From the NCBI RefSeq assembly GCF_002355595.1, contig NZ_AP017422.1:4712001-4776000 (forward strand): a DNA stretch of 64,000 bases. The letters run 5' to 3'. The notes under the pieces were generated by a model. The model had not been told where the DNA came from. It worked only from the letters and a program-made list of their open reading frames with translations, and did no database searches. This stretch comes from Filimonas lacunae (GTDB lineage Bacteria; Bacteroidota; Bacteroidia; Chitinophagales; Chitinophagaceae). Positions 1-64,000 of this stretch are shown here, piece by piece (the first letter of the stretch is position 1; every line of letters starts with the position of its first letter). The position numbers and the translations under genes were made by a program.

Positions 1-1329
1 CATTTGTATAAGAACATTGACCTGGATGCTTTGAATCATTTAGCTTCCAAAGTAGACCTGGGCGCTGTTATGCAAAACGTAAGCAAGCTGGACGATGCAC
101 AGTTACAGGGTTTGATGAAAATGCTGAGCAGTGGCGGCGGTAAAAAGAAAAAGCCTACGCCACCTGTAGATGGTGATTTTTATGATATAGCAGGCATGCT
201 TACGCCCGAGCAAAGGGAGCTGCAACTTAAGGTGCGCAGCTTTATGGAAACAGAAGTGCAGCCTTTGGTAAATGATTATTGGCTACGCGCCGAGTTTCCT
301 TTTGAACTGATACCCAAAATGGCGCAGCTGAATATTTGCGGTGTTACTTACCAGGGCTACGGCTGCCCCGGCCTTAGCAATCTTACCGAAGGCATACTGG
401 CCATGGAAATGGCGCGGGTAGATGCTTCTGTTGCTACTTTCTTTGGCGTGCAAAACGGCCTGGCAATGGGCAGTATTTATAAGCTGGGGAGTGAGGCGCA
501 AAAGCAACAATGGTTGCCCGGTATGCAGCAAATGAAGCTGATTGGCGCTTTTGGCCTTACCGAGCCCGAAGTAGGTTCCGGCGCAGCAGGTGGCTTAACC
601 ACTACCGCCAAACGCACCGGTGATACCTGGGTGCTGAACGGACAAAAGAAATGGATAGGCAACGCCACTTTTGCCGATGTAATTGTGATATGGGCGCGGG
701 ATGTAGATGATAATAACGTAAAAGGCTTTTTAGTAAAGAAAGATACCCCTGGCCTGCATGTGGAGAAAATGATGGATAAAATGGCGTTGCGCATAGTGCA
801 GAACGGGCTCATCACACTTACCAACTGCACTGTACAGGAAGAAGACCGCCTGCAAAACGCCAACACCTTTAAAGATACTTCGGAAGTGCTGCGTATGACC
901 CGTGCCGGTGTAGCCTGGGAAGCGGTGGGCTGTGCACGTGGCGCTTACGAAAACGCACTGGCCTATACTACCCAACGCAAACAGTTTGGCAAACCTATAG
1001 CCTCCTTTCAACTGATTCAAAACCACCTGGTAGAAATGCTGAGCAACCTTACCGCCATGCAAACGATGGTGTTCAGGCTGAGCGAGTTACAGGACGAAAA
1101 CCGCCTTACCGATGAGCACGCTTCCCTGGCAAAAGTGTTTTGTACCCTGCGCACCCGCGACATTGTAAGCCGCGCCCGGGAAGTGATGGGCGGCAACGGC
1201 ATACTGCTGCAATACAATGTGGCCCGTTTTGTAGCCGATTCGGAAGCCATCTACTCTTACGAAGGCACCAAAGAGATCAATTCGCTGATTGTGGGCAGGG
1301 CCATAACAGGGCATAGCGCTTTTGTTTGA
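1..1329 (+). CDS. Acyl-CoA dehydrogenase, glutaryl-CoA dehydrogenase-like (5' end at window edge)
   Basis: Flavin-dependent acyl-CoA dehydrogenase. The frame is open to base 1; the first possible start inside the window is TTG at 4, so the true start may lie just outside. Residues ~60-440 form the complete acyl-CoA dehydrogenase fold, with FGLTEPEVGSG in the FAD/substrate region and RKQFGKPIASFQ in the C-terminal helical domain. The C-terminal YEGTKEIN carries the usual catalytic Glu position, and the tail GRAITGHSAF resembles glutaryl-CoA dehydrogenases. An unusual ~55-residue N-terminal extension ends in a GGGKKKKPTPP linker. It lies 18 bp before the AraC gene on the same strand. The ACAD family is certain; the glutaryl-CoA substrate is inference from C-terminal motifs. 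Confidence 0.88.
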   Translation, partial: HLYKNIDLDALNHLASKVDLGAVMQNVSKLDDAQLQGLMKMLSSGGGKKKKPTPPVDGDFYDIAGMLTPEQRELQLKVRSFMETEVQPLVNDYWLRAEFPFELIPKMAQLNICGVTYQGYGCPGLSNLTEGILAMEMARVDASVATFFGVQNGLAMGSIYKLGSEAQKQQWLPGMQQMKLIGAFGLTEPEVGSGAAGGLTTTAKRTGDTWVLNGQKKWIGNATFADVIVIWARDVDDNNVKGFLVKKDTPGLHVEKMMDKMALRIVQNGLITLTNCTVQEEDRLQNANTFKDTSEVLRMTRAGVAWEAVGCARGAYENALAYTTQRKQFGKPIASFQLIQNHLVEMLSNLTAMQTMVFRLSELQDENRLTDEHASLAKVFCTLRTRDIVSRAREVMGGNGILLQYNVARFVADSEAIYSYEGTKEINSLIVGRAITGHSAFV

Positions 1330-1347
1330 TTTTCATAACTTCGGGGT

Positions 1348-2265
1348 ATGGCAGTAATAGAAACACTTGACGATTTTTATAAAAGATTAGACCTCAAACC
1401 GCCTCCTTCCACCCGGTATGGTAAGGAGGCTGGTCACTTCAATGTATACCCCCGCGCCGGTATATGTCGTAGCGCTGCACCTTTAAACCGTCGCGATTTT
1501 TATAAAATATCTTTCGTCATAGGGGAAGGACGTTTTCATTTCACCGACAGAACGGTAGAAATAGATAAACCGGTGATCATTTTATCCTCTCCTAACCTGC
1601 CCTATTCCTGGGAAAAAAGCTCAGAGATACAGGAGGGTTATTTCTGCCTGTTCAACGATGCCTTTCTCGACAACCATAACAATCATAACCGTAAAGACAT
1701 CCTGCACGAATCGCCTTTATGCTCTCCTATCCTTGATCCCTTATTCTTTGTGAATGAGCAGCAACAGGAAAGACTGCATTACCTGTTTAAACTGATGCTG
1801 AGCGAGATGGATTCGGAATACCCTTATAAATACGACCTGTTGCGTCATTATTTATATGTGATGGTACACGAAACCATGAAAATGCGCAGTGCCGAAACCT
1901 GGGTAAAACACTCCAGCGGCAACGCCCGTTTAACAGCCCTGTTTATTGAATTACTGGAACGCCAGTTTCCTATTGACTCCCCGGAACATATACTGCAACT
2001 ACGCACCGCCCAGGATTTTGCTTCCCGCCTGAATGTACACGCCAACCACCTGAACAGGGCGGTAAAAGAAGTAACCGGTAAAACCACTACCGAGCATATT
2101 TCTGAACGTATTACCGTAGAAGCCCGCGCACTGCTGAAACATGCCAACTGGAGCGTGGCAGAAATAGCGTACAGCTTAGGATTTGAGTATCCTGCCTATT
2201 TTAACAATTTCTTTAAAAAACATACCAGTTCTACCCCCGGCGCTTTCCGAACATCAGATGTTTGA
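1348..2265 (+). CDS. AraC family transcriptional regulator
   Basis: DNA-binding regulator of 305 aa. The N-terminal ~190 residues look like a cupin-type effector-binding domain (RDFYKISFVIGEGRFHF). Residues ~215-303 carry the two helix-turn-helix motifs of AraC/XylS proteins: DFASRLNVHANHLNRAVK, then WSVAEIAYSLGFEYPAYFNN followed by FFKKHTSSTPGAFR. It lies 157 bp upstream of the TolC-RND-adaptor-AKR-ADH-MFS operon on the same strand and is its probable regulator (inference from adjacency and from the direct repeats at 2259-2289). The effector cannot be predicted from sequence. Confidence 0.93.
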   Translation: MAVIETLDDFYKRLDLKPPPSTRYGKEAGHFNVYPRAGICRSAAPLNRRDFYKISFVIGEGRFHFTDRTVEIDKPVIILSSPNLPYSWEKSSEIQEGYFCLFNDAFLDNHNNHNRKDILHESPLCSPILDPLFFVNEQQQERLHYLFKLMLSEMDSEYPYKYDLLRHYLYVMVHETMKMRSAETWVKHSSGNARLTALFIELLERQFPIDSPEHILQLRTAQDFASRLNVHANHLNRAVKEVTGKTTTEHISERITVEARALLKHANWSVAEIAYSLGFEYPAYFNNFFKKHTSSTPGAFRTSDV

Positions 2266-2289
2266 AAAATACAAGTAATTGTTTGAAAA
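2259..2289 (+). promoter_or_regulatory. Pair of direct repeats, candidate AraC-type operator
   Basis: The 10-mer TGTTTGAAAA occurs at 2259-2268 and again at 2280-2289, exactly 21 bp apart in the same orientation. The first copy overlaps the stop codon of the AraC gene. Two direct half-sites spaced two helical turns apart are the classic arrangement for AraC-family dimers. The location, upstream of the efflux operon that begins at 2423, fits. Function is inferred. Confidence 0.45.
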
Positions 2290-2422
2290 GTGAAAGCGCC
2301 GCTTCTGCTAACCTGTCTATTTTTACAGTCTCAACACTGCCTGCTGAGTAGAATTGCACGATTCTCTGCCATAAGGAAAGAACAGACACTATAGATAGAT
2401 TAACAGAAGAAAGAACCAAATC

Positions 2423-3823
2423 ATGTTTAAAAAAACAGCACTCACCCTGCTTATCACAGGAGGTGTTTTACATGGCAGTGTGCATGCACAACAGGCGCTT
2501 ACGTTAAAGCAGGCTGTTGAAACAGCGCTGGCCAATTACGGCTCCATCAAGGCAAAGCAAGCGTATGCCCGTGCTTCGGAAGCTTCGGTAACGCAAAGTA
2601 AGCGGGAGTACTTGCCAGACCTCAACCTTTCCGCACAGCAGGATTACGGAACCGTGAATGGTTTAAATGGCCCATCGTATGGCTACAGAGGTTTAAGCAC
2701 TGCAGCATCGGGTCCCTCCCTACCCTCACAAAACTGGAATGCGGCCTTTGGTGCCTTGTACCTGGCCAACATCAGTTGGGATTTCTATTCTTTTGGCAAG
2801 GCCAAAGAAAAGATCAACGTGGCTAAATCCACCCTGGCACGTGACAAAAGCGACTTGAACCAGGAAATGTTCCAGCACGAAGTAAAGGTGGCGGCTGCTT
2901 ACCTGAACCTGCTGGCCACACAGCGTCTGGTGCGCTCGTGGCAAAACAACCTGGACAGGGCTACCCGGCTGCGTGAAGTAGTAGTTGCCCGCGCGTTGAA
3001 TGGCTTAATTGCCGGCGTGGATTCGTCGCAGGCAAATGCCGAACTATCCAGCGCCCGCATTACCCTTACCAAAGCCAGAGATGCCGAGCAGGAGCAAAGC
3101 AATCAGCTGGCGGTGTTAATGGGCGTGCCTTCGCAGGAGTTTGCACTGGACACAGTGTTCATTAACAAAGTACCTACCGGCGCTTACGACACAGCAAGCA
3201 GTGTGCAGCAACACCCTTTGCTGCAGTACTATCAAAGCCGCATTGCATTAAGCAACCAGCAGGCTAAGTACTATCACAAATTCAATTACCCCACCTTCTC
3301 TGCATTTGGTTTAATTCAGGGTCGCGGATCGGGCTTTGACTGGAACTATGGCCAGTTAGGTTCTAACCTCGACCACTATACATCCAATTACTGGGATGGC
3401 GTACAAAGCATGCGCGGCAACTACCTGGTAGGCCTGGGCATGATATGGAACCTTACCACTCCCCTGCGTATTAAGCAGCAGGTAAGTGCACAAAAAGCCA
3501 CTTCACTGGGTTTACAAGCCGAATACACCCTGGCCGACCAACAGCTGAAAGCACAGCTGGCACTGGCGGGCAATAAAATGAAGAATGCTTTATCCAACTA
3601 CGCCGAAGCTCCTATACAGGTAAAATCTGCATCTGACGCTTATCATCAGAAAGAGGTTTTATACACAAACGGACTCAGCAATATAGTAGAGGTTACACAG
3701 GCATTATACCTGGTTAACCGCAGCGAAACAGACCGCGACATCGCCTATACCAATGTATGGCAGGCATTGTTGCTGAAAGCAGCGGCCAGTGGCAATTTCG
3801 ACCTGTTCCTCAATGAATTTTAA
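2423..3823 (+). CDS. TolC family outer-membrane efflux protein
   Basis: Outer-membrane channel component of a tripartite RND pump, 466 aa. A Sec signal peptide (about residues 1-22, ending VHA) precedes the two OEP repeats. The first begins LTLKQAVETALANYGSIKAK and has long coiled-coil helices (QEMFQHEVKVAAAYLNLLATQRLV); the second ends in YTNGLSNIVEVTQALYLV. No lipobox Cys is present, unlike the NodT-type partner of the second RND system at 24643. It is first in the operon with the permease 17 bp downstream. Length and helical pattern fit TolC proteins; the substrate is unknown. Confidence 0.92.
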   Translation: MFKKTALTLLITGGVLHGSVHAQQALTLKQAVETALANYGSIKAKQAYARASEASVTQSKREYLPDLNLSAQQDYGTVNGLNGPSYGYRGLSTAASGPSLPSQNWNAAFGALYLANISWDFYSFGKAKEKINVAKSTLARDKSDLNQEMFQHEVKVAAAYLNLLATQRLVRSWQNNLDRATRLREVVVARALNGLIAGVDSSQANAELSSARITLTKARDAEQEQSNQLAVLMGVPSQEFALDTVFINKVPTGAYDTASSVQQHPLLQYYQSRIALSNQQAKYYHKFNYPTFSAFGLIQGRGSGFDWNYGQLGSNLDHYTSNYWDGVQSMRGNYLVGLGMIWNLTTPLRIKQQVSAQKATSLGLQAEYTLADQQLKAQLALAGNKMKNALSNYAEAPIQVKSASDAYHQKEVLYTNGLSNIVEVTQALYLVNRSETDRDIAYTNVWQALLLKAAASGNFDLFLNEF

Positions 3824-3840
3824 CCGAAGCAAACCAAGAT

Positions 3841-6800
3841 ATGAACCTGATTAAATTAGCCTTACGCAAGCCTATTACCATATTGGTATTAGTGGCCGGG
3901 TTATTCTTCTTCGGCATTAAAGCTGTCACTACTATTAAAATTGACATCTTTCCCAAGCTGGATATGCCCGTGATATATGTTTCGCACCCCTTCGGTGGTT
4001 ATACGCCTTCTCAAATGGAAGCGTTCTTTGCGAAGCAGTATATCAACATCTTCCTATTCGTAAATGGCGTAAAATCCATCGAAACCAAAAACATTCAAGG
4101 CCTTACCCTGATGAAAATCAACTTCTACCCCGGCACCAACATGGCGCAGGCGGCAGCAGAAGTAAGTGCTTTCAGTAACCGTATACAAGCCTCCTTTCCC
4201 CCGGGCAGTAACCCGCCGTTCATTATCCGTTTCGATGCCTCTACCCTGCCTGTAGGCCAGCTGGTATTGAGCAGCGACAAACGCACGAACAACGAGTTGC
4301 TGGATATGGCCAACGTGTATGTTCGTTCTTCCTTTACCACCATCCCCGGCCTGGTGTCATCACCACCCTTTGGTGGTAACGTGCGTACTGTAATTATTAA
4401 AGCCGATCCGGAATTACTGCGCGCCCATAACATGACACCCGATCAGCTGGTAGAAGCCATGCGCTTAAACAACCAGACCAATCCATCGGGTAACGTGCGT
4501 ATAGAAGATAAAAACTACATCACCCCCATTAACACCACCATTAAAGAAGTAAAGGATTTTGAAAACATTCCTTTGTTCAAGAATGGTGTACAAAACCTGT
4601 ATCTGCGCGATGTGGCTACCGTAGAAGACGGGGCAGATATTTCGCAGGGTTATGCACTGGTAAATGGTAAACGCAGCGTATACTTAAGCATTGCCAAAAG
4701 TGCCGATGCCAGTACCTGGGAAGTGGTGCAGAACCTGAAAAAGAGCATTCCCAAAATGCAGGCGCAGTTACCGGAAGATGTAAAACTGAGCTATGAATTT
4801 GACCAGAGCACTTACGTGATCAACTCCGTAAAAAGCCTGTTAACGGAAGGTGCTATCGGCGCCATCCTTACCGGTTTAATGGTATTGATGTTCCTGGGCG
4901 ATGCACGCGGTGCGTTGATTGTAATTTTAACCATTCCTACTTCTATTATCTCTGCCGTATTATTCCTGAACCTGTTTGGCCAAACCATTAACATTATGAC
5001 GTTGAGCGGTCTGGCACTGGCTATTGGTATATTGGTGGATGAGAGTACGGTAACGATAGAAAACATACACCAGCACCTGGATATGGGCAAGCCTAAAGCG
5101 CTGGCCATATGGGATGCGTGTAAAGAAATTGCCTTCCCCAAACTGTTGATCCTGTTTTGTATCCTGGCGGTGTTTGCACCAGCGTTTACCATGGGTGGTA
5201 TCCCAGGTTCCCTGTTCCTACCGCTGGCACTGGCCATCGGCTTTAGCATGATCATCTCTTACTTCCTGGCACAAACATTTGTACCGGTAATGGCCAACTG
5301 GATTATGAAGGTAAAACACCATCACAAACCAGACGGCAAGCGCTTTACCGATTCAGAAGAGTTTGCGGCTACCGGCCTGCCTGTGGAAAGCGAGCAGGAT
5401 ACCTGGAACCAGAAGCACGGTATGGCAGAAAGAGAAGACACCAACAACGATGGCAAAATAACCACCTTCGATAAAATCAGGAACCGTTACCTGCGCTTTA
5501 TTGACAGGATGATGCCTTTCCGCGTTCCTATTGTTATCGTGTATATCCTGGCAGTATGTGGCCTTACCGCCTTACTGTTGTCCAGCATTGGCCGCGATGT
5601 ATTACCGAAGGTAAACGGCAGCCAGTTTCAGGTACGTTTGCGTGAACCGGATGGTACACGTATGGAGAATACAGAAAAGAAAACCATTGCCCTGGTAGAT
5701 GCTATCAACGGTATTGTAGGAAAAGAAAACGTAGCCATTACCTCGGCTTATGTAGGTATGCACCCGCAACAGTTTTCTATCAACCCTATCTTCCTGTGGA
5801 TGGCCGGCCCGCACGAAGCCGTGTTACAGGTAGCTTTAAAAGAAGAATATAAAACCAACCTGGACGAGCTGAAAGATAAAATAAGGGCACAGGCACAGAA
5901 AATTGCCCCTGAAATGAAATTATCTTTCGAGCCTATTGAGTTAACAGATAAAATATTAAGCCAGGGTTCTCCTACGCCTGTAGAAATACGCTTTTCCGGT
6001 CGTAACAAAAAGCAGAGCGAAGAGTATGCACAAAGACTGATAGGCCGTTTACAGAACATACCTTTCCTGCGCGATGTGCAATTGGGACAGGCTACACATT
6101 ACCCTTCGCTGAACATTAATGTAGACAGGGTGCGCGCAGCGCAGCTGGGTGTGGATATGAGCGACGTATCACGTTCTATCATCGCTTCTACTTCTTCTTC
6201 CCGTTTTACAGAGAAGAACATATGGGTGGATGAAAAATCGAACTACAGCTATAACGTACAGGTGCTGGTTCCGGAAAACAAGATGGCGAGCGAAGCGGAT
6301 ATCTCAGAAATTCCGTTACTGAGAAACTCCTCCCGCCCCGTATTAGGAGATGTGGCCACTATTACCAAAGGCACCACCTTTGGCGAAGCCGATAACCTGG
6401 GGGCTATGCCTACTTTAACCGTTACCGCTAACCTAAACAATGTAGACTTAGGGAAAGCATCCGGCGAAGTGAAAAAGGCTATTGCCTCACTGGGCGAATT
6501 GCCACGTGGTTTGAATGTAGATATCATTGGCTTGAGCGATACCCTTACCGATACACTGGACAGCCTGCAAAATGGTTTGATAGTAGCTATTGTGGTGATA
6601 TTCCTGATGCTGGCAGCCAACTTCCAGTCGTTTAAAGTATCAGCGGTAGTATTGGGTACGGTGCCTGCGGTGTTGTTAGGTTCACTGGGCCTGTTAATGA
6701 TAGCCGGATCTACCTTAAACCTGCAGTCTTACATGGGTATGATTATGTCGGTGGGTGTATCCATATCCAATGCGGTACTGCTTATTACCAATGCCGAGCA

Positions 6801-7122
6801 ATTGCGCCTGCATAGCGGCAACTCCATTACTGCCGCCAAAGAAGCAGCAGCACTGCGGTTACGCCCTATTGTGATGACAGCAGTAGCCATGGTGGTGGGT
6901 ATGATTCCTATGGCCAGCGGCCTGGGTGAAGCCGGCGACCAAAGCTCTCCGTTAGGACGGGCCGTAATTGGTGGCCTGATTGCCAGTACCTTTGCCGCAT
7001 TATTTATATTGCCCTTATTATTTGCCTCTGTACAGAAGAAAACATCTATTGTTTCTGTATCGCTGGATCCTGAAGACAAAGAAAGTAAACACTACATACC
7101 TGATATATATGAACAAGCTTAA
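3841..7122 (+). CDS. RND efflux transporter permease with an EF-hand-like loop
   Basis: Inner-membrane proton-driven RND pump of 1093 aa, AcrB/MdtB/CzcA superfamily. The N-terminal transmembrane helix (PITILVLVAGLFFFG) is followed by a porter domain, TM2-6, a second porter domain and TM8-12. The proton-relay pair in TM4 is D400-E401 (GILVDEST), where typical HAE-1 pumps have Asp-Asp. The cytoplasmic linker after TM6 is longer than usual and contains a full EF-hand-like 12-residue loop at residues 533-544, with D533, N535, D537, G538, I540 and D544 in the canonical positions. The 3' end overlaps the adaptor gene by 14 bp, indicating translational coupling. Substrate class (drug versus metal) is undetermined. 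Confidence 0.93.
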   Translation: MNLIKLALRKPITILVLVAGLFFFGIKAVTTIKIDIFPKLDMPVIYVSHPFGGYTPSQMEAFFAKQYINIFLFVNGVKSIETKNIQGLTLMKINFYPGTNMAQAAAEVSAFSNRIQASFPPGSNPPFIIRFDASTLPVGQLVLSSDKRTNNELLDMANVYVRSSFTTIPGLVSSPPFGGNVRTVIIKADPELLRAHNMTPDQLVEAMRLNNQTNPSGNVRIEDKNYITPINTTIKEVKDFENIPLFKNGVQNLYLRDVATVEDGADISQGYALVNGKRSVYLSIAKSADASTWEVVQNLKKSIPKMQAQLPEDVKLSYEFDQSTYVINSVKSLLTEGAIGAILTGLMVLMFLGDARGALIVILTIPTSIISAVLFLNLFGQTINIMTLSGLALAIGILVDESTVTIENIHQHLDMGKPKALAIWDACKEIAFPKLLILFCILAVFAPAFTMGGIPGSLFLPLALAIGFSMIISYFLAQTFVPVMANWIMKVKHHHKPDGKRFTDSEEFAATGLPVESEQDTWNQKHGMAEREDTNNDGKITTFDKIRNRYLRFIDRMMPFRVPIVIVYILAVCGLTALLLSSIGRDVLPKVNGSQFQVRLREPDGTRMENTEKKTIALVDAINGIVGKENVAITSAYVGMHPQQFSINPIFLWMAGPHEAVLQVALKEEYKTNLDELKDKIRAQAQKIAPEMKLSFEPIELTDKILSQGSPTPVEIRFSGRNKKQSEEYAQRLIGRLQNIPFLRDVQLGQATHYPSLNINVDRVRAAQLGVDMSDVSRSIIASTSSSRFTEKNIWVDEKSNYSYNVQVLVPENKMASEADISEIPLLRNSSRPVLGDVATITKGTTFGEADNLGAMPTLTVTANLNNVDLGKASGEVKKAIASLGELPRGLNVDIIGLSDTLTDTLDSLQNGLIVAIVVIFLMLAANFQSFKVSAVVLGTVPAVLLGSLGLLMIAGSTLNLQSYMGMIMSVGVSISNAVLLITNAEQLRLHSGNSITAAKEAAALRLRPIVMTAVAMVVGMIPMASGLGEAGDQSSPLGRAVIGGLIASTFAALFILPLLFASVQKKTSIVSVSLDPEDKESKHYIPDIYEQA

Positions 7123-8245
7123 ACATAACACAACCATATTATTTGCAGGCTTTGCGGCCCTGCTGGGTACTGCCACCATTACCGGATGCGGATCATCGGA
7201 AGGCAAAACAGAAGCGAAAAAAGAAACCACAGAAGCGGTTGCTCCTGCACTGGAAACCATTTCGCTGAGCAAAGACAAACTGTCTTCTATATTTACTTCC
7301 CCTGCTGAGCTAATCGCTTACCAGCAAGTGGATATCTACGCTAAAGAAGCCGCCTTTGTAAAAAAGATGAATGTAGATGTAGGTACAGAAGTATCGGCCG
7401 GCCAGTTATTAACCCAGCTGGAAGCGCCGGAACTCACTTCGCGCATAGCAGCTGCCGAAAGCAGGCTGAAATCGCAGGAAGCCATTTACCTGGCCAGTAA
7501 AGCCAATTACGACCGTTTGTATAAAACCAGTCTCACCCCGGGCACCGTTTCTCCCAACGACCTGGACCAGGCACTGGCCCGTATGAAAGCAGATGAAGCG
7601 CAACTGGAAGCAGCCAAAGCCGCCAACAAAGAAGTAACCATCATACGCGACTACCTGGAAATACGCGCTCCCTTCAGCGGCGTAATCAGTGCCCGTAATG
7701 TAAACACAGGCGCGTACGTAGGTCCCTCTGGCAAAGGCTCTGAGTTACCTCTGTTCACCCTGCAGGAGCAGAAACATTTAAGGCTGGTAATTTCAGTACC
7801 GGAATTATATACCAGCTACCTGAGCCATAAAAACGAGGTAGAGTTTAGTGTTAAATCACTGGCCAATCAAACGTTTAAAGGTTCAGTAAAACGTTTATCC
7901 GGCGCATTAGACACCCGCCTGCGCGCAGAACGCATTGAGGTGGATGTGATCAACGATAACAAAAAGCTACTACCAGGTATGATTGCCGAAGTGCACATTC
8001 CTATGCCTGCACAGGATAGCTCACTGGTGGTACCTAAATCCACTGTGCTCAACAGCACTACCGGTGTATTTGTCATTCGTGTGAACAATAATAAAGCAGA
8101 ATGGGTTACTGTACAGAAAGGTCGTGAAGCAGATGGTAAAGTAGAAATCTTTGGCAAGCTTACACCCGGCGATAACCTGATAGCCAACGCTACAGAAGAA
8201 GTACGTGACGGTTCTACCATAAAAACCACACCAAAGAAAAATTAA
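7109..8245 (+). CDS. RND efflux periplasmic adaptor (membrane fusion lipoprotein)
   Basis: Membrane-fusion subunit linking the permease at 3841 to the TolC protein at 2423; 378 aa from ATG 7109. The frame is open further upstream, but this start gives a lipoprotein signal (MNKLKHNTT, hydrophobic core, TITGCGSS). The biotinyl-lipoyl half-motifs (IYAKEAAFVKKMNVDVGTEV and IRAPFSGVIS) flank a coiled-coil hairpin at ~95-165, followed by beta-barrel and membrane-proximal domains. Gene order TolC-permease-adaptor differs from the common adaptor-permease-TolC order. It overlaps the permease gene by 14 bp and ends 1 bp before the aldo/keto reductase start. Confidence 0.92.
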   Translation: MNKLKHNTTILFAGFAALLGTATITGCGSSEGKTEAKKETTEAVAPALETISLSKDKLSSIFTSPAELIAYQQVDIYAKEAAFVKKMNVDVGTEVSAGQLLTQLEAPELTSRIAAAESRLKSQEAIYLASKANYDRLYKTSLTPGTVSPNDLDQALARMKADEAQLEAAKAANKEVTIIRDYLEIRAPFSGVISARNVNTGAYVGPSGKGSELPLFTLQEQKHLRLVISVPELYTSYLSHKNEVEFSVKSLANQTFKGSVKRLSGALDTRLRAERIEVDVINDNKKLLPGMIAEVHIPMPAQDSSLVVPKSTVLNSTTGVFVIRVNNNKAEWVTVQKGREADGKVEIFGKLTPGDNLIANATEEVRDGSTIKTTPKKN

Positions 8246-8246
8246 T

Positions 8247-9203
8247 ATGGAAAAAAGACAGTTAGGCGCAAGCGATCTGTACGTAGCGCCCTTAACCTTA
8301 GGCTGCAACGTTTTCGGATGGACGATCAACGAACAACAGTCTTTTGAAATTCTGGACGGCTTTGTTGCAGCAGGTTGTAACCTGCTGGACACAGCCGATG
8401 TATATTCCCGCTGGAAGCCCGGTAACACCGGGGGCGAATCGGAAACCATTATTGGCAACTGGTTAAAGCAACGTGGCAACCGCAGCAAAGTGATAGTGGC
8501 CACCAAAGTAGGCGCTGATATGGGCCAGGGTAAAAAAGACCTGAGCAAAGCCTATATACTGAAAGCAGTGGAAGCCTCTTTACAACGCTTACAGACAGAC
8601 TATATAGATTTATACCAGACGCACTGGGATGACGACACCCATCTTCCTGTGGAAGAAACGCTGGAAGCATACCAACAGCTGGTGAAGGAAGGAAAAGTAC
8701 GATGGATTGGTGCCAGCAACCTTTCTACAGAAAGGCTGCTGGCTTCCTTAGAAGCAAGTAAAAAACACGGTTACCCCGCCTACCAGACCTTTCAGCCGGA
8801 ATACAACCTGTATGCCCGTGAAGGGTTTGAAAAAGAAATGGAAGGCATCTGCCTGGAAAACAGGCTGGGCGTTATCAGCTATTTTTCACTGGCAGCCGGC
8901 TTTCTTACCGGTAAATACCGCAGCGAAAGCGATCTTGGCAAAAGTGTGCGTGGCGGCGGCATGAATAAATACCTCAATCCAAGAGGATTGGAAATACTGG
9001 ATGCTTTAGACACGGTAGCAGCGCAGCACCAAACCACGCCGGCCACCGTGGCCCTCGCATGGTTAATGGCCCGCCCTTCTGTTACAGCACCTATAGCCAG
9101 CGCCACCAGCTTAACACAACTGGACTCATTAACCAAAGCAGTTTCTTTAAAATTAAATGACGAAGCCATTGCACTGCTTAACAAAGCAAGCAACTGGCAA
9201 TAA
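8247..9203 (+). CDS. Aldo/keto reductase
   Basis: NADPH-dependent carbonyl reductase with a TIM barrel, 318 aa. The AKR tetrad is complete: D48, Y53, K87 and H126 (LLDTADVY, VATKVG, YQTHWDD). The C-terminal cofactor region (PIASATSLTQLDSL) resembles the AKR11/AKR12 general-stress group. It starts 1 bp after the adaptor stop and is followed 13 bp later by an alcohol dehydrogenase, so it is almost certainly co-transcribed with the pump. Likely role is reduction of reactive aldehydes or ketones (inference from context). Confidence 0.93.
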   Translation: MEKRQLGASDLYVAPLTLGCNVFGWTINEQQSFEILDGFVAAGCNLLDTADVYSRWKPGNTGGESETIIGNWLKQRGNRSKVIVATKVGADMGQGKKDLSKAYILKAVEASLQRLQTDYIDLYQTHWDDDTHLPVEETLEAYQQLVKEGKVRWIGASNLSTERLLASLEASKKHGYPAYQTFQPEYNLYAREGFEKEMEGICLENRLGVISYFSLAAGFLTGKYRSESDLGKSVRGGGMNKYLNPRGLEILDALDTVAAQHQTTPATVALAWLMARPSVTAPIASATSLTQLDSLTKAVSLKLNDEAIALLNKASNWQ

Positions 9204-9216
9204 CCATTACCCCGTT

Positions 9217-10266
9217 ATGATAGCAACAAATTCATATGCAGCACAAAGCACCACATCTCCTCTTACTCCTTTCAACTTTGAAAGAAGAGATGTAGGTGCA
9301 CACGACGTACAAATTGAAATACTTTACTGCGGAGTTTGCCACTCCGACATTCACCAGGTAAGAGACGAATGGGGTGGCTCTATTTACCCCATGGTTCCTG
9401 GTCATGAGATTGTGGGAAGAATTGTGAAAGTAGGCGACCACGTGAAGAAGTTTAAAGTGGGCGACCTGGCTGGTATCGGATGTTTTGTAGACAGCTGCCG
9501 CGAATGCGTTAACTGTAAAGATGGTTTGGAGCAATACTGTACTGAAGGGATGACCGGCACCTACAACAGCCGCGAACGCCTTACGGGTGCACCAACTTAC
9601 GGCGGTTACTCTACACAGATTGTAGTAGACGAAAACTACACGCTGAAAGTAAGCGACAAATTAGACCTGGCAGGTGTAGCTCCTTTATTATGTGCAGGTA
9701 TCACTACCTATTCTCCCCTGCGTTTTGCAGGTGTGAAAAAAGGCCACAAAGTAGCCGTACTGGGCTTAGGTGGTTTAGGTCACATGGCTGTTAAGTTTGC
9801 AGCAGCTTTTGGCGCCGAAGTAACCATGTTAAGCGGTTCTCCTTCTAAAGAAGCAGATGCTAAAAAACTGGGCGCACATCACTTCGCCTTAACATCCGAC
9901 GAAGCCACCATGAAATCACTGGTAGGCCAGTTTGACTTTATCCTGAATACCGTTTCTGCACAACACAGCTACAGCACTTACCTGAACCTGTTAAAAACAA
10001 ACGGTAGCATGATTATCGTAGGCATTCCTTCTAAACCAGCTGAAATACCAGCGTTTGATTTAGTAGGTGGCCGCAAAAGTATACTCGGCTCTATGATTGG
10101 TGGTATTGCCGAAACCCAGGAAATGCTGGATTTCTGTGCAGAGCACAACATTGTTTCCGATGTAGAAGTCATTGACATCAACTATATCAATGAAGCTTAC
10201 GAGCGCGTATTAAAGAGTGATGTGAAATATCGTTTTGTCATTGACATCAACTCACTTAAAAAGTAA
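9217..10266 (+). CDS. Zinc-dependent alcohol dehydrogenase, CAD/YahK-like
   Basis: Medium-chain dehydrogenase/reductase, 349 aa from ATG 9217; the upstream open extension overlaps the previous gene and lacks homologous character. Catalytic-zinc ligands are C41, H63 (PGHEIVG) and C159. Structural-zinc ligands are C94, C97, C100 and C108. The Rossmann motif GLGGLG is at ~183-188. The architecture matches cinnamyl-alcohol-dehydrogenase-type aldehyde reductases such as E. coli YahK, usually NADPH-dependent. Fifth gene of the efflux operon. Together with the AKR it suggests conversion of toxic aldehydes to alcohols (inference). Confidence 0.94.
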   Translation: MIATNSYAAQSTTSPLTPFNFERRDVGAHDVQIEILYCGVCHSDIHQVRDEWGGSIYPMVPGHEIVGRIVKVGDHVKKFKVGDLAGIGCFVDSCRECVNCKDGLEQYCTEGMTGTYNSRERLTGAPTYGGYSTQIVVDENYTLKVSDKLDLAGVAPLLCAGITTYSPLRFAGVKKGHKVAVLGLGGLGHMAVKFAAAFGAEVTMLSGSPSKEADAKKLGAHHFALTSDEATMKSLVGQFDFILNTVSAQHSYSTYLNLLKTNGSMIIVGIPSKPAEIPAFDLVGGRKSILGSMIGGIAETQEMLDFCAEHNIVSDVEVIDINYINEAYERVLKSDVKYRFVIDINSLKK

Positions 10267-10287
10267 GCACAGGGCTTTCTATCGTAC

Positions 10288-11463
10288 ATGAAAAAAAGTT
10301 TATTATCGCTTAGTATAGGCGGGTTCGGCATAGGGATGACAGAGTTTGTGATGATGGGAATATTGCCGGACTTGTCCCGTACAATGGATATATCCATTCC
10401 CGTAGCGGGTCACCTGATATCGGCCTATGCTTTAGGCGTGGTATTGGGTGCACCACTGCTGGTGGGTATAGCCGGCAAGTACCCCCCCAAGAAAATACTG
10501 ATGGGCCTGATGCTGCTGTTCACTTTGTTTAACGGCATTTCGGCACTGGCCCCTACTTACGAATTATTGTTTATTGCACGCCTTTTTTCCGGTCTGCCAC
10601 ACGGCGCCTTTTTTGGCGTAGGTGCGGTGGTAGCCAGCCGTTTGGCTGAGCCTGGTCGCGAAGCAAGGGCTATTTCTATTATGTTTGCCGGTTTAACACT
10701 GGCTAATATTATAGGCGTACCATTGGGCACCTGGATAGGCCACAACCTCGACTGGCGTTACACCTTTGTAATTATAGCAGGCGTAGGCATGCTGGCAGTA
10801 TGGAGTGTGAAGATGTGGATGCCCGTGATACCAGCTCCCGAAAACAGCAGTTTGAAAAGTAACCTGCAGGTGTTTACCCGGTCAGAACCCTGGTTAATAG
10901 TGGGTATCACCGCTATTGGCACCGGTGGCTTGTTTGCCTGGTTCAGTTACATTTCCAAACTCATGACCGAAGTAGCCGGATTTTCAGAAAACAGTATCTC
11001 TTTTATTTTAGTACTGGCAGGTGCAGGCATGGCTGTAGGTAATGTAATAGGCGGTAAAATGGCCGATCGTTTTTCTGCCATCAATGCCACTGCCCTATTA
11101 CTACTGGTGATGGTAGCCAGCCTGTTAACAGTATCTGCTATCAGCCAATACAAAGCAGCCGCTATTATTATGACCTTTGTTACAGGTGCTGTGGCATTTG
11201 CCATGGTAGCCCCCGTGCAAATGCTGATGATTAAAGCAGCTACCGGCGCCGAAATGCTGGCCGCTTCTGTAAGTCAGGCCAGTTTTAATATTGGCAATGC
11301 TATTGGTGCCTTCCTTGGCGGATTACCCATAGCAGCCGGTTTAGGTTACACTTCCCCTCAATGGGTAGGTGCGGCATTGGCTTTGGGTGGTTTCCTGTTT
11401 TGTATTCCTATGTTTGTTCTCCACAAAAAACAAAAGGATAGCAATCAGGTAGCTGTCAGTTAA
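10288..11463 (+). CDS. MFS transporter, DHA1/AraJ-like exporter
   Basis: Major facilitator superfamily exporter, 391 aa with about 12 hydrophobic segments. The start MKKSLLSLSIGGFGIGMTEF and the motif VVLGAPLL in TM2 are typical of the AraJ/YdhP sugar or drug exporter subgroup. The motif-A-like loop is GKYPPKK. It is the last gene of the operon, 21 bp after the alcohol dehydrogenase, and is followed by a strong terminator at 11487. It may export the reduced product or a related compound; the substrate is not predictable. Confidence 0.92.
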   Translation: MKKSLLSLSIGGFGIGMTEFVMMGILPDLSRTMDISIPVAGHLISAYALGVVLGAPLLVGIAGKYPPKKILMGLMLLFTLFNGISALAPTYELLFIARLFSGLPHGAFFGVGAVVASRLAEPGREARAISIMFAGLTLANIIGVPLGTWIGHNLDWRYTFVIIAGVGMLAVWSVKMWMPVIPAPENSSLKSNLQVFTRSEPWLIVGITAIGTGGLFAWFSYISKLMTEVAGFSENSISFILVLAGAGMAVGNVIGGKMADRFSAINATALLLLVMVASLLTVSAISQYKAAAIIMTFVTGAVAFAMVAPVQMLMIKAATGAEMLAASVSQASFNIGNAIGAFLGGLPIAAGLGYTSPQWVGAALALGGFLFCIPMFVLHKKQKDSNQVAVS

Positions 11464-11486
11464 ATACAAACACCTTGAACAGTGAT

Positions 11487-11521
11487 AAAAAGGCCGCAGG
11501 GAGCAATTCCTGTGGCCTTTT
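11487..11521 (+). terminator. Intrinsic terminator of the efflux/redox operon
   Basis: A stem of about 14 pairs (AAAAGGCCGCAGGGA against TTCCTGTGGCCTTTT, with one G-T pair and one mismatch), a GCAA-type loop and a closing T-run. It lies 24 bp after the MFS stop codon. Confidence 0.85.
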
Positions 11522-11569
11522 GCATATTAAAACAGCAAACCACAGCACAGGCCATTACGTAAATATTTA

Positions 11570-12301
11570 ATGAAAACATTTGTATTATTCTCCTTGCTTG
11601 TAAGTAGTACCGGTATGCTACATTCCTTACTAAGCTGTTCAAAAGATGCTATTCCGGCAGCTAATACTGCCCCCTCCAATATAACCGCAGGCAGTAATAA
11701 TATTTCCTACAAATCATGGCTGGCACTGGGCGACTCCTACACCATCGGACAATCGGTAGAAACGAATGAACGTTATCCGGCGCAAACAGCCAGCCAATTG
11801 TTATCAAAGGGTATTCATATCACACCCCAATATATCGCCACTACCGGATGGACTACAGCTAACCTGCTTTCCGCTATCCAAAGCCAGCAACCACAGGGCC
11901 CGTATAACATAGTAAGCTTATTAATAGGTGTGAACGATCAATATCAGCATATGGATACTGGTGGCTATCGTATCCGTTTTACCCAACTGCTACAGAAAAG
12001 TATACAACTGGCTGGTAATAAAGCTTCGCACGTATTTGTGTTAAGCATACCCGACTACAGTGTTACTCCATTTGCGCAAGGTAGCAACACCGCACAGATC
12101 AGTAAAGAGATAGATGCGTTTAATGCCATCAACAAACAGATAACGCTTGGCTATCATTGTCAGTATATTGATATTACGCCCTCTACCCGGGAAGCTGCCA
12201 CCCAGCCTTCCCTGGTAGCATCAGACGGACTTCACCCTTCCGGAGCAGAATATAAAAAATGGGCCGGCCAACTAGCCCCCCTCCTGTCCAAAGCATTATA
12301 A
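11570..12301 (+). CDS. SGNH/GDSL-family hydrolase lipoprotein
   Basis: Secreted esterase/lipase-type hydrolase, 243 aa. The signal ends in a lipobox (LLSC, Cys23), so it is probably outer-membrane anchored. Block I is LALGDSYTIG with nucleophile S56; block III (LIGVNDQYQ) has the GxND signature; block V is SDGLHPSGAEY with the Asp-His pair of the triad. Length fits single-domain SGNH hydrolases. It stands alone between a terminator and a sigma-factor gene. The substrate (ester, acetyl-sugar or lysophospholipid) is unknown. Confidence 0.9.
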   Translation: MKTFVLFSLLVSSTGMLHSLLSCSKDAIPAANTAPSNITAGSNNISYKSWLALGDSYTIGQSVETNERYPAQTASQLLSKGIHITPQYIATTGWTTANLLSAIQSQQPQGPYNIVSLLIGVNDQYQHMDTGGYRIRFTQLLQKSIQLAGNKASHVFVLSIPDYSVTPFAQGSNTAQISKEIDAFNAINKQITLGYHCQYIDITPSTREAATQPSLVASDGLHPSGAEYKKWAGQLAPLLSKAL

Positions 12302-12364
12302 ATATTTTCTATACCATCCCCATTTGATAATATTACGGTAATATATAGCTACCATTTCCTGCTA

Positions 12365-12372
12365 TATTTTTG
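12365..12372 (+). promoter_or_regulatory. Putative Bacteroidota -7 box before the ECF sigma gene
   Basis: TATTTTTG matches the TAnnTTTG consensus of the Bacteroidota housekeeping sigma factor and sits 28 bp before the TTG start. No convincing -33 TTTG is visible at the right spacing, so this is a weak call. Confidence 0.35.
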
Positions 12373-12399
12373 CCATAATCTATTCAGTATCCCAAAAGC

Positions 12400-12948
12400 T
12401 TGTTTCCGTTGTACACTACACTGCACATAAAACAAGGCAGCTCCAAAGCATTTGAGTCTATATACAACCAGTATAAAGACAAGTTATATTTTTGGCTGTT
12501 GGGCAAAATGAAATCGGAATACTGGGCGCAGGAGCTGGTACAGCAAACCTTTGTAAAATGCTGGATAAGCCGCGAAAACCTGTCGGAAGATATTGAAATT
12601 GATATTCAGCTTTTTAGAATAGCCCGTTCCCTGATGATTGACCAGTTACGCAAGCTGGCCAACGAAAGAAAACTGGCCGTGAATGCGCCGGTTATCACCA
12701 CAGAAGAGGCCGCTCTTCAACAATATCAGGCCAAAGAAACCCGCCAGGAAATAGATAAGGTTATTAATACCCTTCCCGAAGTGGGCCAGCAGGTGTTTCG
12801 CCTGAGCCGTGATTATGGCCTTACTTATAACGAAATAGCCAAAGAACTTTCTATCTCTCCCAAAACCGTAGAATACCATATTTCCCGTACTTTAAGCCAG
12901 TTGCGCAAAACCCTCGCTCCTGTTTTTGCCATTTTCTTCCGCTTCTAA
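12400..12948 (+). CDS. ECF RNA polymerase sigma factor (FecI-like), TTG start
   Basis: Extracytoplasmic-function sigma-70 factor, 182 aa. Region 2 (FESIYNQYKDKLYFWLLGKM, then ELVQQTFVKCW) and region 4 (LPEVGQQVFRLSRDYGLTYNEI, then SISPKTVEYHISRTLSQLRK) are both present. No in-frame ATG exists between the upstream stop and region 2, so translation must begin at TTG 12400 or TTG 12409. It pairs with the FecR gene 76 bp downstream and the SusC/SusD pair beyond. This is the usual trans-envelope signalling arrangement, in which the SusC receptor signals through FecR to release the sigma factor. Confidence 0.88.
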   Translation: MFPLYTTLHIKQGSSKAFESIYNQYKDKLYFWLLGKMKSEYWAQELVQQTFVKCWISRENLSEDIEIDIQLFRIARSLMIDQLRKLANERKLAVNAPVITTEEAALQQYQAKETRQEIDKVINTLPEVGQQVFRLSRDYGLTYNEIAKELSISPKTVEYHISRTLSQLRKTLAPVFAIFFRF

Positions 12949-13024
12949 TGCACCCTGTATTACCAAATTGTTAACCACCAGGGTATTTTCTTTTTCAAAC
13001 GAATAGTAGGCAGAACTTAGGTAA

Positions 13025-14059
13025 ATGAACATATCACCGGAACTGGTAGCAAGGTTTTTAAGCAATAGCTGTAGCAAAGAAGAAGCAGATTTTTTGACTG
13101 CTTACTTTGATGCGCATCCAGAGGAGTTGGAAAAATACATGGGGGAAGCGGAATGGAGTCAGTTTGCGCCACAACAAACCCTGCCTGCCGAAACGGACAG
13201 GTATATATGGAAAGGCATAAAAGAAGATGCCGGCTTTACCGCTATACACAGAAGAATATTCCGCTACTCTGCAGCAGCTGCCGTATTATGCTTACTGGCA
13301 GGCGGTGCAGTATGGCTGAGTAAACAAAGTAACAACCAACAGCTGGCCCAAACACAAACAGCAAAAGACGGTTTACAAATCAATACCATTGTAAACAACA
13401 CCACACATAATAAAGACTTTATTCTGGAAGACGGTTCAGAAGTTACCCTGGCCGCACACAGTACCTTACAGCACCCTAAACCCTTTATACAAAACCGTTC
13501 GGTTACATTAGAAGGGAAGGCTTTTTTTAACGTAGCCAAAAACGCAGTAAGCCCTTTTGCAGTAACAGCAGGCGGCTTAACCACTACCGCGCTGGGCACT
13601 TCCTTCTGGATAGAATCGTTTAACGGAAAAAGCAAAGTGAACATTAAGCTGGTTACCGGTAAAGTGGTGATTCAAAAAGATAAAGGCAATGCACAGGCAT
13701 TTGCACCTGTATATCTTACACCAGGCGAAGAGCTGGTGTTTGACAAAGTAAACAACCAAAGCACGGTAAACAACAGCAGCAGCGAACGTACAGCTACAGC
13801 AACCGGTACAGCGCCTGCTAAAGCTAAAAAGACCGTTGACAATCTCAACTTTAATCAACGCCCGCTTTCGGAGGTATTGAAAGAACTGCAGGCGAAATAT
13901 AATATAACCATACAGTTTGATGAAGCAGCATTGGCGAAGATGAAATTTTCAGGCTCTTATTCAGAGCAAGACGACATCGATGACATCTTACATACCATTG
14001 CTTTATTAAACGAGTTACACCTGGAAAAAACTACTACCGGTTACAGTATAAACCCATAA
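13025..14059 (+). CDS. FecR family anti-sigma factor
   Basis: Inner-membrane anti-sigma/signal-transfer protein, 344 aa. The cytoplasmic N-terminal helical domain is at ~1-78, one transmembrane helix at ~81-99 (YSAAAAVLCLLAGGAVWLS), and the periplasmic FecR domain at ~112-235 (LEDGSEVTLAAHSTL, VTGKVVIQK). The C-terminal DUF4974 domain is at ~272-344 (NFNQRPLSEVLKELQAKYNI). It sits between the cognate sigma gene and the SusC gene. The SusC here lacks an STN domain, so how it contacts this FecR is unclear. Confidence 0.93.
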   Translation: MNISPELVARFLSNSCSKEEADFLTAYFDAHPEELEKYMGEAEWSQFAPQQTLPAETDRYIWKGIKEDAGFTAIHRRIFRYSAAAAVLCLLAGGAVWLSKQSNNQQLAQTQTAKDGLQINTIVNNTTHNKDFILEDGSEVTLAAHSTLQHPKPFIQNRSVTLEGKAFFNVAKNAVSPFAVTAGGLTTTALGTSFWIESFNGKSKVNIKLVTGKVVIQKDKGNAQAFAPVYLTPGEELVFDKVNNQSTVNNSSSERTATATGTAPAKAKKTVDNLNFNQRPLSEVLKELQAKYNITIQFDEAALAKMKFSGSYSEQDDIDDILHTIALLNELHLEKTTTGYSINP

Positions 14060-14155
14060 TTATTCATTTATAACATCAGGTACAGAAGCCCTGTAAAACT
14101 GCCTTTACAAGCAGACAGGGAACCCTTTGCCTAAACTTTTTAAATATCACTCACA

Positions 14156-17100
14156 ATGACAACAACAGGAAAACAGTCATTTTTACGACAGGCGTTATTT
14201 ATATGCCTGCTGCTAATGCTGCAACTGAACGTTTTTGCCCAGTCAGGATCACTGAAAGGGCTTATCCGGAACGAAAAAGGCGACCCTATTGCATCTGCCA
14301 ACGTTTCACTAACCAATGCTGCTACTAAGTTTAAACAAAGAGTTACTACCGATTCCACTGGTATGTTCCGTTTTGCGCAAGTGCCTGCCGGTAGTGGTTA
14401 TACTATTGAAGTATCGCATATTGGTTATGCTACTCAAACTTTGCCTAACTACACTTTGAAGGAAGGCGAGCCTGTAGCTGTGTCGATTAAGATGAAAGAA
14501 AACAACGGCGCTTTAAATGAAATAGTAATTGTAGGTTACGGTAGCAGAAGCAAAAGTGAAATTACCGGCTCTATCACTTCTGTTAAAAGAGAAGATTTTA
14601 ACCAGGGTGTATATAGCTCGCCTTTACAGTTATTACAAGGTAAAGTAGCCGGCTTAAACATTACTAAAAGCGGTAACCCAAACGAAAACCCTACTGTAGT
14701 GCTACGCGGCCCTTCCAGCTTTCGTCCGGGCAATGACGCCTACGAACCTTTTTATGTAATTGATGGTGTACCCGGTGCCAACATTAACACAATAGCTCCT
14801 GATGATATAGAAAGCATTGACGTTTTAAAAGACGCCTCTTCTACTTCTATCTATGGTGCCCGTGCAGCCAATGGTGTTATCATCATTACTTCCCGTAAAG
14901 TACGCAAAGGCCAGTCCCGACTTTCTTACAGCAGTTATATTGGCATTGAAAAAATTTCCCACACGTTAAAAATGGCCGATGCTAACCAATTGCGCAATTA
15001 TGTAGAAAGCAATGGAGACAAGTTTGACGCAGTAAACAACGACAGCGTAAGCAATACCAACTGGCAGAAAGAAATTTCCCGTACCGGCTTATCACACAAC
15101 CATAACGTTAGCTTTAACGGAAGCAACCAGCATTCCTCTTATGGTGTAAGTGTAAACTACCTGAACAACGAAGGCATTATTAAAGGATCTTCTATGAACC
15201 GTTTTGTAGTACGCGCTAATGTGGAGCACAGGGCTTTTAATGACCGTTTAAGACTAAGCCTGAACGTTACCAACAGCCGTACCAATGGCGATCTGATCCC
15301 TTCACAGGTATATAATAATATGATGACCTACCTGCCAACGGTAGCAGTAAAACAGGCCGACGGTAGCTATACAGAAGACCGCAGCAGAACGGTGGGCACC
15401 GGCGGCTATTACAACCCGGTAGCGCTAATTGCCAATAATACCATTCAAAATAAAATCAACCTCAGCATTATTAATGGTGTTATCAATGCCAACATATTGC
15501 CAGGTCTTGATTTCACTACCTCTATTGCATTCCAGAACCAGCAACAGGATACTAACCAGTATTATAACCGGTATTCAATGCTGGACCAGATTCATACCGG
15601 ATTCGCTTCAAGATCTACTACCAGTTCTTCTAAAAAAATATGGGAATCTTACGCCACTTATAACACCAGCTTTAACAGGCATAACATTAAATTGTTAGGC
15701 GGTTATTCCTGGCAGGAAGACCGTGATGGAGATGGCTTTTACAACTCAAATTATAACTTTGCCTCAGACGATTACTTATGGTATAACCTGGGCCTGGGAA
15801 CAGGTAACCTGGCTACCTATAGCAACACAGCCATGTCTGTATTACGCCTGATATCCTTCTATGGCAGAGCCGGATATGATTTCGATGGTAAGTATCTTTT
15901 CCAGGCAACCCTGCGTAGAGATGGTTCTTCTGCTTTTGGCACCAACCAGCAATGGGGCTATTTCCCTGCAGTTTCTGCCGGCTGGAATATTCACAGGGAA
16001 GATTTTATGCGGGATGTTCACTTTATCAACGCGCTTAAATTACGTGTAGGTTATGGTGTATCCGGTAACTCAAGCGGATTTAATGCCTTCACCGCTAAAT
16101 CTTTATATGGCTCAGGCACCAGCTACTTCTATTATGGCGGCCAATGGATTAACAACCTTACTCAAATCCAAAGCCAGAACCCCGATTTAAAATGGGAGCG
16201 CACAGCAACCTATAACGCCGGTATAGATTTTAGCATTCTGAATAATAAAATTTCTGGTTCATTAGATGTATACCAGAAAGAAACATCTGACCTGATTGGA
16301 ACTTATGCGGTACCTACCAGCATTTACCCTTCGGGTTATCTTACTGCCAACGTAGGCAAAATGAGGAACAGAGGTATTGAATTAGCATTGAATGCCACCC
16401 CTATAAAAAATGGCAAATTCAGCTGGACAACTTCTGTAACCCTTGCCCACAACGTTAACGTGATACAAGCTATCTCTAACGATCAATTACACCAGGCCCA
16501 GATTTACACGGCCAACAACGTAGCAGGACGTGGACAAACAGGCGCCAGCGGTTACCAGATTATTGTACCGGGTCAGGCACTGGGAACCTTTTATACGCTG
16601 CAATATGCCGGTAAAGACGCTAACGGACAATCTACCTTTTATGGTAACGATGGCACCGCTTCTAAAGACAGCACCCTCAACGGAAACTTTGCTGTGTATC
16701 AGCACGGATCGGCACAGCCTAAATTACTGTATGGCTGGAATAACACCTTTCGCTATGGCCATTTCGATTTAAATTTCTTCTTACGCGGAGTAATGGGTAA
16801 CAAAATATTAAATGCCACCAGGGCAGATATGAACGCACCTATTTACGCGAAACTGACCAATGTATTGGCCAGCACTACTACAGAAGAAAATTATAAAGAT
16901 GCCACTGCACACTTTATATCTGACCGTTATATTGAAAGTGGTTCTTTCTTAAGATTAGATAATGCCACATTAGGGTATACGTTCACAACACGTCAGAACT
17001 ACAACCTGCGCTTATTTGTATCGGGCAACAACCTGTTCATTATCACTAAATACAAAGGCGTTGATCCGGAAGTAAACATGGCAGGACAAACACCAGGTAT

Positions 17101-17164
17101 CGATTACCGTAATTTTTATCCTAAAACACGCTCTTTCCAGTTAGGAGTAAACGTAGTGTTTTAA
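14156..17164 (+). CDS. SusC/RagA family TonB-dependent outer-membrane transporter
   Basis: TonB-dependent nutrient importer, 1002 aa. The signal peptide ends near residue 28 (VFA). A carboxypeptidase-regulatory-like domain (GSLKGLIRNEKGDPIASANV) is followed by the TonB-box-like NEIVIVGYG, the plug domain with the SusC signature PFYVIDGVPG and DVLKDASSTSIYGARAANG, and a beta-barrel ending in an aromatic strand (RSFQLGVNVVF). There is no N-terminal STN domain. Its partner SusD starts 33 bp downstream. The nutrient is unknown; no glycoside hydrolase lies nearby, while a metallophosphoesterase does. Confidence 0.95.
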   Translation: MTTTGKQSFLRQALFICLLLMLQLNVFAQSGSLKGLIRNEKGDPIASANVSLTNAATKFKQRVTTDSTGMFRFAQVPAGSGYTIEVSHIGYATQTLPNYTLKEGEPVAVSIKMKENNGALNEIVIVGYGSRSKSEITGSITSVKREDFNQGVYSSPLQLLQGKVAGLNITKSGNPNENPTVVLRGPSSFRPGNDAYEPFYVIDGVPGANINTIAPDDIESIDVLKDASSTSIYGARAANGVIIITSRKVRKGQSRLSYSSYIGIEKISHTLKMADANQLRNYVESNGDKFDAVNNDSVSNTNWQKEISRTGLSHNHNVSFNGSNQHSSYGVSVNYLNNEGIIKGSSMNRFVVRANVEHRAFNDRLRLSLNVTNSRTNGDLIPSQVYNNMMTYLPTVAVKQADGSYTEDRSRTVGTGGYYNPVALIANNTIQNKINLSIINGVINANILPGLDFTTSIAFQNQQQDTNQYYNRYSMLDQIHTGFASRSTTSSSKKIWESYATYNTSFNRHNIKLLGGYSWQEDRDGDGFYNSNYNFASDDYLWYNLGLGTGNLATYSNTAMSVLRLISFYGRAGYDFDGKYLFQATLRRDGSSAFGTNQQWGYFPAVSAGWNIHREDFMRDVHFINALKLRVGYGVSGNSSGFNAFTAKSLYGSGTSYFYYGGQWINNLTQIQSQNPDLKWERTATYNAGIDFSILNNKISGSLDVYQKETSDLIGTYAVPTSIYPSGYLTANVGKMRNRGIELALNATPIKNGKFSWTTSVTLAHNVNVIQAISNDQLHQAQIYTANNVAGRGQTGASGYQIIVPGQALGTFYTLQYAGKDANGQSTFYGNDGTASKDSTLNGNFAVYQHGSAQPKLLYGWNNTFRYGHFDLNFFLRGVMGNKILNATRADMNAPIYAKLTNVLASTTTEENYKDATAHFISDRYIESGSFLRLDNATLGYTFTTRQNYNLRLFVSGNNLFIITKYKGVDPEVNMAGQTPGIDYRNFYPKTRSFQLGVNVVF

Positions 17165-17197
17165 TCTGTAAAAATGTTGAACCATAAAAAAAATACA

Positions 17198-18709
17198 ATG
17201 AATAAGAAATATATGTTCGTAACCGGTTTGGCCTTGTTTGCAGCAGGTGCCTGCACCAAACTGGATGTACCGTTACAATCGCAAACCACTGTCATTCCTA
17301 ATACAGCAGAGGCATATGTGGCAGCAACAGGTTCTGTTTACCAGAAACTAAGCAGCTCTTCTTTTGGCGTGGATGTATGGAGGATGCAGGAACTTTCTAC
17401 CGATGAAGCTATCATCCCTAACCGTAATGGTAGCTATTACGACAATGGAGCTTATATTAAATTACACAAACACACCTGGACTTCTTCAGATGTTGCAGCT
17501 GCCTGGACATGGGCATATAGCGCTATTTCAGAAGCCAATCGCATATTGAACGTATTGGAAGCGCAGGCAACCAGTGCACTTACCACCACTTCTATAGCCG
17601 AAGTACGTACTATGCGCGCCCTGTACTATTTCTACATGATGGATTTATATGGAAGCGTGCCTATCACCAAATTTGGAACTACTGAAAATCCCAAACAATC
17701 TACCCGCACAGAGGTATTTAACTTTATTGAAAGCGAGTTACTGAAGGCAGTTCCCGATCTGGCTTCTCCTGCTACTGTAACTATTCAATATTATGGTCGC
17801 CCCACCAAATGGGCAGCATACGCCTTGTTGCAAAAAATATATCTGAATGCTGAATACTATACTGGTACGGCTAGATATACAGATGCCATCACTTATGGCA
17901 ACAAAATTGTAAACGAATCAGGTCTGTCACTGGCAGGCAGTTACATGAGCCTGTTCTCTCCTACCAATACTGCGAACAGCGAAACCATCCTGGCTGCCGT
18001 ATTTGACGCCAACAGAGGACAAGGCAACATGTTAACCCGCTATACCCTTCACGGCAAGCTACAGGCCAAATACGGTCTTAACTTTGCGCCTAGTAACGCC
18101 ATGTGTACTACTCCTGAATTCCTGGACCTGTTTAACCTTTCCGGTGATGCAAGAGATACCACCTGGGTTTCTGGCTTACAATATGATTTTGCAGGTAAGG
18201 CAATTATGGCAGACAATACCAATCAATTGAAGCTGACCCGCGAAATTGTACTCACAGATGCTTCCAGCATGAACGTAGGACCAGAAATAAACGGAGTATC
18301 CTGTGGTGCGCGTTCTGTTAAGTTCTATCCCGATCCTAACGCAGTAAACCGTAACCAGAATAATGATATTCCCATCCTGCGTTTAGCAGATGTGTACCTG
18401 ATGCAGGCAGAAGCTATTTTAAGAAGCAATGGGGATGCAGCCACAGCCGTTTCTTTCTTCAACAAAGTACGTGCAAGAGCCAAAGCGCCACAGGTTAACA
18501 GTATTACACTGAACGATATCCTGGATGAACGTGGTAGGGAACTGGCATGGGAATGCTGGCGCCGTAACGATCTGATCCGTTTTGGAAAATGGGAAGGCGC
18601 ATGGGGTTTTAAAACAGGTAATGAATCTATCAACCTGCGTATTTTCCCGATACCAGCAACTGAAATGGTATTAAACCCTAACCTGGTTCAAAATCCTGGT
18701 TACAACTAA
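17198..18709 (+). CDS. RagB/SusD family nutrient-binding lipoprotein
   Basis: Surface lipoprotein capping the preceding SusC transporter. ATG 17198 gives 503 aa with a clean lipoprotein signal (MNKKYMFVTGLALFAAGAC); an in-frame ATG at 17174 would add 8 residues and cannot be excluded. TPR-like helices (RTMRALYYFYMMDLYGSVP), the DIPILRLADVYLMQAEA segment and the C-terminal ERGRELAWECWRRNDLIRFGKW are diagnostic of SusD. Transcription probably ends at the hairpin at 18740. Confidence 0.94.
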   Translation: MNKKYMFVTGLALFAAGACTKLDVPLQSQTTVIPNTAEAYVAATGSVYQKLSSSSFGVDVWRMQELSTDEAIIPNRNGSYYDNGAYIKLHKHTWTSSDVAAAWTWAYSAISEANRILNVLEAQATSALTTTSIAEVRTMRALYYFYMMDLYGSVPITKFGTTENPKQSTRTEVFNFIESELLKAVPDLASPATVTIQYYGRPTKWAAYALLQKIYLNAEYYTGTARYTDAITYGNKIVNESGLSLAGSYMSLFSPTNTANSETILAAVFDANRGQGNMLTRYTLHGKLQAKYGLNFAPSNAMCTTPEFLDLFNLSGDARDTTWVSGLQYDFAGKAIMADNTNQLKLTREIVLTDASSMNVGPEINGVSCGARSVKFYPDPNAVNRNQNNDIPILRLADVYLMQAEAILRSNGDAATAVSFFNKVRARAKAPQVNSITLNDILDERGRELAWECWRRNDLIRFGKWEGAWGFKTGNESINLRIFPIPATEMVLNPNLVQNPGYN

Positions 18710-18739
18710 TAGTTTTTAGGTTTCCATCAAATACATAAC

Positions 18740-18776
18740 CTGGTCCATAGTGTAACAGCTATGGACCAGCTCTTTT
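18740..18776 (+). terminator. Intrinsic terminator after SusD
   Basis: A perfect 11-bp stem, CTGGTCCATAG and CTATGGACCAG, around an 8-nt loop, followed by CTCTTTT. It separates the FecI-FecR-SusC-SusD unit from the metallophosphoesterase, which starts only 14 bp later and so either has a promoter overlapping the hairpin or depends on read-through. Confidence 0.85.
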
Positions 18777-18789
18777 AAATGCAGTTATC

Positions 18790-19794
18790 ATGAAGCGCAG
18801 AGATTTTTTCAGAAACACAGCCTTAACCGCATTAGGCACCACCTTACTACCGCCTTTGCACGCACGCAGCGAAAGCCTTACTACCTTCCTGGAAAGTGAA
18901 CAGGTATCGCCACGCGCAGCATTAGACAATAACTTTCCGCTCAACTTCCTGGCCATTGGCGACTGGGGGCGTAATGGAGCCGATCATCAGTTACATGTGG
19001 CCAAACAAATGGGCCAATGGGCAACAGCACATCCGAACAATTTCATTATCTCCACCGGTGATAACTTTTATCCAAGTGGCATAGTCAGTGAGCATGATCC
19101 GCTTTGGCATTATTCGTTTGAAAACATTTATACCGATTTTGCTTTGCAGTGGGACTGGTATCCTATCCTGGGCAACCACGATTATAAATCAGATCCGGAT
19201 GCACAGGTACGTTACAGCCAGATAAGCCGCCGCTGGAAAATGCCGGCAAGATATTATTCCAAAGAAATAGCACTGGGTAATAACGGCGATAAAGTATTGC
19301 TGTTGTTTATTGATACCAACCCCATGATACCGGAGTTTTATTCCAATAGCGAATATGGTCCACATGTAGCAGGACAGCAACCAGAGAAACAACTGGTGTG
19401 GATAGAACAAACACTACAATCCGCATCCCCGGCAGTGAAATGGAAAATAGTAGTGGGACATCACCCCATGTATACAGCCGGGCCACGTACCACCAACTAC
19501 GATACACTGGGCATTAGAAAAGTGCTGGAAAATATTTTAGAAAAGCACAAGGTAGATGTGTATTTATCCGGACATGATCATTCGTTACAGCATTTAAAAA
19601 CAAGTGGCTATACCCATCATTTTATTTCCGGTGCGGGATCAGAAGTAACACCTGTAAAAACAGGATTACCCTATAGCAGGTTTCAGGCAGCCGATTATGG
19701 ATTTATGTATTTTTCTGTTAACAATACCGCATTACAGGTTCAAACGGTGAACCATGAGGGTACTGTTATTTACCAGACCATTATAACCAGATAA
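18790..19794 (+). CDS. Tat-exported calcineurin-like metallophosphoesterase
   Basis: Periplasmic phosphatase of the tartrate-resistant/purple acid phosphatase type, 334 aa. The twin-arginine signal is KRRDFFRN plus a short hydrophobic stretch. Metal-binding motifs appear in order: GDWGRNG (~58), GDNFYPSG, GNHDY, GHHPMYTAG and SGHDHSLQH. Export through Tat suits an enzyme that acquires its bimetal centre in the cytoplasm. It follows a SusCD pair and its terminator, suggesting a role in phosphate-ester processing (inference). It is not closely similar to the FN3-containing phosphatase at 53305. Confidence 0.9.
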   Translation: MKRRDFFRNTALTALGTTLLPPLHARSESLTTFLESEQVSPRAALDNNFPLNFLAIGDWGRNGADHQLHVAKQMGQWATAHPNNFIISTGDNFYPSGIVSEHDPLWHYSFENIYTDFALQWDWYPILGNHDYKSDPDAQVRYSQISRRWKMPARYYSKEIALGNNGDKVLLLFIDTNPMIPEFYSNSEYGPHVAGQQPEKQLVWIEQTLQSASPAVKWKIVVGHHPMYTAGPRTTNYDTLGIRKVLENILEKHKVDVYLSGHDHSLQHLKTSGYTHHFISGAGSEVTPVKTGLPYSRFQAADYGFMYFSVNNTALQVQTVNHEGTVIYQTIITR

Positions 19795-19821
19795 CTCCCC
19801 AGGCGCTGTGATAGCAGCATG

Positions 19822-20544
19822 TTATTGCAGCGCCATCCACAAAAACCACAAGGTCCAGGCTACCAGGGCAGCAAACAGGGTATTGATAAAATTCACCAGG
19901 TTATTGCCAATAATATGTTTACGTTCCCATACAGCCCCCACAACCGAATCAGCCAGGTTACCAGCCACACCTGCCAAAGCCACAAACCACGCTCTTTCGG
20001 CTGCGCCACCGGGCAACACAAATAGCAACCCCATGAATAAAGCGCCGGCAATTCCAATAACAGTGCCTTCCCTGCTTACTACTCCATCCAGCCCTTTTAT
20101 ATCCGGCTGCCAGGTAATGATATTATAAAAACGCCGGCCATATACCATGCCCAGTTCAGAAGATAAAGTATCGGCAGTGGCCGAAGCCAGGCTACCCGCC
20201 ATCATAAACTGGTACATTGCCGCATGCTTTGCATCCAGCAATGCCAGCAGGCCGCATAAAGCAGCTACACCGCCATTAGCCAGCACCTGACCGGTGTTAC
20301 GCCTTTCGGCAGGCAACACGCCTTCTACCACCACCAGTTTCTTTTCTTTCTTCCACGAGGTAGCCAGTGTGCCCAGTACAAAAAACACCACCAGCATTAC
20401 TAAACCAGTGTAACCACCGCCGGCAAACACCAGCATGCCCACACATCCGCCGGTAAGGGCTGCCCTTAAGGTCAGCTTTCTTTTTATGACACTCACCACC
20501 ATCCCCAATACCAGCAACACACTTACCGCTATCCAATGTATCAT
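19822..20544 (-). CDS. DUF92 family integral membrane protein
   Basis: Polytopic membrane protein, 240 aa, about six hydrophobic segments. The DUF92 signatures are SLASATADTLSSELG and the C-terminal GNLADSVVGAVWERK. The family includes plant VTE6 (phytyl-phosphate kinase) and TMEM19; the bacterial role is not established, although kinase-like activity on prenyl or lipid phosphates is possible from VTE6 homology. Its ATG overlaps the stop codon of the upstream MgtC-like gene by one base (TAATG), so the two are translationally coupled. Confidence 0.88.
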   Translation of the reverse strand: MIHWIAVSVLLVLGMVVSVIKRKLTLRAALTGGCVGMLVFAGGGYTGLVMLVVFFVLGTLATSWKKEKKLVVVEGVLPAERRNTGQVLANGGVAALCGLLALLDAKHAAMYQFMMAGSLASATADTLSSELGMVYGRRFYNIITWQPDIKGLDGVVSREGTVIGIAGALFMGLLFVLPGGAAERAWFVALAGVAGNLADSVVGAVWERKHIIGNNLVNFINTLFAALVAWTLWFLWMALQ

Positions 20545-21218
20545 TAGTTATTCCAGTTAATTTCCTTCACCCCTTCTGCGCTTTGAAACTCGCTGATAAG
20601 GGTGCTCAGTTCTTCTTTTGAAATATGTTTAAATTTAAAGGAAACCAGGTGCCCTTCTTCTGTATTGGTAATAGTACAATTAGCAATATCCACGTCTTTC
20701 CGTTGCATAATCTCTTTTACAATAGCAGCGGCATACTCCTGTTTCGCAGCTACAATATTAATACCCTTTTGAATAAAGCGTGCCGAAATACGCTTTTCAA
20801 ACGGCTGCAACACCCATAATATAATCAGTGCCAGCACCGTAGTGAGCAGGGCGGCAAAATACATTCCCCCACCGGTGGCCAGCCCAATAGCAGCAACCGT
20901 CCACAAACCCGAGGCCGTGGTGAGCCCACGAATAATACCTTGTTTTAAAAAGAGAATGGTGCCGGCGCCGATAAAGCCAATGCCGCTTATCACCTGGGCA
21001 GCTATACGGGAAGGATCTAACTCCACATGCGGTGTTCCCAATATATCAGCAAAACCGTAAGCGCTTACTATCATGGTTAACGAAGCCCCTACACAAACCA
21101 TCATATGGGTGCGCAGGCCGGCGGCCCAGTCCTTCCGCTCACGTTCCAGCCCAATGGCCCCGCCCAGCATTGCTGCCAGTCCCAGGCGTAATGCTACTTC
21201 CGTCCACACAATCATCAT
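20544..21218 (-). CDS. MgtC/SapB family membrane protein
   Basis: Inner-membrane protein of 224 aa, read from ATG 21218 (a GTG two codons upstream is less likely). The N-terminal MgtC domain has four to five helices with the signature GGAIGLERERKDWAAGLRTH and SGIGFIGAGTI. The C-terminal ~75 residues form an ACT-like soluble domain (AIVKEIMQRKDVDIANCTI). MgtC proteins modulate membrane ATPase activity and are linked to Mg2+-limited growth in pathogens; the role here is unknown. First gene of a two-gene unit with the DUF92 protein. Confidence 0.9.
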   Translation of the reverse strand: MMIVWTEVALRLGLAAMLGGAIGLERERKDWAAGLRTHMMVCVGASLTMIVSAYGFADILGTPHVELDPSRIAAQVISGIGFIGAGTILFLKQGIIRGLTTASGLWTVAAIGLATGGGMYFAALLTTVLALIILWVLQPFEKRISARFIQKGINIVAAKQEYAAAIVKEIMQRKDVDIANCTITNTEEGHLVSFKFKHISKEELSTLISEFQSAEGVKEINWNN

Positions 21219-21274
21219 AGGCACTGCATTTAAGAGTGAACAATAACAGTAAATTTACGCAATACCTGCCAAAC

Positions 21275-21302
21275 AAAAGGCCCTGCAAAACATTGCAGGG
21301 CC
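21275..21302 (-). terminator. Intrinsic terminator of the EEP-lectin gene
   Basis: A perfect 10-bp stem (GGCCCTGCAA and TTGCAGGGCC) around a 4-nt loop. On the minus strand it is followed by TTTTGTTT. It lies about 30 bp downstream of the EEP-lectin stop codon. Confidence 0.85.
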
Positions 21303-21331
21303 GTGTCATAAATGAGGGTGAAACCTTTTGA

Positions 21332-22714
21332 CTATTTCAGGTTGTAAATAACACCCAGCTTATCTACTTCATCACCACCGTTACCAAAGAACCCGGTAAT
21401 TTTATAACCTGTTGGCGCAGTATAGGTTACCACATCTGTAGTTTGTGTTCCGGCAGCAAGCGTGCGCCCGGTGCTGGTGGTAAGCTTCAGATAAAATATG
21501 CGCGTGGTGTTGTTATACTTTCCAGAACAGATAGTAACCGCATTAACAGTTTCGCCGCTTTGTAAAGTAAGCGTTTGTGCAGTGCCACCGGTACCGCCAT
21601 GTGCCAGCACAGTGCCATTAGCTAAAGTTACCTGCACCTGGTCTACACGGCTACCACCCCTGATGGTAAATGAGGTAGCATTGCTGCTGCCAATAAGTGT
21701 TTCCATATCATTAAACGGTGTTCCATGCGGACCACCCCATAAATCGCTCATGCGAAAAGCAGCGGATAACGTGTAATTGAAATTGCAGGTAAGTGGAATA
21801 TGATCGCTCAGCTGTTGGCCTGCTGCGTTTACAAAAGAAGTAACCACGTTGTAATCGGCGGCTGACAACTGAATAAACTTGCTACCCCTGTAATAGATCT
21901 TATCTACTATTTCGCAGTTATTGGTGATAGCAGGAAAATCACACACAATAGCATCACTGCCCAATGCAGGGATGCTGCCGCTTCGTACTAACTCAATCCA
22001 CGGATCGGTCATACCGTTTACATTCAGCAGCAAACGCAGGTTGTTATCGCGTGTATAGCGACCATTAGAATCGCCCATTACAATCACCGCATTCCCTTTA
22101 GAGTTGGCTGCAATAAAATTGCTCAACTGCAAAAGGTTATCTGCACGCGCTGCAATAGATGCATCGTCCGACTCTGCATTGGTGTGCATGTTATATACAT
22201 CAACATACACGCCTTCCGCAATGCGGTACCGGCAATACGTAAACCCTTTAGGCGTAAGGGCATTTTCATTAATACGCGTGTTCCAGGTAACACGGGTAAA
22301 ATCAGTCATCGGAAAATAAGAAAGCGAATTTAAACCATCGCCAATACCAGCTCCGCCACTGGTAGTAGAACGGTAAGGATGTGCATTCCCTTTATCGTAC
22401 AGGTAAGCATGGTAGTTAAAATCTTCCTGAACATGTACTATATCGTAGTTGTTAATAAGACGGCCGATTTGCGATGTGCTGGAATCCCGTGGTGTGCTGG
22501 CGCTGGATAAAATTTGTGGTAACCCGGCTACGTTATAAGTAAGCACATTAAAATTACCATTGGTAGCGTTAATGGTTCGTGCAGCAGATAAACCGGCTGT
22601 AACAGCTGCCGCTTCCTGTTGGGCAGGTTGTTGTTGTTTGCTGCAGCTGGTGAAAGCAAAGGGCATAGCCATGGCTAGTGCCAGCAATCGTGAAATTGTG
22701 GTCATACTTTTCAT
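21332..22714 (-). CDS. Secreted EEP-family phosphodiesterase/nuclease fused to a jacalin-like lectin domain
   Basis: Exported protein of 460 aa. The signal peptide ends FTSCSK, a common Bacteroidota lipoprotein pattern. Residues ~50-320 are an endonuclease/exonuclease/phosphatase domain with LTYNVAGLP, VHVQEDFN (metal Glu), NMHTNAES, VIVMGDSNGRY and a closing LSDHIPL (Asp-His). Residues ~325-460 resemble a jacalin-like beta-prism lectin: LWGGPHGTPFND, RGGSRVDQVQV, HGGTGG and GYKITGFFGNGGDEVDKLGVIY. The EEP fold covers DNases, sphingomyelinases and inositol phosphatases. The lectin suggests targeting to a glycan-bearing substrate or surface. Single-gene unit with its own terminator. Confidence 0.86.
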   Translation of the reverse strand: MKSMTTISRLLALAMAMPFAFTSCSKQQQPAQQEAAAVTAGLSAARTINATNGNFNVLTYNVAGLPQILSSASTPRDSSTSQIGRLINNYDIVHVQEDFNYHAYLYDKGNAHPYRSTTSGGAGIGDGLNSLSYFPMTDFTRVTWNTRINENALTPKGFTYCRYRIAEGVYVDVYNMHTNAESDDASIAARADNLLQLSNFIAANSKGNAVIVMGDSNGRYTRDNNLRLLLNVNGMTDPWIELVRSGSIPALGSDAIVCDFPAITNNCEIVDKIYYRGSKFIQLSAADYNVVTSFVNAAGQQLSDHIPLTCNFNYTLSAAFRMSDLWGGPHGTPFNDMETLIGSSNATSFTIRGGSRVDQVQVTLANGTVLAHGGTGGTAQTLTLQSGETVNAVTICSGKYNNTTRIFYLKLTTSTGRTLAAGTQTTDVVTYTAPTGYKITGFFGNGGDEVDKLGVIYNLK

Positions 22715-22886
22715 TGTGATTATTTAATTAGTAAAAACAAGCGCTGATCATCGTTAAAAGCCGGCCATTTAGCGATACCTGAATAATTCGTTTCAAAAAC
22801 AAAATACCCTTATGGGTAACAATTTGTTAACCGCCTGCCCTGCACCACAAACATGAATTATATTTACCCTGAAAAAACAACCGTTC

Positions 22887-23270
22887 ATGGCAACCGCATT
22901 TTCCTGGAAAGCCCGCTTGAAAAGTTTTGTATACGCCGCACAAGGCATTCGCACTTTCTTTGCCAGCGAACACAATGCCTGGCTACACCTGGCAGCCACC
23001 GTAGCAGCCATTACGCTCGGCTTTTACTATGACATTACCCCTAAAGAATGGATATGTGTTGCCGGATGCATTACCCTGGTAATAGTAGCGGAGATGGTGA
23101 ACACCTGTATTGAAAAAATCATGAACCATTTAAGTCCCGAACACCACGAAAATGTAAAACAGATTAAAGACATTGCTGCCGGCGCAGTGCTGGTAGCAGC
23201 CATCTTCGCGGCCATTACCGGCTGTATCTTATTTATTCCCTACATTCTCCATCACTACCCCTTCAATTAG
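22887..23270 (+). CDS. Diacylglycerol kinase family protein (DgkA/undecaprenol-kinase type)
   Basis: Small three-helix membrane kinase of 127 aa. The family signature is AEMVNTCIEKIMNHLSPEHHENVKQ with KDIAAGAVLVAA; the N-terminal amphipathic segment is followed by NAWLHLAATVAAITLGFYY. Bacterial DgkA proteins phosphorylate diacylglycerol or undecaprenol at the inner membrane; in Gram-positive relatives the substrate is undecaprenol. Which applies here is not determined. It is divergent from the EEP-lectin gene and 78 bp before cysM. Confidence 0.92.
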   Translation: MATAFSWKARLKSFVYAAQGIRTFFASEHNAWLHLAATVAAITLGFYYDITPKEWICVAGCITLVIVAEMVNTCIEKIMNHLSPEHHENVKQIKDIAAGAVLVAAIFAAITGCILFIPYILHHYPFN

Positions 23271-23286
23271 TAGTAATTAAGCCCAA

Positions 23287-23314
23287 TTTTACTGCCCGGC
23301 AAACCCTACCTTTG
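23287..23314 (+). promoter_or_regulatory. Putative Bacteroidota promoter of the cysM-like gene
   Basis: TACCTTTG at 23307-23314 is a perfect TAnnTTTG -7 box, 34 bp before the ATG. A T-run at 23287-23290 lies at about the -33 position. Confidence 0.45.
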
Positions 23315-23348
23315 CTCCATACTTTACTGAGTAAACCGAAATCACACT

Positions 23349-24230
23349 ATGGCTGGCATATTAGACCTTGTTGGAAATACTCCCTTAGTTGAACTGAAGA
23401 ACGTTACTATTAATAAAGATGTCACTATTTATGCCAAGCTGGAAGGCAATAACCCTGGTGGCAGCGTAAAAGACCGTGCAGCCTATGGTATGATTAAAGG
23501 TGCATTAGACCGCGGCGAAATAAAACCTGGCATTAAGCTGATTGAGGCCACCAGTGGCAACACCGGCATAGCGCTTGCCATGATAGCCTCTTTATTCAAT
23601 GTTGAAATTGAACTGGTTATGCCTGCCGATGCTACCCGTGAAAGGGTGCTGACCATGGAAGCTTTTGGGGCCAGAGTAATTTTAACGCCCAAAGAAAGAT
23701 CCATGGAAGGTTCTATTGATTATGCCAATGAGCAGGTGGCAAAAGGCGGCTACCTGATGCTGAACCAGTTTGCCAACCCCGATAATTATGAAATGCACTA
23801 CAAAACCACCGGCCCTGAAATATGGCGCGATACGGAAGGGAAAGTAACGCATTTTGTGTCGGCCATGGGTACCACCGGCACCATCATGGGCGTTTCCAAA
23901 TACCTGAAACAACAAAACCCCGACATACAGATTAACGGCTGCCAGCCTTCCGACGGCTCTTCTATACCTGGCATACGTAAATGGCCTGAAGCCTATTTAC
24001 CTAAAATATTCGATCGTTCCCGCATTGACAATGTCATTGAAGTGGCCGAAGCAGATGCCCGCACTATGACTAAACGTTTAGCCAAAGAAGAAGCTATTTT
24101 CTGTGGCATGAGCAGTGGCGGTGCCGTGCATGCAGCAGTAACATTAGCGCAAACACTGACCTCCGGTGTAATTGTATGTATCATTTGCGACCGTGGCGAT
24201 CGCTATCTTTCTTCCAACCTGTTCGACTAA
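23349..24230 (+). CDS. cysM: Cysteine synthase B (O-acetylserine sulfhydrylase)
   Basis: PLP-dependent beta-replacement enzyme forming cysteine from O-acetylserine (or a related acceptor) and a sulfur donor; 293 aa. K41 in NPGGSVKDR is the Schiff-base lysine. EATSGNTGIALAM is the substrate/PLP loop, and GTTGTIMGVSKYL binds the PLP phosphate. The short length and PEAYLPKIFDRSRID segment match CysM rather than CysK. It is followed by a strong terminator. The cysM symbol is given on overall family resemblance. Confidence 0.93.
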   Translation: MAGILDLVGNTPLVELKNVTINKDVTIYAKLEGNNPGGSVKDRAAYGMIKGALDRGEIKPGIKLIEATSGNTGIALAMIASLFNVEIELVMPADATRERVLTMEAFGARVILTPKERSMEGSIDYANEQVAKGGYLMLNQFANPDNYEMHYKTTGPEIWRDTEGKVTHFVSAMGTTGTIMGVSKYLKQQNPDIQINGCQPSDGSSIPGIRKWPEAYLPKIFDRSRIDNVIEVAEADARTMTKRLAKEEAIFCGMSSGGAVHAAVTLAQTLTSGVIVCIICDRGDRYLSSNLFD

Positions 24231-24258
24231 TCCACTCTCTATAGTTTTTACAACATCC

Positions 24259-24293
24259 ACGTGAGCCGGTAATACTGTGCTCACGTTTTTTTT
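24259..24293 (+). terminator. Intrinsic terminator after cysM
   Basis: Stem ACGTGAGC and GCTCACGT, a 12-nt loop, then a run of eight T. It lies 28 bp downstream of the cysM stop. Confidence 0.88.
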
Positions 24294-24301
24294 ATAAAGA
24301 A

Positions 24302-24333
24302 AACGTGGACGCGGGATAAACCCGGCCCACGTT
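24302..24333. other. Second stem-loop downstream of cysM
   Basis: Arms AACGTGG and CCACGTT enclose an inner CGGG-ataaa-CCCG helix. There is no T-run on the plus strand; on the minus strand the stem is followed by TTTCTTT. It could end transcripts coming from the RND/small-ORF unit, or be a remnant duplicate of the neighbouring ACGTG stem. Confidence 0.4.
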
Positions 24334-24387
24334 CCGTATCTAAAGTCACAGCGTCAAATAGTCAACCGGCTGTTCCTAAAAAGGCTT

Positions 24388-24456
24388 CTATCCCTCTTCC
24401 TGTTCCTCACCCGTCTGTAGCTTATCTCCTTTCTTTCTATCGCTCATTATATCCAT
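24388..24456 (-). CDS. Very small putative ORF (22 aa)
   Basis: Highly charged 22-residue frame (begins MDIMSDRKKGDK) in the purine-rich minus strand after the 47-aa ORF. The only support is same-strand position and composition. It may be chance. Confidence 0.2.
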   Translation of the reverse strand: MDIMSDRKKGDKLQTGEEQEEG

Positions 24457-24486
24457 CTGCACCGCCGTTCTTTTTCACCTATCCCC

Positions 24487-24630
24487 TCAACTGCATTTCC
24501 CCAAATACAAACCCCTCTTCACCGGCTTATCCTTATACTCGCTCCTATCCTCAAACGGATATTCCTTCTTCACAATTATTCCTGTCTGCTGCATCCTTTT
24601 TCGTAGTAACCAATTGACTATTTGGCGCAT
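24487..24630 (-). CDS. Small basic protein (47 aa), unrecognised
   Basis: Short open frame starting ATG 24630, only 12 bp after the stop of the RND outer-membrane lipoprotein gene. The product begins MRQIVNWLLRKRMQQ, continues with a charged segment (EYPFEDRSEYKDK) and ends GLYLGKCS. It is rich in Lys/Arg with balanced acidic residues, and the surrounding minus strand is markedly purine-rich. Same-operon position favours a real gene, but no family is recognised and no function is proposed. Confidence 0.42.
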   Translation of the reverse strand: MRQIVNWLLRKRMQQTGIIVKKEYPFEDRSEYKDKPVKRGLYLGKCS

Positions 24631-24642
24631 GCTGTTTAATAC

Positions 24643-26076
24643 CTAGTTACCACCACCCAACGCACGGTACAAAGCAGCTACTGCGGTAAGACGCTGACGG
24701 GTAATATCCGCCATAGCCAGCTCGGCCTGCAGTTTGTTGGATTGCACATTAATTACTTCCAGGTAGTTAGCCATGCCTGCTTTAAATAACATATCCGCGT
24801 TGGTCATAGCCTTTTGCAGGGTATCTATTTTAGCCTGGGCAATTACCTGTTGTTGTTTCAGCTGCTTTATTTTAATCATAGCATCTGATACTTCACTCAC
24901 CGCAGTAACCACTGCTTGTCTGAATTCTATCACGGCTGTTTCGCGGTTGATTTTAGCGGTGGCCAGCTGGGTTTTTAACTGGCGTTTTTGTAGCAACGGC
25001 TGTGCAAGAGAACCACCTACCAAACCAAATAAAGAGCTGGGTATAGAAAACCAGTTGCTGGCTTTGAATGAGTTTAAGCCACCGGAAGCGGTGATGTTTA
25101 AAGCAGGATACATGCTGGCTTTAGCCACACCCACACGGGCATTAGCAGCCTGCAAAGCCATTTCGGCTGCACGCACATCGGGCCTTACTTTTACCATACG
25201 GGCCGGTAAGCCGGTAGATAAGGTATCACTTACGGCAATAGTGTTCAGGCTGCCGGCGTGTGCTACGCTGCCTGGTAGTTCGCCGGTTAATAAACGCAGC
25301 GCATTTTCCTGTAAGCCTTTCGCCTGCTCTAATTGCGGAATTAATAAAGCTGTAGTTTGCTGCTGCACTTCTGCCTGCTCAATAGCCAGTGTTGTGGCTT
25401 CGCCTGCATCGCGCTGTAAACGGGTGATCTTTAACACCTGGTTAGCCAGCTCCAGGTTTTTACGGGCAATGTTCAATTGATCTTCCAGCATCAGCAGGTT
25501 ATAATAACCTTCTGCTACAGTAACAATTAAACGGGTTTGCACCGCGCGGGAACCTTCATAGGTTTGCAGGTAAGAAGCCAGTGCCGCTTCTTTCTGTCCT
25601 TTCAGTTTGCCCCATATATCCGCTTCCCATCCCAGGTTCAAACCCAGTGTGTAATCTTCTATATAGCTTTTACCTAAGAAATTGCTAAGACTCAATCCAT
25701 TTAAGCTGTTATCAGACGGGCGGCTAATTTGCGCACCAGCCTGTACCGTAGCCGAAGGGCCAAAGGCAGCACGCGCCAGCAACACTTGTTGCTGGGCGGC
25801 TTCTGTTCTTTTATAAGCTGTTTGCAAATCAAAGTTGCCGGCAATAGCCTTGCTAATCAGTTCGCGCAGTGTGGCATCGGCAAAAAAGCTTTGCCAGGGA
25901 ATAGCCGCAATACCAGCGGTATCGTACTGCACACCTGCTGCAGCGCTGCTGTCAAACACAGCGGGCAATGCTACCGGGTTGGTCTGGGTGGCTTTACCAG
26001 ACGAACAAGCCGTCCAGTAAAGACCACCTGCCATAGTTAGCAAGGGTAATATTTTAAAAAATCTTCTGTGTTGCAT
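24643..26076 (-). CDS. RND efflux outer-membrane lipoprotein, NodT/OprM type
   Basis: Outer-membrane channel, 477 aa. The lipoprotein signal has its lipid-attachment Cys at residue 24 (YWTACSS). Two OEP domains follow; typical segments are IPWQSFFADATLRELISKAI near the N-terminus, DVRAAEMALQAANARVGVAKAS in the middle and AGMANYLEVINVQSNKLQAEL near the C-terminus. Third gene of the adaptor-permease-channel operon, 20 bp after the permease. It is distinct from the non-lipidated TolC at 2423. Confidence 0.94.
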   Translation of the reverse strand: MQHRRFFKILPLLTMAGGLYWTACSSGKATQTNPVALPAVFDSSAAAGVQYDTAGIAAIPWQSFFADATLRELISKAIAGNFDLQTAYKRTEAAQQQVLLARAAFGPSATVQAGAQISRPSDNSLNGLSLSNFLGKSYIEDYTLGLNLGWEADIWGKLKGQKEAALASYLQTYEGSRAVQTRLIVTVAEGYYNLLMLEDQLNIARKNLELANQVLKITRLQRDAGEATTLAIEQAEVQQQTTALLIPQLEQAKGLQENALRLLTGELPGSVAHAGSLNTIAVSDTLSTGLPARMVKVRPDVRAAEMALQAANARVGVAKASMYPALNITASGGLNSFKASNWFSIPSSLFGLVGGSLAQPLLQKRQLKTQLATAKINRETAVIEFRQAVVTAVSEVSDAMIKIKQLKQQQVIAQAKIDTLQKAMTNADMLFKAGMANYLEVINVQSNKLQAELAMADITRQRLTAVAALYRALGGGN

Positions 26077-26096
26077 ATCAATATTTTTCTCTCTTA

Positions 26097-29000
26097 TTAA
26101 TCTAATGACAGTGTGTTTGCCGGAGGTTCAACAGGCTCTACCACTTTGTTCTTCTTCACCTTTTCCTGTAAATACTGGAATATGATAAAGAGTACAGGTA
26201 CAATAAACACACCCAGTATTACACCGCTTAACATACCACCGATAGCACCCGCACCAATAGAGTGGTTACCTAAGGCTGATGCACCTTTGGCGCGCAGCAA
26301 TGGAATTAAACCCACGATAAAGGCAAACGATGTCATCAGGATAGGACGTAAACGTAAGCGGGATGCTTCCAGTGCAGCAGCTACCAGCTCCATACCTTGC
26401 TGGCGACGCTGTACCGCGTACTCCACAATCAGGATGGCGTTTTTAGCCAGCAAGCCCACCAGCATAATCAAACACACCTGCACATAGATGTTGTTATCTA
26501 CCCCTACCGATTTAATAAAGGCAAATACCCCGAATATACCTACCGGAACAGATAAGATAATCGCTAACGGAAGGATATAACTTTCGTACTGGGCTGCCAG
26601 CAGGAAGTATACGAATATCAGGCTCAATGCAAAGATGAATATGATTTGAGAACCTGCTTTTTTCTCTTCCCTCGTCATACCTGTCCACTCATAAGCATAA
26701 CCTCTTGGTAACACCTGCTCAGCAGTTTCTTCTATCGCTTTAATAGCATCACCGGTACTGTATCCTGGCTTAGGCACCCCGTTAATAGTAACGGCGTTAT
26801 ACAGGTTGTTACGCGTTACTGTTTCCGGACCATATACACGATGCAGGCTCACCAGCTGGTTTGCCGGCACCATCTGGCCTGCGGTATTTTTTACATAGAT
26901 GTTATTTAAAGAAGCCGGATCGGCACGGTATGGCATATCTGCCTGCGCCATTACACGGTAATATTTACCAAAGCGGTTGAAATCGCTTACAAAGCTACTA
27001 CCATAGTAAATCTGCAGTGTACGTAGCAGATCGCTGATAGATACATTCAGCTGCTTGGCTTTGTTATCATCAATTTCAATCTGGTATTGTGGGTTGCCCG
27101 ATGCAAAAGTGGTAAAGGCATACGCAATTTCTTTACGCTGCATTAAAGCACCTATGAACGCACCTGCAGTAGCACCCAGCTTATCCAGCGAACCGTTGGT
27201 TTGATCCTGTAACATAAACTCGAAACCAGCCACGTTACCAAACCCTTGAATGGTAGGGAAAGTAAAGAAGAAGGCATTGGCGTCTTTTACTTCTGTAGCA
27301 ATTTTCTGCGTCATCATTGCCGTAATAACGTTCAGATCTTTTACCGGCCCTCTTTCATCCACAGGCTTCATGCGCACAAAACCAGCGCCGTAAGGAGAAG
27401 CGTTTGCGTTAGAGATAAAGTTTAAGCCTTCTACGTTATAACGGTTGGCTGTGATAGGATCGGCTTTAATAATACTGTCTATTTTAGCCATTGCCTTATG
27501 CGTTCTGTCCAGCGAGCTACCCGGAGGGGTGTTTACCGCATACAGTAAAAAGCCCTGATCTTCCGTAGGTATAAAGCCAGATGGCGTACGCTGCATCATA
27601 AACACAGTAGCTACCGTAATCAGCACCAGGCCGCTGATAGCTACCCATTTGCGCTTAAACAGGAATTCCAGACTCTTGATATACTTGTTGGTCATACCGC
27701 TAAAGCCTGCGTTAAATGCATTGAAGAAGCGGCTGCCGAAACCTGTTTTTTTACCATGATGCGCACCAGGCTCACCAGAGGGGCTTTTCAGGAACAACGC
27801 ACATAAAGCCGGGCTTAATGTTAACGCGTTCAAAGCCGAAATAAGGATAGCCACAGCGAGTGTAAAGGCAAACTGGCGATAGAACACACCAGCGGGCCCC
27901 TGCATAAAGCCTACCGGTACAAACACCGCAGCCATTACCAATGTAATAGAGATGATAGCGCCCGATATCTCGTTCATGGAAGTGATAGTAGCCGCCCGCG
28001 CCGGAAGGTGCGTGTGCTCCATTTTAGAGTGTACCGCTTCCACCACCACAATAGCATCATCCACCACAATACCAATAGCCAGCACCAACGCAAACAGCGT
28101 TAACAGGTTAATGGTAAAGCCAAACAGGTTAAGGAAGAAGAACGTACCAATAATAGCCACCGGTACTGCAATAGCCGGGATTAAGGTAGAACGGAAATCC
28201 TGCAGGAAGATGAACACCACAATAAACACCAGGATAAACGCTTCTATCAGTGTATGTTTTACCTGTTCTATAGAGCTATCCAAAAACTCTTTAGAGTTAT
28301 ACATGATAACGGTGCTTAATCCCTTAGGCAATTCTTTGGTAAATTTATTTACCAGGTGCTCTGCCTCGGTAAGGATATCATTGGCGTTAGAACCAGCTGT
28401 CTGGAAAATAGCCACACCAGAAGCAGCATAACCATTCAGCTTGGTATTAGAAGAATAAGTGTAAGAACCAAATTCCACACGGGCCACATCTTTTAAACGC
28501 ACTACCGAACCATCGGTGTTGGATTTAATAATTACATTCTCATACTCTTCATTCTTATTCAGCTTACCCTTATACTTCAATACATATTCAAACACCTGTG
28601 TGCTGCTTTGTCCAAAACGACCGGGAGCAGCTTCCAGGCTCTGATCTTTAATAGCGTTGGTTACATCCAGTGGCGACAGGTTATAAGCCATCAAACGATC
28701 GGGCTTCAGCCATATACGCATAGAGTAATCCTTGGTACCAAAAGGTTGTGCATCACCTACACCAGGTATACGCTGTAACTTAGGTATCAGGTTAATTTTG
28801 ATATAGTTCTGCAAAAACGTTTCATCATAAGCACTGTCTTTTGAATTCAGACCAACGAACATGATGATACTGTTCTGCTGCTTTTGGGTGGAAATACCCG
28901 CCTGCACTACTTCCTGGGGAATCTGGCTGGTAGCTTTAGACACCCTGTTCTGCACGTTTACCGCAGCAATATCCGGGTTGGTACCCTGCTTAAAATATAC

Positions 29001-29273
29001 GGTAAGTGACATACTGCCATCGTTACTGGAATTGGAAGTCATATACGTCATGTTTTCCACGCCGTTAATGGCTTCTTCCAGTGGGGTGGCCACTGAACGC
29101 GCCACTACTTCGGCGTTGGCGCCGGGGTAGTTAGCGGTTACCAGAACACTGGGGGGTGCAATGTCTGGAAACAGGGTAATTGGCAGGTTAAATACCGACA
29201 ATCCCCCAAGTAATAGCAATAGGACTGATATGACCGTTGATAACACCGGTCTTTCAATAAACTTCTTGAACAT
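26097..29273 (-). CDS. RND efflux permease, HAE-1 (AcrB/MexB) family
   Basis: Proton-driven multidrug efflux pump, 1058 aa. It begins MFKKFIERPVLSTVISVLLL and has the typical porter motif FPDIAPPSVLVTANYPGA. TM4 carries the canonical proton-relay Asp-Asp (LAIGIVVDDAIVVVEAV), and the C-terminal half has LAKNAILIVEYAV and RLRPILMTSFAF. Length is normal for HAE-1 pumps, without the extended linker seen in the permease at 3841. It lies between adaptor and outer-membrane genes. Expression is probably controlled by the upstream TetR protein. Confidence 0.96.
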   Translation of the reverse strand: MFKKFIERPVLSTVISVLLLLLGGLSVFNLPITLFPDIAPPSVLVTANYPGANAEVVARSVATPLEEAINGVENMTYMTSNSSNDGSMSLTVYFKQGTNPDIAAVNVQNRVSKATSQIPQEVVQAGISTQKQQNSIIMFVGLNSKDSAYDETFLQNYIKINLIPKLQRIPGVGDAQPFGTKDYSMRIWLKPDRLMAYNLSPLDVTNAIKDQSLEAAPGRFGQSSTQVFEYVLKYKGKLNKNEEYENVIIKSNTDGSVVRLKDVARVEFGSYTYSSNTKLNGYAASGVAIFQTAGSNANDILTEAEHLVNKFTKELPKGLSTVIMYNSKEFLDSSIEQVKHTLIEAFILVFIVVFIFLQDFRSTLIPAIAVPVAIIGTFFFLNLFGFTINLLTLFALVLAIGIVVDDAIVVVEAVHSKMEHTHLPARAATITSMNEISGAIISITLVMAAVFVPVGFMQGPAGVFYRQFAFTLAVAILISALNALTLSPALCALFLKSPSGEPGAHHGKKTGFGSRFFNAFNAGFSGMTNKYIKSLEFLFKRKWVAISGLVLITVATVFMMQRTPSGFIPTEDQGFLLYAVNTPPGSSLDRTHKAMAKIDSIIKADPITANRYNVEGLNFISNANASPYGAGFVRMKPVDERGPVKDLNVITAMMTQKIATEVKDANAFFFTFPTIQGFGNVAGFEFMLQDQTNGSLDKLGATAGAFIGALMQRKEIAYAFTTFASGNPQYQIEIDDNKAKQLNVSISDLLRTLQIYYGSSFVSDFNRFGKYYRVMAQADMPYRADPASLNNIYVKNTAGQMVPANQLVSLHRVYGPETVTRNNLYNAVTINGVPKPGYSTGDAIKAIEETAEQVLPRGYAYEWTGMTREEKKAGSQIIFIFALSLIFVYFLLAAQYESYILPLAIILSVPVGIFGVFAFIKSVGVDNNIYVQVCLIMLVGLLAKNAILIVEYAVQRRQQGMELVAAALEASRLRLRPILMTSFAFIVGLIPLLRAKGASALGNHSIGAGAIGGMLSGVILGVFIVPVLFIIFQYLQEKVKKNKVVEPVEPPANTLSLD

Positions 29274-29336
29274 ATAATAATGTCTTTATTAAATCAAATC
29301 GATTCGTTTAGTGATGCAAATCAACAGGCACGCATA

Positions 29337-30515
29337 CTATAAAGGCATCGCCTTCAGCACGCTGTCTGCCGGTAATACATGCGGTACAATCACAGCACCA
29401 TCACGTAAACGATCCAGGCCTGTAAACACAATTTTCTCACCTGGCTGTATGCCTTTGTCTACCAGGTAATAGGCAGAAGTTCTTCCGGTGACATTGATCA
29501 GCTTGCTTACTACTTTGTTGGAATCAGCTAATGCAAATACATATACTTTATCCTGTAGTTCGTAAGTAGCCTGTTGCGGCACAGCCATAATATTGCTGTT
29601 GTTATGTGGTATGCGTATTTTACCGGTGTTACCAGAACGCAGTATACCTGCTTCGTTAGGGAACACGGCACGGAAAGTAATGGTACCCATGTTTTTATCA
29701 AACTGGCCTTCCATCAACTCAATCTTACCTTTAGCAGCATATATGCTTTTATCAGCCAGCTCCAGCTCCACAGCAGGCAGTGCATGAATTTTCTCTGTTA
29801 CTGTTTTACCGGTAGCCTGAGTGGTAAACTGTAAAAAATCGTTCTCACTCATAGAGAAGTAAGCATATACATTTTTGATCTCAGAGATTACAGTAAGCGG
29901 TTGCGCTTCGCCCCTGCCTACCAGACTTCCTGTTTTAAATGGAATTCGACCAATGTAACCACTTACCGGTGCAGTGATCAGAGTGTATCCCAGGTTAATG
30001 CCAGCGCTGTTAGCACCCGCCTGAGCCTGTGCCAGGTTGGCCTTAGCAGCATCGTAAGCAGCCTGTGCCGCTTTCAGCTGTACATCAGAAATTACATTAT
30101 TCTGTACCAGTGGCTGTAAACGGTTTACTTCAATCAAAGCCTTATCTACATTGGCTTTTGCAGCCTGTATAGTAGCTTGTGAATTATTAACGTTTTCGTT
30201 ATAGCTTCTGTCGTTAATTTTAAACAGCGGAGCGCCTTTGGTTACATACGCCCCTTCATCTACATAAATCTTTTCCAGGTAACCATCTACCTGTGGTCTT
30301 AACTCTACATTCACTGTGCCTTCGATAGTGGCAGAAAATTCCTGGAAAGTTGTGGCAGATGTGTTGCTGATAGGTAATACAGGTAATTCCTGTGGTGGTG
30401 GTGCGTAATTGGTATTGGCAGTACCAGAGCTGCAGCCAGACAAGGATATAGCAGCCATTACTGCAATAACCGGCCAGGCCTGCCTATAAAGACGAGCTTT
30501 TAATAGAGTGTCCAT
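29337..30515 (-). CDS. RND efflux periplasmic adaptor, AcrA/MexA type
   Basis: Membrane-fusion lipoprotein, 392 aa, with lipobox LSGC (Cys28). The lipoyl halves are VELRPQVDGYLEKIYVDEGAYV and the later TLITAPVSGYIGRI, separated by a short helical hairpin at ~100-165. The beta-barrel and membrane-proximal domains follow (GKIELMEGQFDKNMGTITFRA). First gene of the second RND operon. A 355-bp gap with candidate operator half-sites separates it from the TetR gene. Confidence 0.94.
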   Translation of the reverse strand: MDTLLKARLYRQAWPVIAVMAAISLSGCSSGTANTNYAPPPQELPVLPISNTSATTFQEFSATIEGTVNVELRPQVDGYLEKIYVDEGAYVTKGAPLFKINDRSYNENVNNSQATIQAAKANVDKALIEVNRLQPLVQNNVISDVQLKAAQAAYDAAKANLAQAQAGANSAGINLGYTLITAPVSGYIGRIPFKTGSLVGRGEAQPLTVISEIKNVYAYFSMSENDFLQFTTQATGKTVTEKIHALPAVELELADKSIYAAKGKIELMEGQFDKNMGTITFRAVFPNEAGILRSGNTGKIRIPHNNSNIMAVPQQATYELQDKVYVFALADSNKVVSKLINVTGRTSAYYLVDKGIQPGEKIVFTGLDRLRDGAVIVPHVLPADSVLKAMPL

Positions 30516-30870
30516 ATTGTGTTTATTTTGATTGTTGAAATGAAACCTAAGTAGTTCGTGTTGTTTTCTTCTCTAATTCTCTAAAGTGATTCCCTGAAAG
30601 TGACTTTTCTATCTGATGTAATTCTTCTGTTGACGTTAATATATTTCTGCTTTCCCTCATACAGTGTTGTATTTTATAACAACCTTACAAAACCTAACAC
30701 TGTTAATGAATAGGGCCAAAAAAAATATTAACCTGCTACCCTGTACATGATTGACACATTTTGGTGACGAGATAATATTAATACTGTAATCATTTTTATC
30801 ACTGTTAACCTGTTGAACAAAAAAAATTTCTCTCCTTTAATTCTTCCTTTTTTATACTATACTGTCCAGG
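30516..30870. promoter_or_regulatory. Regulatory gap between the TetR gene and the RND operon, with repeated half-sites
   Basis: AT-rich 355-bp gap without a plausible gene. The word CACTGTTAA occurs at 30698-30706 and 30800-30808 in the same orientation. Its complement core ACAGTGTT is at 30661-30668, forming an inverted pair with AACACTGT at 30696-30703. These are candidate binding sites for the adjacent TetR regulator. No perfect TAnnTTTG box was identified on the minus strand. Confidence 0.35.
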
Positions 30871-31500
30871 TTATTCTTTAATCCGGCTGATAATGCCGCT
30901 GATGGCATCTTTTAAAACTGCCTGGTTTAAATCGCCATGTCCTCCTTCCCGGTAAGAATCTTCATCATACATTTTACGGGTGATGTTGATAGAAATAAGC
31001 CCGTGTACGATTGACCATAAACTATAGAACTTCAAACAAGGATCTGCTTCGGGATGTTTACTGCTTTTGATGAGAGTTTCCAGCACTTCATTGATTAGTA
31101 ACCTCCCCTCACCAACTTCCGGAATTTCATTGTTCTGCCATTCACAACATCCCATTTCCACTCCAAACATCAACTGGTAATATTCCAGGTTACTAAAAGC
31201 AAAATCCCAGTAGGCCATCCACATCGCTTCCAGCTGTAAGGCCGGATCGGTATGTTTTTCTTTGGATTCCTTTACCAGTTCCAGCAATCTTATATGTCCC
31301 TGACGCGTAAATTCCAGTAAAAGCGCCTCCTTATTTTCAAAATGCCCGTAAATAATGGGGGCGGAATACTCTATTTTGTCAGCTATCTTACGCATACTCA
31401 GGGAATTCCATCCTTCATCCTTCACAATACCCCAGGCCGCAGAGACTATCTGACACCGCACCTCTTCCTTCTGCCTGAGTTTTCTTTCTTTGACTCCCAT
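30871..31500 (-). CDS. TetR/AcrR family transcriptional regulator
   Basis: Repressor-type regulator, 209 aa. The N-terminal HTH at ~12-60 reads SAAWGIVKDEGWNSLSMRKIADKI and SAPIIYGHFENKEALLLEF, the canonical TetR pattern. The C-terminal ligand-binding domain has the WMAYWDFAFSNLEYYQLMFGVE and LWSIVHGLISINITRKMY segments of the TetR_C_13-like group. It lies upstream of, and in the same orientation as, the adaptor-permease-channel operon, and is its likely repressor. Confidence 0.93.
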   Translation of the reverse strand: MGVKERKLRQKEEVRCQIVSAAWGIVKDEGWNSLSMRKIADKIEYSAPIIYGHFENKEALLLEFTRQGHIRLLELVKESKEKHTDPALQLEAMWMAYWDFAFSNLEYYQLMFGVEMGCCEWQNNEIPEVGEGRLLINEVLETLIKSSKHPEADPCLKFYSLWSIVHGLISINITRKMYDEDSYREGGHGDLNQAVLKDAISGIISRIKE

Positions 31501-31668
31501 ATTACGCCATTAAATAAGTTAACACCGTTAGCAAAACTACACCTTTTCCAATTCCCACAAACTTTTTTGATAAAATTTTATTCCACCCCTGTTCCACCAA
31601 TGTGCATAAAGCTCCATCCCCCGCTTACTTATTTATTATCTTGCGCACCTTATAAAACAGGATTTAAT

Positions 31669-33579
31669 ATGAAATATGTTCTTATTACAGGGCTGTTATT
31701 GTCGTCCCTGGCGGGCCTGGCACAGGATAAGTTAACACCGGAGTTGTTGTGGAAGTTGGGGCGTGTGAATGCACAGGGGTTAACGAAAGACAAAAAATAC
31801 ATAGTATATAGTGTTGGTACGCCTGATGTGCTGGCCAACAAAACCAACAGAAAAACATATAAAATACCTGTTAACGGTGGCACAGCCGTTGCAATTACCA
31901 ATGCCGATTCGTTATTGGAAAACAACCGTGTTTCTCCTGATGGTGGCCACATCATCAGCAGTGATGGCGTAAAGCTGGAAAAGGTCTATGGCAGTGATTT
32001 ATATCCTGAATTAGCCCAAAGCAAAGTGCAGGTATATGATGGACTGAACTACCGCCATTGGGATACCTGGGAAGACGGAAAGTTTGACCACGTGTTTGTA
32101 GCGAATGCTGCCAATGGCAAAGCTGCTGGTGAAGCAAAAGATATTATGGCTGGTGAGCTGTTTGATTGCCCTCAGAAACCTTTTGGCGGCGACGAAGATT
32201 TTATCTGGAGCCCTGACAGCAAAAAGATTATTTATGTTACCAAAAAGCAGGTTGGTACAGCCTACGCAGTAAGCACCAACACCGATTTATTTGAATACGA
32301 TCTGGCCACCGGTACTACTAAAAACCTGACTGAAAGCAACCTGGGTTACGATGTAAACCCTGCCTTCAATACCGCCGGCACCTTAGCCTGGTTAAGCATG
32401 AAGCGTGATGGTTACGAAAGCGATAAGCAAGACCTGGTAGTACTGAACAATGGCAGCCGTACCAATCTTACTGCACAGCGGGATGATATTCATGTAGAAA
32501 GCTTTCAATGGAGCACGGATAACAGAAACCTGTTTTTCATTGCCCCTATCAACGGCACCCTGCAACTATTTGTAGTAGACAACCCGGGCATGCTGATGAA
32601 AATGCCTGATATTAAGCAAATCACCAGCGGCGATTTTGATATCAGCAGCATTGTGGCACAGGTGGGTAATAAATTGATTGTAACCCGCACCGATATTAAC
32701 CATGCAGCTGAACTGTATGTAGTAGATATTACCAACGGCAAGCAAACCCAGTTAAGCCATGTAAATGACGAAGCTTACAGCAAATTAGGCATGTGCAAAA
32801 CGGAAAGAAGGTTTGTTACCACTACCGATAACGAGAAAATGCTGGTATGGGTAGTATATCCTCCTAATTTCGATCCGGCTAAAAAATATCCTACTTTATT
32901 GTATTGTCAGGGTGGCCCTCAATCGGCTTTAACCCAATTCTACTCTTTCCGCTGGAACTTTCAGCTGATGGCATCACAGGGTTACATTGTAGTAGCTCCT
33001 AACCGCAGAGGCATGCCAGGCCATGGTACCAAATGGAACGAGCAAGTGAGTAAAGACTGGGGTGGACAGGTAATGTTCGACTACCTGAGCGCTATTGACG
33101 ACGTAGCCAAAGAGCCGTTTGTTGACAAAAGCCGTTTAGGTTGTGTAGGCGCCAGCTTTGGTGGCTTTTCTGTATTCCGTTTAGCAGGTATGCACAACAA
33201 CCGTTTCAAAACCTTCATCAGCCACGATGGCGTATTCGATTTCAGAAGCATGTACGGTACTACTGATGAAATGTTCTTTGAAAACTGGGAAAAAGGTGGC
33301 CCTTACTGGGATAGCACCAACGCTGTGGCACTACGCTCGTTCAGCCAAAGCCCCAGCAACTTTGTGAATAAATGGAATACACCTATTATGATTATCCAGG
33401 GTGGCAAAGACTATCGTGTATCTATTGAACAAGGTCAGCAGGCATTCCAGGCTGCACAGCTGAAAGGCATTAAAAGCCGTTTCCTGTATTTCCCTGACGA
33501 AAACCATTGGGTATTAAATATGCAGAACGCCATTGTATGGCAACGCGAGTTTTACAAGTGGTTGAAGGAAACATTGTAA
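31669..33579 (+). CDS. S9 family prolyl-oligopeptidase-type serine peptidase
   Basis: Exported peptidase of the DPP-IV/acylaminoacyl-peptidase group, 636 aa from ATG 31669, which gives a signal peptide ending GLAQ. The frame is open upstream but with non-protein-like composition. Residues ~20-390 form the N-terminal beta-propeller (FIWSPDSKKIIYV, LAWLSMKRDGYESDKQ). The C-terminal alpha/beta-hydrolase domain has the triad S496 (GASFGGFS), D581 (GGKDYRV) and H613 (DENHW). It likely releases dipeptides from imported peptides in the periplasm. Monocistronic, with a terminator 25 bp downstream. Confidence 0.93.
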   Translation: MKYVLITGLLLSSLAGLAQDKLTPELLWKLGRVNAQGLTKDKKYIVYSVGTPDVLANKTNRKTYKIPVNGGTAVAITNADSLLENNRVSPDGGHIISSDGVKLEKVYGSDLYPELAQSKVQVYDGLNYRHWDTWEDGKFDHVFVANAANGKAAGEAKDIMAGELFDCPQKPFGGDEDFIWSPDSKKIIYVTKKQVGTAYAVSTNTDLFEYDLATGTTKNLTESNLGYDVNPAFNTAGTLAWLSMKRDGYESDKQDLVVLNNGSRTNLTAQRDDIHVESFQWSTDNRNLFFIAPINGTLQLFVVDNPGMLMKMPDIKQITSGDFDISSIVAQVGNKLIVTRTDINHAAELYVVDITNGKQTQLSHVNDEAYSKLGMCKTERRFVTTTDNEKMLVWVVYPPNFDPAKKYPTLLYCQGGPQSALTQFYSFRWNFQLMASQGYIVVAPNRRGMPGHGTKWNEQVSKDWGGQVMFDYLSAIDDVAKEPFVDKSRLGCVGASFGGFSVFRLAGMHNNRFKTFISHDGVFDFRSMYGTTDEMFFENWEKGGPYWDSTNAVALRSFSQSPSNFVNKWNTPIMIIQGGKDYRVSIEQGQQAFQAAQLKGIKSRFLYFPDENHWVLNMQNAIVWQREFYKWLKETL

Positions 33580-33604
33580 CCGGATAATGATTTTTCTATA
33601 ATAG

Positions 33605-33640
33605 AAATGCCTGTACATCATTGGTGTACAGGCATTTTTT
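33605..33640 (+). terminator. Intrinsic terminator between convergent genes
   Basis: Stem AAATGCCTGTACA and TGTACAGGCATTT with a 7-nt loop and a T-run on the plus strand. The A-rich left arm gives TTTCTATT on the minus strand, so it may also stop the converging membrane-protein genes. Confidence 0.85.
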
Positions 33641-33658
33641 ATAAAGCAGTGTTGTAGA

Positions 33659-34594
33659 CTATTCTTCCTCTTCTTCCACAGCTACTGCTTCATCGGGCCT
33701 CTCAAAAATGAAAGCCTGCACCTTTTTATGAGAAGTAAACAACCATACAAATGATATTATAAGCCAGAAAATGGCCACACCTTTCAATCCTCGTTCTGTA
33801 CTTACTTCTGCTTTTTTATTCCTTCGTGCTAAATCCAGGCTTTTTTCTCCATTCTTTTCTACGTCATACACATGATGTGTACCCGGTTCAATCCATAAGC
33901 TCAGCGTATCTCCTTTTAAATACATCACTTCGGGATACCCTTCTTTAAAGCAAAGCATATGCACTTCTTCATTCCATCGATATACATCTTCATTTTCACA
34001 TTCAAAGGCATAATAGGTTACTGTATGTTTAGTGGATTTGTCAACTACCACCCGGCAATCGCTTTTCAATATTACATCCGGAACCAACTGCCAGTTATCA
34101 CGTGTTAGCAGGTAAGCTTGACTACTCTTATTATAAACATAGGGTACTACTCCAAAAACAAATACAAAAACCACTACCCAAACCACTTTGTTTTTGCTTA
34201 ACGAATATTTTCCGTTGAAGGCATTGGCACAGCGTTCGTATATGCGACCCGCTTTGGAAAGAACAGATCCCCGTTCTTTTATAAAAAGTAAAATCGCCCC
34301 CACTAATAAAATACAGGCTATATTCTCCCAAAGCCGGTTTACATTAATAATAGCCTGCCATAGTATAGACATTGTAGCAACTATCAGAAAAAGAGAGGCT
34401 CCAAATTCCACCCTAAAGTCCGCATCTGTTTCATGCTTTTGTAGTTCTTCAATTAACTGCATAAGCTCGCTATATTCTTCCTGCGAAAGTGAGTAAGTCT
34501 CTAAGATACTTGTTAAAGCATCTTCATACTTCCACCCCTCTTTTTTAAGAAGATCAAGATACTGTAATGCCTTTTCTATGTTTGTTAATGACAT
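33659..34594 (-). CDS. Unrecognised membrane protein, paralogue A
   Basis: 311 aa, no family recognised. The N-terminal ~50 residues are a helical, UBA/SHOCT-like segment (YLDLLKKEGWKYEDALTSIL, YSLSQEEYSELM). Two hydrophobic helices follow at ~65-107, another at ~135-152 (VVWVVVFVFVFGVVPYVY) and a last one at ~272-290 (IFWLIISFVWLFT). Between them, ~155-265 is a soluble domain with CENEDVYRWNEEVHMLCF and LSLWIEPGTHHVYDVE. It shares this layout with the upstream gene at 34629 and is a diverged tandem duplicate. The C-terminus is acidic. Confidence 0.75.
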   Translation of the reverse strand: MSLTNIEKALQYLDLLKKEGWKYEDALTSILETYSLSQEEYSELMQLIEELQKHETDADFRVEFGASLFLIVATMSILWQAIINVNRLWENIACILLVGAILLFIKERGSVLSKAGRIYERCANAFNGKYSLSKNKVVWVVVFVFVFGVVPYVYNKSSQAYLLTRDNWQLVPDVILKSDCRVVVDKSTKHTVTYYAFECENEDVYRWNEEVHMLCFKEGYPEVMYLKGDTLSLWIEPGTHHVYDVEKNGEKSLDLARRNKKAEVSTERGLKGVAIFWLIISFVWLFTSHKKVQAFIFERPDEAVAVEEEEE

Positions 34595-34628
34595 GGTTTA
34601 TAAGGGTATTGAACAATGAGGGTATTCA

Positions 34629-35624
34629 TTAAAGCATGGAATTTCTATAACTTCTTACGCAAAATGGCACCATGGCCATAAGCCCTGCCAGGTAGCATAT
34701 CGCATACATATTGAGTTTATTATGTATTGTGTAAGTAGCCACATCATTTCTTTCATCCAGCATAAGCATATGCCCCTCTTTTGTAGCAATATCCATTACA
34801 TGGCCACCTTCAGCGTCCAGCCATATATCAATATACTCAGAAGCCTTACAATCTCTCATTGGCAAACGTCCAATCGCAAAGCACGATAAATGGTCAGAAG
34901 AATACCAGCGATATACTTCGTTGTCATTCTCGCATTGAAGCTCGTAATATTCATACCTTTTACTCCCCCTCCCCCTTCCTTCGGCCCTTTCTCTACAATC
35001 TGCTTTGAGCTGTTTTCCGGACAGTTTTACCCAGTCACTATTGTGTAACAAATAGGTTTTGTTCACATATCTGCGCACGTCGCTAAACGTAAATAATATC
35101 AGCAACGGCACAAGAACAAGAAAAAAGGCAAAAGGACTTATGCCTACCTTTTCCCAATGAAACAAACCTGTATCGCTATCTGATTCCAGGCTAACTCTAC
35201 CTTTATCCGACTTGTTATTTCTAAACGACCTTGTAGTTGCAAAACGATTCACCAGGCGTCGCGTATGCTTTCTTTTGCGCTTTAGCAGAATGATTAATCC
35301 AACAATGCTTGCAGCAAATAAGCAAAAGCTAATAGCTAATATATTGTACAGATACAAAACCACATTACCTGCATAAGCTATAAATATTGCCATAGCAGCT
35401 AGCCCCAGCATTATTATTATCAAACAAACCGCCTTTCCAATCTCATTGTCAACAGCACTGGTATTTACCGGCCGGCCTTCCATTATATACTGTAGGTAGG
35501 CTAATTCATCCTCAGAGAGCGGGTAAATAGCAGCCAACTCTTGTAAGGCATTTGCATCAGAGACGCCATCCTTTTTAAGCATCGCCAGATACTCATGCAC
35601 TCCCACCTCTTTTTTCTTCTTCAT
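34629..35624 (-). CDS. Unrecognised membrane protein, paralogue B
   Basis: 331 aa from ATG 35624. That start is chosen because it aligns with paralogue A: both have 11 residues before the YL-x-LKK motif. An in-frame ATG at 35684 would add 20 residues. Same layout: helical head (YLAMLKKDGVSDANALQEL, YPLSEDELAYL), two helices at ~65-120, a third at ~170-190, then a soluble domain with CENDNEVYRWYSSDHLSCF and IDIWLDAEGGHVMDI, and a final helix. It lies 34 bp upstream of paralogue A. The 21-bp repeat array starts about 150 bp upstream of its start codon. Confidence 0.75.
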   Translation of the reverse strand: MKKKKEVGVHEYLAMLKKDGVSDANALQELAAIYPLSEDELAYLQYIMEGRPVNTSAVDNEIGKAVCLIIIMLGLAAMAIFIAYAGNVVLYLYNILAISFCLFAASIVGLIILLKRKRKHTRRLVNRFATTRSFRNNKSDKGRVSLESDSDTGLFHWEKVGISPFAFFLVLVPLLILFTFSDVRRYVNKTYLLHNSDWVKLSGKQLKADCRERAEGRGRGSKRYEYYELQCENDNEVYRWYSSDHLSCFAIGRLPMRDCKASEYIDIWLDAEGGHVMDIATKEGHMLMLDERNDVATYTIHNKLNMYAICYLAGLMAMVPFCVRSYRNSML

Positions 35625-35776
35625 AATACTACAGCTTGCCGGATCAAAAATAACCAATGGATCGAAACCCGGAAATGCTTTCACCGCCGTTAATAATACT
35701 TCCTAATTTATAACAGGTTTGTGCGCGGTCTTTGCACCATACTTACAAAGGAATCAATTCTCCTTTGACGATACCC

Positions 35777-36532
35777 GCAAGTTGTAATGGACAGCCCGGC
35801 AGTAATGACACAACAACGGACAAGACTTCTACGTCTTCTGTAATTAGTGCAGGAAAACGCATACTTATTGCCGGAAGCCGGTGCAGAACTAACGAAAAAA
35901 TGGTAAGTACAAACGCACGCTCTGTCAATGCTGACGCAATACCCGACAGTTCTTATTTATTCCCGGGAAGTACTGCATTATTACCTGTACACAATACCGG
36001 AATAAGGGGTAGTTACTACGGAAGATGCGTAATAGCTGACGGGCTCCCGGTAACAACTGCAATAAGATTGGGAGAGTATGCCGGGCAACTTGTACGACTG
36101 TACACATCATTTTGCAGTCTTCCCAGCCGAACCGTGAAACTTCCCGGATGATCCGTGAAGTTTCTCCATTGATTCGTGAAGTTTACCGGTTGAGTGGAGA
36201 AGCTTCCCGGCTGAAGCGTAAATGTTTTCGAAATAACTGAGAAGGTTTTCAAATCAATGGAGAAGATTCCCAGTATAACTGTGAAGCTTCTCAGAAAAAC
36301 GGTGAACTTTCACGGTTGAATGGAGAAGGTTTTCAATTCTAACGTGAATATTCCCGATTTATTGGAGAACATTCACGGCAAAGTAGAGAACGTTCTCATA
36401 AGAACCGGTAAGGTTCTCCATTAGGTAGTGAAGGTTCTCAATGAACCTGAAAAGCTTTTCAACCAAAGCGTAAAGCTTCCCGCCCGGATGGAAAGACTAT
36501 ACAACTGTTTTCAAAAGCTGGTAATACAATCC
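35777..36532. repeat. Degenerate 21-bp-period tandem repeat array, about 36 units
   Basis: No gene is supported here. From 36134 to 36490 there are 17 consecutive units of exactly 21 bp, each starting with a 12-bp imperfect palindrome of consensus G(A/T)GAA-NN-TTC(C/T)C, then a variable 9-bp spacer. Perfect examples are GAGAACGTTCTC at 36386-36397 and GTGAACTTTCAC at 36302-36313. The same register continues upstream to 35777 in weaker form: counted by eye over 36 windows, base 1 is G in 32 and base 4 is A in 32. Stop codons interrupt the coding-like plus frame. Function is unknown. Confidence 0.85.
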
Positions 36533-36543
36533 CACAGGTACCG

Positions 36544-37227
36544 TCACTTATTATATTCTCTTTTGCCAAACAGTAAGCTACCTATACGCACCATCGTGCT
36601 GCCTTCCTCTACTGCCATTTTATAATCACCACTCATGCCCATAGATAAAGTCTGGAGCTGGCAATTGGAAGTTGAAAGCGCTTGATGCTGCTGAAAGAGT
36701 TGATGTATGTATTGAAACTCCCCTCTTACTTTTTGAGCATCATAGCTAAAAGAAGCCATCCCCATCAGGCCATCTATATGAATATGCGACCATTGTTCCG
36801 GATAGGAAACAATGCTGGTAAGCAATTGTTGCAATTCCTCCGCATCCAGGCCAAATTTAGTTTCTTCCTGAGCTATATGTATCTGTAGCAAACAATGTAT
36901 CACCCTATTGTTTTTAGCCGCCTGTTTGTTTATTTCCTGTAGCAGTTTTTCGCTGTCTACGCCATGAATCAGATACACAAACGGAGCTATGTATTTTACT
37001 TTATTTGATTGCAGATGACCAATAAAATGCCAGCGGATATCTGCCGGCAACTCTGGTTGCTTTTCGGTAATTTCCTGTACATAGTTTTCGCCAAAATCGC
37101 GCTGTCCCAGATTGTATAAAGCCTGAATATCTTCGGCCGGTTTGGTTTTGCTCACCGCTACCAATGTCACCTTGCTGGCATACAATTCATCTGTAATCTC
37201 CTTATACACTTCTTCGTTAACAGCCAT
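36544..37227 (-). CDS. YggS family PLP-binding protein
   Basis: Pyridoxal-phosphate homeostasis protein of the alanine-racemase-like barrel fold, 227 aa from ATG 37227; the longer open frame has no protein-like character. K27 in AVSKTKP is the PLP lysine. FGENYVQE and WHFIGHLQSNK are family signatures, and the C-terminus has LSMGMSGDYKMAVEEGSTMVRIG. Members (YggS/PLPBP) buffer free PLP rather than catalyse. A TACTTTTG -7 box lies 14 bp upstream. Confidence 0.93.
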   Translation of the reverse strand: MAVNEEVYKEITDELYASKVTLVAVSKTKPAEDIQALYNLGQRDFGENYVQEITEKQPELPADIRWHFIGHLQSNKVKYIAPFVYLIHGVDSEKLLQEINKQAAKNNRVIHCLLQIHIAQEETKFGLDAEELQQLLTSIVSYPEQWSHIHIDGLMGMASFSYDAQKVRGEFQYIHQLFQQHQALSTSNCQLQTLSMGMSGDYKMAVEEGSTMVRIGSLLFGKREYNK

Positions 37228-37240
37228 ATTCCATTTTATG

Positions 37241-37248
37241 CAAAAGTA
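37241..37248 (-). promoter_or_regulatory. Putative -7 box of the yggS-family gene
   Basis: Minus-strand TACTTTTG is an exact TAnnTTTG match, 14 bp before the ATG. The identical octamer precedes bshB1 at 45420. No clear -33 element. Confidence 0.4.
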
Positions 37249-37270
37249 ATTAATGATGGGATAAACCGCT

Positions 37271-38461
37271 TTACTTTCCTGCCTGCTGTTGCAGCGCCAG
37301 GTATTCCAGCAATAATGCATTGTTGTAGGCAGGACAGTAATAATAAAAACGGCCCAACCCTGTATCACTTACCCACTGGCGAATAGGATCGGTGAGAATA
37401 GAAGCCATGTTGGCTATAAAAAAGGAAAAATCGTTCTGCTCCAGGTAGCTGAATACATCGGTATCTGTATGCCATTCCAAAGCAGGTACCGGTTGCTTCC
37501 AGCGCAACAGAGAAATAGCCAGTAATATTTTATCCATGGGGTTTGCAGCTGCTGCAAACTGCTTTTGAGTTTCGGCTATTAAAGCAGGCCTGCGCTGCTC
37601 CAGTGCAGATAACGTACCTGCCTGCATTAAACGCGACAGATGATATAATATAATAGGTGTGCGTGCATAGTGTGGTGACACATACGATGGCTTATCCATA
37701 TAATGGCCGTTATCAATGGCGGTGGTAATAAACCGCAACGATGCAGAATCGGCAGCAGTGAATGGTTGGTGATAACGCTGTAACATGTATAATGCGTTCG
37801 ACAATACGCACATATCCAAATCGGTAGGAAAACGTTTACCAAACCAGGTGGAGTAAGCCGGTATATCCCGGTAATCTTTATAGCGGGTTTTCTTTCTTTT
37901 TTTACCGGTGTTGGTATGGTGCTGCATCAGCGCATGTATCCCGGCAACCGTAGAGTCTGGTGCATTCATCACCATTAACAAGATAGCCGTATCATCTATA
38001 TCATCCGGTAGGGCATGCGATCGGTTCATCCAGTTTAGCCAACCGCCATTGGGAAACACCACCGGTGGGTTGGTACGCCAGAAATTGTAAGTGCTACGGC
38101 CGGTTTTGTTGCGAAATAATGGATAGATGGCAGCCGCTTCGCTACTGATAGAATCACAAACAAGCAGATCGGCAGGAGAAAGATAGCTGCGCAGGTTTTG
38201 AAGGGTAAGCACCACCAGCCCTGTAAAAAAGGCATTATCATCGCTACGCATGATATTCCTGCCATTATACTCCCTGTAGGAAGGAAATATGCCGGCAGGA
38301 AAATCGTTGGTAGTATGTTGTATCTGTAGTTTCCGGATGCGTTGTAATACCTGGCTTAACTGTAAGCTATCTGCCGCACAAGCGGTGGAGATAAGCCATA
38401 CTGACAGGAAAAGGGATGTTATTTTTTGCACAGGCTCTTTGCAGCAAACAAAATGCCACAT
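37271..38461 (-). CDS. Exported protein of unknown function with a DIDDTA motif
   Basis: 396 aa with a Sec signal (SLFLSVWLISTACA). The rest is all-helical in appearance with alternating short motifs (DNAFFTGLVVLTLQNL, LSNALYMLQRYH, TPIILYHLSRLMQ, DKILLAISLLRWKQ), as in alpha/alpha toroid proteins. Residues 154-159 are DIDDTA, identical to the DxDDTA acid motif of class II terpene cyclases, but no QW motifs are seen and the protein is exported. Another DD pair occurs at MRSDDNAFF (~71-79). It lies 5 bp after the acyl-CoA dehydrogenase stop and upstream of the yggS gene. No function is assigned. Confidence 0.72.
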   Translation of the reverse strand: MWHFVCCKEPVQKITSLFLSVWLISTACAADSLQLSQVLQRIRKLQIQHTTNDFPAGIFPSYREYNGRNIMRSDDNAFFTGLVVLTLQNLRSYLSPADLLVCDSISSEAAAIYPLFRNKTGRSTYNFWRTNPPVVFPNGGWLNWMNRSHALPDDIDDTAILLMVMNAPDSTVAGIHALMQHHTNTGKKRKKTRYKDYRDIPAYSTWFGKRFPTDLDMCVLSNALYMLQRYHQPFTAADSASLRFITTAIDNGHYMDKPSYVSPHYARTPIILYHLSRLMQAGTLSALEQRRPALIAETQKQFAAAANPMDKILLAISLLRWKQPVPALEWHTDTDVFSYLEQNDFSFFIANMASILTDPIRQWVSDTGLGRFYYYCPAYNNALLLEYLALQQQAGK

Positions 38462-38466
38462 GCAGC

Positions 38467-39621
38467 TTACTTCAATATACTTCTGCTGATTACAATACGT
38501 TGTACCTCACTTGTGCCTTCGTAAATCTGGGTAATTTTAGCATCCCGCATCATACGCTCTACATGGTATTCTTTTACAAAACCATAGCCGCCATGCACCT
38601 GCACCGCTTCTGTAGCCACCCACATAGCTGCTTCAGAAGCAAATACCTTGGCCATAGACCCGCTTAAAGTATAATCAACATGCTGGTCTTTTTCGTAAGC
38701 TGCTTTCAGGCATAACAGCCGGGCCGCTTCTATACGGGTAGCCATATCGGCCAGTTTAAACTGTATAGCCTGGTGCTGCATAATTTCTTTACCAAAAGCC
38801 TTACGCTCTTTGGCATATTTTACAGATAGCTCATAAGCGCCGCTGGCAATGCCTAACGCCTGTGAAGCAATACCTATACGTCCACCCGCCAGGGTTTTCA
38901 TGGCAAATTTGAACCCGAAACCATCCTCGCCTATGCGATTGGATTTAGGCACTTTTACATCATTAAATAATATGCTGTGGGTGTCACTACCGCGAATACC
39001 CATTTTATTTTCTTTTCCGGCTACCGTTACCCCTGGCCAGCTTTTTTCTACAATAAACGCATTAATGCCATGTGAACCTTTAGCAACATCGGTTTGCGCA
39101 ATTACCAGGTAAACACTGGCAGAAGAGCCATTGGTAATCCAGTTTTTGGTTCCATTCAGCAGGTAGTAATCGCCTTTGTCTTCTGCTGTGGTACGTTGCG
39201 AGGTAGCATCGCTTCCCGCTTCCGGCTCGCTGAGCAAAAAAGCCCCGATATGCAATTCGCCATCTTTTTTGCCACGCGCCAGGTGCGTTAAATATTGTTG
39301 TTTCTGCTCTTCATTGCCATAGGCTTCCAGCCCCCAGCATACCAGGCTGTTATTCACACTCATACATACACTTACGCTGGCATCCACCTTACTGATTTCT
39401 TCCATAGCCAGCACATAACTGATGGTATCCATACCCGCCCCGCCATAATCGGGGCTCACCATCATACCCATAAAGCCTAAATCGGCCAGTTTTAGAATCT
39501 GTTCTTTAGGAAACTGTTGTTTTTCGTCCCGTTCTATAACACCTGGCAAGCATTCGTTTTGCGCAAAATCCCGCGCTGCTTTCTGAATCATCAAATGCTC
39601 TTCATTGAATTGAAAATCCAT
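38467..39621 (-). CDS. Short-chain-type acyl-CoA dehydrogenase
   Basis: FAD-dependent acyl-CoA dehydrogenase, 384 aa from ATG 39621. This is the usual length and start (MDFQFNEEHLMIQKAARDF) for butyryl-CoA-dehydrogenase-like enzymes. Motifs: LLSEPEAGSDA and GTKNWITNG in the FAD region, RKAFGKEIMQHQAIQ in the helical domain, and the catalytic Glu in QIYEGTSEVQR near the C-terminus. It probably catalyses the first step of fatty or branched-chain acyl-CoA beta-oxidation. It differs from the enzyme at window start by lacking the N-terminal extension. Confidence 0.94.
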   Translation of the reverse strand: MDFQFNEEHLMIQKAARDFAQNECLPGVIERDEKQQFPKEQILKLADLGFMGMMVSPDYGGAGMDTISYVLAMEEISKVDASVSVCMSVNNSLVCWGLEAYGNEEQKQQYLTHLARGKKDGELHIGAFLLSEPEAGSDATSQRTTAEDKGDYYLLNGTKNWITNGSSASVYLVIAQTDVAKGSHGINAFIVEKSWPGVTVAGKENKMGIRGSDTHSILFNDVKVPKSNRIGEDGFGFKFAMKTLAGGRIGIASQALGIASGAYELSVKYAKERKAFGKEIMQHQAIQFKLADMATRIEAARLLCLKAAYEKDQHVDYTLSGSMAKVFASEAAMWVATEAVQVHGGYGFVKEYHVERMMRDAKITQIYEGTSEVQRIVISRSILK

Positions 39622-39801
39622 ATTGCTGTAGTTTTTACTTTTATAAATATACAGCAACTCCGAACAACTGTTAGTTGCATTGCTAACTATTTTTCCAGCC
39701 GCCGAAATACATTAAAAACAATTAAAATAAGTACGTCCTTTTTAAAGCGCGCTTAAAGGTGCACTAAGTAGGGCTTAAAATGATTAGAAGCTGATTTACA
39801 A

Positions 39802-39927
39802 ATGGTTTTTTCTTGTTTACTTGCACTAACAATTAGTAACTGGATCAATAGCAATAGTATACATACCCCTGTTTTTAGCCCTGCAGCATTAGGAAAATTG
39901 GAATGCAATTGGAAACAATGCACATGA
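39802..39927 (+). CDS. Weak small ORF (41 aa) before the orphan terminator
   Basis: Begins MVFSCLLALTISNWINSNS and ends CNWKQCT; a short hydrophobic head with no recognised family. The only support is its position 25 bp upstream of an intrinsic terminator that no other gene explains. Confidence 0.2.
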   Translation: MVFSCLLALTISNWINSNSIHTPVFSPAALGKLECNWKQCT

Positions 39928-39952
39928 GAGTTGAAACCTTAATCCTTTTTTG

Positions 39953-39978
39953 GCCACCGGTATTCCGGTGGCTTTTTT
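39953..39978 (+). terminator. Orphan intrinsic terminator
   Basis: Perfect stem GCCACCGG-tatt-CCGGTGGC followed by six T on the plus strand. All flanking genes are on the minus strand, so it ends an unannotated plus-strand transcript or is a remnant. Confidence 0.75.
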
Positions 39979-40012
39979 GTTTATTGAACAAATCCCTAAG
40001 CAACAGACATAA

Positions 40013-40052
40013 AAAAGCATGGGCCTTACATTACTGTAAAGCCCATGCTTTT
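40013..40052 (-). terminator. Terminator of small lipoprotein 1
   Basis: 12-bp stem AAAAGCATGGGC and GCCCATGCTTTT; T-run on the minus strand, about 20 bp beyond the stop codon of the lipoprotein gene. Confidence 0.82.
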
Positions 40053-40072
40053 ATAAATACTTACCGGTAAAA

Positions 40073-40585
40073 TTAGTCGTTCAGCACGCCCACAGAACCA
40101 GAGTAGGTACCTGTAAGGGTTTTGCCATCTTCTAATTTAGCATCAATGGATACAGAGTAGCCATCACCATTTTTAGTAACGATAACCGTTGAGCCTTCAA
40201 CAAAATTAACACCACCAGAACTTCCGTTAGCTGAAACGTTGATATAAGCAGTACCGCTTGTGAAGTTTTTAGTTTTGTCGAAAGTTTCGTCGTACTTGTA
40301 CTTGTAAGTAAATGTACCTACCTGGATAGTTGAATCAACAAAATCGACATCAATAGCGTTGTAAGTACCAGTAGGATTAGATATAAGAGTTTCATAACTG
40401 GCAGAAATTAATTCCAGCTCACCACCATCAGTACCCCAGTTAAGGAAATAACCATTGGTCAGACCGTAAGACTTAGAATCGTAAGTAAACGAACCACTGT
40501 TGGCAGGAGCATCATCTTTTTTACTACAAGCTGCAAATGTGAAAACAGAAAGCGCAATCAGCGCTAAGGATTTAAGGCTTTTCAT
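40073..40585 (-). CDS. Small lipoprotein, tandem paralogue 1
   Basis: 170 aa, lipoprotein signal with Cys20 (FTFAACSKKDD). The mature part is a beta-rich domain of about 150 residues (GSFTYDSKSYGLTNGYF, GTFTYKYKYDETFDKTKNF, then a C-terminal GKTLTGTYSGSV). It has the same organisation and closely similar signal, FTYDS and DKTKNF motifs as the gene at 40784, so the pair is a tandem duplication including the promoter. No enzymatic motif is visible; probably a surface or periplasmic protein of unknown role. Confidence 0.82.
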   Translation of the reverse strand: MKSLKSLALIALSVFTFAACSKKDDAPANSGSFTYDSKSYGLTNGYFLNWGTDGGELELISASYETLISNPTGTYNAIDVDFVDSTIQVGTFTYKYKYDETFDKTKNFTSGTAYINVSANGSSGGVNFVEGSTVIVTKNGDGYSVSIDAKLEDGKTLTGTYSGSVGVLND

Positions 40586-40623
40586 TGTTAAGTGTTTTAC
40601 TTATATAAGAATTAGTTCGGGTG

Positions 40624-40668
40624 CGAAAATAGAATTACCCATAATAACGTCTTCTCCCTTAAATAAGG
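40624..40668 (-). promoter_or_regulatory. Duplicated promoter/operator of lipoprotein 1
   Basis: Minus-strand TATTTTCG (40624-40631, one mismatch to TAnnTTTG) lies 38 bp from the ATG, with CCTTA-tt-TAAGG (40657-40668) 25 bp further upstream. Both elements recur at the same distances before lipoprotein 2, and the sequence between the -7 box and the ATG is nearly identical in both. Confidence 0.45.
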
Positions 40669-40725
40669 ATTATTAATTATATAATTTTACCAAACATATC
40701 TAATCCTATGACGATCCGGTAAAAG

Positions 40726-40755
40726 ATAACGTCGCTGATTTCGCTGCGACGTTAT
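40726..40755 (-). terminator. Terminator of small lipoprotein 2
   Basis: Perfect 10-bp stem ATAACGTCGC and GCGACGTTAT, 10-nt loop, then CTTTTA on the minus strand, 28 bp past the stop codon. Confidence 0.75.
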
Positions 40756-40783
40756 TGGGATTATATTAAAACAACCTGCTTAT

Positions 40784-41278
40784 TTACAGAATAGTAACCG
40801 GGCCTGTGAAGGAGCCTTTCAATGGTTTATCATTTTCCATTACTACATCAAAAGTAACCGTGTAAGTGCTGCCACTTTTAGAAAGTATTACCGTTCCGCT
40901 TTTAACTTGAATAGGTGATTCACTTATCTTGATATTGATAAAAGCATCACCGTAAGAAAAGTTCTTTGTTTTGTCATAATTGGCGTCTGAGTATATCTTG
41001 TACTCATATGTTCCGATTGGCGGCTCTGCAAAATCAAAGTCAAAATCCACAGCAGTGTATTTAGCACTAGTGTCAAAAGACGGCGATGTAAAGTCGGCAT
41101 TAATAAACCCTAATTCGCCATGGCCGTTGTTTTCAAAATAATAACCATTAGTAAGGCTATAGGTTTGAGAATCATAGGTAAACGAACCAGCCGGAGCAGG
41201 AGCGTCGTCTTTTTTACTGCAAGAAGCGAAAGTGATAACAGAAAACGCAATCAGCGCTAAGGTTTTAAGGTTTTTCAT
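40784..41278 (-). CDS. Small lipoprotein, tandem paralogue 2
   Basis: 164 aa, Cys20 lipid attachment (ITFASCSKKDD). Shares with paralogue 1 the signal, the GSFTYDSQTYSLTNGYY segment, NYDKTKNF and the closing GSFTGPV motif, with variable loops between. Each copy has its own promoter, operator-like palindrome and terminator, so the duplication unit was a complete transcription unit. Function unknown. Confidence 0.82.
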   Translation of the reverse strand: MKNLKTLALIAFSVITFASCSKKDDAPAPAGSFTYDSQTYSLTNGYYFENNGHGELGFINADFTSPSFDTSAKYTAVDFDFDFAEPPIGTYEYKIYSDANYDKTKNFSYGDAFINIKISESPIQVKSGTVILSKSGSTYTVTFDVVMENDKPLKGSFTGPVTIL

Positions 41279-41315
41279 TGTTAAGTGTTTAACTTATATA
41301 ATAATTAGTCAGGGG

Positions 41316-41360
41316 CGAAAATAGAATTAGTGAAAACAGCGCACCCTCCCTTAAATAAGG
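41316..41360 (-). promoter_or_regulatory. Duplicated promoter/operator of lipoprotein 2
   Basis: Minus-strand TATTTTCG at 41316-41323, 37 bp from the ATG, and CCTTA-tt-TAAGG at 41349-41360, matching the layout of the copy at 40624-40668. Confidence 0.45.
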
Positions 41361-41422
41361 ATAATTATAACATATAATAATGCCTTTGCCAATATAATAG
41401 CATGACTATCTATTCCTTGCAT

Positions 41423-41456
41423 AAAAAAGCGTGTGTACGTTTTAGGCACACACGCT
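41423..41456 (-). terminator. Terminator of the agmatine catabolic pair
   Basis: Stem AGCGTGTGT and ACACACGCT with flanking pairs; TTTTTT on the minus strand, about 22 bp after the agmatine deiminase stop. Confidence 0.85.
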
Positions 41457-41478
41457 GAATATCAAATCGATAAATTGT

Positions 41479-42534
41479 TTATACCAATGGCTCCTGCTGA
41501 CTTAAGCAATGAAAGCTGCCCAGTCCCCAGATAATATCTGTGGAATCGATACCCACCGTTTCCCGGCCCGGGAAGCAGCCGGCAATGATTTCCAATGCTT
41601 TATCATCTTTATTGCAACGGTAAGTAGGCACAATTACGTGCTTATTACTAATGTAGAAATTAGCATAAGAAGCTGGTAAACGCTGGCCGTCGTACTCTAC
41701 TGCATCCGGCATGGGCAATTCGATAATGTTCAATTGCTTGCCATTGAGTAAACGCATGCTGTTTAAGGCAACCAGGTTTTGCTGCAGCAGTTCGTAGTTT
41801 TCATCTTCCTTTTTGTCTTCCACTACGGTCAATACCGTGTCTTCATTTACAAAACGGATAGTATCATCAATATGCCCGTCGGTATCATCACCTACAATAC
41901 CTTCCGGCACCCACAATACCTGCTCCTGACCGTAATAATTATACAGGTATTCTTCAATCTGTTGCTGATTCAGATGCGGGTTTCTGTTAGGATTTAACAG
42001 GCAGCAGGTAGAAGTTAATACCGTGCCTTTGCCATTAAACTCTACAGAACCGCCTTCCATTACAATACCGGGATGAAATACCGGGATATTGTAAGCGTTG
42101 GCAATAGAAGTAGGAATTACATCATCCAGATCGAAGGGAGGGTATTTGCCACCCCAGGCATTATAACCCCAATCTACAATTACCTTTTTTTGCTCCGCTG
42201 TAGGATTGATGAGGAAAGCCGGACCATGATCGCGACACCAGGCGTCATTGGTAGGATGCAGGAAAAACTGCACCTTATTCATGTCCACACCTGCTTTCTC
42301 CAAATGCTCTGTAGCACTTTGCTGCATGGCAGCGTTGGCTACGTTAATGCATACCATCTCGCTTAATGCCAGGTAATATACAAAACGGCTGTAGTTAGGA
42401 TAAATGCTATCCAGTTTACCGGGCCAGCTGGCTTCTTTGTGTGGCCAGCTTAACCAGGTGGCTTTATGAGGTGCAAATTCTGCCGGGAAATAGTACCCGA
42501 GTTCTTTAGGAGTTTGCTGCATATTAGTCTTCAT
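41479..42534 (-). CDS. aguA: Agmatine deiminase
   Basis: Converts agmatine to N-carbamoylputrescine plus ammonia; 351 aa from ATG 42534. Peptidylarginine-deiminase-type fold: ATWLSWPHKEASWPG near the N-terminus, DAWCRDHGPAF with substrate acidic residues, EGGSVEFNGKGT, and the catalytic Cys in GLGSFHCLSQQEP close to the C-terminus. It overlaps the 3' end of the amidase gene by 11 bp, so the two consecutive steps to putrescine are translationally coupled. The symbol is supported by motif and partner gene. Confidence 0.95.
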   Translation of the reverse strand: MKTNMQQTPKELGYYFPAEFAPHKATWLSWPHKEASWPGKLDSIYPNYSRFVYYLALSEMVCINVANAAMQQSATEHLEKAGVDMNKVQFFLHPTNDAWCRDHGPAFLINPTAEQKKVIVDWGYNAWGGKYPPFDLDDVIPTSIANAYNIPVFHPGIVMEGGSVEFNGKGTVLTSTCCLLNPNRNPHLNQQQIEEYLYNYYGQEQVLWVPEGIVGDDTDGHIDDTIRFVNEDTVLTVVEDKKEDENYELLQQNLVALNSMRLLNGKQLNIIELPMPDAVEYDGQRLPASYANFYISNKHVIVPTYRCNKDDKALEIIAGCFPGRETVGIDSTDIIWGLGSFHCLSQQEPLV

Positions 42535-43399
42535 CAATAAAACGTTTGGTAATAGGCTGGTACGAGTCTATACGTCTGTCGCGCATAAACGGCCAGTGTG
42601 TACGGTAGCGGTCAGTTTGTGCAATATCCACTTCCTGCACCACCACTTCTTCCTGATCGTGCGAAGCCTGATACATAATGCTGCCAAACGGATTGGCTAC
42701 AAACGAACCACCCCAGAACTTCATCAAACCATCCTGCTCAAACCCTACCCTGTTTACGCTTACTACGTGTACGCCATTGGCTACAGCATGACTGCGCTGA
42801 ATAGTTTGCCAGGCGTTGTATTGCTCCACATTGGTGGCTTCGTCTTGCGAAGTAGCCCAGCCAATAGCAGTAGGATAAAACAGAATTTCGGCTCCCATCA
42901 GGGCAGTGATACGGGAAGCTTCCGGATACCACTGATCCCAGCAAATAAGAACTCCTATGGTAGCAAATTTGGTTTTGAATACTTTATACCCCAGATCGCC
43001 AGGCGTGAAGTAAAACTTCTCGTAATAAGCCGGGTCATCGGGGATGTGCATTTTACGGTATTTACCGAGATATTTGCCATCGGCATCCAGCACGGCAGTA
43101 GTATTGTGATACAGGCCCTGTGCTCTTTTCTCAAACAGAGAAGCAATAATCACTACACCCAGCTCGGCAGCTACTTTGCTTAATGCATCCGTGCTTTCGC
43201 CAGGGATGGCTTCTGCCAGTTTGAAGTTATCATAATCTTCCACATCGCAGAAATACAACGATGTAAACAGTTCCTGCAAACACACTATCTGTGCGCCTTT
43301 AGCGGCTGCTTCGCGTATTTTAACGATCGCCTTATCCAGGTTCTCCTGTTTGTTGGCGGTGCAGGTCGTTTGCACCAATCCTACTTTCACCTTTGACAT
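42524..43399 (-). CDS. aguB: N-carbamoylputrescine amidase (nitrilase superfamily)
   Basis: Hydrolyses N-carbamoylputrescine to putrescine, CO2 and NH3; 291 aa. Nitrilase triad E43 (LQELF), K116 (YRKMHIPDD) and C153 (LICWDQWYPE). The IPDDPAYYEKFYFTPGD segment is typical of the AguB subfamily. It is first of the two-gene unit with agmatine deiminase. Putrescine or a downstream polyamine is the likely product for the cell; no arginine decarboxylase is seen in this window. Confidence 0.95.
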   Translation of the reverse strand: MSKVKVGLVQTTCTANKQENLDKAIVKIREAAAKGAQIVCLQELFTSLYFCDVEDYDNFKLAEAIPGESTDALSKVAAELGVVIIASLFEKRAQGLYHNTTAVLDADGKYLGKYRKMHIPDDPAYYEKFYFTPGDLGYKVFKTKFATIGVLICWDQWYPEASRITALMGAEILFYPTAIGWATSQDEATNVEQYNAWQTIQRSHAVANGVHVVSVNRVGFEQDGLMKFWGGSFVANPFGSIMYQASHDQEEVVVQEVDIAQTDRYRTHWPFMRDRRIDSYQPITKRFIDED

Positions 43400-43450
43400 A
43401 ATTAGCTTATAAGAATAATGATTACAATTACGGATTTAAATAATAAGCAA

Positions 43451-43479
43451 ATAGCCCGCCATGTAAAAGGCCGGGCTAT
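43451..43479 (-). terminator. Hairpin after the desaturase gene
   Basis: Stem ATAGCCCG and CGGGCTAT; on the minus strand it is followed by TTGCTTATT. It lies 25 bp downstream of the desaturase stop. Confidence 0.6.
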
Positions 43480-43504
43480 GCTGATATGTTGGATGTATCC
43501 CGGC

Positions 43505-44569
43505 TTATGCTTTCCCCATCTGTCTTAAAAAGTTCACATGAGAAATAACAGCACTGGACATTCTTGGATATTCTACATATACCACATTATACTCTGCACA
43601 TGCCTGTTTCACAATCTTATTAATGGCAGGATAATGTATGTGCGAAATTTTAGGAAACAGGTGATGCTCTACCTGGAAGTTTAAACCACCTACATACCAG
43701 GATACCAGTTTGCTACGGGTAGCAAAGTTGGCAGTGGTTTTTAACTGGTGAACAGCCCACTCATCCTGTAAACGACCACCTTCATCCGGCATCGGAAATT
43801 CAGTATGCTCAACCGTGTGTGCCAGCTGGAAAACAATACTTAAAGTAAAACCGGTTATTAATGATACAATGCTGAAACCGATAATCCATGTAGAAAAACC
43901 CAACACTACAATAGGGATAACAAAGAACAGCGCATAGTGCACCAGTTTAAAACCCCAGAAAGTAAGGTGATCAACGGGTTTCATTTTTTTAATAGGCATT
44001 TCGCCTATTTTACCGCTGAAATATTTTTTATAGTCGCTGAACAACACCCAGTACAAATGGAAGATGGCATATAACACTATAAAGTAAACATGCTGAAAAC
44101 GGTGCATTTTGTAATACTTCTGCGTAGAAGTCATGCGTAAGAATGGTTTGGCATCAATATCATCATCAATACCATCAATGTTGGTGAAGGCATGATGAAT
44201 AACGTTGTGCTTCATATTCCACATAAAGTGGCTGGCACCTAATATCTCTGCTGTAACAGCGGCTACTTTATTCACTGCAGTAGACCTGCTGAAACTTCCA
44301 TGACCACCATCATGCATTACATTAAATCCTATCGACGCAACTAACAGGCCCATCAGAATGCATAACCCTACTGACGCTAACACACCCGGCGTGAAAAACA
44401 CTAACTGAATGTAAGTGTAAGTAATGGCCAGAATTAAAAACAAGGCCTTGGAAAACAGTCTGATCCCCCCCGTAGTGCTTTTACCGGTAGTGGTAAAATA
44501 CTCGTTGATCCGCTTTTTCAATTCCACATGAAAAGACTGTTTTACATGAGCAAACTTAGGTGTGAGCAT
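43505..44569 (-). CDS. Membrane fatty-acid/acyl-CoA desaturase
   Basis: Di-iron integral-membrane desaturase, 354 aa from ATG 44569. Three His boxes: HDGGHGSF (H86-H90), HNVIHH (H121-H126) and QVEHHLFP near the C-terminus. A Gln at the start of the third box is typical of front-end (delta-5/delta-6-like) and linoleoyl-CoA desaturases, but no cytochrome b5 domain is fused. Hydrophobic helices at ~40-85 and ~195-250. It likely introduces double bonds into membrane acyl chains; regiospecificity unknown. It lies 91 bp after bshB1. Confidence 0.92.
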   Translation of the reverse strand: MLTPKFAHVKQSFHVELKKRINEYFTTTGKSTTGGIRLFSKALFLILAITYTYIQLVFFTPGVLASVGLCILMGLLVASIGFNVMHDGGHGSFSRSTAVNKVAAVTAEILGASHFMWNMKHNVIHHAFTNIDGIDDDIDAKPFLRMTSTQKYYKMHRFQHVYFIVLYAIFHLYWVLFSDYKKYFSGKIGEMPIKKMKPVDHLTFWGFKLVHYALFFVIPIVVLGFSTWIIGFSIVSLITGFTLSIVFQLAHTVEHTEFPMPDEGGRLQDEWAVHQLKTTANFATRSKLVSWYVGGLNFQVEHHLFPKISHIHYPAINKIVKQACAEYNVVYVEYPRMSSAVISHVNFLRQMGKA

Positions 44570-44660
44570 GTTAAACGTATAAGTATTAAATAATTTCGCA
44601 AATATCGCTAAATGAAAGCGTAAAACCCCTGACGAGAAAAATATTAACGTATAATATTCA

Positions 44661-45398
44661 TCAGGTAGTTTCCTGAACAAAAGAATTAAAGTCGGTGACT
44701 CCCACCATTTTTTTGGTCAGATACCCCTCCGCATACCTCACTCCTATTCTTTTACCCAGCATCAGCGCACGCGCTTTAACGGTTTCCAGGAAATCGGGGG
44801 TAGAAATATACGTTTGTGGTTCATCATCAGCGGTTTGTGTAGTATAAAACTGCGTGGTATATGCCTGCACCGCTGCAATTTTCTGCTGCATGTGGGCCGA
44901 GATATCAAACACAAAATCGGGTTTCAGGTAACGATCCTGGATATAATGGAATACATATTTAGGGCGCCAGGCATCCTGTGCAACCCCATCGAGAGAAGTT
45001 TCAATTTTACGCAAACCTGACATAAATGCGGCTTCTTCTACCAGCTGCGAGCTACGGCCGTGATCGGGGTGACGGTCTTCCAGGGCATTACATAATATAA
45101 TTTCGGGCTGATATTTACGAATCGCAGTAATTACCTTACGAATGTTGGCTTCGTTGATCTGAAAAAAACCGTCTTCCATTTTCAGGTTCTCTCTCCAATC
45201 CACTCCCATAATGCGTGCTGCATCGGCCGCTTCTTTATAACGGGTTTCTACGGTGCCGCGGGTGCCTAATTCTCCTTGTGTTAAATCTACAATGGCTACT
45301 TTTTTACCTTGCTGTACAGAAGCAATGATGGTTCCGCTGCATCCTAATTCTACATCGTCCGGATGCACTCCAAACGCCAAAATATCCACCTTTGTCAT
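44661..45398 (-). CDS. bshB1: Bacillithiol biosynthesis deacetylase BshB1
   Basis: Zinc deacetylase converting GlcNAc-malate to GlcN-malate in bacillithiol synthesis; 245 aa. LmbE/PIG-L motifs: GVHPDDVELGC with H12 and D15, and EDRHPDHGR with H110 and H113 as further ligands/catalytic residues. TQGELGTRGT is typical of BshB1. A -7 box TACTTTTG lies 21 bp upstream, so it is probably transcribed separately from the DUF4294 gene. bshA and bshC are not in the window. Confidence 0.94.
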   Translation of the reverse strand: MTKVDILAFGVHPDDVELGCSGTIIASVQQGKKVAIVDLTQGELGTRGTVETRYKEAADAARIMGVDWRENLKMEDGFFQINEANIRKVITAIRKYQPEIILCNALEDRHPDHGRSSQLVEEAAFMSGLRKIETSLDGVAQDAWRPKYVFHYIQDRYLKPDFVFDISAHMQQKIAAVQAYTTQFYTTQTADDEPQTYISTPDFLETVKARALMLGKRIGVRYAEGYLTKKMVGVTDFNSFVQETT

Positions 45399-45419
45399 AC
45401 TCGTTCCTTAATTAGGCTG

Positions 45420-45427
45420 CAAAAGTA
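45420..45427 (-). promoter_or_regulatory. Putative -7 box of bshB1
   Basis: Minus-strand TACTTTTG, exact TAnnTTTG match, 21 bp before the ATG. Same octamer as before the yggS-family gene. Confidence 0.4.
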
Positions 45428-45429
45428 AC

Positions 45430-46047
45430 TTATCTTCTTATACCGTACATCCGTTCCACATCCTGCACAATACCCTCCATTGCGCGGTCTTTACCTACCG
45501 GATCGTAATCCTGTTTCAGGCTGGAACCGAATATCACTGCTACGGTCTGGTAAAATGCGGCAGTGAAGCTGCCTTTGTATTCATCTATGATTTCGTAACA
45601 GTTATTACCCGTTTGCCGGTAAATGAGTTTCATTAACACCTTGCCCTGGTAAACAGATAGCTGGGTTAACTTATCGGCAAACTCTTTTTTCAATTGCTTT
45701 TCGCGGGAATGTATAATGGCTTTGCGTTGCTTTTTATCCGTGACCCCTACCAGTTTGGTGTTAATTTCGTTCATGACAGACGAAGCTGCTTTGGCATAAG
45801 GATAGGTGACATATACGGCATTACGCAGACGCGTCCACTCCGCATGAAACTTACGCCACTTAGGGGTAAGATGCGTATATAAATAAAGCGGTGGAAGGAA
45901 AGAACAGGGAATAGTATCTCCGTTGGCTTCAATGCAAGCGTCTACCCGGATGGTGTCATTAGCTCCCTTTCCGTTTTGTGCATGTGCCTGAAAGGGCAGA
46001 TATGCAAGGGCTACTGTAAAAAAAGATATTACGAAACGACCATACAT
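45430..46047 (-). CDS. DUF4294 domain protein, exported
   Basis: 205 aa with a signal peptide (ISFFTVALAYLPFQAHA). The mature region has IPCSFLPPLYLYTHLTPKWRKFHAEWTR, then YPYAKAASSVMNEINTKL and LMKLIYRQTGNNCYEIIDEYKG, which match the DUF4294 family restricted largely to Bacteroidota. Function is unknown. It lies 31 bp upstream of bshB1, an arrangement that may be conserved. Confidence 0.87.
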   Translation of the reverse strand: MYGRFVISFFTVALAYLPFQAHAQNGKGANDTIRVDACIEANGDTIPCSFLPPLYLYTHLTPKWRKFHAEWTRLRNAVYVTYPYAKAASSVMNEINTKLVGVTDKKQRKAIIHSREKQLKKEFADKLTQLSVYQGKVLMKLIYRQTGNNCYEIIDEYKGSFTAAFYQTVAVIFGSSLKQDYDPVGKDRAMEGIVQDVERMYGIRR

Positions 46048-46170
46048 GGCTTTACCAAGGATATGTTATTTTTAACTAAGGTAAATATAGACATTACCCT
46101 ACTTATTAATGCCAGATACCTCGAAAAATAACCCTATGGAAATGTTAGGAAAAAGCAAAAATTGATAATC

Positions 46171-48597
46171 TTAGTTTTTTAACCGCAGCCGCTGCCCTAC
46201 ACTCATTAAAAAACCTATCACCATAACCAACACCCCTATCCATAAAATATTGATGAACGGAAACTCGTATACTTTCAGGGTAAGCAGGTCGTTCATGGTT
46301 TTATCTTCCTTCATACCAATTTCAAGCCTTCCCTTACCACCATCCAGCACCTTATTAAACTGCAGAATAAGCCCCTGTGAACCTACTGTATCAGGCAGGT
46401 TACGAACATTATCGCCATTGATGGCAATGCCGGGTGTGGCGCCATAATGACGGCCATCTTTGGTGATAACCGTAAAATCCAGCATCATAGCAGTTTCGCC
46501 CGGTTGTATAGTGCGTTTGTTCCAGCTGGGGTTTACTTCTACTTTGTTGAGGATGTATACACCATTGGAATAAAACAACGTATCACCCGCTTTCACCGCT
46601 TTAGCCGTAAAAGCAGCGGTATCCTGCTGCTTGCCCTCCAGCCAGGAAGAGATATAAACAAAAATATCTTTATTCCAGTAGTGTTTGGAATCCGGGTTGG
46701 GCGAGTACCCTTCCATACCCTTGTTGTTTTTCAACACATCCGGATACAGGTTAAAGGTTTCCCCTGTTTTCTTATTTTCAAATTGCAGCTCGAAATACTT
46801 CTTGCGATCGTACGGGTTCAGAGAATCTGTTACATATGTAACATGATACTTGCCCATGTCGGTTTTCACGCCCTTAAACAACGTAATATTTTCTGCCGGG
46901 TTTTCTTTGCCATCTCCCTGCAAGGTAGATACACCAGTAGTATTCCAGCTTAGGATTGTTTTTTTACTGGAAGAGATTAACACCCCTACCAGCACCAGCC
47001 CAAAACCCACGTGTGCCACTGATGCACCAGCCGCTTTTACATTCCCTTTCAACACCTGGAATATATAGCTGGCATTAGCCACCACTGCATACACAGCGGC
47101 AAAAATGGACAAGTGTATTGCTATTAAAAAGCCTGGGCCTTTTTTATCGTAATGCACTTCGCCAAACAGGCTGATAGCTACGCTGATAATCAACGCTATC
47201 AATGTAGGTAACCAGATCTTTTTGCCAAAGTATTGTTTGGAAGTGTCTTTGTATTTAAAATATTGGGTAACAGCGGTAAGAATGCCAATGATAAAGGCAA
47301 TGAACACCTGTATCTGGTTATGGGCAAACTCCGGATCTTCCGGCGGCGCTATCTGTGTATGGAATATTTTATTAACCAGCGGCACCGATGTTTTGGCAAT
47401 AATCACAATGCTGGACAGAAAAAGCACCAGTGCTCCAATAAACATCCAGAACTCACGACTATAGGTGTTCTCTTCTTTCTGGATGGTGGGCATGTGCTTG
47501 TATTCTTTAAAAAACAACACCATACCCGGTATAAAAAACAGCAACACAAACAACACCAGCTGTGTCCCTGTTCCCGAATCGGTAAAGGCATGGACGGAAG
47601 TATCGCCCAATACACCACTTTTGGTTAAAAAACTGGAGTACAACACCAGCACCCAGGTGATAATATAAAACAGGTAAGTACTTTTTAAAGAATAGCCGCT
47701 GCTTTTAAATACCAGGTTGGTGTGAATACCGGCCACCAGTGTTAACCAGGGAACCAATGAAGCATTCTCTACCGGGTCCCATGCCCAATAGCCACCAAAA
47801 GATAAGCTTTCATAAGCCCAGGCCGCCCCCATCATAATTCCCGTACCTAATATCGCTGCCGAAAAAGACGACCACGAAAGTGCATCGCTGGTCCAGCTGG
47901 CATCACGTTTTACCATACCGGCATAAGCGAAACCAAAAGGAATAATAGTGGAAGCAAAACCTAAAAACAATACCGGCGGGTGAATCACCATCCAGTAATT
48001 CTGTAATAAAGTATTTAAATCGTTGCCCTCATGCACACGGGGCAGACTTAAATAATGAGGGTTGGCAAATAAAGGCAGGTTAGGCATTTGCTCCCGGAAC
48101 AGGATAAACGGGTTGTTGCCTATTTTATAACCCAACACGTAAATACCTAATAACATGGTAGCAATGCAAAACTGCGCTACGTTAATCACCGTCAATACCG
48201 GTGCTTCCCATTTTTTATTGCGCCAGATAAACACCCAGCCCAGCACACAATGCCAGATACTCCATAAAAGGAAACTTCCCGACTGATCTTCCCATATACA
48301 GGACAACAGGTATTCTGGCTGTAACGAGCGGGACGAGTGGTTCCAGGCAAAATAATATTCGTTATAGTGATGGGATACAATGAAGTAAATGGTGATGAAC
48401 ATGCCCAATACCGACACTGTTTCAACCAGGAAAGACAGTCGTGCCAAACGCAACCAGCTTTGTTGATCGGGCTGTGGCAATGCTGATTTACTTGCTTTGT
48501 AATAAGCAATAGTAGCTACCAGGCTGGCTACCAGCGACAATACTGCAAAAAAATGTCCTAGCTTACCGGGTAATAAATGCTCACCTATGTAGTTCAT
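46171..48597 (-). CDS. ccmF: Cytochrome c maturation heme lyase CcmF
   Basis: Integral-membrane heme-lyase subunit of System I cytochrome c biogenesis, 808 aa from ATG 48597. About 14 transmembrane segments; the heme-handling WWD-type motif is GGYWAWDPVENASLVPWL, and RVHEGNDLNTLLQNYWMVIHPPVLFLG is another CcmF signature. A periplasmic domain near the C-terminus is followed by a last helix (FINILWIGVLVMVIGFLMSVG). It lies 36 bp downstream of ccmE on the same strand. Other ccm genes are not present here. Confidence 0.94.
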   Translation of the reverse strand: MNYIGEHLLPGKLGHFFAVLSLVASLVATIAYYKASKSALPQPDQQSWLRLARLSFLVETVSVLGMFITIYFIVSHHYNEYYFAWNHSSRSLQPEYLLSCIWEDQSGSFLLWSIWHCVLGWVFIWRNKKWEAPVLTVINVAQFCIATMLLGIYVLGYKIGNNPFILFREQMPNLPLFANPHYLSLPRVHEGNDLNTLLQNYWMVIHPPVLFLGFASTIIPFGFAYAGMVKRDASWTSDALSWSSFSAAILGTGIMMGAAWAYESLSFGGYWAWDPVENASLVPWLTLVAGIHTNLVFKSSGYSLKSTYLFYIITWVLVLYSSFLTKSGVLGDTSVHAFTDSGTGTQLVLFVLLFFIPGMVLFFKEYKHMPTIQKEENTYSREFWMFIGALVLFLSSIVIIAKTSVPLVNKIFHTQIAPPEDPEFAHNQIQVFIAFIIGILTAVTQYFKYKDTSKQYFGKKIWLPTLIALIISVAISLFGEVHYDKKGPGFLIAIHLSIFAAVYAVVANASYIFQVLKGNVKAAGASVAHVGFGLVLVGVLISSSKKTILSWNTTGVSTLQGDGKENPAENITLFKGVKTDMGKYHVTYVTDSLNPYDRKKYFELQFENKKTGETFNLYPDVLKNNKGMEGYSPNPDSKHYWNKDIFVYISSWLEGKQQDTAAFTAKAVKAGDTLFYSNGVYILNKVEVNPSWNKRTIQPGETAMMLDFTVITKDGRHYGATPGIAINGDNVRNLPDTVGSQGLILQFNKVLDGGKGRLEIGMKEDKTMNDLLTLKVYEFPFINILWIGVLVMVIGFLMSVGQRLRLKN

Positions 48598-48633
48598 GTG
48601 CTTGATCAATAAAGTGGAACCGGAAAATTCCGG

Positions 48634-49098
48634 TTAATAGTTGACTTTCGCTGCCGTCTTTTGAGCAGCAGCAGGTACAGTTTCGGATGTTGGGGCTGAA
48701 GCACTCAGGTTTTTCTGCGCCTGGTTTACATCATCTTTGTATTTGGATGGACACTTTAAAATAATGTCTTTACACTCAAACACCCCTGCCTGTACCCTGC
48801 CAGCCAATACAATACGCTCACTTTTTTCCATATCGGTGGGCTTCGTATTGTGGTAGATTACTTTTATTTTATTACCCAGTGTGTCTATCACAGAAAAGGC
48901 GAGGTAATTGGGATTTTTAACAGGATCGTATTCCAGTGGTTGTTGTAAGTCCATTTTAGCAATCAGGTGAACAAATTTCCCTTCTTTCTTCCGGGCAGAA
49001 GCGATGGTATCGTAAGTAGACGTATCACCAATATAACTGATGAGTACTGCCATGGCCACTGCTATCAGCACTAATGCTATAATGTGGGTTTTCTTCAT
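48634..49098 (-). CDS. ccmE: Cytochrome c maturation heme chaperone CcmE, CxxxY variant
   Basis: Periplasmic heme chaperone, 154 aa. Membrane anchor at ~6-23; OB-fold beta-barrel at ~40-115 (FVHLIAKMD, LAFSVIDTLGNKIKVIYHNT, IVLAGRVQAGVFECKDII). At the position of the heme-binding HxxxY of E. coli CcmE the sequence has CPSKY (C116, Y120), the CxxxY variant. The C-terminal tail is Ala/Ser/Thr-rich. It precedes ccmF in the same orientation. Confidence 0.92.
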   Translation of the reverse strand: MKKTHIIALVLIAVAMAVLISYIGDTSTYDTIASARKKEGKFVHLIAKMDLQQPLEYDPVKNPNYLAFSVIDTLGNKIKVIYHNTKPTDMEKSERIVLAGRVQAGVFECKDIILKCPSKYKDDVNQAQKNLSASAPTSETVPAAAQKTAAKVNY

Positions 49099-49291
49099 CT
49101 GGAGGACTTTATTTGATTTCAGCGGCGAAATTAGCCCAAAATGCTATGTTAAATGCTGATACACATCAGGCTTTTTGTTAAAAGCCCACCAAAGCAAACA
49201 GTTGTTAATAGTTAAAAAACACCGAAAGCTTTTTTTAACTGTTCGAATTTAAAAATTGGCCTAACTTGCATCCCGTTTGTAAAATCGCGAC

Positions 49292-50338
49292 ATGGAAGAT
49301 ATATCGGGATTCAATCCCAACGTTGCAGGCAATCCGCACAATAATATATTCGGCCTACCATTTACTGAAGAAGACGCGGCCCTGGTATTGTTACCGGTAC
49401 CCTGGGAAGTGACTATCAGTTGTTCCGCAGGTACTGCACGCTGTGCAGATCATATTTTTAAAGCCAGCATGCATGTTGACTTGTTCGACGCAGATGTGTC
49501 GGATGCATGGCGTAAGGGTATATACATGCGCGATATCAACAGGAAAGTGCTATTAAAAAGTGACTACCTGCGTAAAGAAGCCGAACTGTACCTGGATTAT
49601 GTTTCGAAAGGTGATGATGTAGATAAGAACAAGTTCATGTGCAAAAGCCTGCGGGAAATAAACGAAGGCAGTGAGCTGATGAACAAGTGGGTGTACGAGC
49701 AAACACGCGACCTCCTGGAGAAAGATAAACTGGTAGGGTTGATTGGTGGCGACCACAGCACCGCGCTCGGTTACTGGAAAGCCCAGGCGGAAAAACACGG
49801 TGACTTTGGTATTCTTCAATTAGACGCACACTGCGATTTACGCCCCAAATATTGCAGTTTCAACTACTCCCACTCTTCTGTCATGTATAATGCCCTCAAC
49901 GAAATTCCTGAGCTGAAAAAAGTGGTTCAGTTAGGCGTAAGGGATTTTAGCGAAGAAGAATGGAGCTACCTGCAGGCCAACACCGGCCGTGTAACCACCT
50001 TCTTTGACCGCAAAATAAAAGAAGATTTATACGAGGGTAAAACATGGCGTGAGGTGGTAAATGAAATAGTAGCACAATTACCTGACAAAGTACATATCAG
50101 CTTTGACGTAGACGGGCTGGATCCCAAACTATGCCCTAACGCCGCCGCCCCTGTACACGGTGGTTACGAACTGGAGCAGGTACTGTATCTTTTTAAATGC
50201 ATTATTAACAGCGGCCGGAAACTGATAGGCTTTGACCTTGTAGAAGTAGGCGTAGGCGAAAGCAACTGGGACGCCAACGTAGGCGCACATATTATCTGGC
50301 GCATGTGTAACCTGTTAGTTAAAAGCAACCTGAATTAA
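49292..50338 (+). CDS. Arginase/agmatinase/formimidoylglutamase family ureohydrolase
   Basis: Binuclear manganese hydrolase, 348 aa. Ligand motifs: LIGGDHSTALGYW (His), LDAHCDLR (Asp-x-His-x-Asp) and SFDVDGLDP (Asp-x-Asp). The C-terminus KLIGFDLVEVGVGESNWDANVGAH is typical of the Bacteroidota branch. Substrate could be arginine, agmatine or formimidoylglutamate and is not resolved by these motifs. The aguAB pair already handles agmatine by another route, which makes arginase or formimidoylglutamase somewhat more likely. Its stop overlaps the next start (TAATG). Confidence 0.9.
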   Translation: MEDISGFNPNVAGNPHNNIFGLPFTEEDAALVLLPVPWEVTISCSAGTARCADHIFKASMHVDLFDADVSDAWRKGIYMRDINRKVLLKSDYLRKEAELYLDYVSKGDDVDKNKFMCKSLREINEGSELMNKWVYEQTRDLLEKDKLVGLIGGDHSTALGYWKAQAEKHGDFGILQLDAHCDLRPKYCSFNYSHSSVMYNALNEIPELKKVVQLGVRDFSEEEWSYLQANTGRVTTFFDRKIKEDLYEGKTWREVVNEIVAQLPDKVHISFDVDGLDPKLCPNAAAPVHGGYELEQVLYLFKCIINSGRKLIGFDLVEVGVGESNWDANVGAHIIWRMCNLLVKSNLN

Positions 50339-50889
50339 TGAGTGATACAAACAGCTTTGTGGTTACGCTTCCACTAAAGCGTTTACGCAGTTATAATATA
50401 GTGGCAGACCTCATGCTGCTTTTTTCGGTAATTGAGTTTATTCTCATCATCTACCATTATCAGCAATTGTATGTTGCTGCTATATACGGCCTGCTGGTAG
50501 CAGGCATTATCGGCTATCGCCTGTATTTACAGTCCCAGGTTAAAAAATCGCCCCATTACTTTATCCGCTATGCCTTTTTTATAGCCGCCCCGGGCTGGCT
50601 GCTTCCCAATACCGGCAATGTGTTTGTAGCATTATTGTATATCGCTGCCGGCCTGCTGGAAAAAAAGGCCAAAACCCCGCAAACGGTTACTTTTTCACCT
50701 GATGCCATTATTTTTGGTGGTTTACCGGAAAAAAAGATAGCCTGGAACCTGTTAAGCAACGTAGTACTGAAAGACACGCTGCTAACGCTGGATTACAAGA
50801 ACAATAAGCTGCTTCAAACCGAAGTGATTACTGAGGTAAATGAAGCAGTATTTAATGCGTTTTGTGCCAGGCAGTTAGAGAAAGCATAG
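50338..50889 (+). CDS. Unrecognised membrane protein with PH-like C-terminal half
   Basis: 183 aa. Three hydrophobic segments at ~20-45, ~47-62 and ~75-105 (IVADLMLLFSVIEFILIIYHY, AAIYGLLVAGIIGYRLYL, FFIAAPGWLLPNT) are followed by a ~75-residue region with PH-like strand pattern (TVTFSPDAIIFGGLPEKKIAWNLLSNVVLKD read as separate strands). It is translationally coupled by a one-base overlap to the ureohydrolase gene. Similar coupled membrane proteins are common in Bacteroidota, but no function is known to me. Confidence 0.72.
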   Translation: MSDTNSFVVTLPLKRLRSYNIVADLMLLFSVIEFILIIYHYQQLYVAAIYGLLVAGIIGYRLYLQSQVKKSPHYFIRYAFFIAAPGWLLPNTGNVFVALLYIAAGLLEKKAKTPQTVTFSPDAIIFGGLPEKKIAWNLLSNVVLKDTLLTLDYKNNKLLQTEVITEVNEAVFNAFCARQLEKA

Positions 50890-50896
50890 CTTACAA

Positions 50897-51172
50897 CTAT
50901 TTACAAAATATACTGGATTGCCAGGCGATATCATCCGGCAATTGATCAATATCAGTCGTCAGCACTACATTCGGTTCATTATCTGGCGCGGCTAACCTGC
51001 CTGTAAAAATATAACCCTTTTTAGCAGTTGGGCACCACAACTGTAAATAGCCAAGCCGGCTTTGGGTATCATGGATGATAAACCTGTATTCAATAATACT
51101 AGTCTCATCAAATGGGGAGGAAATATTCCTTTCTCCTTTCAATATTCTCAGCGCTATATCTGTCCATTTCAT
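50897..51172 (-). CDS. Small hypothetical protein (91 aa)
   Basis: No family recognised. It begins MKWTDIALRILKGERNIS and has Trp/Cys in LQLWCPTAKKGYIF and a C-terminal DIDQLPDDIAWQSSIFCK. Soluble, no signal peptide. Its ATG overlaps the stop of the upstream DinB gene by four bases (ATGA), so it is translationally coupled to it. Confidence 0.68.
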   Translation of the reverse strand: MKWTDIALRILKGERNISSPFDETSIIEYRFIIHDTQSRLGYLQLWCPTAKKGYIFTGRLAAPDNEPNVVLTTDIDQLPDDIAWQSSIFCK

Positions 51173-51636
51173 TGCAAACTCAATATTTTTTTTATTACCA
51201 CTATTTGACCCAGGTGATAATGCGTGTGTTCAATAATGCCCATTAAATTGCGGCAATAGTTTCCATATTTTACATCAGTAAAGTCTTCAAACAACTTCGT
51301 TTCATCCAGTTTTTCCAGCTGTTGCGCAAACAGCTCTGCCTCGGTTAATGCTTTAGTAACCAGGCTTAACCATTCCTCTTCCGAAGTGATGGGCGGCACA
51401 TCAAAGCTGAATTTATCACTTGCCACCAATACCTCTCCCTGCAATACTTTTAAAACAGGATTTACGTAATAGTTGATATGATATACCAGTGCTGCAATCG
51501 TATTTAACTCGTATACTTTGGTAGTTGCCTGCTGCCAGTTTACAGTAGTTAAAGTGTCTTTTACATTCACCGTGGTCCAGTTACCCCCAAAATGAACGTC
51601 TCTGAAATGTTTGGCAATTTGTTGGATGATAGTCAT
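51169..51636 (-). CDS. DinB-like (DUF1572-type) four-helix protein
   Basis: 155 aa, four-helix DinB/YfiT-like fold. The metal-site histidines are recognisable in LVYHINYYV and in GIIEHTHYHLGQIVVIKK near the C-terminus. The DinB superfamily includes metal-dependent thiol-S-transferases that use bacillithiol or mycothiol; bshB1 occurs elsewhere in this window, so a bacillithiol link is possible but unproven. First gene of a two-gene unit with the 91-aa protein. Confidence 0.88.
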   Translation of the reverse strand: MTIIQQIAKHFRDVHFGGNWTTVNVKDTLTTVNWQQATTKVYELNTIAALVYHINYYVNPVLKVLQGEVLVASDKFSFDVPPITSEEEWLSLVTKALTEAELFAQQLEKLDETKLFEDFTDVKYGNYCRNLMGIIEHTHYHLGQIVVIKKILSLQ

Positions 51637-51782
51637 ATAGCCTGGGTTGCAAGGTTAAATATAAAAAACTTATTATTCATTTCAACTTATTTTATTTCAA
51701 GGTATAAAACTGTATAACAACTGAATATCAACGCCCTGATAGTTAACAACAAAAACAACCTATTAATTTAATGGACAACATT

Positions 51783-51803
51783 CGGAAATAAATATAATTT
51801 CCG
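51783..51803. promoter_or_regulatory. Inverted repeat before the CMD-SDR pair
   Basis: CGGAAAT-aatat aa-ATTTCCG type 7-bp perfect arms (51783-51789 and 51797-51803), 8 bp before the ATG at 51812. Candidate operator or mRNA hairpin at the ribosome site. Confidence 0.3.
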
Positions 51804-51811
51804 GTATATTG

Positions 51812-52369
51812 ATGGATAATCAGTTTACGCGTATGGCAAGAATTAACCCGCTGCCAGAACAGGATGCACCTGCACCCGTAAAGGCAGCCTTTGAAGAACA
51901 TCGTACCCGCTACCAGGCACGCATTACCAACATGAAAGCTACCCTGGCACATTCTTTACCGGCTTTTGACATATATATGGAATGGTATCGCCTTTACCAA
52001 CGCGTACAGGAAATTCTGGGGCCAAGGCTGGCCTATTTGTTTGCTTACAGCATTTCCAGCGGAAGCGGTTGTCCATTATGTACCACCTTTTTCAGAAAGA
52101 TCATTATCGATAACGGCGAACAACCGGAGCATATTCATTTTAACCAGCACGAACAATTACTGATAGACTTTGGCAGCCAGATAGCACAGCAACGGGGTAA
52201 AGTGGAAGAGGAATTATTTGAAAAGATAAGCAGTATTTATAACCAGGAGCAACTGGTAGAGCTGATAGCCTTTGCAGGGCAAATGATTGCCACTAATGTT
52301 TTCAGCAATGTAACAGAAACCGATATTGATGAATATCTGCAGGCCTATATCCCCTCTACACCAAAATAA
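51812..52369 (+). CDS. Carboxymuconolactone decarboxylase/AhpD-like protein
   Basis: 185 aa from ATG 51812. All-helical CMD fold with a CxxC pair at C87-C90 (GSGCPLCTTFFRK), the AhpD-type redox/peroxidase centre. The C-terminal half has QLVELIAFAGQMIATNVFSNV. The family covers alkylhydroperoxidase-like enzymes and lactone decarboxylases; the CxxC favours redox activity. It lies 9 bp upstream of the SDR gene and is likely co-transcribed with it. Confidence 0.86.
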   Translation: MDNQFTRMARINPLPEQDAPAPVKAAFEEHRTRYQARITNMKATLAHSLPAFDIYMEWYRLYQRVQEILGPRLAYLFAYSISSGSGCPLCTTFFRKIIIDNGEQPEHIHFNQHEQLLIDFGSQIAQQRGKVEEELFEKISSIYNQEQLVELIAFAGQMIATNVFSNVTETDIDEYLQAYIPSTPK

Positions 52370-52378
52370 ATCATTCTA

Positions 52379-53185
52379 ATGACTAACGAACTTACCGGAA
52401 AAGTGGCGTTTATTACCGGCGCTGCGCACGGACAAGGCAGGGCGGCTGCGATAGCGCTGGCTGCGGAAGGCGTGCATATTGCGGCCTTTGATATTGCCAA
52501 AGCACTGGATTATCCTGGTTACTCCCTGGGCAATGCACCCGAACTGCAATCTTTACAGGAAGCCTGTGTAAAAGCAGGCGTACAATGTTTTACTTACGCG
52601 GGTGATGTACGTGATGACAATGCCATCACTTCTGCCGTAAATGATGTACAGGAAAAACTGGGCCGGGTAGATATTCTGTTTAATAATGCAGGTATTTGTG
52701 CCTATGGCATAGCCCATGAAATGCCGGAAGAGGAATGGGATGCTATGATAGACATTAACCTGAAAGGTGCCTGGCTAGTGGGCCGCAGGATAATACCATT
52801 AATGATGCAGCAAAAATCAGGCGTTATCATCAATAATTCCTCTATTGCCGGCCTGCGGGGCATGAACAGGCTAAGCCATTATGCAGCCTCCAAATGGGGA
52901 CTTACCGGGCTAACAAAATCCTGGGCCATAGAATTAGCGCCTTATAACATCAGAGCTGTTTCTATACATCCCACAGGCGTAAATACCCCTATGAATGATG
53001 GGCTTGCCGCTTTGGAAGGAGCTACCCCACAGGAAATAGCCGAACGTTCTGCCGGTAACCTGCTACCTGTTCCCTGGATTGAGCCGGAAGACGTAGCCAA
53101 TGCAGTTGTGTTTCTGGCTTCTGATAAAGCACGCTATATAACCGGTTCTTCTTTTGTGCTGGATGCCGGACTACTAACCCGGTAA
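52379..53185 (+). CDS. SDR family NAD(P)-dependent oxidoreductase
   Basis: Classical short-chain dehydrogenase, 268 aa. Cofactor motif TGAAHGQG (13-20), NNAG (102-105), catalytic S155, Y168 and K172 (YAASK), and the C-terminal SSFVLDAGL. The TGAxxGQGR variant of the glycine motif and the ~15-residue insertion after the second strand (KALDYPGYSLGNAPEL) resemble the carveol-dehydrogenase/mycofactocin-coupled SDR group, although no mycofactocin genes are seen. Substrate unknown. Confidence 0.92.
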   Translation: MTNELTGKVAFITGAAHGQGRAAAIALAAEGVHIAAFDIAKALDYPGYSLGNAPELQSLQEACVKAGVQCFTYAGDVRDDNAITSAVNDVQEKLGRVDILFNNAGICAYGIAHEMPEEEWDAMIDINLKGAWLVGRRIIPLMMQQKSGVIINNSSIAGLRGMNRLSHYAASKWGLTGLTKSWAIELAPYNIRAVSIHPTGVNTPMNDGLAALEGATPQEIAERSAGNLLPVPWIEPEDVANAVVFLASDKARYITGSSFVLDAGLLTR

Positions 53186-53255
53186 ATAAAAGCGAGCATG
53201 CTAACGGCGATACCGTAACCGGATGATTCATCGCCCAAGAGGTACAAAAAAACAA

Positions 53256-53277
53256 AGCCATCCTATAGCGGATGGCT
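53256..53277 (-). terminator. Terminator of the phosphoester locus
   Basis: Perfect 8-bp stem AGCCATCC and GGATGGCT with a 6-nt loop; TTTGTTTTTTT on the minus strand. It lies 27 bp beyond the last gene of the sigma-FecR-SusCD-GDPD-phosphatase group. Confidence 0.82.
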
Positions 53278-53304
53278 GTTGTTGCATCAGTTAGTTCAGG
53301 TGGC

Positions 53305-54870
53305 TCATTCCCCTATAACAGTAAACGTATCTTTAATACAGCTTTCTTTATCCTGTACTGTATATACCGTAGTACCTTTAGGTGCTTCGATAGTAATAGA
53401 GCGGCTGGTTAACCCTTTTTCACTCCACTGATAATTGCCGGAGAAGGAAGCAGTAAGCGTAACTTTTCTGCCGGCTTTCGCCTGCATCGTAACCTGTTTA
53501 TTCACTTCCTTCATCATCGTAAACTGATCGCGGATAACACCATCAGCGCAGATCCATTTAAAATCCAGCCGGTTGCCCTGCACTTCTATCATGCCCGCCC
53601 CGCCTACCGAGTCATTGGCATATAACATGGCTTTATGCGGATAAGTAGCCTGCCTGCCCCCCAGCTGACCTGCGGAACCAGCGACCACATATACCGTTCC
53701 GGTATTGGCAGTATCTTTTACATAAGGACAGGAATTGCGACTACCATCGTACAAGCCGGTAGAGCCGCTTACATTATGCTCTGCTGCACGAAAGGTAGCA
53801 GACATACCGTAATGCCCTTTTAGTAAACGGGAGCGTTCGTAATCGTGACTGTGGCCACATAATACCAGGTCAACACCATAACGTTCCAGTATGGCCAGGA
53901 AGTTTTTCCGGATTAATATCAACTCTTCTGCTTTATCAGAGTTATGCGAGCCCATAGTATAAGGCGGATGATGCCAGTAGGCTACTACCCATTGCTTATG
54001 CCTGTTGGCAGCCAGATCTCGCTTTACCCACTGTGCCTGAGCACCCAGGGTATCATAGATATGCGATTCACCATCTTCCAGCCCTTCCGAATCCAGCGAC
54101 AAAAAATGCACATTGCCAATGTCAAAAGAATAGAACGCCTGTGTATGAGAAGGAACTCCCCCGCTTTCGCCCTGCAAAGGCATAGAAAAGTTGTTATAAT
54201 AGGCGGTTTGATGGGTGCGGATAGCGGTTTCCACCGCACCAGGAAAGTCCTTATCGTTATAATCATGGTTGCCCGGACAGGGAAACAAAGGATATTTCTT
54301 TAAAAGGTCATCTTTATAAATATTGAAAAACTTTGCCTGAAACTCCGCATCCGTACCGCTTCCATAAGCATTATCCCCCAGCAATATCCAGGCATCCATA
54401 TAGTTATTGCCCAGGTAGTTTAATACCGACTGCTTTACCTTACGTTGATTTACCGAGTTGTTGCCACAATCGCCAAAAGCGCCAATACGATATATTCCTT
54501 CTTTACCGGTTTCGGGCAATGTGCAAAAATAGTTGGCCGCATCGCCCTGCATGGTTCTTTTAAAATCGCCAATGGTATAGTAATACCGGGTATGTGGCTG
54601 CAGGCCGTTAATAGTTACCACATGCTCAGCCGTTAAAACACTGTCGTCCTTCGCCCACTTTGTTTTGCCTTCCTGCACACCGTATTGCACCCTGCTGCGC
54701 GTAGCTACATCTGTACGCCACCGTATAGTAATGCTATTGGCAGTAGCTACCTGTAAATAAGGACCTCTCACTACTGCAGGCACCGCATCCGGATTATCTT
54801 CCTGCTGCGCATAAGCCTGTACATTCAAAGCCAGCAATACCGCTGCCAGCCATGCTACTTGTTTGTTCAT
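53305..54870 (-). CDS. Purple-acid-phosphatase-like metallophosphoesterase with FN3-like N-terminus
   Basis: Exported phosphatase, 521 aa from ATG 54870, signal ending AYAQ. Residues ~30-120 form the fibronectin-type purple-acid-phosphatase N-domain (VRGPYLQVATANSITIRWRT). The catalytic domain follows with GDCGNN, GDNAYGSG, GNHDYN, YWHHPPY and GHSHDYERS. About 80 C-terminal residues form a beta-rich domain ending CIKDTFTVIGE. Last gene of the operon, 19 bp after the double GDPD. It would release inorganic phosphate from phosphomonoesters, such as those left by the GDPD (inference). Confidence 0.92.
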   Translation of the reverse strand: MNKQVAWLAAVLLALNVQAYAQQEDNPDAVPAVVRGPYLQVATANSITIRWRTDVATRSRVQYGVQEGKTKWAKDDSVLTAEHVVTINGLQPHTRYYYTIGDFKRTMQGDAANYFCTLPETGKEGIYRIGAFGDCGNNSVNQRKVKQSVLNYLGNNYMDAWILLGDNAYGSGTDAEFQAKFFNIYKDDLLKKYPLFPCPGNHDYNDKDFPGAVETAIRTHQTAYYNNFSMPLQGESGGVPSHTQAFYSFDIGNVHFLSLDSEGLEDGESHIYDTLGAQAQWVKRDLAANRHKQWVVAYWHHPPYTMGSHNSDKAEELILIRKNFLAILERYGVDLVLCGHSHDYERSRLLKGHYGMSATFRAAEHNVSGSTGLYDGSRNSCPYVKDTANTGTVYVVAGSAGQLGGRQATYPHKAMLYANDSVGGAGMIEVQGNRLDFKWICADGVIRDQFTMMKEVNKQVTMQAKAGRKVTLTASFSGNYQWSEKGLTSRSITIEAPKGTTVYTVQDKESCIKDTFTVIGE

Positions 54871-54889
54871 CACTCTTTCTGTTTAACAG

Positions 54890-56476
54890 TTATTTATGCC
54901 ATCCTTTCTTACGCAAAAAAGCAAGCAGTTGCTCCGGATAGTTGGTTTGCACCACATTCAGCAATGGCTGTGTAGTAAACAATTCGGTAAAGCCTGTGCC
55001 CGGCTGCACTTCTTCTTTATCGTCGTAATCGCCCAATGCATTAGACCATACACGCAAACCCGCCAGCCTTACCTGTTGGATAAGTGTATCGGAATAAAAA
55101 GAATCATCTATATGCAATACCGGGTAACCTCCTACCTGCAAGGCTTTATGTACTTCGGCAGGATTATGCACACGTAGCATCACCGGCACTTCAAAGTCCA
55201 GCTGCCTTGCGGCCACTGCATCTTCTTCGTCATAGGCAAAGAATAATACCTCCTGCTGCATATGCAGTTTTTTCACCAGTGCAAAAGTTGCTTCCCGCGC
55301 GCTGGCAGTGCCTGCTTTAAAATCCAGGTCTACCATTATCTTCCCTTTCGTTAACCGCAAGGCTTCTTCTACCCTAGGTATTACCGCATTGGTTACCTTT
55401 CCATCATGTAACAGATGAAAACGCTGCAACTCGGCATAAGTAACATCACTTACCAGGCCTTTGCCATTGGTAGTACGTTGAATATCTTTATCATGCATTA
55501 CCACCAGCACCTTGTCTTTGGTTTCCCGCACATCCAGCTCAACAATGTCAATACCTGCATCAATAGCTTTCTGAATAGCCGGTAAAGAATTTTCGGGATA
55601 ATTGTTATGGTCAGCCCTGTGCGCCACCACCAGCATTTGTTCGGGATGATGATTAAAATTCCAAAGAATGCTATCCACCCTTGTTTTCAATGCATGTGGC
55701 TGTTGTTGTTGCAGGTAACGCAATAAGGCAGCAGGATGATCGGTTTGTAAACCACCGGGGGCCTCCTGCAGTGCCTTATTCCAACTGTCAGGCGTTTCCC
55801 TCTTTTGCTGCACATCTAACCACACCTCCACTTTTTGCTTTGCCAGCAATTGCAACATAGGCTTGCTATACCCGCCCACAGAGCCGTCCACCGCCGCCAG
55901 TGCATGCTGTTGTAAAAAAACACGCAATGCATCTGCCGTAGTAATGCTATCCGGAACACTGCCCATCAATGGCATAACAGGAACTGCTGTATGCCATTGA
56001 TAGTATTGTGACATCGTATTAACATACACTACCATTTGCTTTTGCATACCAGCCCATTGAACCAGTTGCCAGGTTGTAAGCACGTCCGCATCTTTAAAAT
56101 CAAGGTAAATATTCACTTTGTTGCGACACAGGCTTAACACCTGCCGGAACGTGGGGATATGCGGGGCCTGCATTTGTACTTCGGCATAGGTCATTTCCCG
56201 CACCTCTTTTCTACTGCCATCAGCAAGCGTGAGCACCGAATTATGCACCGCTATCAGACTATCGTCTTTAGTAGTGCGCACATCTACTTCCACATAATCT
56301 ACTCCAAGCTCAATGGCTTTTTGAAAGGCTGTTAATGAGTTGTCCGGAAATACAGTGTGATCGCCCCTATGGGCGATCACTACCGGTGTATGCCTGCTTA
56401 CGGGCAATTGATATGTTTGACCTGCAGCGCCTGCCGGGGGAATGCAGGCGAGCAGGTACATAAAAAATCGTTGCAT
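54890..56476 (-). CDS. Tandem double glycerophosphodiester phosphodiesterase-domain protein
   Basis: Exported, 528 aa from ATG 56476 (a start 7 codons upstream overlaps the SusD gene). Two GDPD domains: residues ~30-260 with H36-R37-G, E63, D65 and H78; and ~280-525 with H286-R287, E313, D315, H328 and D329. The first has VHN instead of the usual HD after the second catalytic His and lacks the RTTNG that follows in domain 2, so it may be altered in specificity or activity. GDPDs cleave glycerophosphodiesters to glycerol-3-phosphate and an alcohol. YLLAC near the N-terminus could be a lipobox. Confidence 0.91.
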   Translation of the reverse strand: MQRFFMYLLACIPPAGAAGQTYQLPVSRHTPVVIAHRGDHTVFPDNSLTAFQKAIELGVDYVEVDVRTTKDDSLIAVHNSVLTLADGSRKEVREMTYAEVQMQAPHIPTFRQVLSLCRNKVNIYLDFKDADVLTTWQLVQWAGMQKQMVVYVNTMSQYYQWHTAVPVMPLMGSVPDSITTADALRVFLQQHALAAVDGSVGGYSKPMLQLLAKQKVEVWLDVQQKRETPDSWNKALQEAPGGLQTDHPAALLRYLQQQQPHALKTRVDSILWNFNHHPEQMLVVAHRADHNNYPENSLPAIQKAIDAGIDIVELDVRETKDKVLVVMHDKDIQRTTNGKGLVSDVTYAELQRFHLLHDGKVTNAVIPRVEEALRLTKGKIMVDLDFKAGTASAREATFALVKKLHMQQEVLFFAYDEEDAVAARQLDFEVPVMLRVHNPAEVHKALQVGGYPVLHIDDSFYSDTLIQQVRLAGLRVWSNALGDYDDKEEVQPGTGFTELFTTQPLLNVVQTNYPEQLLAFLRKKGWHK

Positions 56477-56481
56477 ATGTA

Positions 56482-57951
56482 TTATTTGAGGTACCACATT
56501 TTGGTTGTGATCAGGTCTTCACCCTGCTGCGCTACACCCGCCTTATATTGATCCAGGTTTACAGATTGCTCGGTTAACGGATAGAGATAGCGTGAAGGAA
56601 TTGAAGTAATAGCCGCCAATGGACCTGGTTTTAATACCGGCAAACCCGTACGGCGGTTATCAAACCAACCTTCAGAGCTTTTCAAAAACAGGGACAGCCA
56701 TTTTTGTGTTATCACCTGTTCCAACGTACCATTATAACTTACTGCTTCCTGACCTACATAATCGTTCTGCGCCTGCGTAGAAATACCATAAAAAGAAAGT
56801 GATGCTTTAATGCCTTTGTAATACATAGATGCCGCCGTTTCACCTCTCATGGTCACTTTTCCTTTCTGCATGGCTTCTGCCAGTATAAAACATTGTTCGG
56901 CATAAGTCATCAGCGAAGCAGGCAACAGGCTGTTGGCATTGCTGTAAAGGATACCGGCCAACTTGGAAATATGCGCATCACCTCCATTATAGCCATAGGG
57001 AGAAGAGATAGCGTTAGGCACGCCTACATATACATTGGGGTCTACGGTATAATCAGTAGTGCTTGTTACCTGCGCAGCCCATATAGGCAAACGTGGGTCG
57101 TTTAAAGCCAGCAACTGATCTACCAGTTCTTTACTGGGCCTATACTTATCTATCTCCGTGCTGGTATAGTTTAAATTACCTCCCTGCCAGCTGTCGCCCG
57201 CAGTTTTTCCTAAAAAGGGTATCTCCGCATTGTCGTCGTTGCTCTCGAACAAAGGATATTTGTCCGGGTTGCTCAACATTGTTTGCATAGCAGTATAGGC
57301 AGAAGCATCTTTAGAGGAGATACGCATTAACAACCGTAACCGCAAGGCATTGTTAAATTTACGCCACTTCTTCAGATCGCCTTTGTACAACACATCGTAG
57401 CTACTGCTTAACTCCTGCGTTACAGCAGCCAGATCGTCATTAGTAGCAGCCAGCATATTTAACAGGTTGGGATAAATATCTTCCTGCTTGTCATACTTTG
57501 GATGCGCTACACTGCTGTCTTTAGAAAGCAGCGCCTGGCTATAAGGACAATCGCCATAGCAATCGGTAATATAAGAAAAGTTAAATACCCTCATTACCTG
57601 CGACACCGCCATATACTGTTTCTGACCTGCACTTTTGGCCAGATTATATAACTCATGGTTATAAGAAAGATATTGGTAATAGCCATCCCAGCTTACTGCC
57701 GACCAACTAAATAAATCATCGTTTTCATTCTTAATCTTGGTAATATAACGTGCAGCTTCTGCCGGCTTACCCGTAAAATTATCTTTCTGGTATTGATAAG
57801 CCGTTCTTACCAGTACGGTTGACAACAGGTACTGCGAGCTGATGGTACCGGAGGTATTAGGATCGGTATTAATGGCCGTGAAATCCTTGGTGCAGGCACC
57901 GGATAACAGCGCCATCATTGCCACAGGAATATACTTGAATATCGGTTTCAT
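56482..57951 (-). CDS. SusD/RagB family lipoprotein
   Basis: Surface substrate-binding lipoprotein, 489 aa; signal with Cys20 (LLSGACTKDF) followed by the INTDPNTSG segment typical of the SusD_2 branch (proteins often beside long STN-bearing SusC). TPR-like helices throughout; GWFDNRRTGLPVL near the C-terminus. It lies 19 bp after SusC and just before the double GDPD gene, so it probably presents the phosphodiester or its carrier molecule to SusC (inference). Confidence 0.93.
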   Translation of the reverse strand: MKPIFKYIPVAMMALLSGACTKDFTAINTDPNTSGTISSQYLLSTVLVRTAYQYQKDNFTGKPAEAARYITKIKNENDDLFSWSAVSWDGYYQYLSYNHELYNLAKSAGQKQYMAVSQVMRVFNFSYITDCYGDCPYSQALLSKDSSVAHPKYDKQEDIYPNLLNMLAATNDDLAAVTQELSSSYDVLYKGDLKKWRKFNNALRLRLLMRISSKDASAYTAMQTMLSNPDKYPLFESNDDNAEIPFLGKTAGDSWQGGNLNYTSTEIDKYRPSKELVDQLLALNDPRLPIWAAQVTSTTDYTVDPNVYVGVPNAISSPYGYNGGDAHISKLAGILYSNANSLLPASLMTYAEQCFILAEAMQKGKVTMRGETAASMYYKGIKASLSFYGISTQAQNDYVGQEAVSYNGTLEQVITQKWLSLFLKSSEGWFDNRRTGLPVLKPGPLAAITSIPSRYLYPLTEQSVNLDQYKAGVAQQGEDLITTKMWYLK

Positions 57952-57970
57952 AATAATGTGCAGGTGGTGA

Positions 57971-60900
57971 TTAAAAGTTTACACTCAGTTTTACGCCATA
58001 AGAACGGGTATAGGGCAACGACCAGCTGGCAGTGCCAGGCACTATACTGCCACTTTTAATAGTCATAGCAGTTTCCGGATCGTAACCTTTGCCTGCTGCT
58101 GTGTAGCTGAACAGGTTGCGGCCAATCAATGCTACCGACAGGTTGGTAAATGGTAAACGGCTCAGTTGCTTTTTAGTAAATGTATAGGTAAGGCTTGCTT
58201 CACGCAGTTTTACATAAGTAGCGCTGAACGTGTTACGCTGGTGCATTTTCCAATAGTAATCGCCATAGTAGCTTTCCGGATCAGTAACATTGGTATTCTT
58301 TACATAACCACCATTACCATCTGATATATATCCATTCTCTATCATTCCATCATTACGTTCAACGCCGTTATCGTTCCAGCTCACACCACCATGCGCTGCA
58401 TCTCTGCCATATAAGGTATTTACAGTACGTCCATCACTTAAAAGGTTCATGAACACGTAAGAAAAGAACTGACCGCCCTGGCGCCAGTCCAGCAGGGTGT
58501 TTAAAGAAAACTGCTTATAAGTAAAGGCGTTGGTAAAGCCCGCCATGAAGTCCGGGTTGTAGTTGCCTATTTTTACCAGGCCGGTAGCTGCTTGCGAATG
58601 GCCGGTATTATCTAACAGCTCTTCGCCTTTATGTGGACCATCAGGTACCGTTTTCCAGGTATTGCCATACATATCACCCATTTGTGTACCTTCCATTATC
58701 TGGTACTGTACCCCTTCGGCACTACCCATGGAATAGCTGGAAAGGTCTTTTGATAAACTCACTACCTTATTGCGGTTGCGTGTAAAGTTGGCGCTGATGT
58801 TCCAGGTAAAAGCACCGGTTACAGGCGTACCATTTACACCTATTTCCCAGCCACTGTTACGTATTTCTCCCGTATTGATAATTTTAGTACTGTAACCCGA
58901 GCTCATAGAAGTAGGAATTGGTACAATCTGGTTACGGCTGGAAGTGCTGTAGTAAGTAGCTTCAATACCCAGGCGATTGTTAAAAAACTTCAAATCGGTG
59001 CCCGCTTCGTAAGAAGTAGCTATTTCGGGTTTCAGGTTATTGTTCTTTAAAGTGGCGCTAAAAGTAGCCATCTTCACACTTCCCCAATCAGGCGAAGCAA
59101 AAGTAAAGTTGTTATACAGATTATAAGGATCTGTATCCTTACCTACTTTTGACCAGTTCATCCGCACTTTAGCAAAAGACACTGTCTTGCTGTTCAAATG
59201 CAACATATCTGAGACAATAAAGCTTAAGGATGCAGAAGGATAGAAATAGGAATTGTGGTTAGAAGGCAAAGTACTGGACCAGTCATTACGGGCAGTAAGG
59301 TTCAGGAAAGCATAGTTACTGTACGACAATTCGCCCATACCATATATGCTATTAATACGCCTGGTTGACCGGGAAGAATTGTTGGTAACGACACCTGCAG
59401 CTGCATTGGCAATATTATATACGCCTGGCATTACCAATGTTCCGGCAGCTTGCGACTGGCTATTGTTATTAGCGTCCATACGGTTGCCACCAGCTGATAC
59501 AAAGAAAGACCAGTCTTTTTTCAGGTTCTTCTTATATGTTAACAGGAAGTCTGTGTTACGCTCCATCTGAAACAGGCTGCCTATGGAATAACCACCATTG
59601 GGGTTTTGCACTGCACTGAATGCTCTTTTGCTTTCGTCTGTTTCGGAGTAGAAATCAACACCCGAACGCACCATCAGGCTCAGGTTTTTCAACAGGTCTA
59701 TATTTAACTGGATGTTACCTGTAAGCCTATTGCGGTTATAGCCATTAGTAAGCTCATAAGCCACAAAATAAGGGTTATCAGTACTACCCTGGTCCTGCGA
59801 AAACTGCGCCAGTCCTTCTTTGTCTTTCTGCCAGTAGTTTTTCAACAACGCCGGGTTGATATTGCCTGGCATGGTGTATATAATATAGCTGGCACTGCCT
59901 CTGTTAAAAGTAGGACGGTTTTTACTGTGATTGTTGGCATACGCCACATTGGTAGTTACTTTTATTTTAGGGCTTAACTCGTAACCTGCCGCCAGGTTAA
60001 CAGTATTACGCTGCAAATCGGTATTGGGAGAAATACCCTTGTTTTGCAGGTTGGTATAAGACAAACGGAAGTTGTTACCCGAAACAGCCACATTGGTAGT
60101 ATACGTGCTGCCGGTTTCAAAGAAATCTTTGACACGGTTAGGATAAGAGACCCAATCAGTAGGCACCAGGTTACCGTTTACATCGGTAGGACTGTTCCAT
60201 TGTACATATTTGGTACCCTGATCTAAGCGCGGGCCCCACGAAGCTGTAGACAATGTATTGGTAGGATCAGTAGACGACGTTACGTCGCCGGCGCCAAACT
60301 CATTCTGAAACTCCGGAAACTGCCAGGCCTTATCGTACATCGCATTAAAATTGGCCTGCACATTCAGTCCTTTTTTGCTTTTTCCGCTACCGCTTTTAGT
60401 AGTAATAAGCACTACGCCATTACCGGCCCTGCTACCATATAAAGCCGCCGCACTGGCGCCTTTTAATACGCTGATAGAAGCAATATCATCGGGGTTAATA
60501 TCCGATATAGGGCTACCATAATCTACGGTTACCTGACCTACCGGAGTAGCAGGTGTTCTGTTACCGGAAGAAATAGGCACACCATCTACTACAAATAGCG
60601 GCTGACTGCCACTGGAGATGGAAGAAGAGCCACGTATGGTAATTAATACAGAGGATCCCGGATCAGAACTAACTGCCCTGATATCCACGCCCGCCACTTT
60701 ACCACTTAACGCATTTACAACATTCACTTCTTTTACCGTGTTCACTTTAGAGCCATCTATCGTTGCAATAGAATAACCCAATGCTTTTTCCTGACGCTTG
60801 ATACCCAGTGCAGTTACTACCACATTGTCCAGGTTTTTAATATCTGCTTGCAGCTGCACATTCAAAGTAGCATTATTACCTGCTTTCAGTTCCTGGGTAA

Positions 60901-61447
60901 GATATCCGGCCGAACTGAATACCAGCACCACATCATCCCCTTCCACTTCTATACTAAATGCCCCGGTTGCGTTGGTAAGCACAGTTTTACCACCCGGACG
61001 CGCTGTAACAGCCACACCTGCCAGCAATTCTTCTTTATCGTTGGTAACAACTCCTTTTACCACATGACTGGCACGGCTGGCCGCTACGTTAAACGTATAG
61101 CTTTGTTTTTGTGTAGTTACTGCCGGTTTGATAGCATAATCGGTAGCATCCAGCTTTTCTGCCACAAGGCCTAACGGCTGCAGCAAAGCACTCAGCTTGT
61201 CTTCGGTAAAGCCACCTTTTACCGGTATTTTTTCAGCAGGCACAAACTTGTTGGCTATGGTAGCACTGCTGTAGTTAAAATTTACATGAAAAGTTCCCTG
61301 TATCTGATGCAAGGCCTCGGCCAATGCTACCATCTTTTGCGATGGAGGGGCAAAATGTTTAGGGGCGCGGGCATCGGCTGTTATCGCCTTCAGTTGAGGC
61401 AATAAAAAGGCAGCCAGGAATAAATACCTGTTAAATCGGATGTCCAT
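57971..61447 (-). CDS. SusC/RagA family TonB-dependent transporter with STN domain
   Basis: 1158 aa. Signal peptide to ~25; STN (secretin/TonB short N-terminal) domain at ~40-110 (VALAEALHQIQGTFHVNFNYSS), which is the usual contact for FecR. Then a carboxypeptidase-like domain (HVVKGVVTNDKEELLAGVAV), TonB-box region NVVVTALGIKRQEKALGYS, plug with LFVVDGVPISSG and SVLKGASAAALYGSRAGNG, and the barrel ending YGVKLSVNF. The STN domain makes the sigma-FecR-SusC signalling chain complete here, unlike the first locus. Confidence 0.95.
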   Translation of the reverse strand: MDIRFNRYLFLAAFLLPQLKAITADARAPKHFAPPSQKMVALAEALHQIQGTFHVNFNYSSATIANKFVPAEKIPVKGGFTEDKLSALLQPLGLVAEKLDATDYAIKPAVTTQKQSYTFNVAASRASHVVKGVVTNDKEELLAGVAVTARPGGKTVLTNATGAFSIEVEGDDVVLVFSSAGYLTQELKAGNNATLNVQLQADIKNLDNVVVTALGIKRQEKALGYSIATIDGSKVNTVKEVNVVNALSGKVAGVDIRAVSSDPGSSVLITIRGSSSISSGSQPLFVVDGVPISSGNRTPATPVGQVTVDYGSPISDINPDDIASISVLKGASAAALYGSRAGNGVVLITTKSGSGKSKKGLNVQANFNAMYDKAWQFPEFQNEFGAGDVTSSTDPTNTLSTASWGPRLDQGTKYVQWNSPTDVNGNLVPTDWVSYPNRVKDFFETGSTYTTNVAVSGNNFRLSYTNLQNKGISPNTDLQRNTVNLAAGYELSPKIKVTTNVAYANNHSKNRPTFNRGSASYIIYTMPGNINPALLKNYWQKDKEGLAQFSQDQGSTDNPYFVAYELTNGYNRNRLTGNIQLNIDLLKNLSLMVRSGVDFYSETDESKRAFSAVQNPNGGYSIGSLFQMERNTDFLLTYKKNLKKDWSFFVSAGGNRMDANNNSQSQAAGTLVMPGVYNIANAAAGVVTNNSSRSTRRINSIYGMGELSYSNYAFLNLTARNDWSSTLPSNHNSYFYPSASLSFIVSDMLHLNSKTVSFAKVRMNWSKVGKDTDPYNLYNNFTFASPDWGSVKMATFSATLKNNNLKPEIATSYEAGTDLKFFNNRLGIEATYYSTSSRNQIVPIPTSMSSGYSTKIINTGEIRNSGWEIGVNGTPVTGAFTWNISANFTRNRNKVVSLSKDLSSYSMGSAEGVQYQIMEGTQMGDMYGNTWKTVPDGPHKGEELLDNTGHSQAATGLVKIGNYNPDFMAGFTNAFTYKQFSLNTLLDWRQGGQFFSYVFMNLLSDGRTVNTLYGRDAAHGGVSWNDNGVERNDGMIENGYISDGNGGYVKNTNVTDPESYYGDYYWKMHQRNTFSATYVKLREASLTYTFTKKQLSRLPFTNLSVALIGRNLFSYTAAGKGYDPETAMTIKSGSIVPGTASWSLPYTRSYGVKLSVNF

Positions 61448-61482
61448 AAAAATGTTGTTGCTTTTATTGTATAGTGAGCGCT

Positions 61483-62478
61483 CTATTCAAATGTGACTGA
61501 GTTACCTGTTATAGATACTTTTCTGTTATACACTGCGCTGATGGCAGCAGTCAATATTTGTATGTTGTCTGATGGGCATGAACCTGTGAAGGTGCTATCC
61601 ATCATGCTTTTATTCTTCCATATTACGGTGTAACCGTAGTTATCTTCCAGCACCTGTGCTACTTTATGCAAAGGCATATTGGCAAACACCAGCCGGTTGC
61701 TCATCCACGAGATATAAGCGGCTGCATCCACCTCTGTTAACTGCATGCTATTGTTTTGTAAAGCAACCATTTGTCCCGGGTGCATTTTCAGCTGGCCTGC
61801 ATTGGCTGCTGCGCCTGTTCCGCTTGCTATTACCTTTCCTTCTTTCAGCACCACATTTACGTTATTGCGGCGGTTGTATACGTTAAACTGTGTACCCACT
61901 ACCGCCACATCCAACGCACTGGCGTGCACTACAAACTTGGGATGATAGCCTTGTGGTTTGCTGGTTACTTTAAAAAAAGCTTCCCCTTGTAACCACACTT
62001 CCCGATGCTTCCACCCTAACCAGTGCTTTTTAAAAGATACCGCAGAGTTGGCATTTAATATCACTTTCGACCCGTCCGGTAACACCACTTCACTGGTACG
62101 TGCAAAGCCGGCGGTAATGGTTTCTTCCTGCGTATAATAGAACAATGCAAACCCAGCCATTAATACCAGTATAGCCGCCGCCGCTGTCATCCGCAATAAT
62201 CGCACTCTACCTGTTCGGCGCATTACCCTGCTTCGGCTATCCAGTAACAGATCAATATTTGCTTTCACTGTTTCCATTTCCGGTGCACTATCCACTGTTT
62301 TTATATGCTGTAACTGCAACAGTACAAAACTGGCCTCCTTTGCTACAGGCAGCAATTGTGGCTGCTGTTGCAACAGCGTGTCCCAAAATGCACAGGATTC
62401 TTTATCTGACTGGTTTACCCAGGCACGGAAAGAATCTGTCATCATCAGGTCGGTGGCGGTATGTTTACTGTAATCCAT
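61483..62478 (-). CDS. FecR family anti-sigma factor
   Basis: 331 aa. N-terminal cytoplasmic domain to ~92, transmembrane helix ~95-114 (MTAAAAILVLMAGFALFYY), periplasmic FecR domain (VVLPDGSKVILNANSAVSF, WLQGEAFFKV, VVGTQFNVYN) and a C-terminal DUF4974-like domain (VFANMPLHKVAQVLEDNYGYTV). It lies 35 bp upstream of SusC. It likely transmits the substrate signal from the STN domain to the sigma factor encoded upstream. Confidence 0.94.
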   Translation of the reverse strand: MDYSKHTATDLMMTDSFRAWVNQSDKESCAFWDTLLQQQPQLLPVAKEASFVLLQLQHIKTVDSAPEMETVKANIDLLLDSRSRVMRRTGRVRLLRMTAAAAILVLMAGFALFYYTQEETITAGFARTSEVVLPDGSKVILNANSAVSFKKHWLGWKHREVWLQGEAFFKVTSKPQGYHPKFVVHASALDVAVVGTQFNVYNRRNNVNVVLKEGKVIASGTGAAANAGQLKMHPGQMVALQNNSMQLTEVDAAAYISWMSNRLVFANMPLHKVAQVLEDNYGYTVIWKNKSMMDSTFTGSCPSDNIQILTAAISAVYNRKVSITGNSVTFE

Positions 62479-62559
62479 TACTATTTGTGCGCTATTAATA
62501 AGAGGAAACAGAGGGAAGAAAAACCCTCACGGTTTTCACATTTTTTTAAAAATATTTTT

Positions 62560-63180
62560 TCAGGGCTGTTTTGCAAAGGCGGCATTACGCAAAATGTCCG
62601 TCATTACCTGGTTTTGAGCAAGCAGGTCACGCATATCTTCCAGCGCGCGGTAAATCAATGTACGGGCGTATTTTATTTCTTTCATGTCCAGCATATCGGC
62701 AATTTGCTCGTAGCCGATGTTTTCAAAAAAGTAGAGGTAAACAGCTTCGCGCTGGCGTGGGGTAAGCTGGCGGATCATTTGCTGTAAGGCCTGTGTTACC
62801 CCGCCGGCTTCCTGTTTTTCAATAAAGCTGTTATCGGCTGCCAGCTCCAGTTCAAAATCGTAGCCTGCTTCATCATCCAGTGTTTGAAAACCAGCAGCTT
62901 CTTTTTGCAACGCTTTTAACAACTGCCTGCGAACAGACACTAATAAATAACTTTTTACCTGCTTTACCGCAGAAGACTTCGGAGGTTTTAAAAAGAGGGT
63001 AATAAAGAAATCCTGCAGCACATCTTTAATCAGACTTCTGTCAGAAGTAAACCGGATACAATATTGAAACAGCACCGGAAAGTAGGTGGCGTAAAGCGTG
63101 TCGAAGGCATCCCGCTCCCCTTTACAAAACCTGCTCCATAGCCGGTTTTCATCTTCAGGGTGTAAGGATCTGGTATTCAT
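62560..63180 (-). CDS. ECF RNA polymerase sigma factor (FecI-like)
   Basis: 206 aa. Region 2: FDTLYATYFPVLFQYCIRFT and IKDVLQDFFITLF; region 4: LTPRQREAVYLYFFENIGYEQI and EIKYARTLIYRALEDMRDLL. It heads the minus-strand locus sigma-FecR-SusC-SusD-GDPD-phosphatase and is 81 bp upstream of FecR. Probably autoregulates the locus when the SusC ligand is present. Confidence 0.93.
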   Translation of the reverse strand: MNTRSLHPEDENRLWSRFCKGERDAFDTLYATYFPVLFQYCIRFTSDRSLIKDVLQDFFITLFLKPPKSSAVKQVKSYLLVSVRRQLLKALQKEAAGFQTLDDEAGYDFELELAADNSFIEKQEAGGVTQALQQMIRQLTPRQREAVYLYFFENIGYEQIADMLDMKEIKYARTLIYRALEDMRDLLAQNQVMTDILRNAAFAKQP

Positions 63181-63228
63181 AAAAATGGGGAAACTAAATC
63201 TACTGTATTACTAACCATCATCATTTGC

Positions 63229-63246
63229 AATACTGAAAACAGTATT
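63229..63246. promoter_or_regulatory. Inverted repeat upstream of the second ECF sigma gene
   Basis: Perfect 7-bp arms AATACTG and CAGTATT around four A, 49 bp upstream of the sigma gene start, with a related TACTGTATTA at 63201-63210. Candidate operator; could also be a weak hairpin after the DUF433 gene. Confidence 0.3.
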
Positions 63247-63351
63247 ACACGCCCCAAAACTATTGGTTAAAAGCCGCTTCCCCCTGCTGCCTGTATTATC
63301 TTTATGTTATTACACTACAGCTATATTTATCTATCCGGCATTATCACTGTT

Positions 63352-63780
63352 TCAGGGATGCAGCTCTATATACTGCATCATCATTCTGCCAGCTATCAGC
63401 CAGGTTTCTTCTCCCTTGATTTTTACTTCCAGCTCACTCCATGTTCCCATAAAAACACTGTCATCCTTTTTCGACTTCCAATAAGCGCCGCCTGTTACAG
63501 TCACCTCTTCATAATCCTCTGCACAAAACTCCTCACCATCTGCCTGCGTACGTAAAACACATCCATGGCAAAAGTTCATTAACTCCGGCTCTTGCTCACA
63601 AATTCTGTTGACACAATAATGCACGGACTCTCTTGCTTCCTCCATGGTTATTTCATAATCACACACTGCCACTTCCAGGTTTCCCTCCACCTCTATTTTC
63701 GTTACAATGTCATATATCGTCAATCTTCGACCCTGTAACACAGGAGCTCCACCGCAACGACCGGTGTTATATTCAATCAT
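63352..63780 (-). CDS. DUF433 domain protein with Cys-rich C-terminal extension
   Basis: 142 aa. Residues ~1-60 match DUF433 (GRCGGAPVLQGRRLTIYDIVTKIE, then ITMEEARESVHYCVNRI), a winged-helix-like domain also found in VapB45-type antitoxins. The rest is an acidic extension with Cys residues (FCHGCVLRTQADGEEFC) that is not part of standard DUF433. No toxin gene is adjacent downstream. The upstream gene, 36 bp away on the same strand, encodes a zinc-ribbon-like protein. Confidence 0.8.
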   Translation of the reverse strand: MIEYNTGRCGGAPVLQGRRLTIYDIVTKIEVEGNLEVAVCDYEITMEEARESVHYCVNRICEQEPELMNFCHGCVLRTQADGEEFCAEDYEEVTVTGGAYWKSKKDDSVFMGTWSELEVKIKGEETWLIAGRMMMQYIELHP

Positions 63781-63816
63781 TATATCCTTATTAACTGTAT
63801 TAACAATACTGATCTA

Positions 63817-64000
63817 TTATGCCTGCCCCATAGTAATTACATTCTCCTTTGAGCAACAAGGGCAACATAATATCCTGTCCGTCTTACCTGCAAACCCGAT
63901 AACAACATCCGTTACCGTCAAAATACCTTTCTCACAATCAGGGCAATTTACCTTTGCATCGGCGTCTTCCCCTAATACTTTCCCCGCCTGTATCCATTTC
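63817..64000 (-). CDS. Zinc-ribbon-like protein, 5' truncated by the window edge
   Basis: Only the last 60 residues are present. They contain two Cys pairs, CPDC and CCPCC, about 27 residues apart, the spacing of a zinc ribbon, and end ENVITMGQA. It precedes the DUF433 gene on the same strand by 36 bp. Family and function unknown. Confidence 0.68.
   Translation of the reverse strand, partial: KWIQAGKVLGEDADAKVNCPDCEKGILTVTDVVIGFAGKTDRILCCPCCSKENVITMGQA

Follow-up and report, generated by a model that had tools for sequence, protein, structure and literature searches.

The array of 21-bp units at positions 35777-36532 of the window (the whole stretch of 64,000 nucleotides that was analysed) is a member of a class of 21-bp palindrome arrays that is found genome-wide and accompanies one protein family, whose members have a predicted helical hairpin and a fibronectin type III (Fn3) domain. 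With modest confidence, we lean towards a two-part gene-array system, of which the window array would be an orphan, diverged and composite member.

Structure and register of the window array

The sequence-only reading had described about 36 units over 35777-36532. The single 21-bp register is real, but it is clear only from 35777 to 36490, a length of 34 units, and is weak over the remainder to 36532. The autocorrelation that it proposed as a check gave a signal far above chance: identity at lag 21 is 0.49 over 35777-36532, and none of 1000 dinucleotide-preserving shuffles was as high. The sub-ranges 36126-36508 and 35777-36125 have lag-21 identities of 0.575 and 0.418, respectively, and neither value was reached in 1000 shuffles. 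The shuffle control was also passed when each shuffle was represented by its best lag within 3-63. Lags of 42, 63, 84, 105 and 126 are about as strong as lag 21.

The array is composed of two sub-arrays with a common phase, given here without strand. The 5' sub-array B (35777-36112; lag 21) contains 16 units of 21 bp (consensus GtAAgtacTgaCGgAa.Accg), and the 3' sub-array A (36134-36490) contains 17 units of 21 bp (consensus GtGAAG.TTCtCgattgAat.), which are present and exact in length, as first reported. In the unit listing, the two are joined by one junction unit (36113-36133) that leaves the register unchanged. Sub-array B thus represents a second, different motif in the same phase. Across 16 overlapping two-unit windows of sub-array A, six columns never vary (G at 1, A at 4 and 5, T at 8 and 9, and C at 12), and this set is symmetric about position 6.5. 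The near-palindromic core noted there at the outset is borne out, and both sub-arrays are dyad-symmetric against column-permuted controls (0 of 5000 for one sub-array; p=0.0026 for sub-array B). Phasing of the cores along the helix, with 21 bp corresponding to two helical turns, is likewise supported. Divergence among the units runs along their whole length.

The region had also been called gene-free and constrained at the level of DNA, and both statements are supported: no listed open reading frame of at least 60 residues spans the array (the longest overlapping frames are of 139, 78 and 65 residues), and the conserved columns follow the dyad. No Rfam family reached its gathering threshold in the window.

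The array class in three related genomes

The genome of origin (G000, 7.81 Mb in one contig) was compared with those of two congeners, G001 and G002, the latter being called the sister species. R1, a sequence-only model built from sub-array A, identified a second locus in G000 at 5095541-5095924, together with weaker ones. In the profile search of related genomes that had been suggested, R1 also matched G002 and had no match in G001 (E<=0.1). At L055 3954-3995, a near-perfect inverted pair of 21+21 bp closes the 5095-kb array.

A scan for periods of 8-60 over 1.184 Mb of G000, including the window, returned 15 periodic regions, of which five have period 21, three period 42, one period 43 and six other periods. 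The same scan of 400 kb of G002 gave nine regions, three of them with period 21 or 42, and of 400 kb of G001 five regions, one of them a weak 21. The palindromes differ between arrays, for example TCCAATAGCTATTGGA in L209, GTAAGTACTTAC in L231 and GGTGAGCCCTCACC in L245. Unit symmetry is significant (p<0.05, column permutation) in 13 of 15 periodicity-selected segments, some of which belong to one array; the exceptions are L234 (0.09) and L245 (0.07). Additionally, one of two further segments adjoining R1 loci is significantly symmetric.

Linkage of the arrays to one gene family

A G002 array used as a blastn query matched the window array and two more arrays of the own genome, L323 and L325. 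L323 and the G002 locus L060 each lie directly 5' of a gene whose product begins MKKYKDF. A tblastn search with these two family proteins over the sampled sequence identified seven distinct loci (L060, L323, L222, L235, L205, L234 and L209), five of which had originated from blind sampling. All seven have an array of the 21-bp type nearby, which at L235 is a 105-bp repeat (5 × 21) and at L209 lies about 1.8 kb away. A profile built from seven family proteins (A3) matched 18 genes in G000, one of them a fragment, and 18 in G002. The congener G001, which has no R1 match, has no family gene either.

Thirty of the 36 family genes of G000 and G002 were examined for arrays, with a threshold score of at least 0.44. 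An array of period 21 or 42 is present within 1500 bp upstream of 25 of the 30 genes and downstream of none. As a background, 1500-bp windows were scored by the same measure, which was reached in G000 by 47 of 2254, in G002 by 19 of 760 and in G001 by 7 of 760 (2-2.5% in G000 and G002). The corresponding binomial P of about 1e-36 is overstated because the paralogues are not independent (the L332 and L334 proteins are identical), which does not affect the contrast between upstream and downstream. The five genes lacking a 21- or 42-bp array at this threshold are L336 (105-bp repeat), L361 (65-bp tandem repeat upstream), L340, L354 and L356. When extent is measured more strictly, L348 and L351, which are among the 25, have no array of at least 84 bp.

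Among 41 regions upstream of family genes, 32 contain an array long enough for analysis of symmetry, and 25 of these arrays are palindromic at p<0.05. Similarity between arrays tracks similarity between the linked proteins (Mantel r=0.43, 0 of 2000, 22 arrays), a correlation that joint descent also predicts. In one clade, the array stops 21-41 bp before the start codon. L332 and L334 represent a recent duplication in the own genome: these two chromosomal sites encode identical family proteins, and their leaders and arrays are almost the same.

The family protein and its cassette

The family protein consists of about 210-235 residues, with a predicted N-terminal two-helix hairpin followed by a C-terminal Fn3 domain. 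The AlphaFold model (pLDDT 84.5, pTM 0.46) contains helices at residues 12-33 and 39-92, and its C-terminal domain matches Fn3-type folds with a best E of 1.3e-4. The helical half modelled alone (pLDDT 90, pTM 0.65) gave no match below E 1 in a fold search (best E 1.9). Searches of Pfam, NCBIfam, PHROGs, PADLOC and PDB sequences yielded no significant model for the family protein; the best sub-significant matches were to Cmr1 in a one-member search of PADLOC (0.0073) and to a coiled coil in a search of the PDB with a 32-member profile (0.0069). A Pfam scan of seven members returned two marginal, unrelated matches only, with E of 0.065 and 0.12. No known DNA-binding domain was recognised in the model, and the proteins show no consistent positive charge (pI 5.6-9.4).

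A DUF5675 gene is located 3' of the family gene, within 1500 bp, at 11 of the 30 loci, and Pfam confirms the assignment in both that were scanned. DUF5675 is named in papers on vibriophages. Within the same distance, a small open reading frame follows at 10 of the 30 loci, and a frame of about 400 residues lies 5' at 8 of the 30. We read the small frame as holin-like, a reading on which Pfam makes no call. A conserved transposase gene was not found up to 1500 bp from the family genes.

In one clade, a leader of about 400 bp is conserved between array and gene (16 loci aligned). It contains a palindrome, which lies about 150 bp beyond a pair of direct repeats separated by 11 bp. The direct repeats fit the palindrome of their own leader better than those of other leaders (11.07 versus 5.96; 0 of 5000) in an analysis of 15 loci with this second half-site, namely L332, L335, L337-L339, L341, L343, L345, L346, L348-L350, L352, L355 and L357.

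Orphan arrays as copies of gene-linked arrays

Some orphans are copies, collinear but lacking the flanks, of an array that is linked to a family gene in the same genome. For L254, L325 and L074, the closest unit profile is that of a gene-linked array in the same genome (L335, 0.97; L344, 0.94; and L350, 0.93, respectively). L059 reaches 0.91 with L333, second to its fellow orphan L062, with which it is 89% identical over 279 bp. The 95% level of permuted columns for these similarities is 0.40-0.45. The order of units is retained in the same pairs, as judged against the maximum score of 100 unit-order shuffles: L254/L335 match at 88% over 329 bp (score 453 versus 101), L074/L350 at 83% over 254 bp (263 versus 97), L325/L344 at 76% over 288 bp (226 versus 77) and L059/L333 at 73% over 237 bp (154 versus 116). 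The collinear matches stop no further than about 25 bp from where the arrays end. No gene-linked array is close to the orphan L231, whose best similarity is 0.52.

The sites occupied by arrays are species-specific. The two genes of a tRNA-Gln pair beside TyrRS are 860 bp apart with an array between them in G002 and 126 bp apart without an array in the own genome, a difference of the insertion type, and the L055 locus lacks its array in G002. Six of 14 array loci lie between convergent genes.

Neighbourhood and origin of the window array

The window array is flanked on one side by a membrane protein gene (34629-35684, minus strand) and on the other by a YggS-type gene with an alanine racemase N-terminal domain (36544-37251, minus strand), which serve as context only. 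The adjacent membrane proteins encoded at 33659-34594 and 34629-35684 are 28% identical to each other, with no Pfam family above cut-off, and the pair has one distant homologue, elsewhere in G002. At the syntenic place in both congeners, the array and the membrane pair are missing, and the YggS and S9-peptidase neighbours are kept. The pair was considered as the partner of the array and rejected, since the genes beside other arrays are of very different kinds and both congeners lack the pair together with the array at this place.

A profile search of G000 found no Fn3-family gene near the window array. The unit profiles nearest to sub-array A are those of L055A (0.81; orphan, own genome), L333 (0.72; gene-linked, G002) and L344 (0.60; gene-linked, own genome), and that nearest to sub-array B is L347 (0.75; gene-linked, G002). 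At the DNA level, the window array matches the G002 array L059, in sub-array A, at 75% over 75 bp (blastn, E 1.3e-6). Its collinearity is marginal with L333 (54 versus a shuffle maximum of 48) and L055 (55 versus 50); in four further orientation tests, against L344 and L347, the scores were not above the shuffles. With no family gene nearby and only weak collinearity, the window array is probably an old, diverged and composite orphan of the array system, an attribution that is less certain than the gene-array system itself.

Occurrence in other genera and phyla

Among 70 other genomes, hand-picked and mostly of the same taxonomic family and order, five carry the protein family at E<=1e-5. Of their 15 loci, 14 were examined (the remaining one being part of a gene already counted), and upstream sequence of at least 250 bp is available for 11. 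At nine of these 11, the upstream sequence fits a period of 21 or 42 best; downstream, period 21 was best once, and weakly (L366, 0.423). One of the five genomes, G356, is also the sole other genome with a real R1 array in a search of 98 genomes of the taxonomic family, in which R1 matched three: the own genome, L309 (a real array) and L310 (no array). Across the phylum, R1 matched 9 of 296 genomes at E<=0.005; none of the matches in the eight genomes besides the own is a 21-bp array on inspection, and three of the eight resemble LacI-like operator pairs by eye.

Retrieval by the array pattern alone found a family gene that adjoins the array and reads away from it in two among the 115 matches listed, in a MAG of candidate division WOR-3 (L117, E 3.5e-15) and a Prevotellaceae MAG (L173, E 5.6e-8). 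The other 113 of the 115 listed, many of them short contigs, had no family gene in an iterated HMM search over open reading frames. Fischerella (G039) and Pelatocladus (G042) contain many R1-like arrays and no family gene at E<=1e-5; the partner there, if any, would therefore be another one. Fischerella also contains many other repeat periods. Small dispersed repeats are known in cyanobacteria. In Fischerella sp. PCC 9431 (L280-L291), at least 12 places carry 21-bp arrays with a common unit like GAGAAANTTCYYGGTTGAAAC, which resembles the window unit despite the different phylum. A tblastn search of plasmids and phages with two family proteins gave no match, nor did a search of viral contigs with one family protein as the query, which covers close relatives only.

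Proposed system and alternative explanations

In the favoured two-part system, one part would be the gene for the hairpin/Fn3 protein and the other the tandem array of 21-bp palindromes 5' of this gene, with a palindrome sequence specific to each gene. The array, stripped of its flanks, would be copied to other genomic places and persist there as an orphan. We infer that the array is bound by a protein of the system: a dimer, most likely of the linked Fn3 protein or of another cassette protein, may read the half-sites, all of which would be presented on one face of the helix. The gene-linked array may control the cassette, which at about one third of the loci continues with the DUF5675 gene and the small holin-like gene. 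The orphans could act as extra platforms or decoys, or be passengers. Several results count against this system: the model shows no DNA-binding domain and the proteins no consistent positive charge, five of the 30 family genes fall short of the array threshold, and most array-pattern loci, like the Fischerella arrays, come without a family gene. For the window array in particular, the missing family gene and the marginal collinearity also speak against it.

Alternatively, the arrays might be non-autonomous mobile repeats that depend on an unrelated enzyme for their movement, with the 5' site resulting from duplication of the cassette or from a favoured target, and with no cassette protein reading them. 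The orphan copies, which comprise the array only, are consistent with such passengers, as are the many arrays in other phyla without a family gene; with no conserved transposase gene found up to 1500 bp from the family genes, the enzyme that moves the arrays would have to lie at another locus. However, the 5' position is kept across genera and in two further lineages despite differing palindromes, and the congener G001 is without both the gene and a model match, so that we regard this explanation as unlikely.

It is highly improbable that the array acts after transcription as a chain of RNA hairpins (a leader, an RNA chaperone target or a terminator). The folding energy is far below that of dinucleotide shuffles (z of -6.7 on one strand and -5.1 on the other), and the arrays that end shortly before the start codon would suit a leader; however, folding is no better than in unit-order-shuffled arrays (8 arrays), and the window has no Rfam match. 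Moreover, the arms are not paired unit by unit, with no covariation within units and a mean z of -0.51 over 36 arrays, slightly below permuted arrays. Recognition of half-sites therefore fits better than hairpins.

Neutral minisatellites, in which slippage-prone palindromes expand wherever they are tolerated and have no partner, would account for the orphans between convergent genes and for the turnover of arrays between species. We give this very little credence in view of how strongly the arrays are linked, on the 5' side, to a single gene family, the unit order kept between dispersed copies and the recurrence of period 21, 42 or 43 in 9 of the 15 periodic regions of the own-genome sample. 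Finally, a heptad-coding gene or its relic (21 bp being seven codons) is hardly credible and is unsupported for the window array: some relatives are open over long stretches and the L060 frame continues into the family gene, but palindromic units are enough to create open frames on either strand, none of the listed frames extends through the window array, its conserved columns follow the dyad, and the in-frame upstream translation of L323 is broken by many stops.

Comparison with known systems

In REP/REPIN elements with RAYT genes ("REPtrons"), a palindromic extragenic repeat is located beside a dedicated gene, several gene-specific repeat families and orphan copies occur per genome, and gene-repeat co-evolution has been proposed (PMC3116915, PMC3733652). 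The arrays share with these elements the palindromic repeat beside a dedicated gene, the gene-specific repeat families, the orphans elsewhere and a proposed co-evolution of gene and repeat. They differ in the partner, which is modelled as a helical hairpin plus Fn3 domain and has no Y1 (HUH) transposase domain in the Pfam scan of seven members; in the copied unit, which is a long tandem array phased at 21 bp and located only 5' of the gene (25 of 30 upstream, 0 of 30 downstream); and in the GTAG/CGTC tags, which are not regular on the 34 units of the window (GTAG 3, CTAC 2, CGTC 1, GACG 2). REP/RAYT is the nearest system by layout, but we do not class the present arrays as a REP system.

Four G002 copies have inverted ends, by eye only, as might be seen in a mobile element. 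MITEs and other non-autonomous transposons form short dispersed noncoding copies, whereas the body of the arrays consists of phased palindromes, with no transposase identified. Partition sites, iterons and operator arrays are tandem protein sites beside the gene of their binder, phased by whole helical turns; here, in contrast, the sequence varies from gene to gene, many arrays occur per chromosome, and no DNA-binding fold was recognised. TIGR arrays with Tas have short repeats and spacers of about 9 nt, as does the window array, but their unit is about 36 rather than 21, and no Nop-type domain was found by Pfam in the window neighbours or the seven family members. The arrays differ from CRISPR, in which nearly identical repeats alternate with unique spacers beside cas genes, in that the units diverge throughout, with no Rfam match and no cas family among eight scanned neighbours.

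No description of such arrays or of the protein family was found in the literature, the coverage of which is incomplete, chiefly for subscription papers, so that an earlier description is possible. Our best reading is that the gene-array system is a previously undescribed one.

Implications

A more specific reading is offered tentatively, as a real possibility: each paralogue may own a private upstream array of 21-bp palindromes as its cognate DNA, copies of which spread through the chromosome, with a second private half-site in the leader of one clade and with many loci leading into a lysis-type cassette (DUF5675 and the holin-like gene), such that protein and DNA specificities would diversify paralogue by paralogue. 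If so, the family would provide a natural set of orthogonal protein-DNA pairs, with many candidates from a single genome. The family, with about 18 genes in each of two species, would be the partner of mobile tandem-palindrome arrays, and a class of intergenic repeats would be explained, which would give a handle on the origin and spread of extragenic palindromes without a recognisable transposase.
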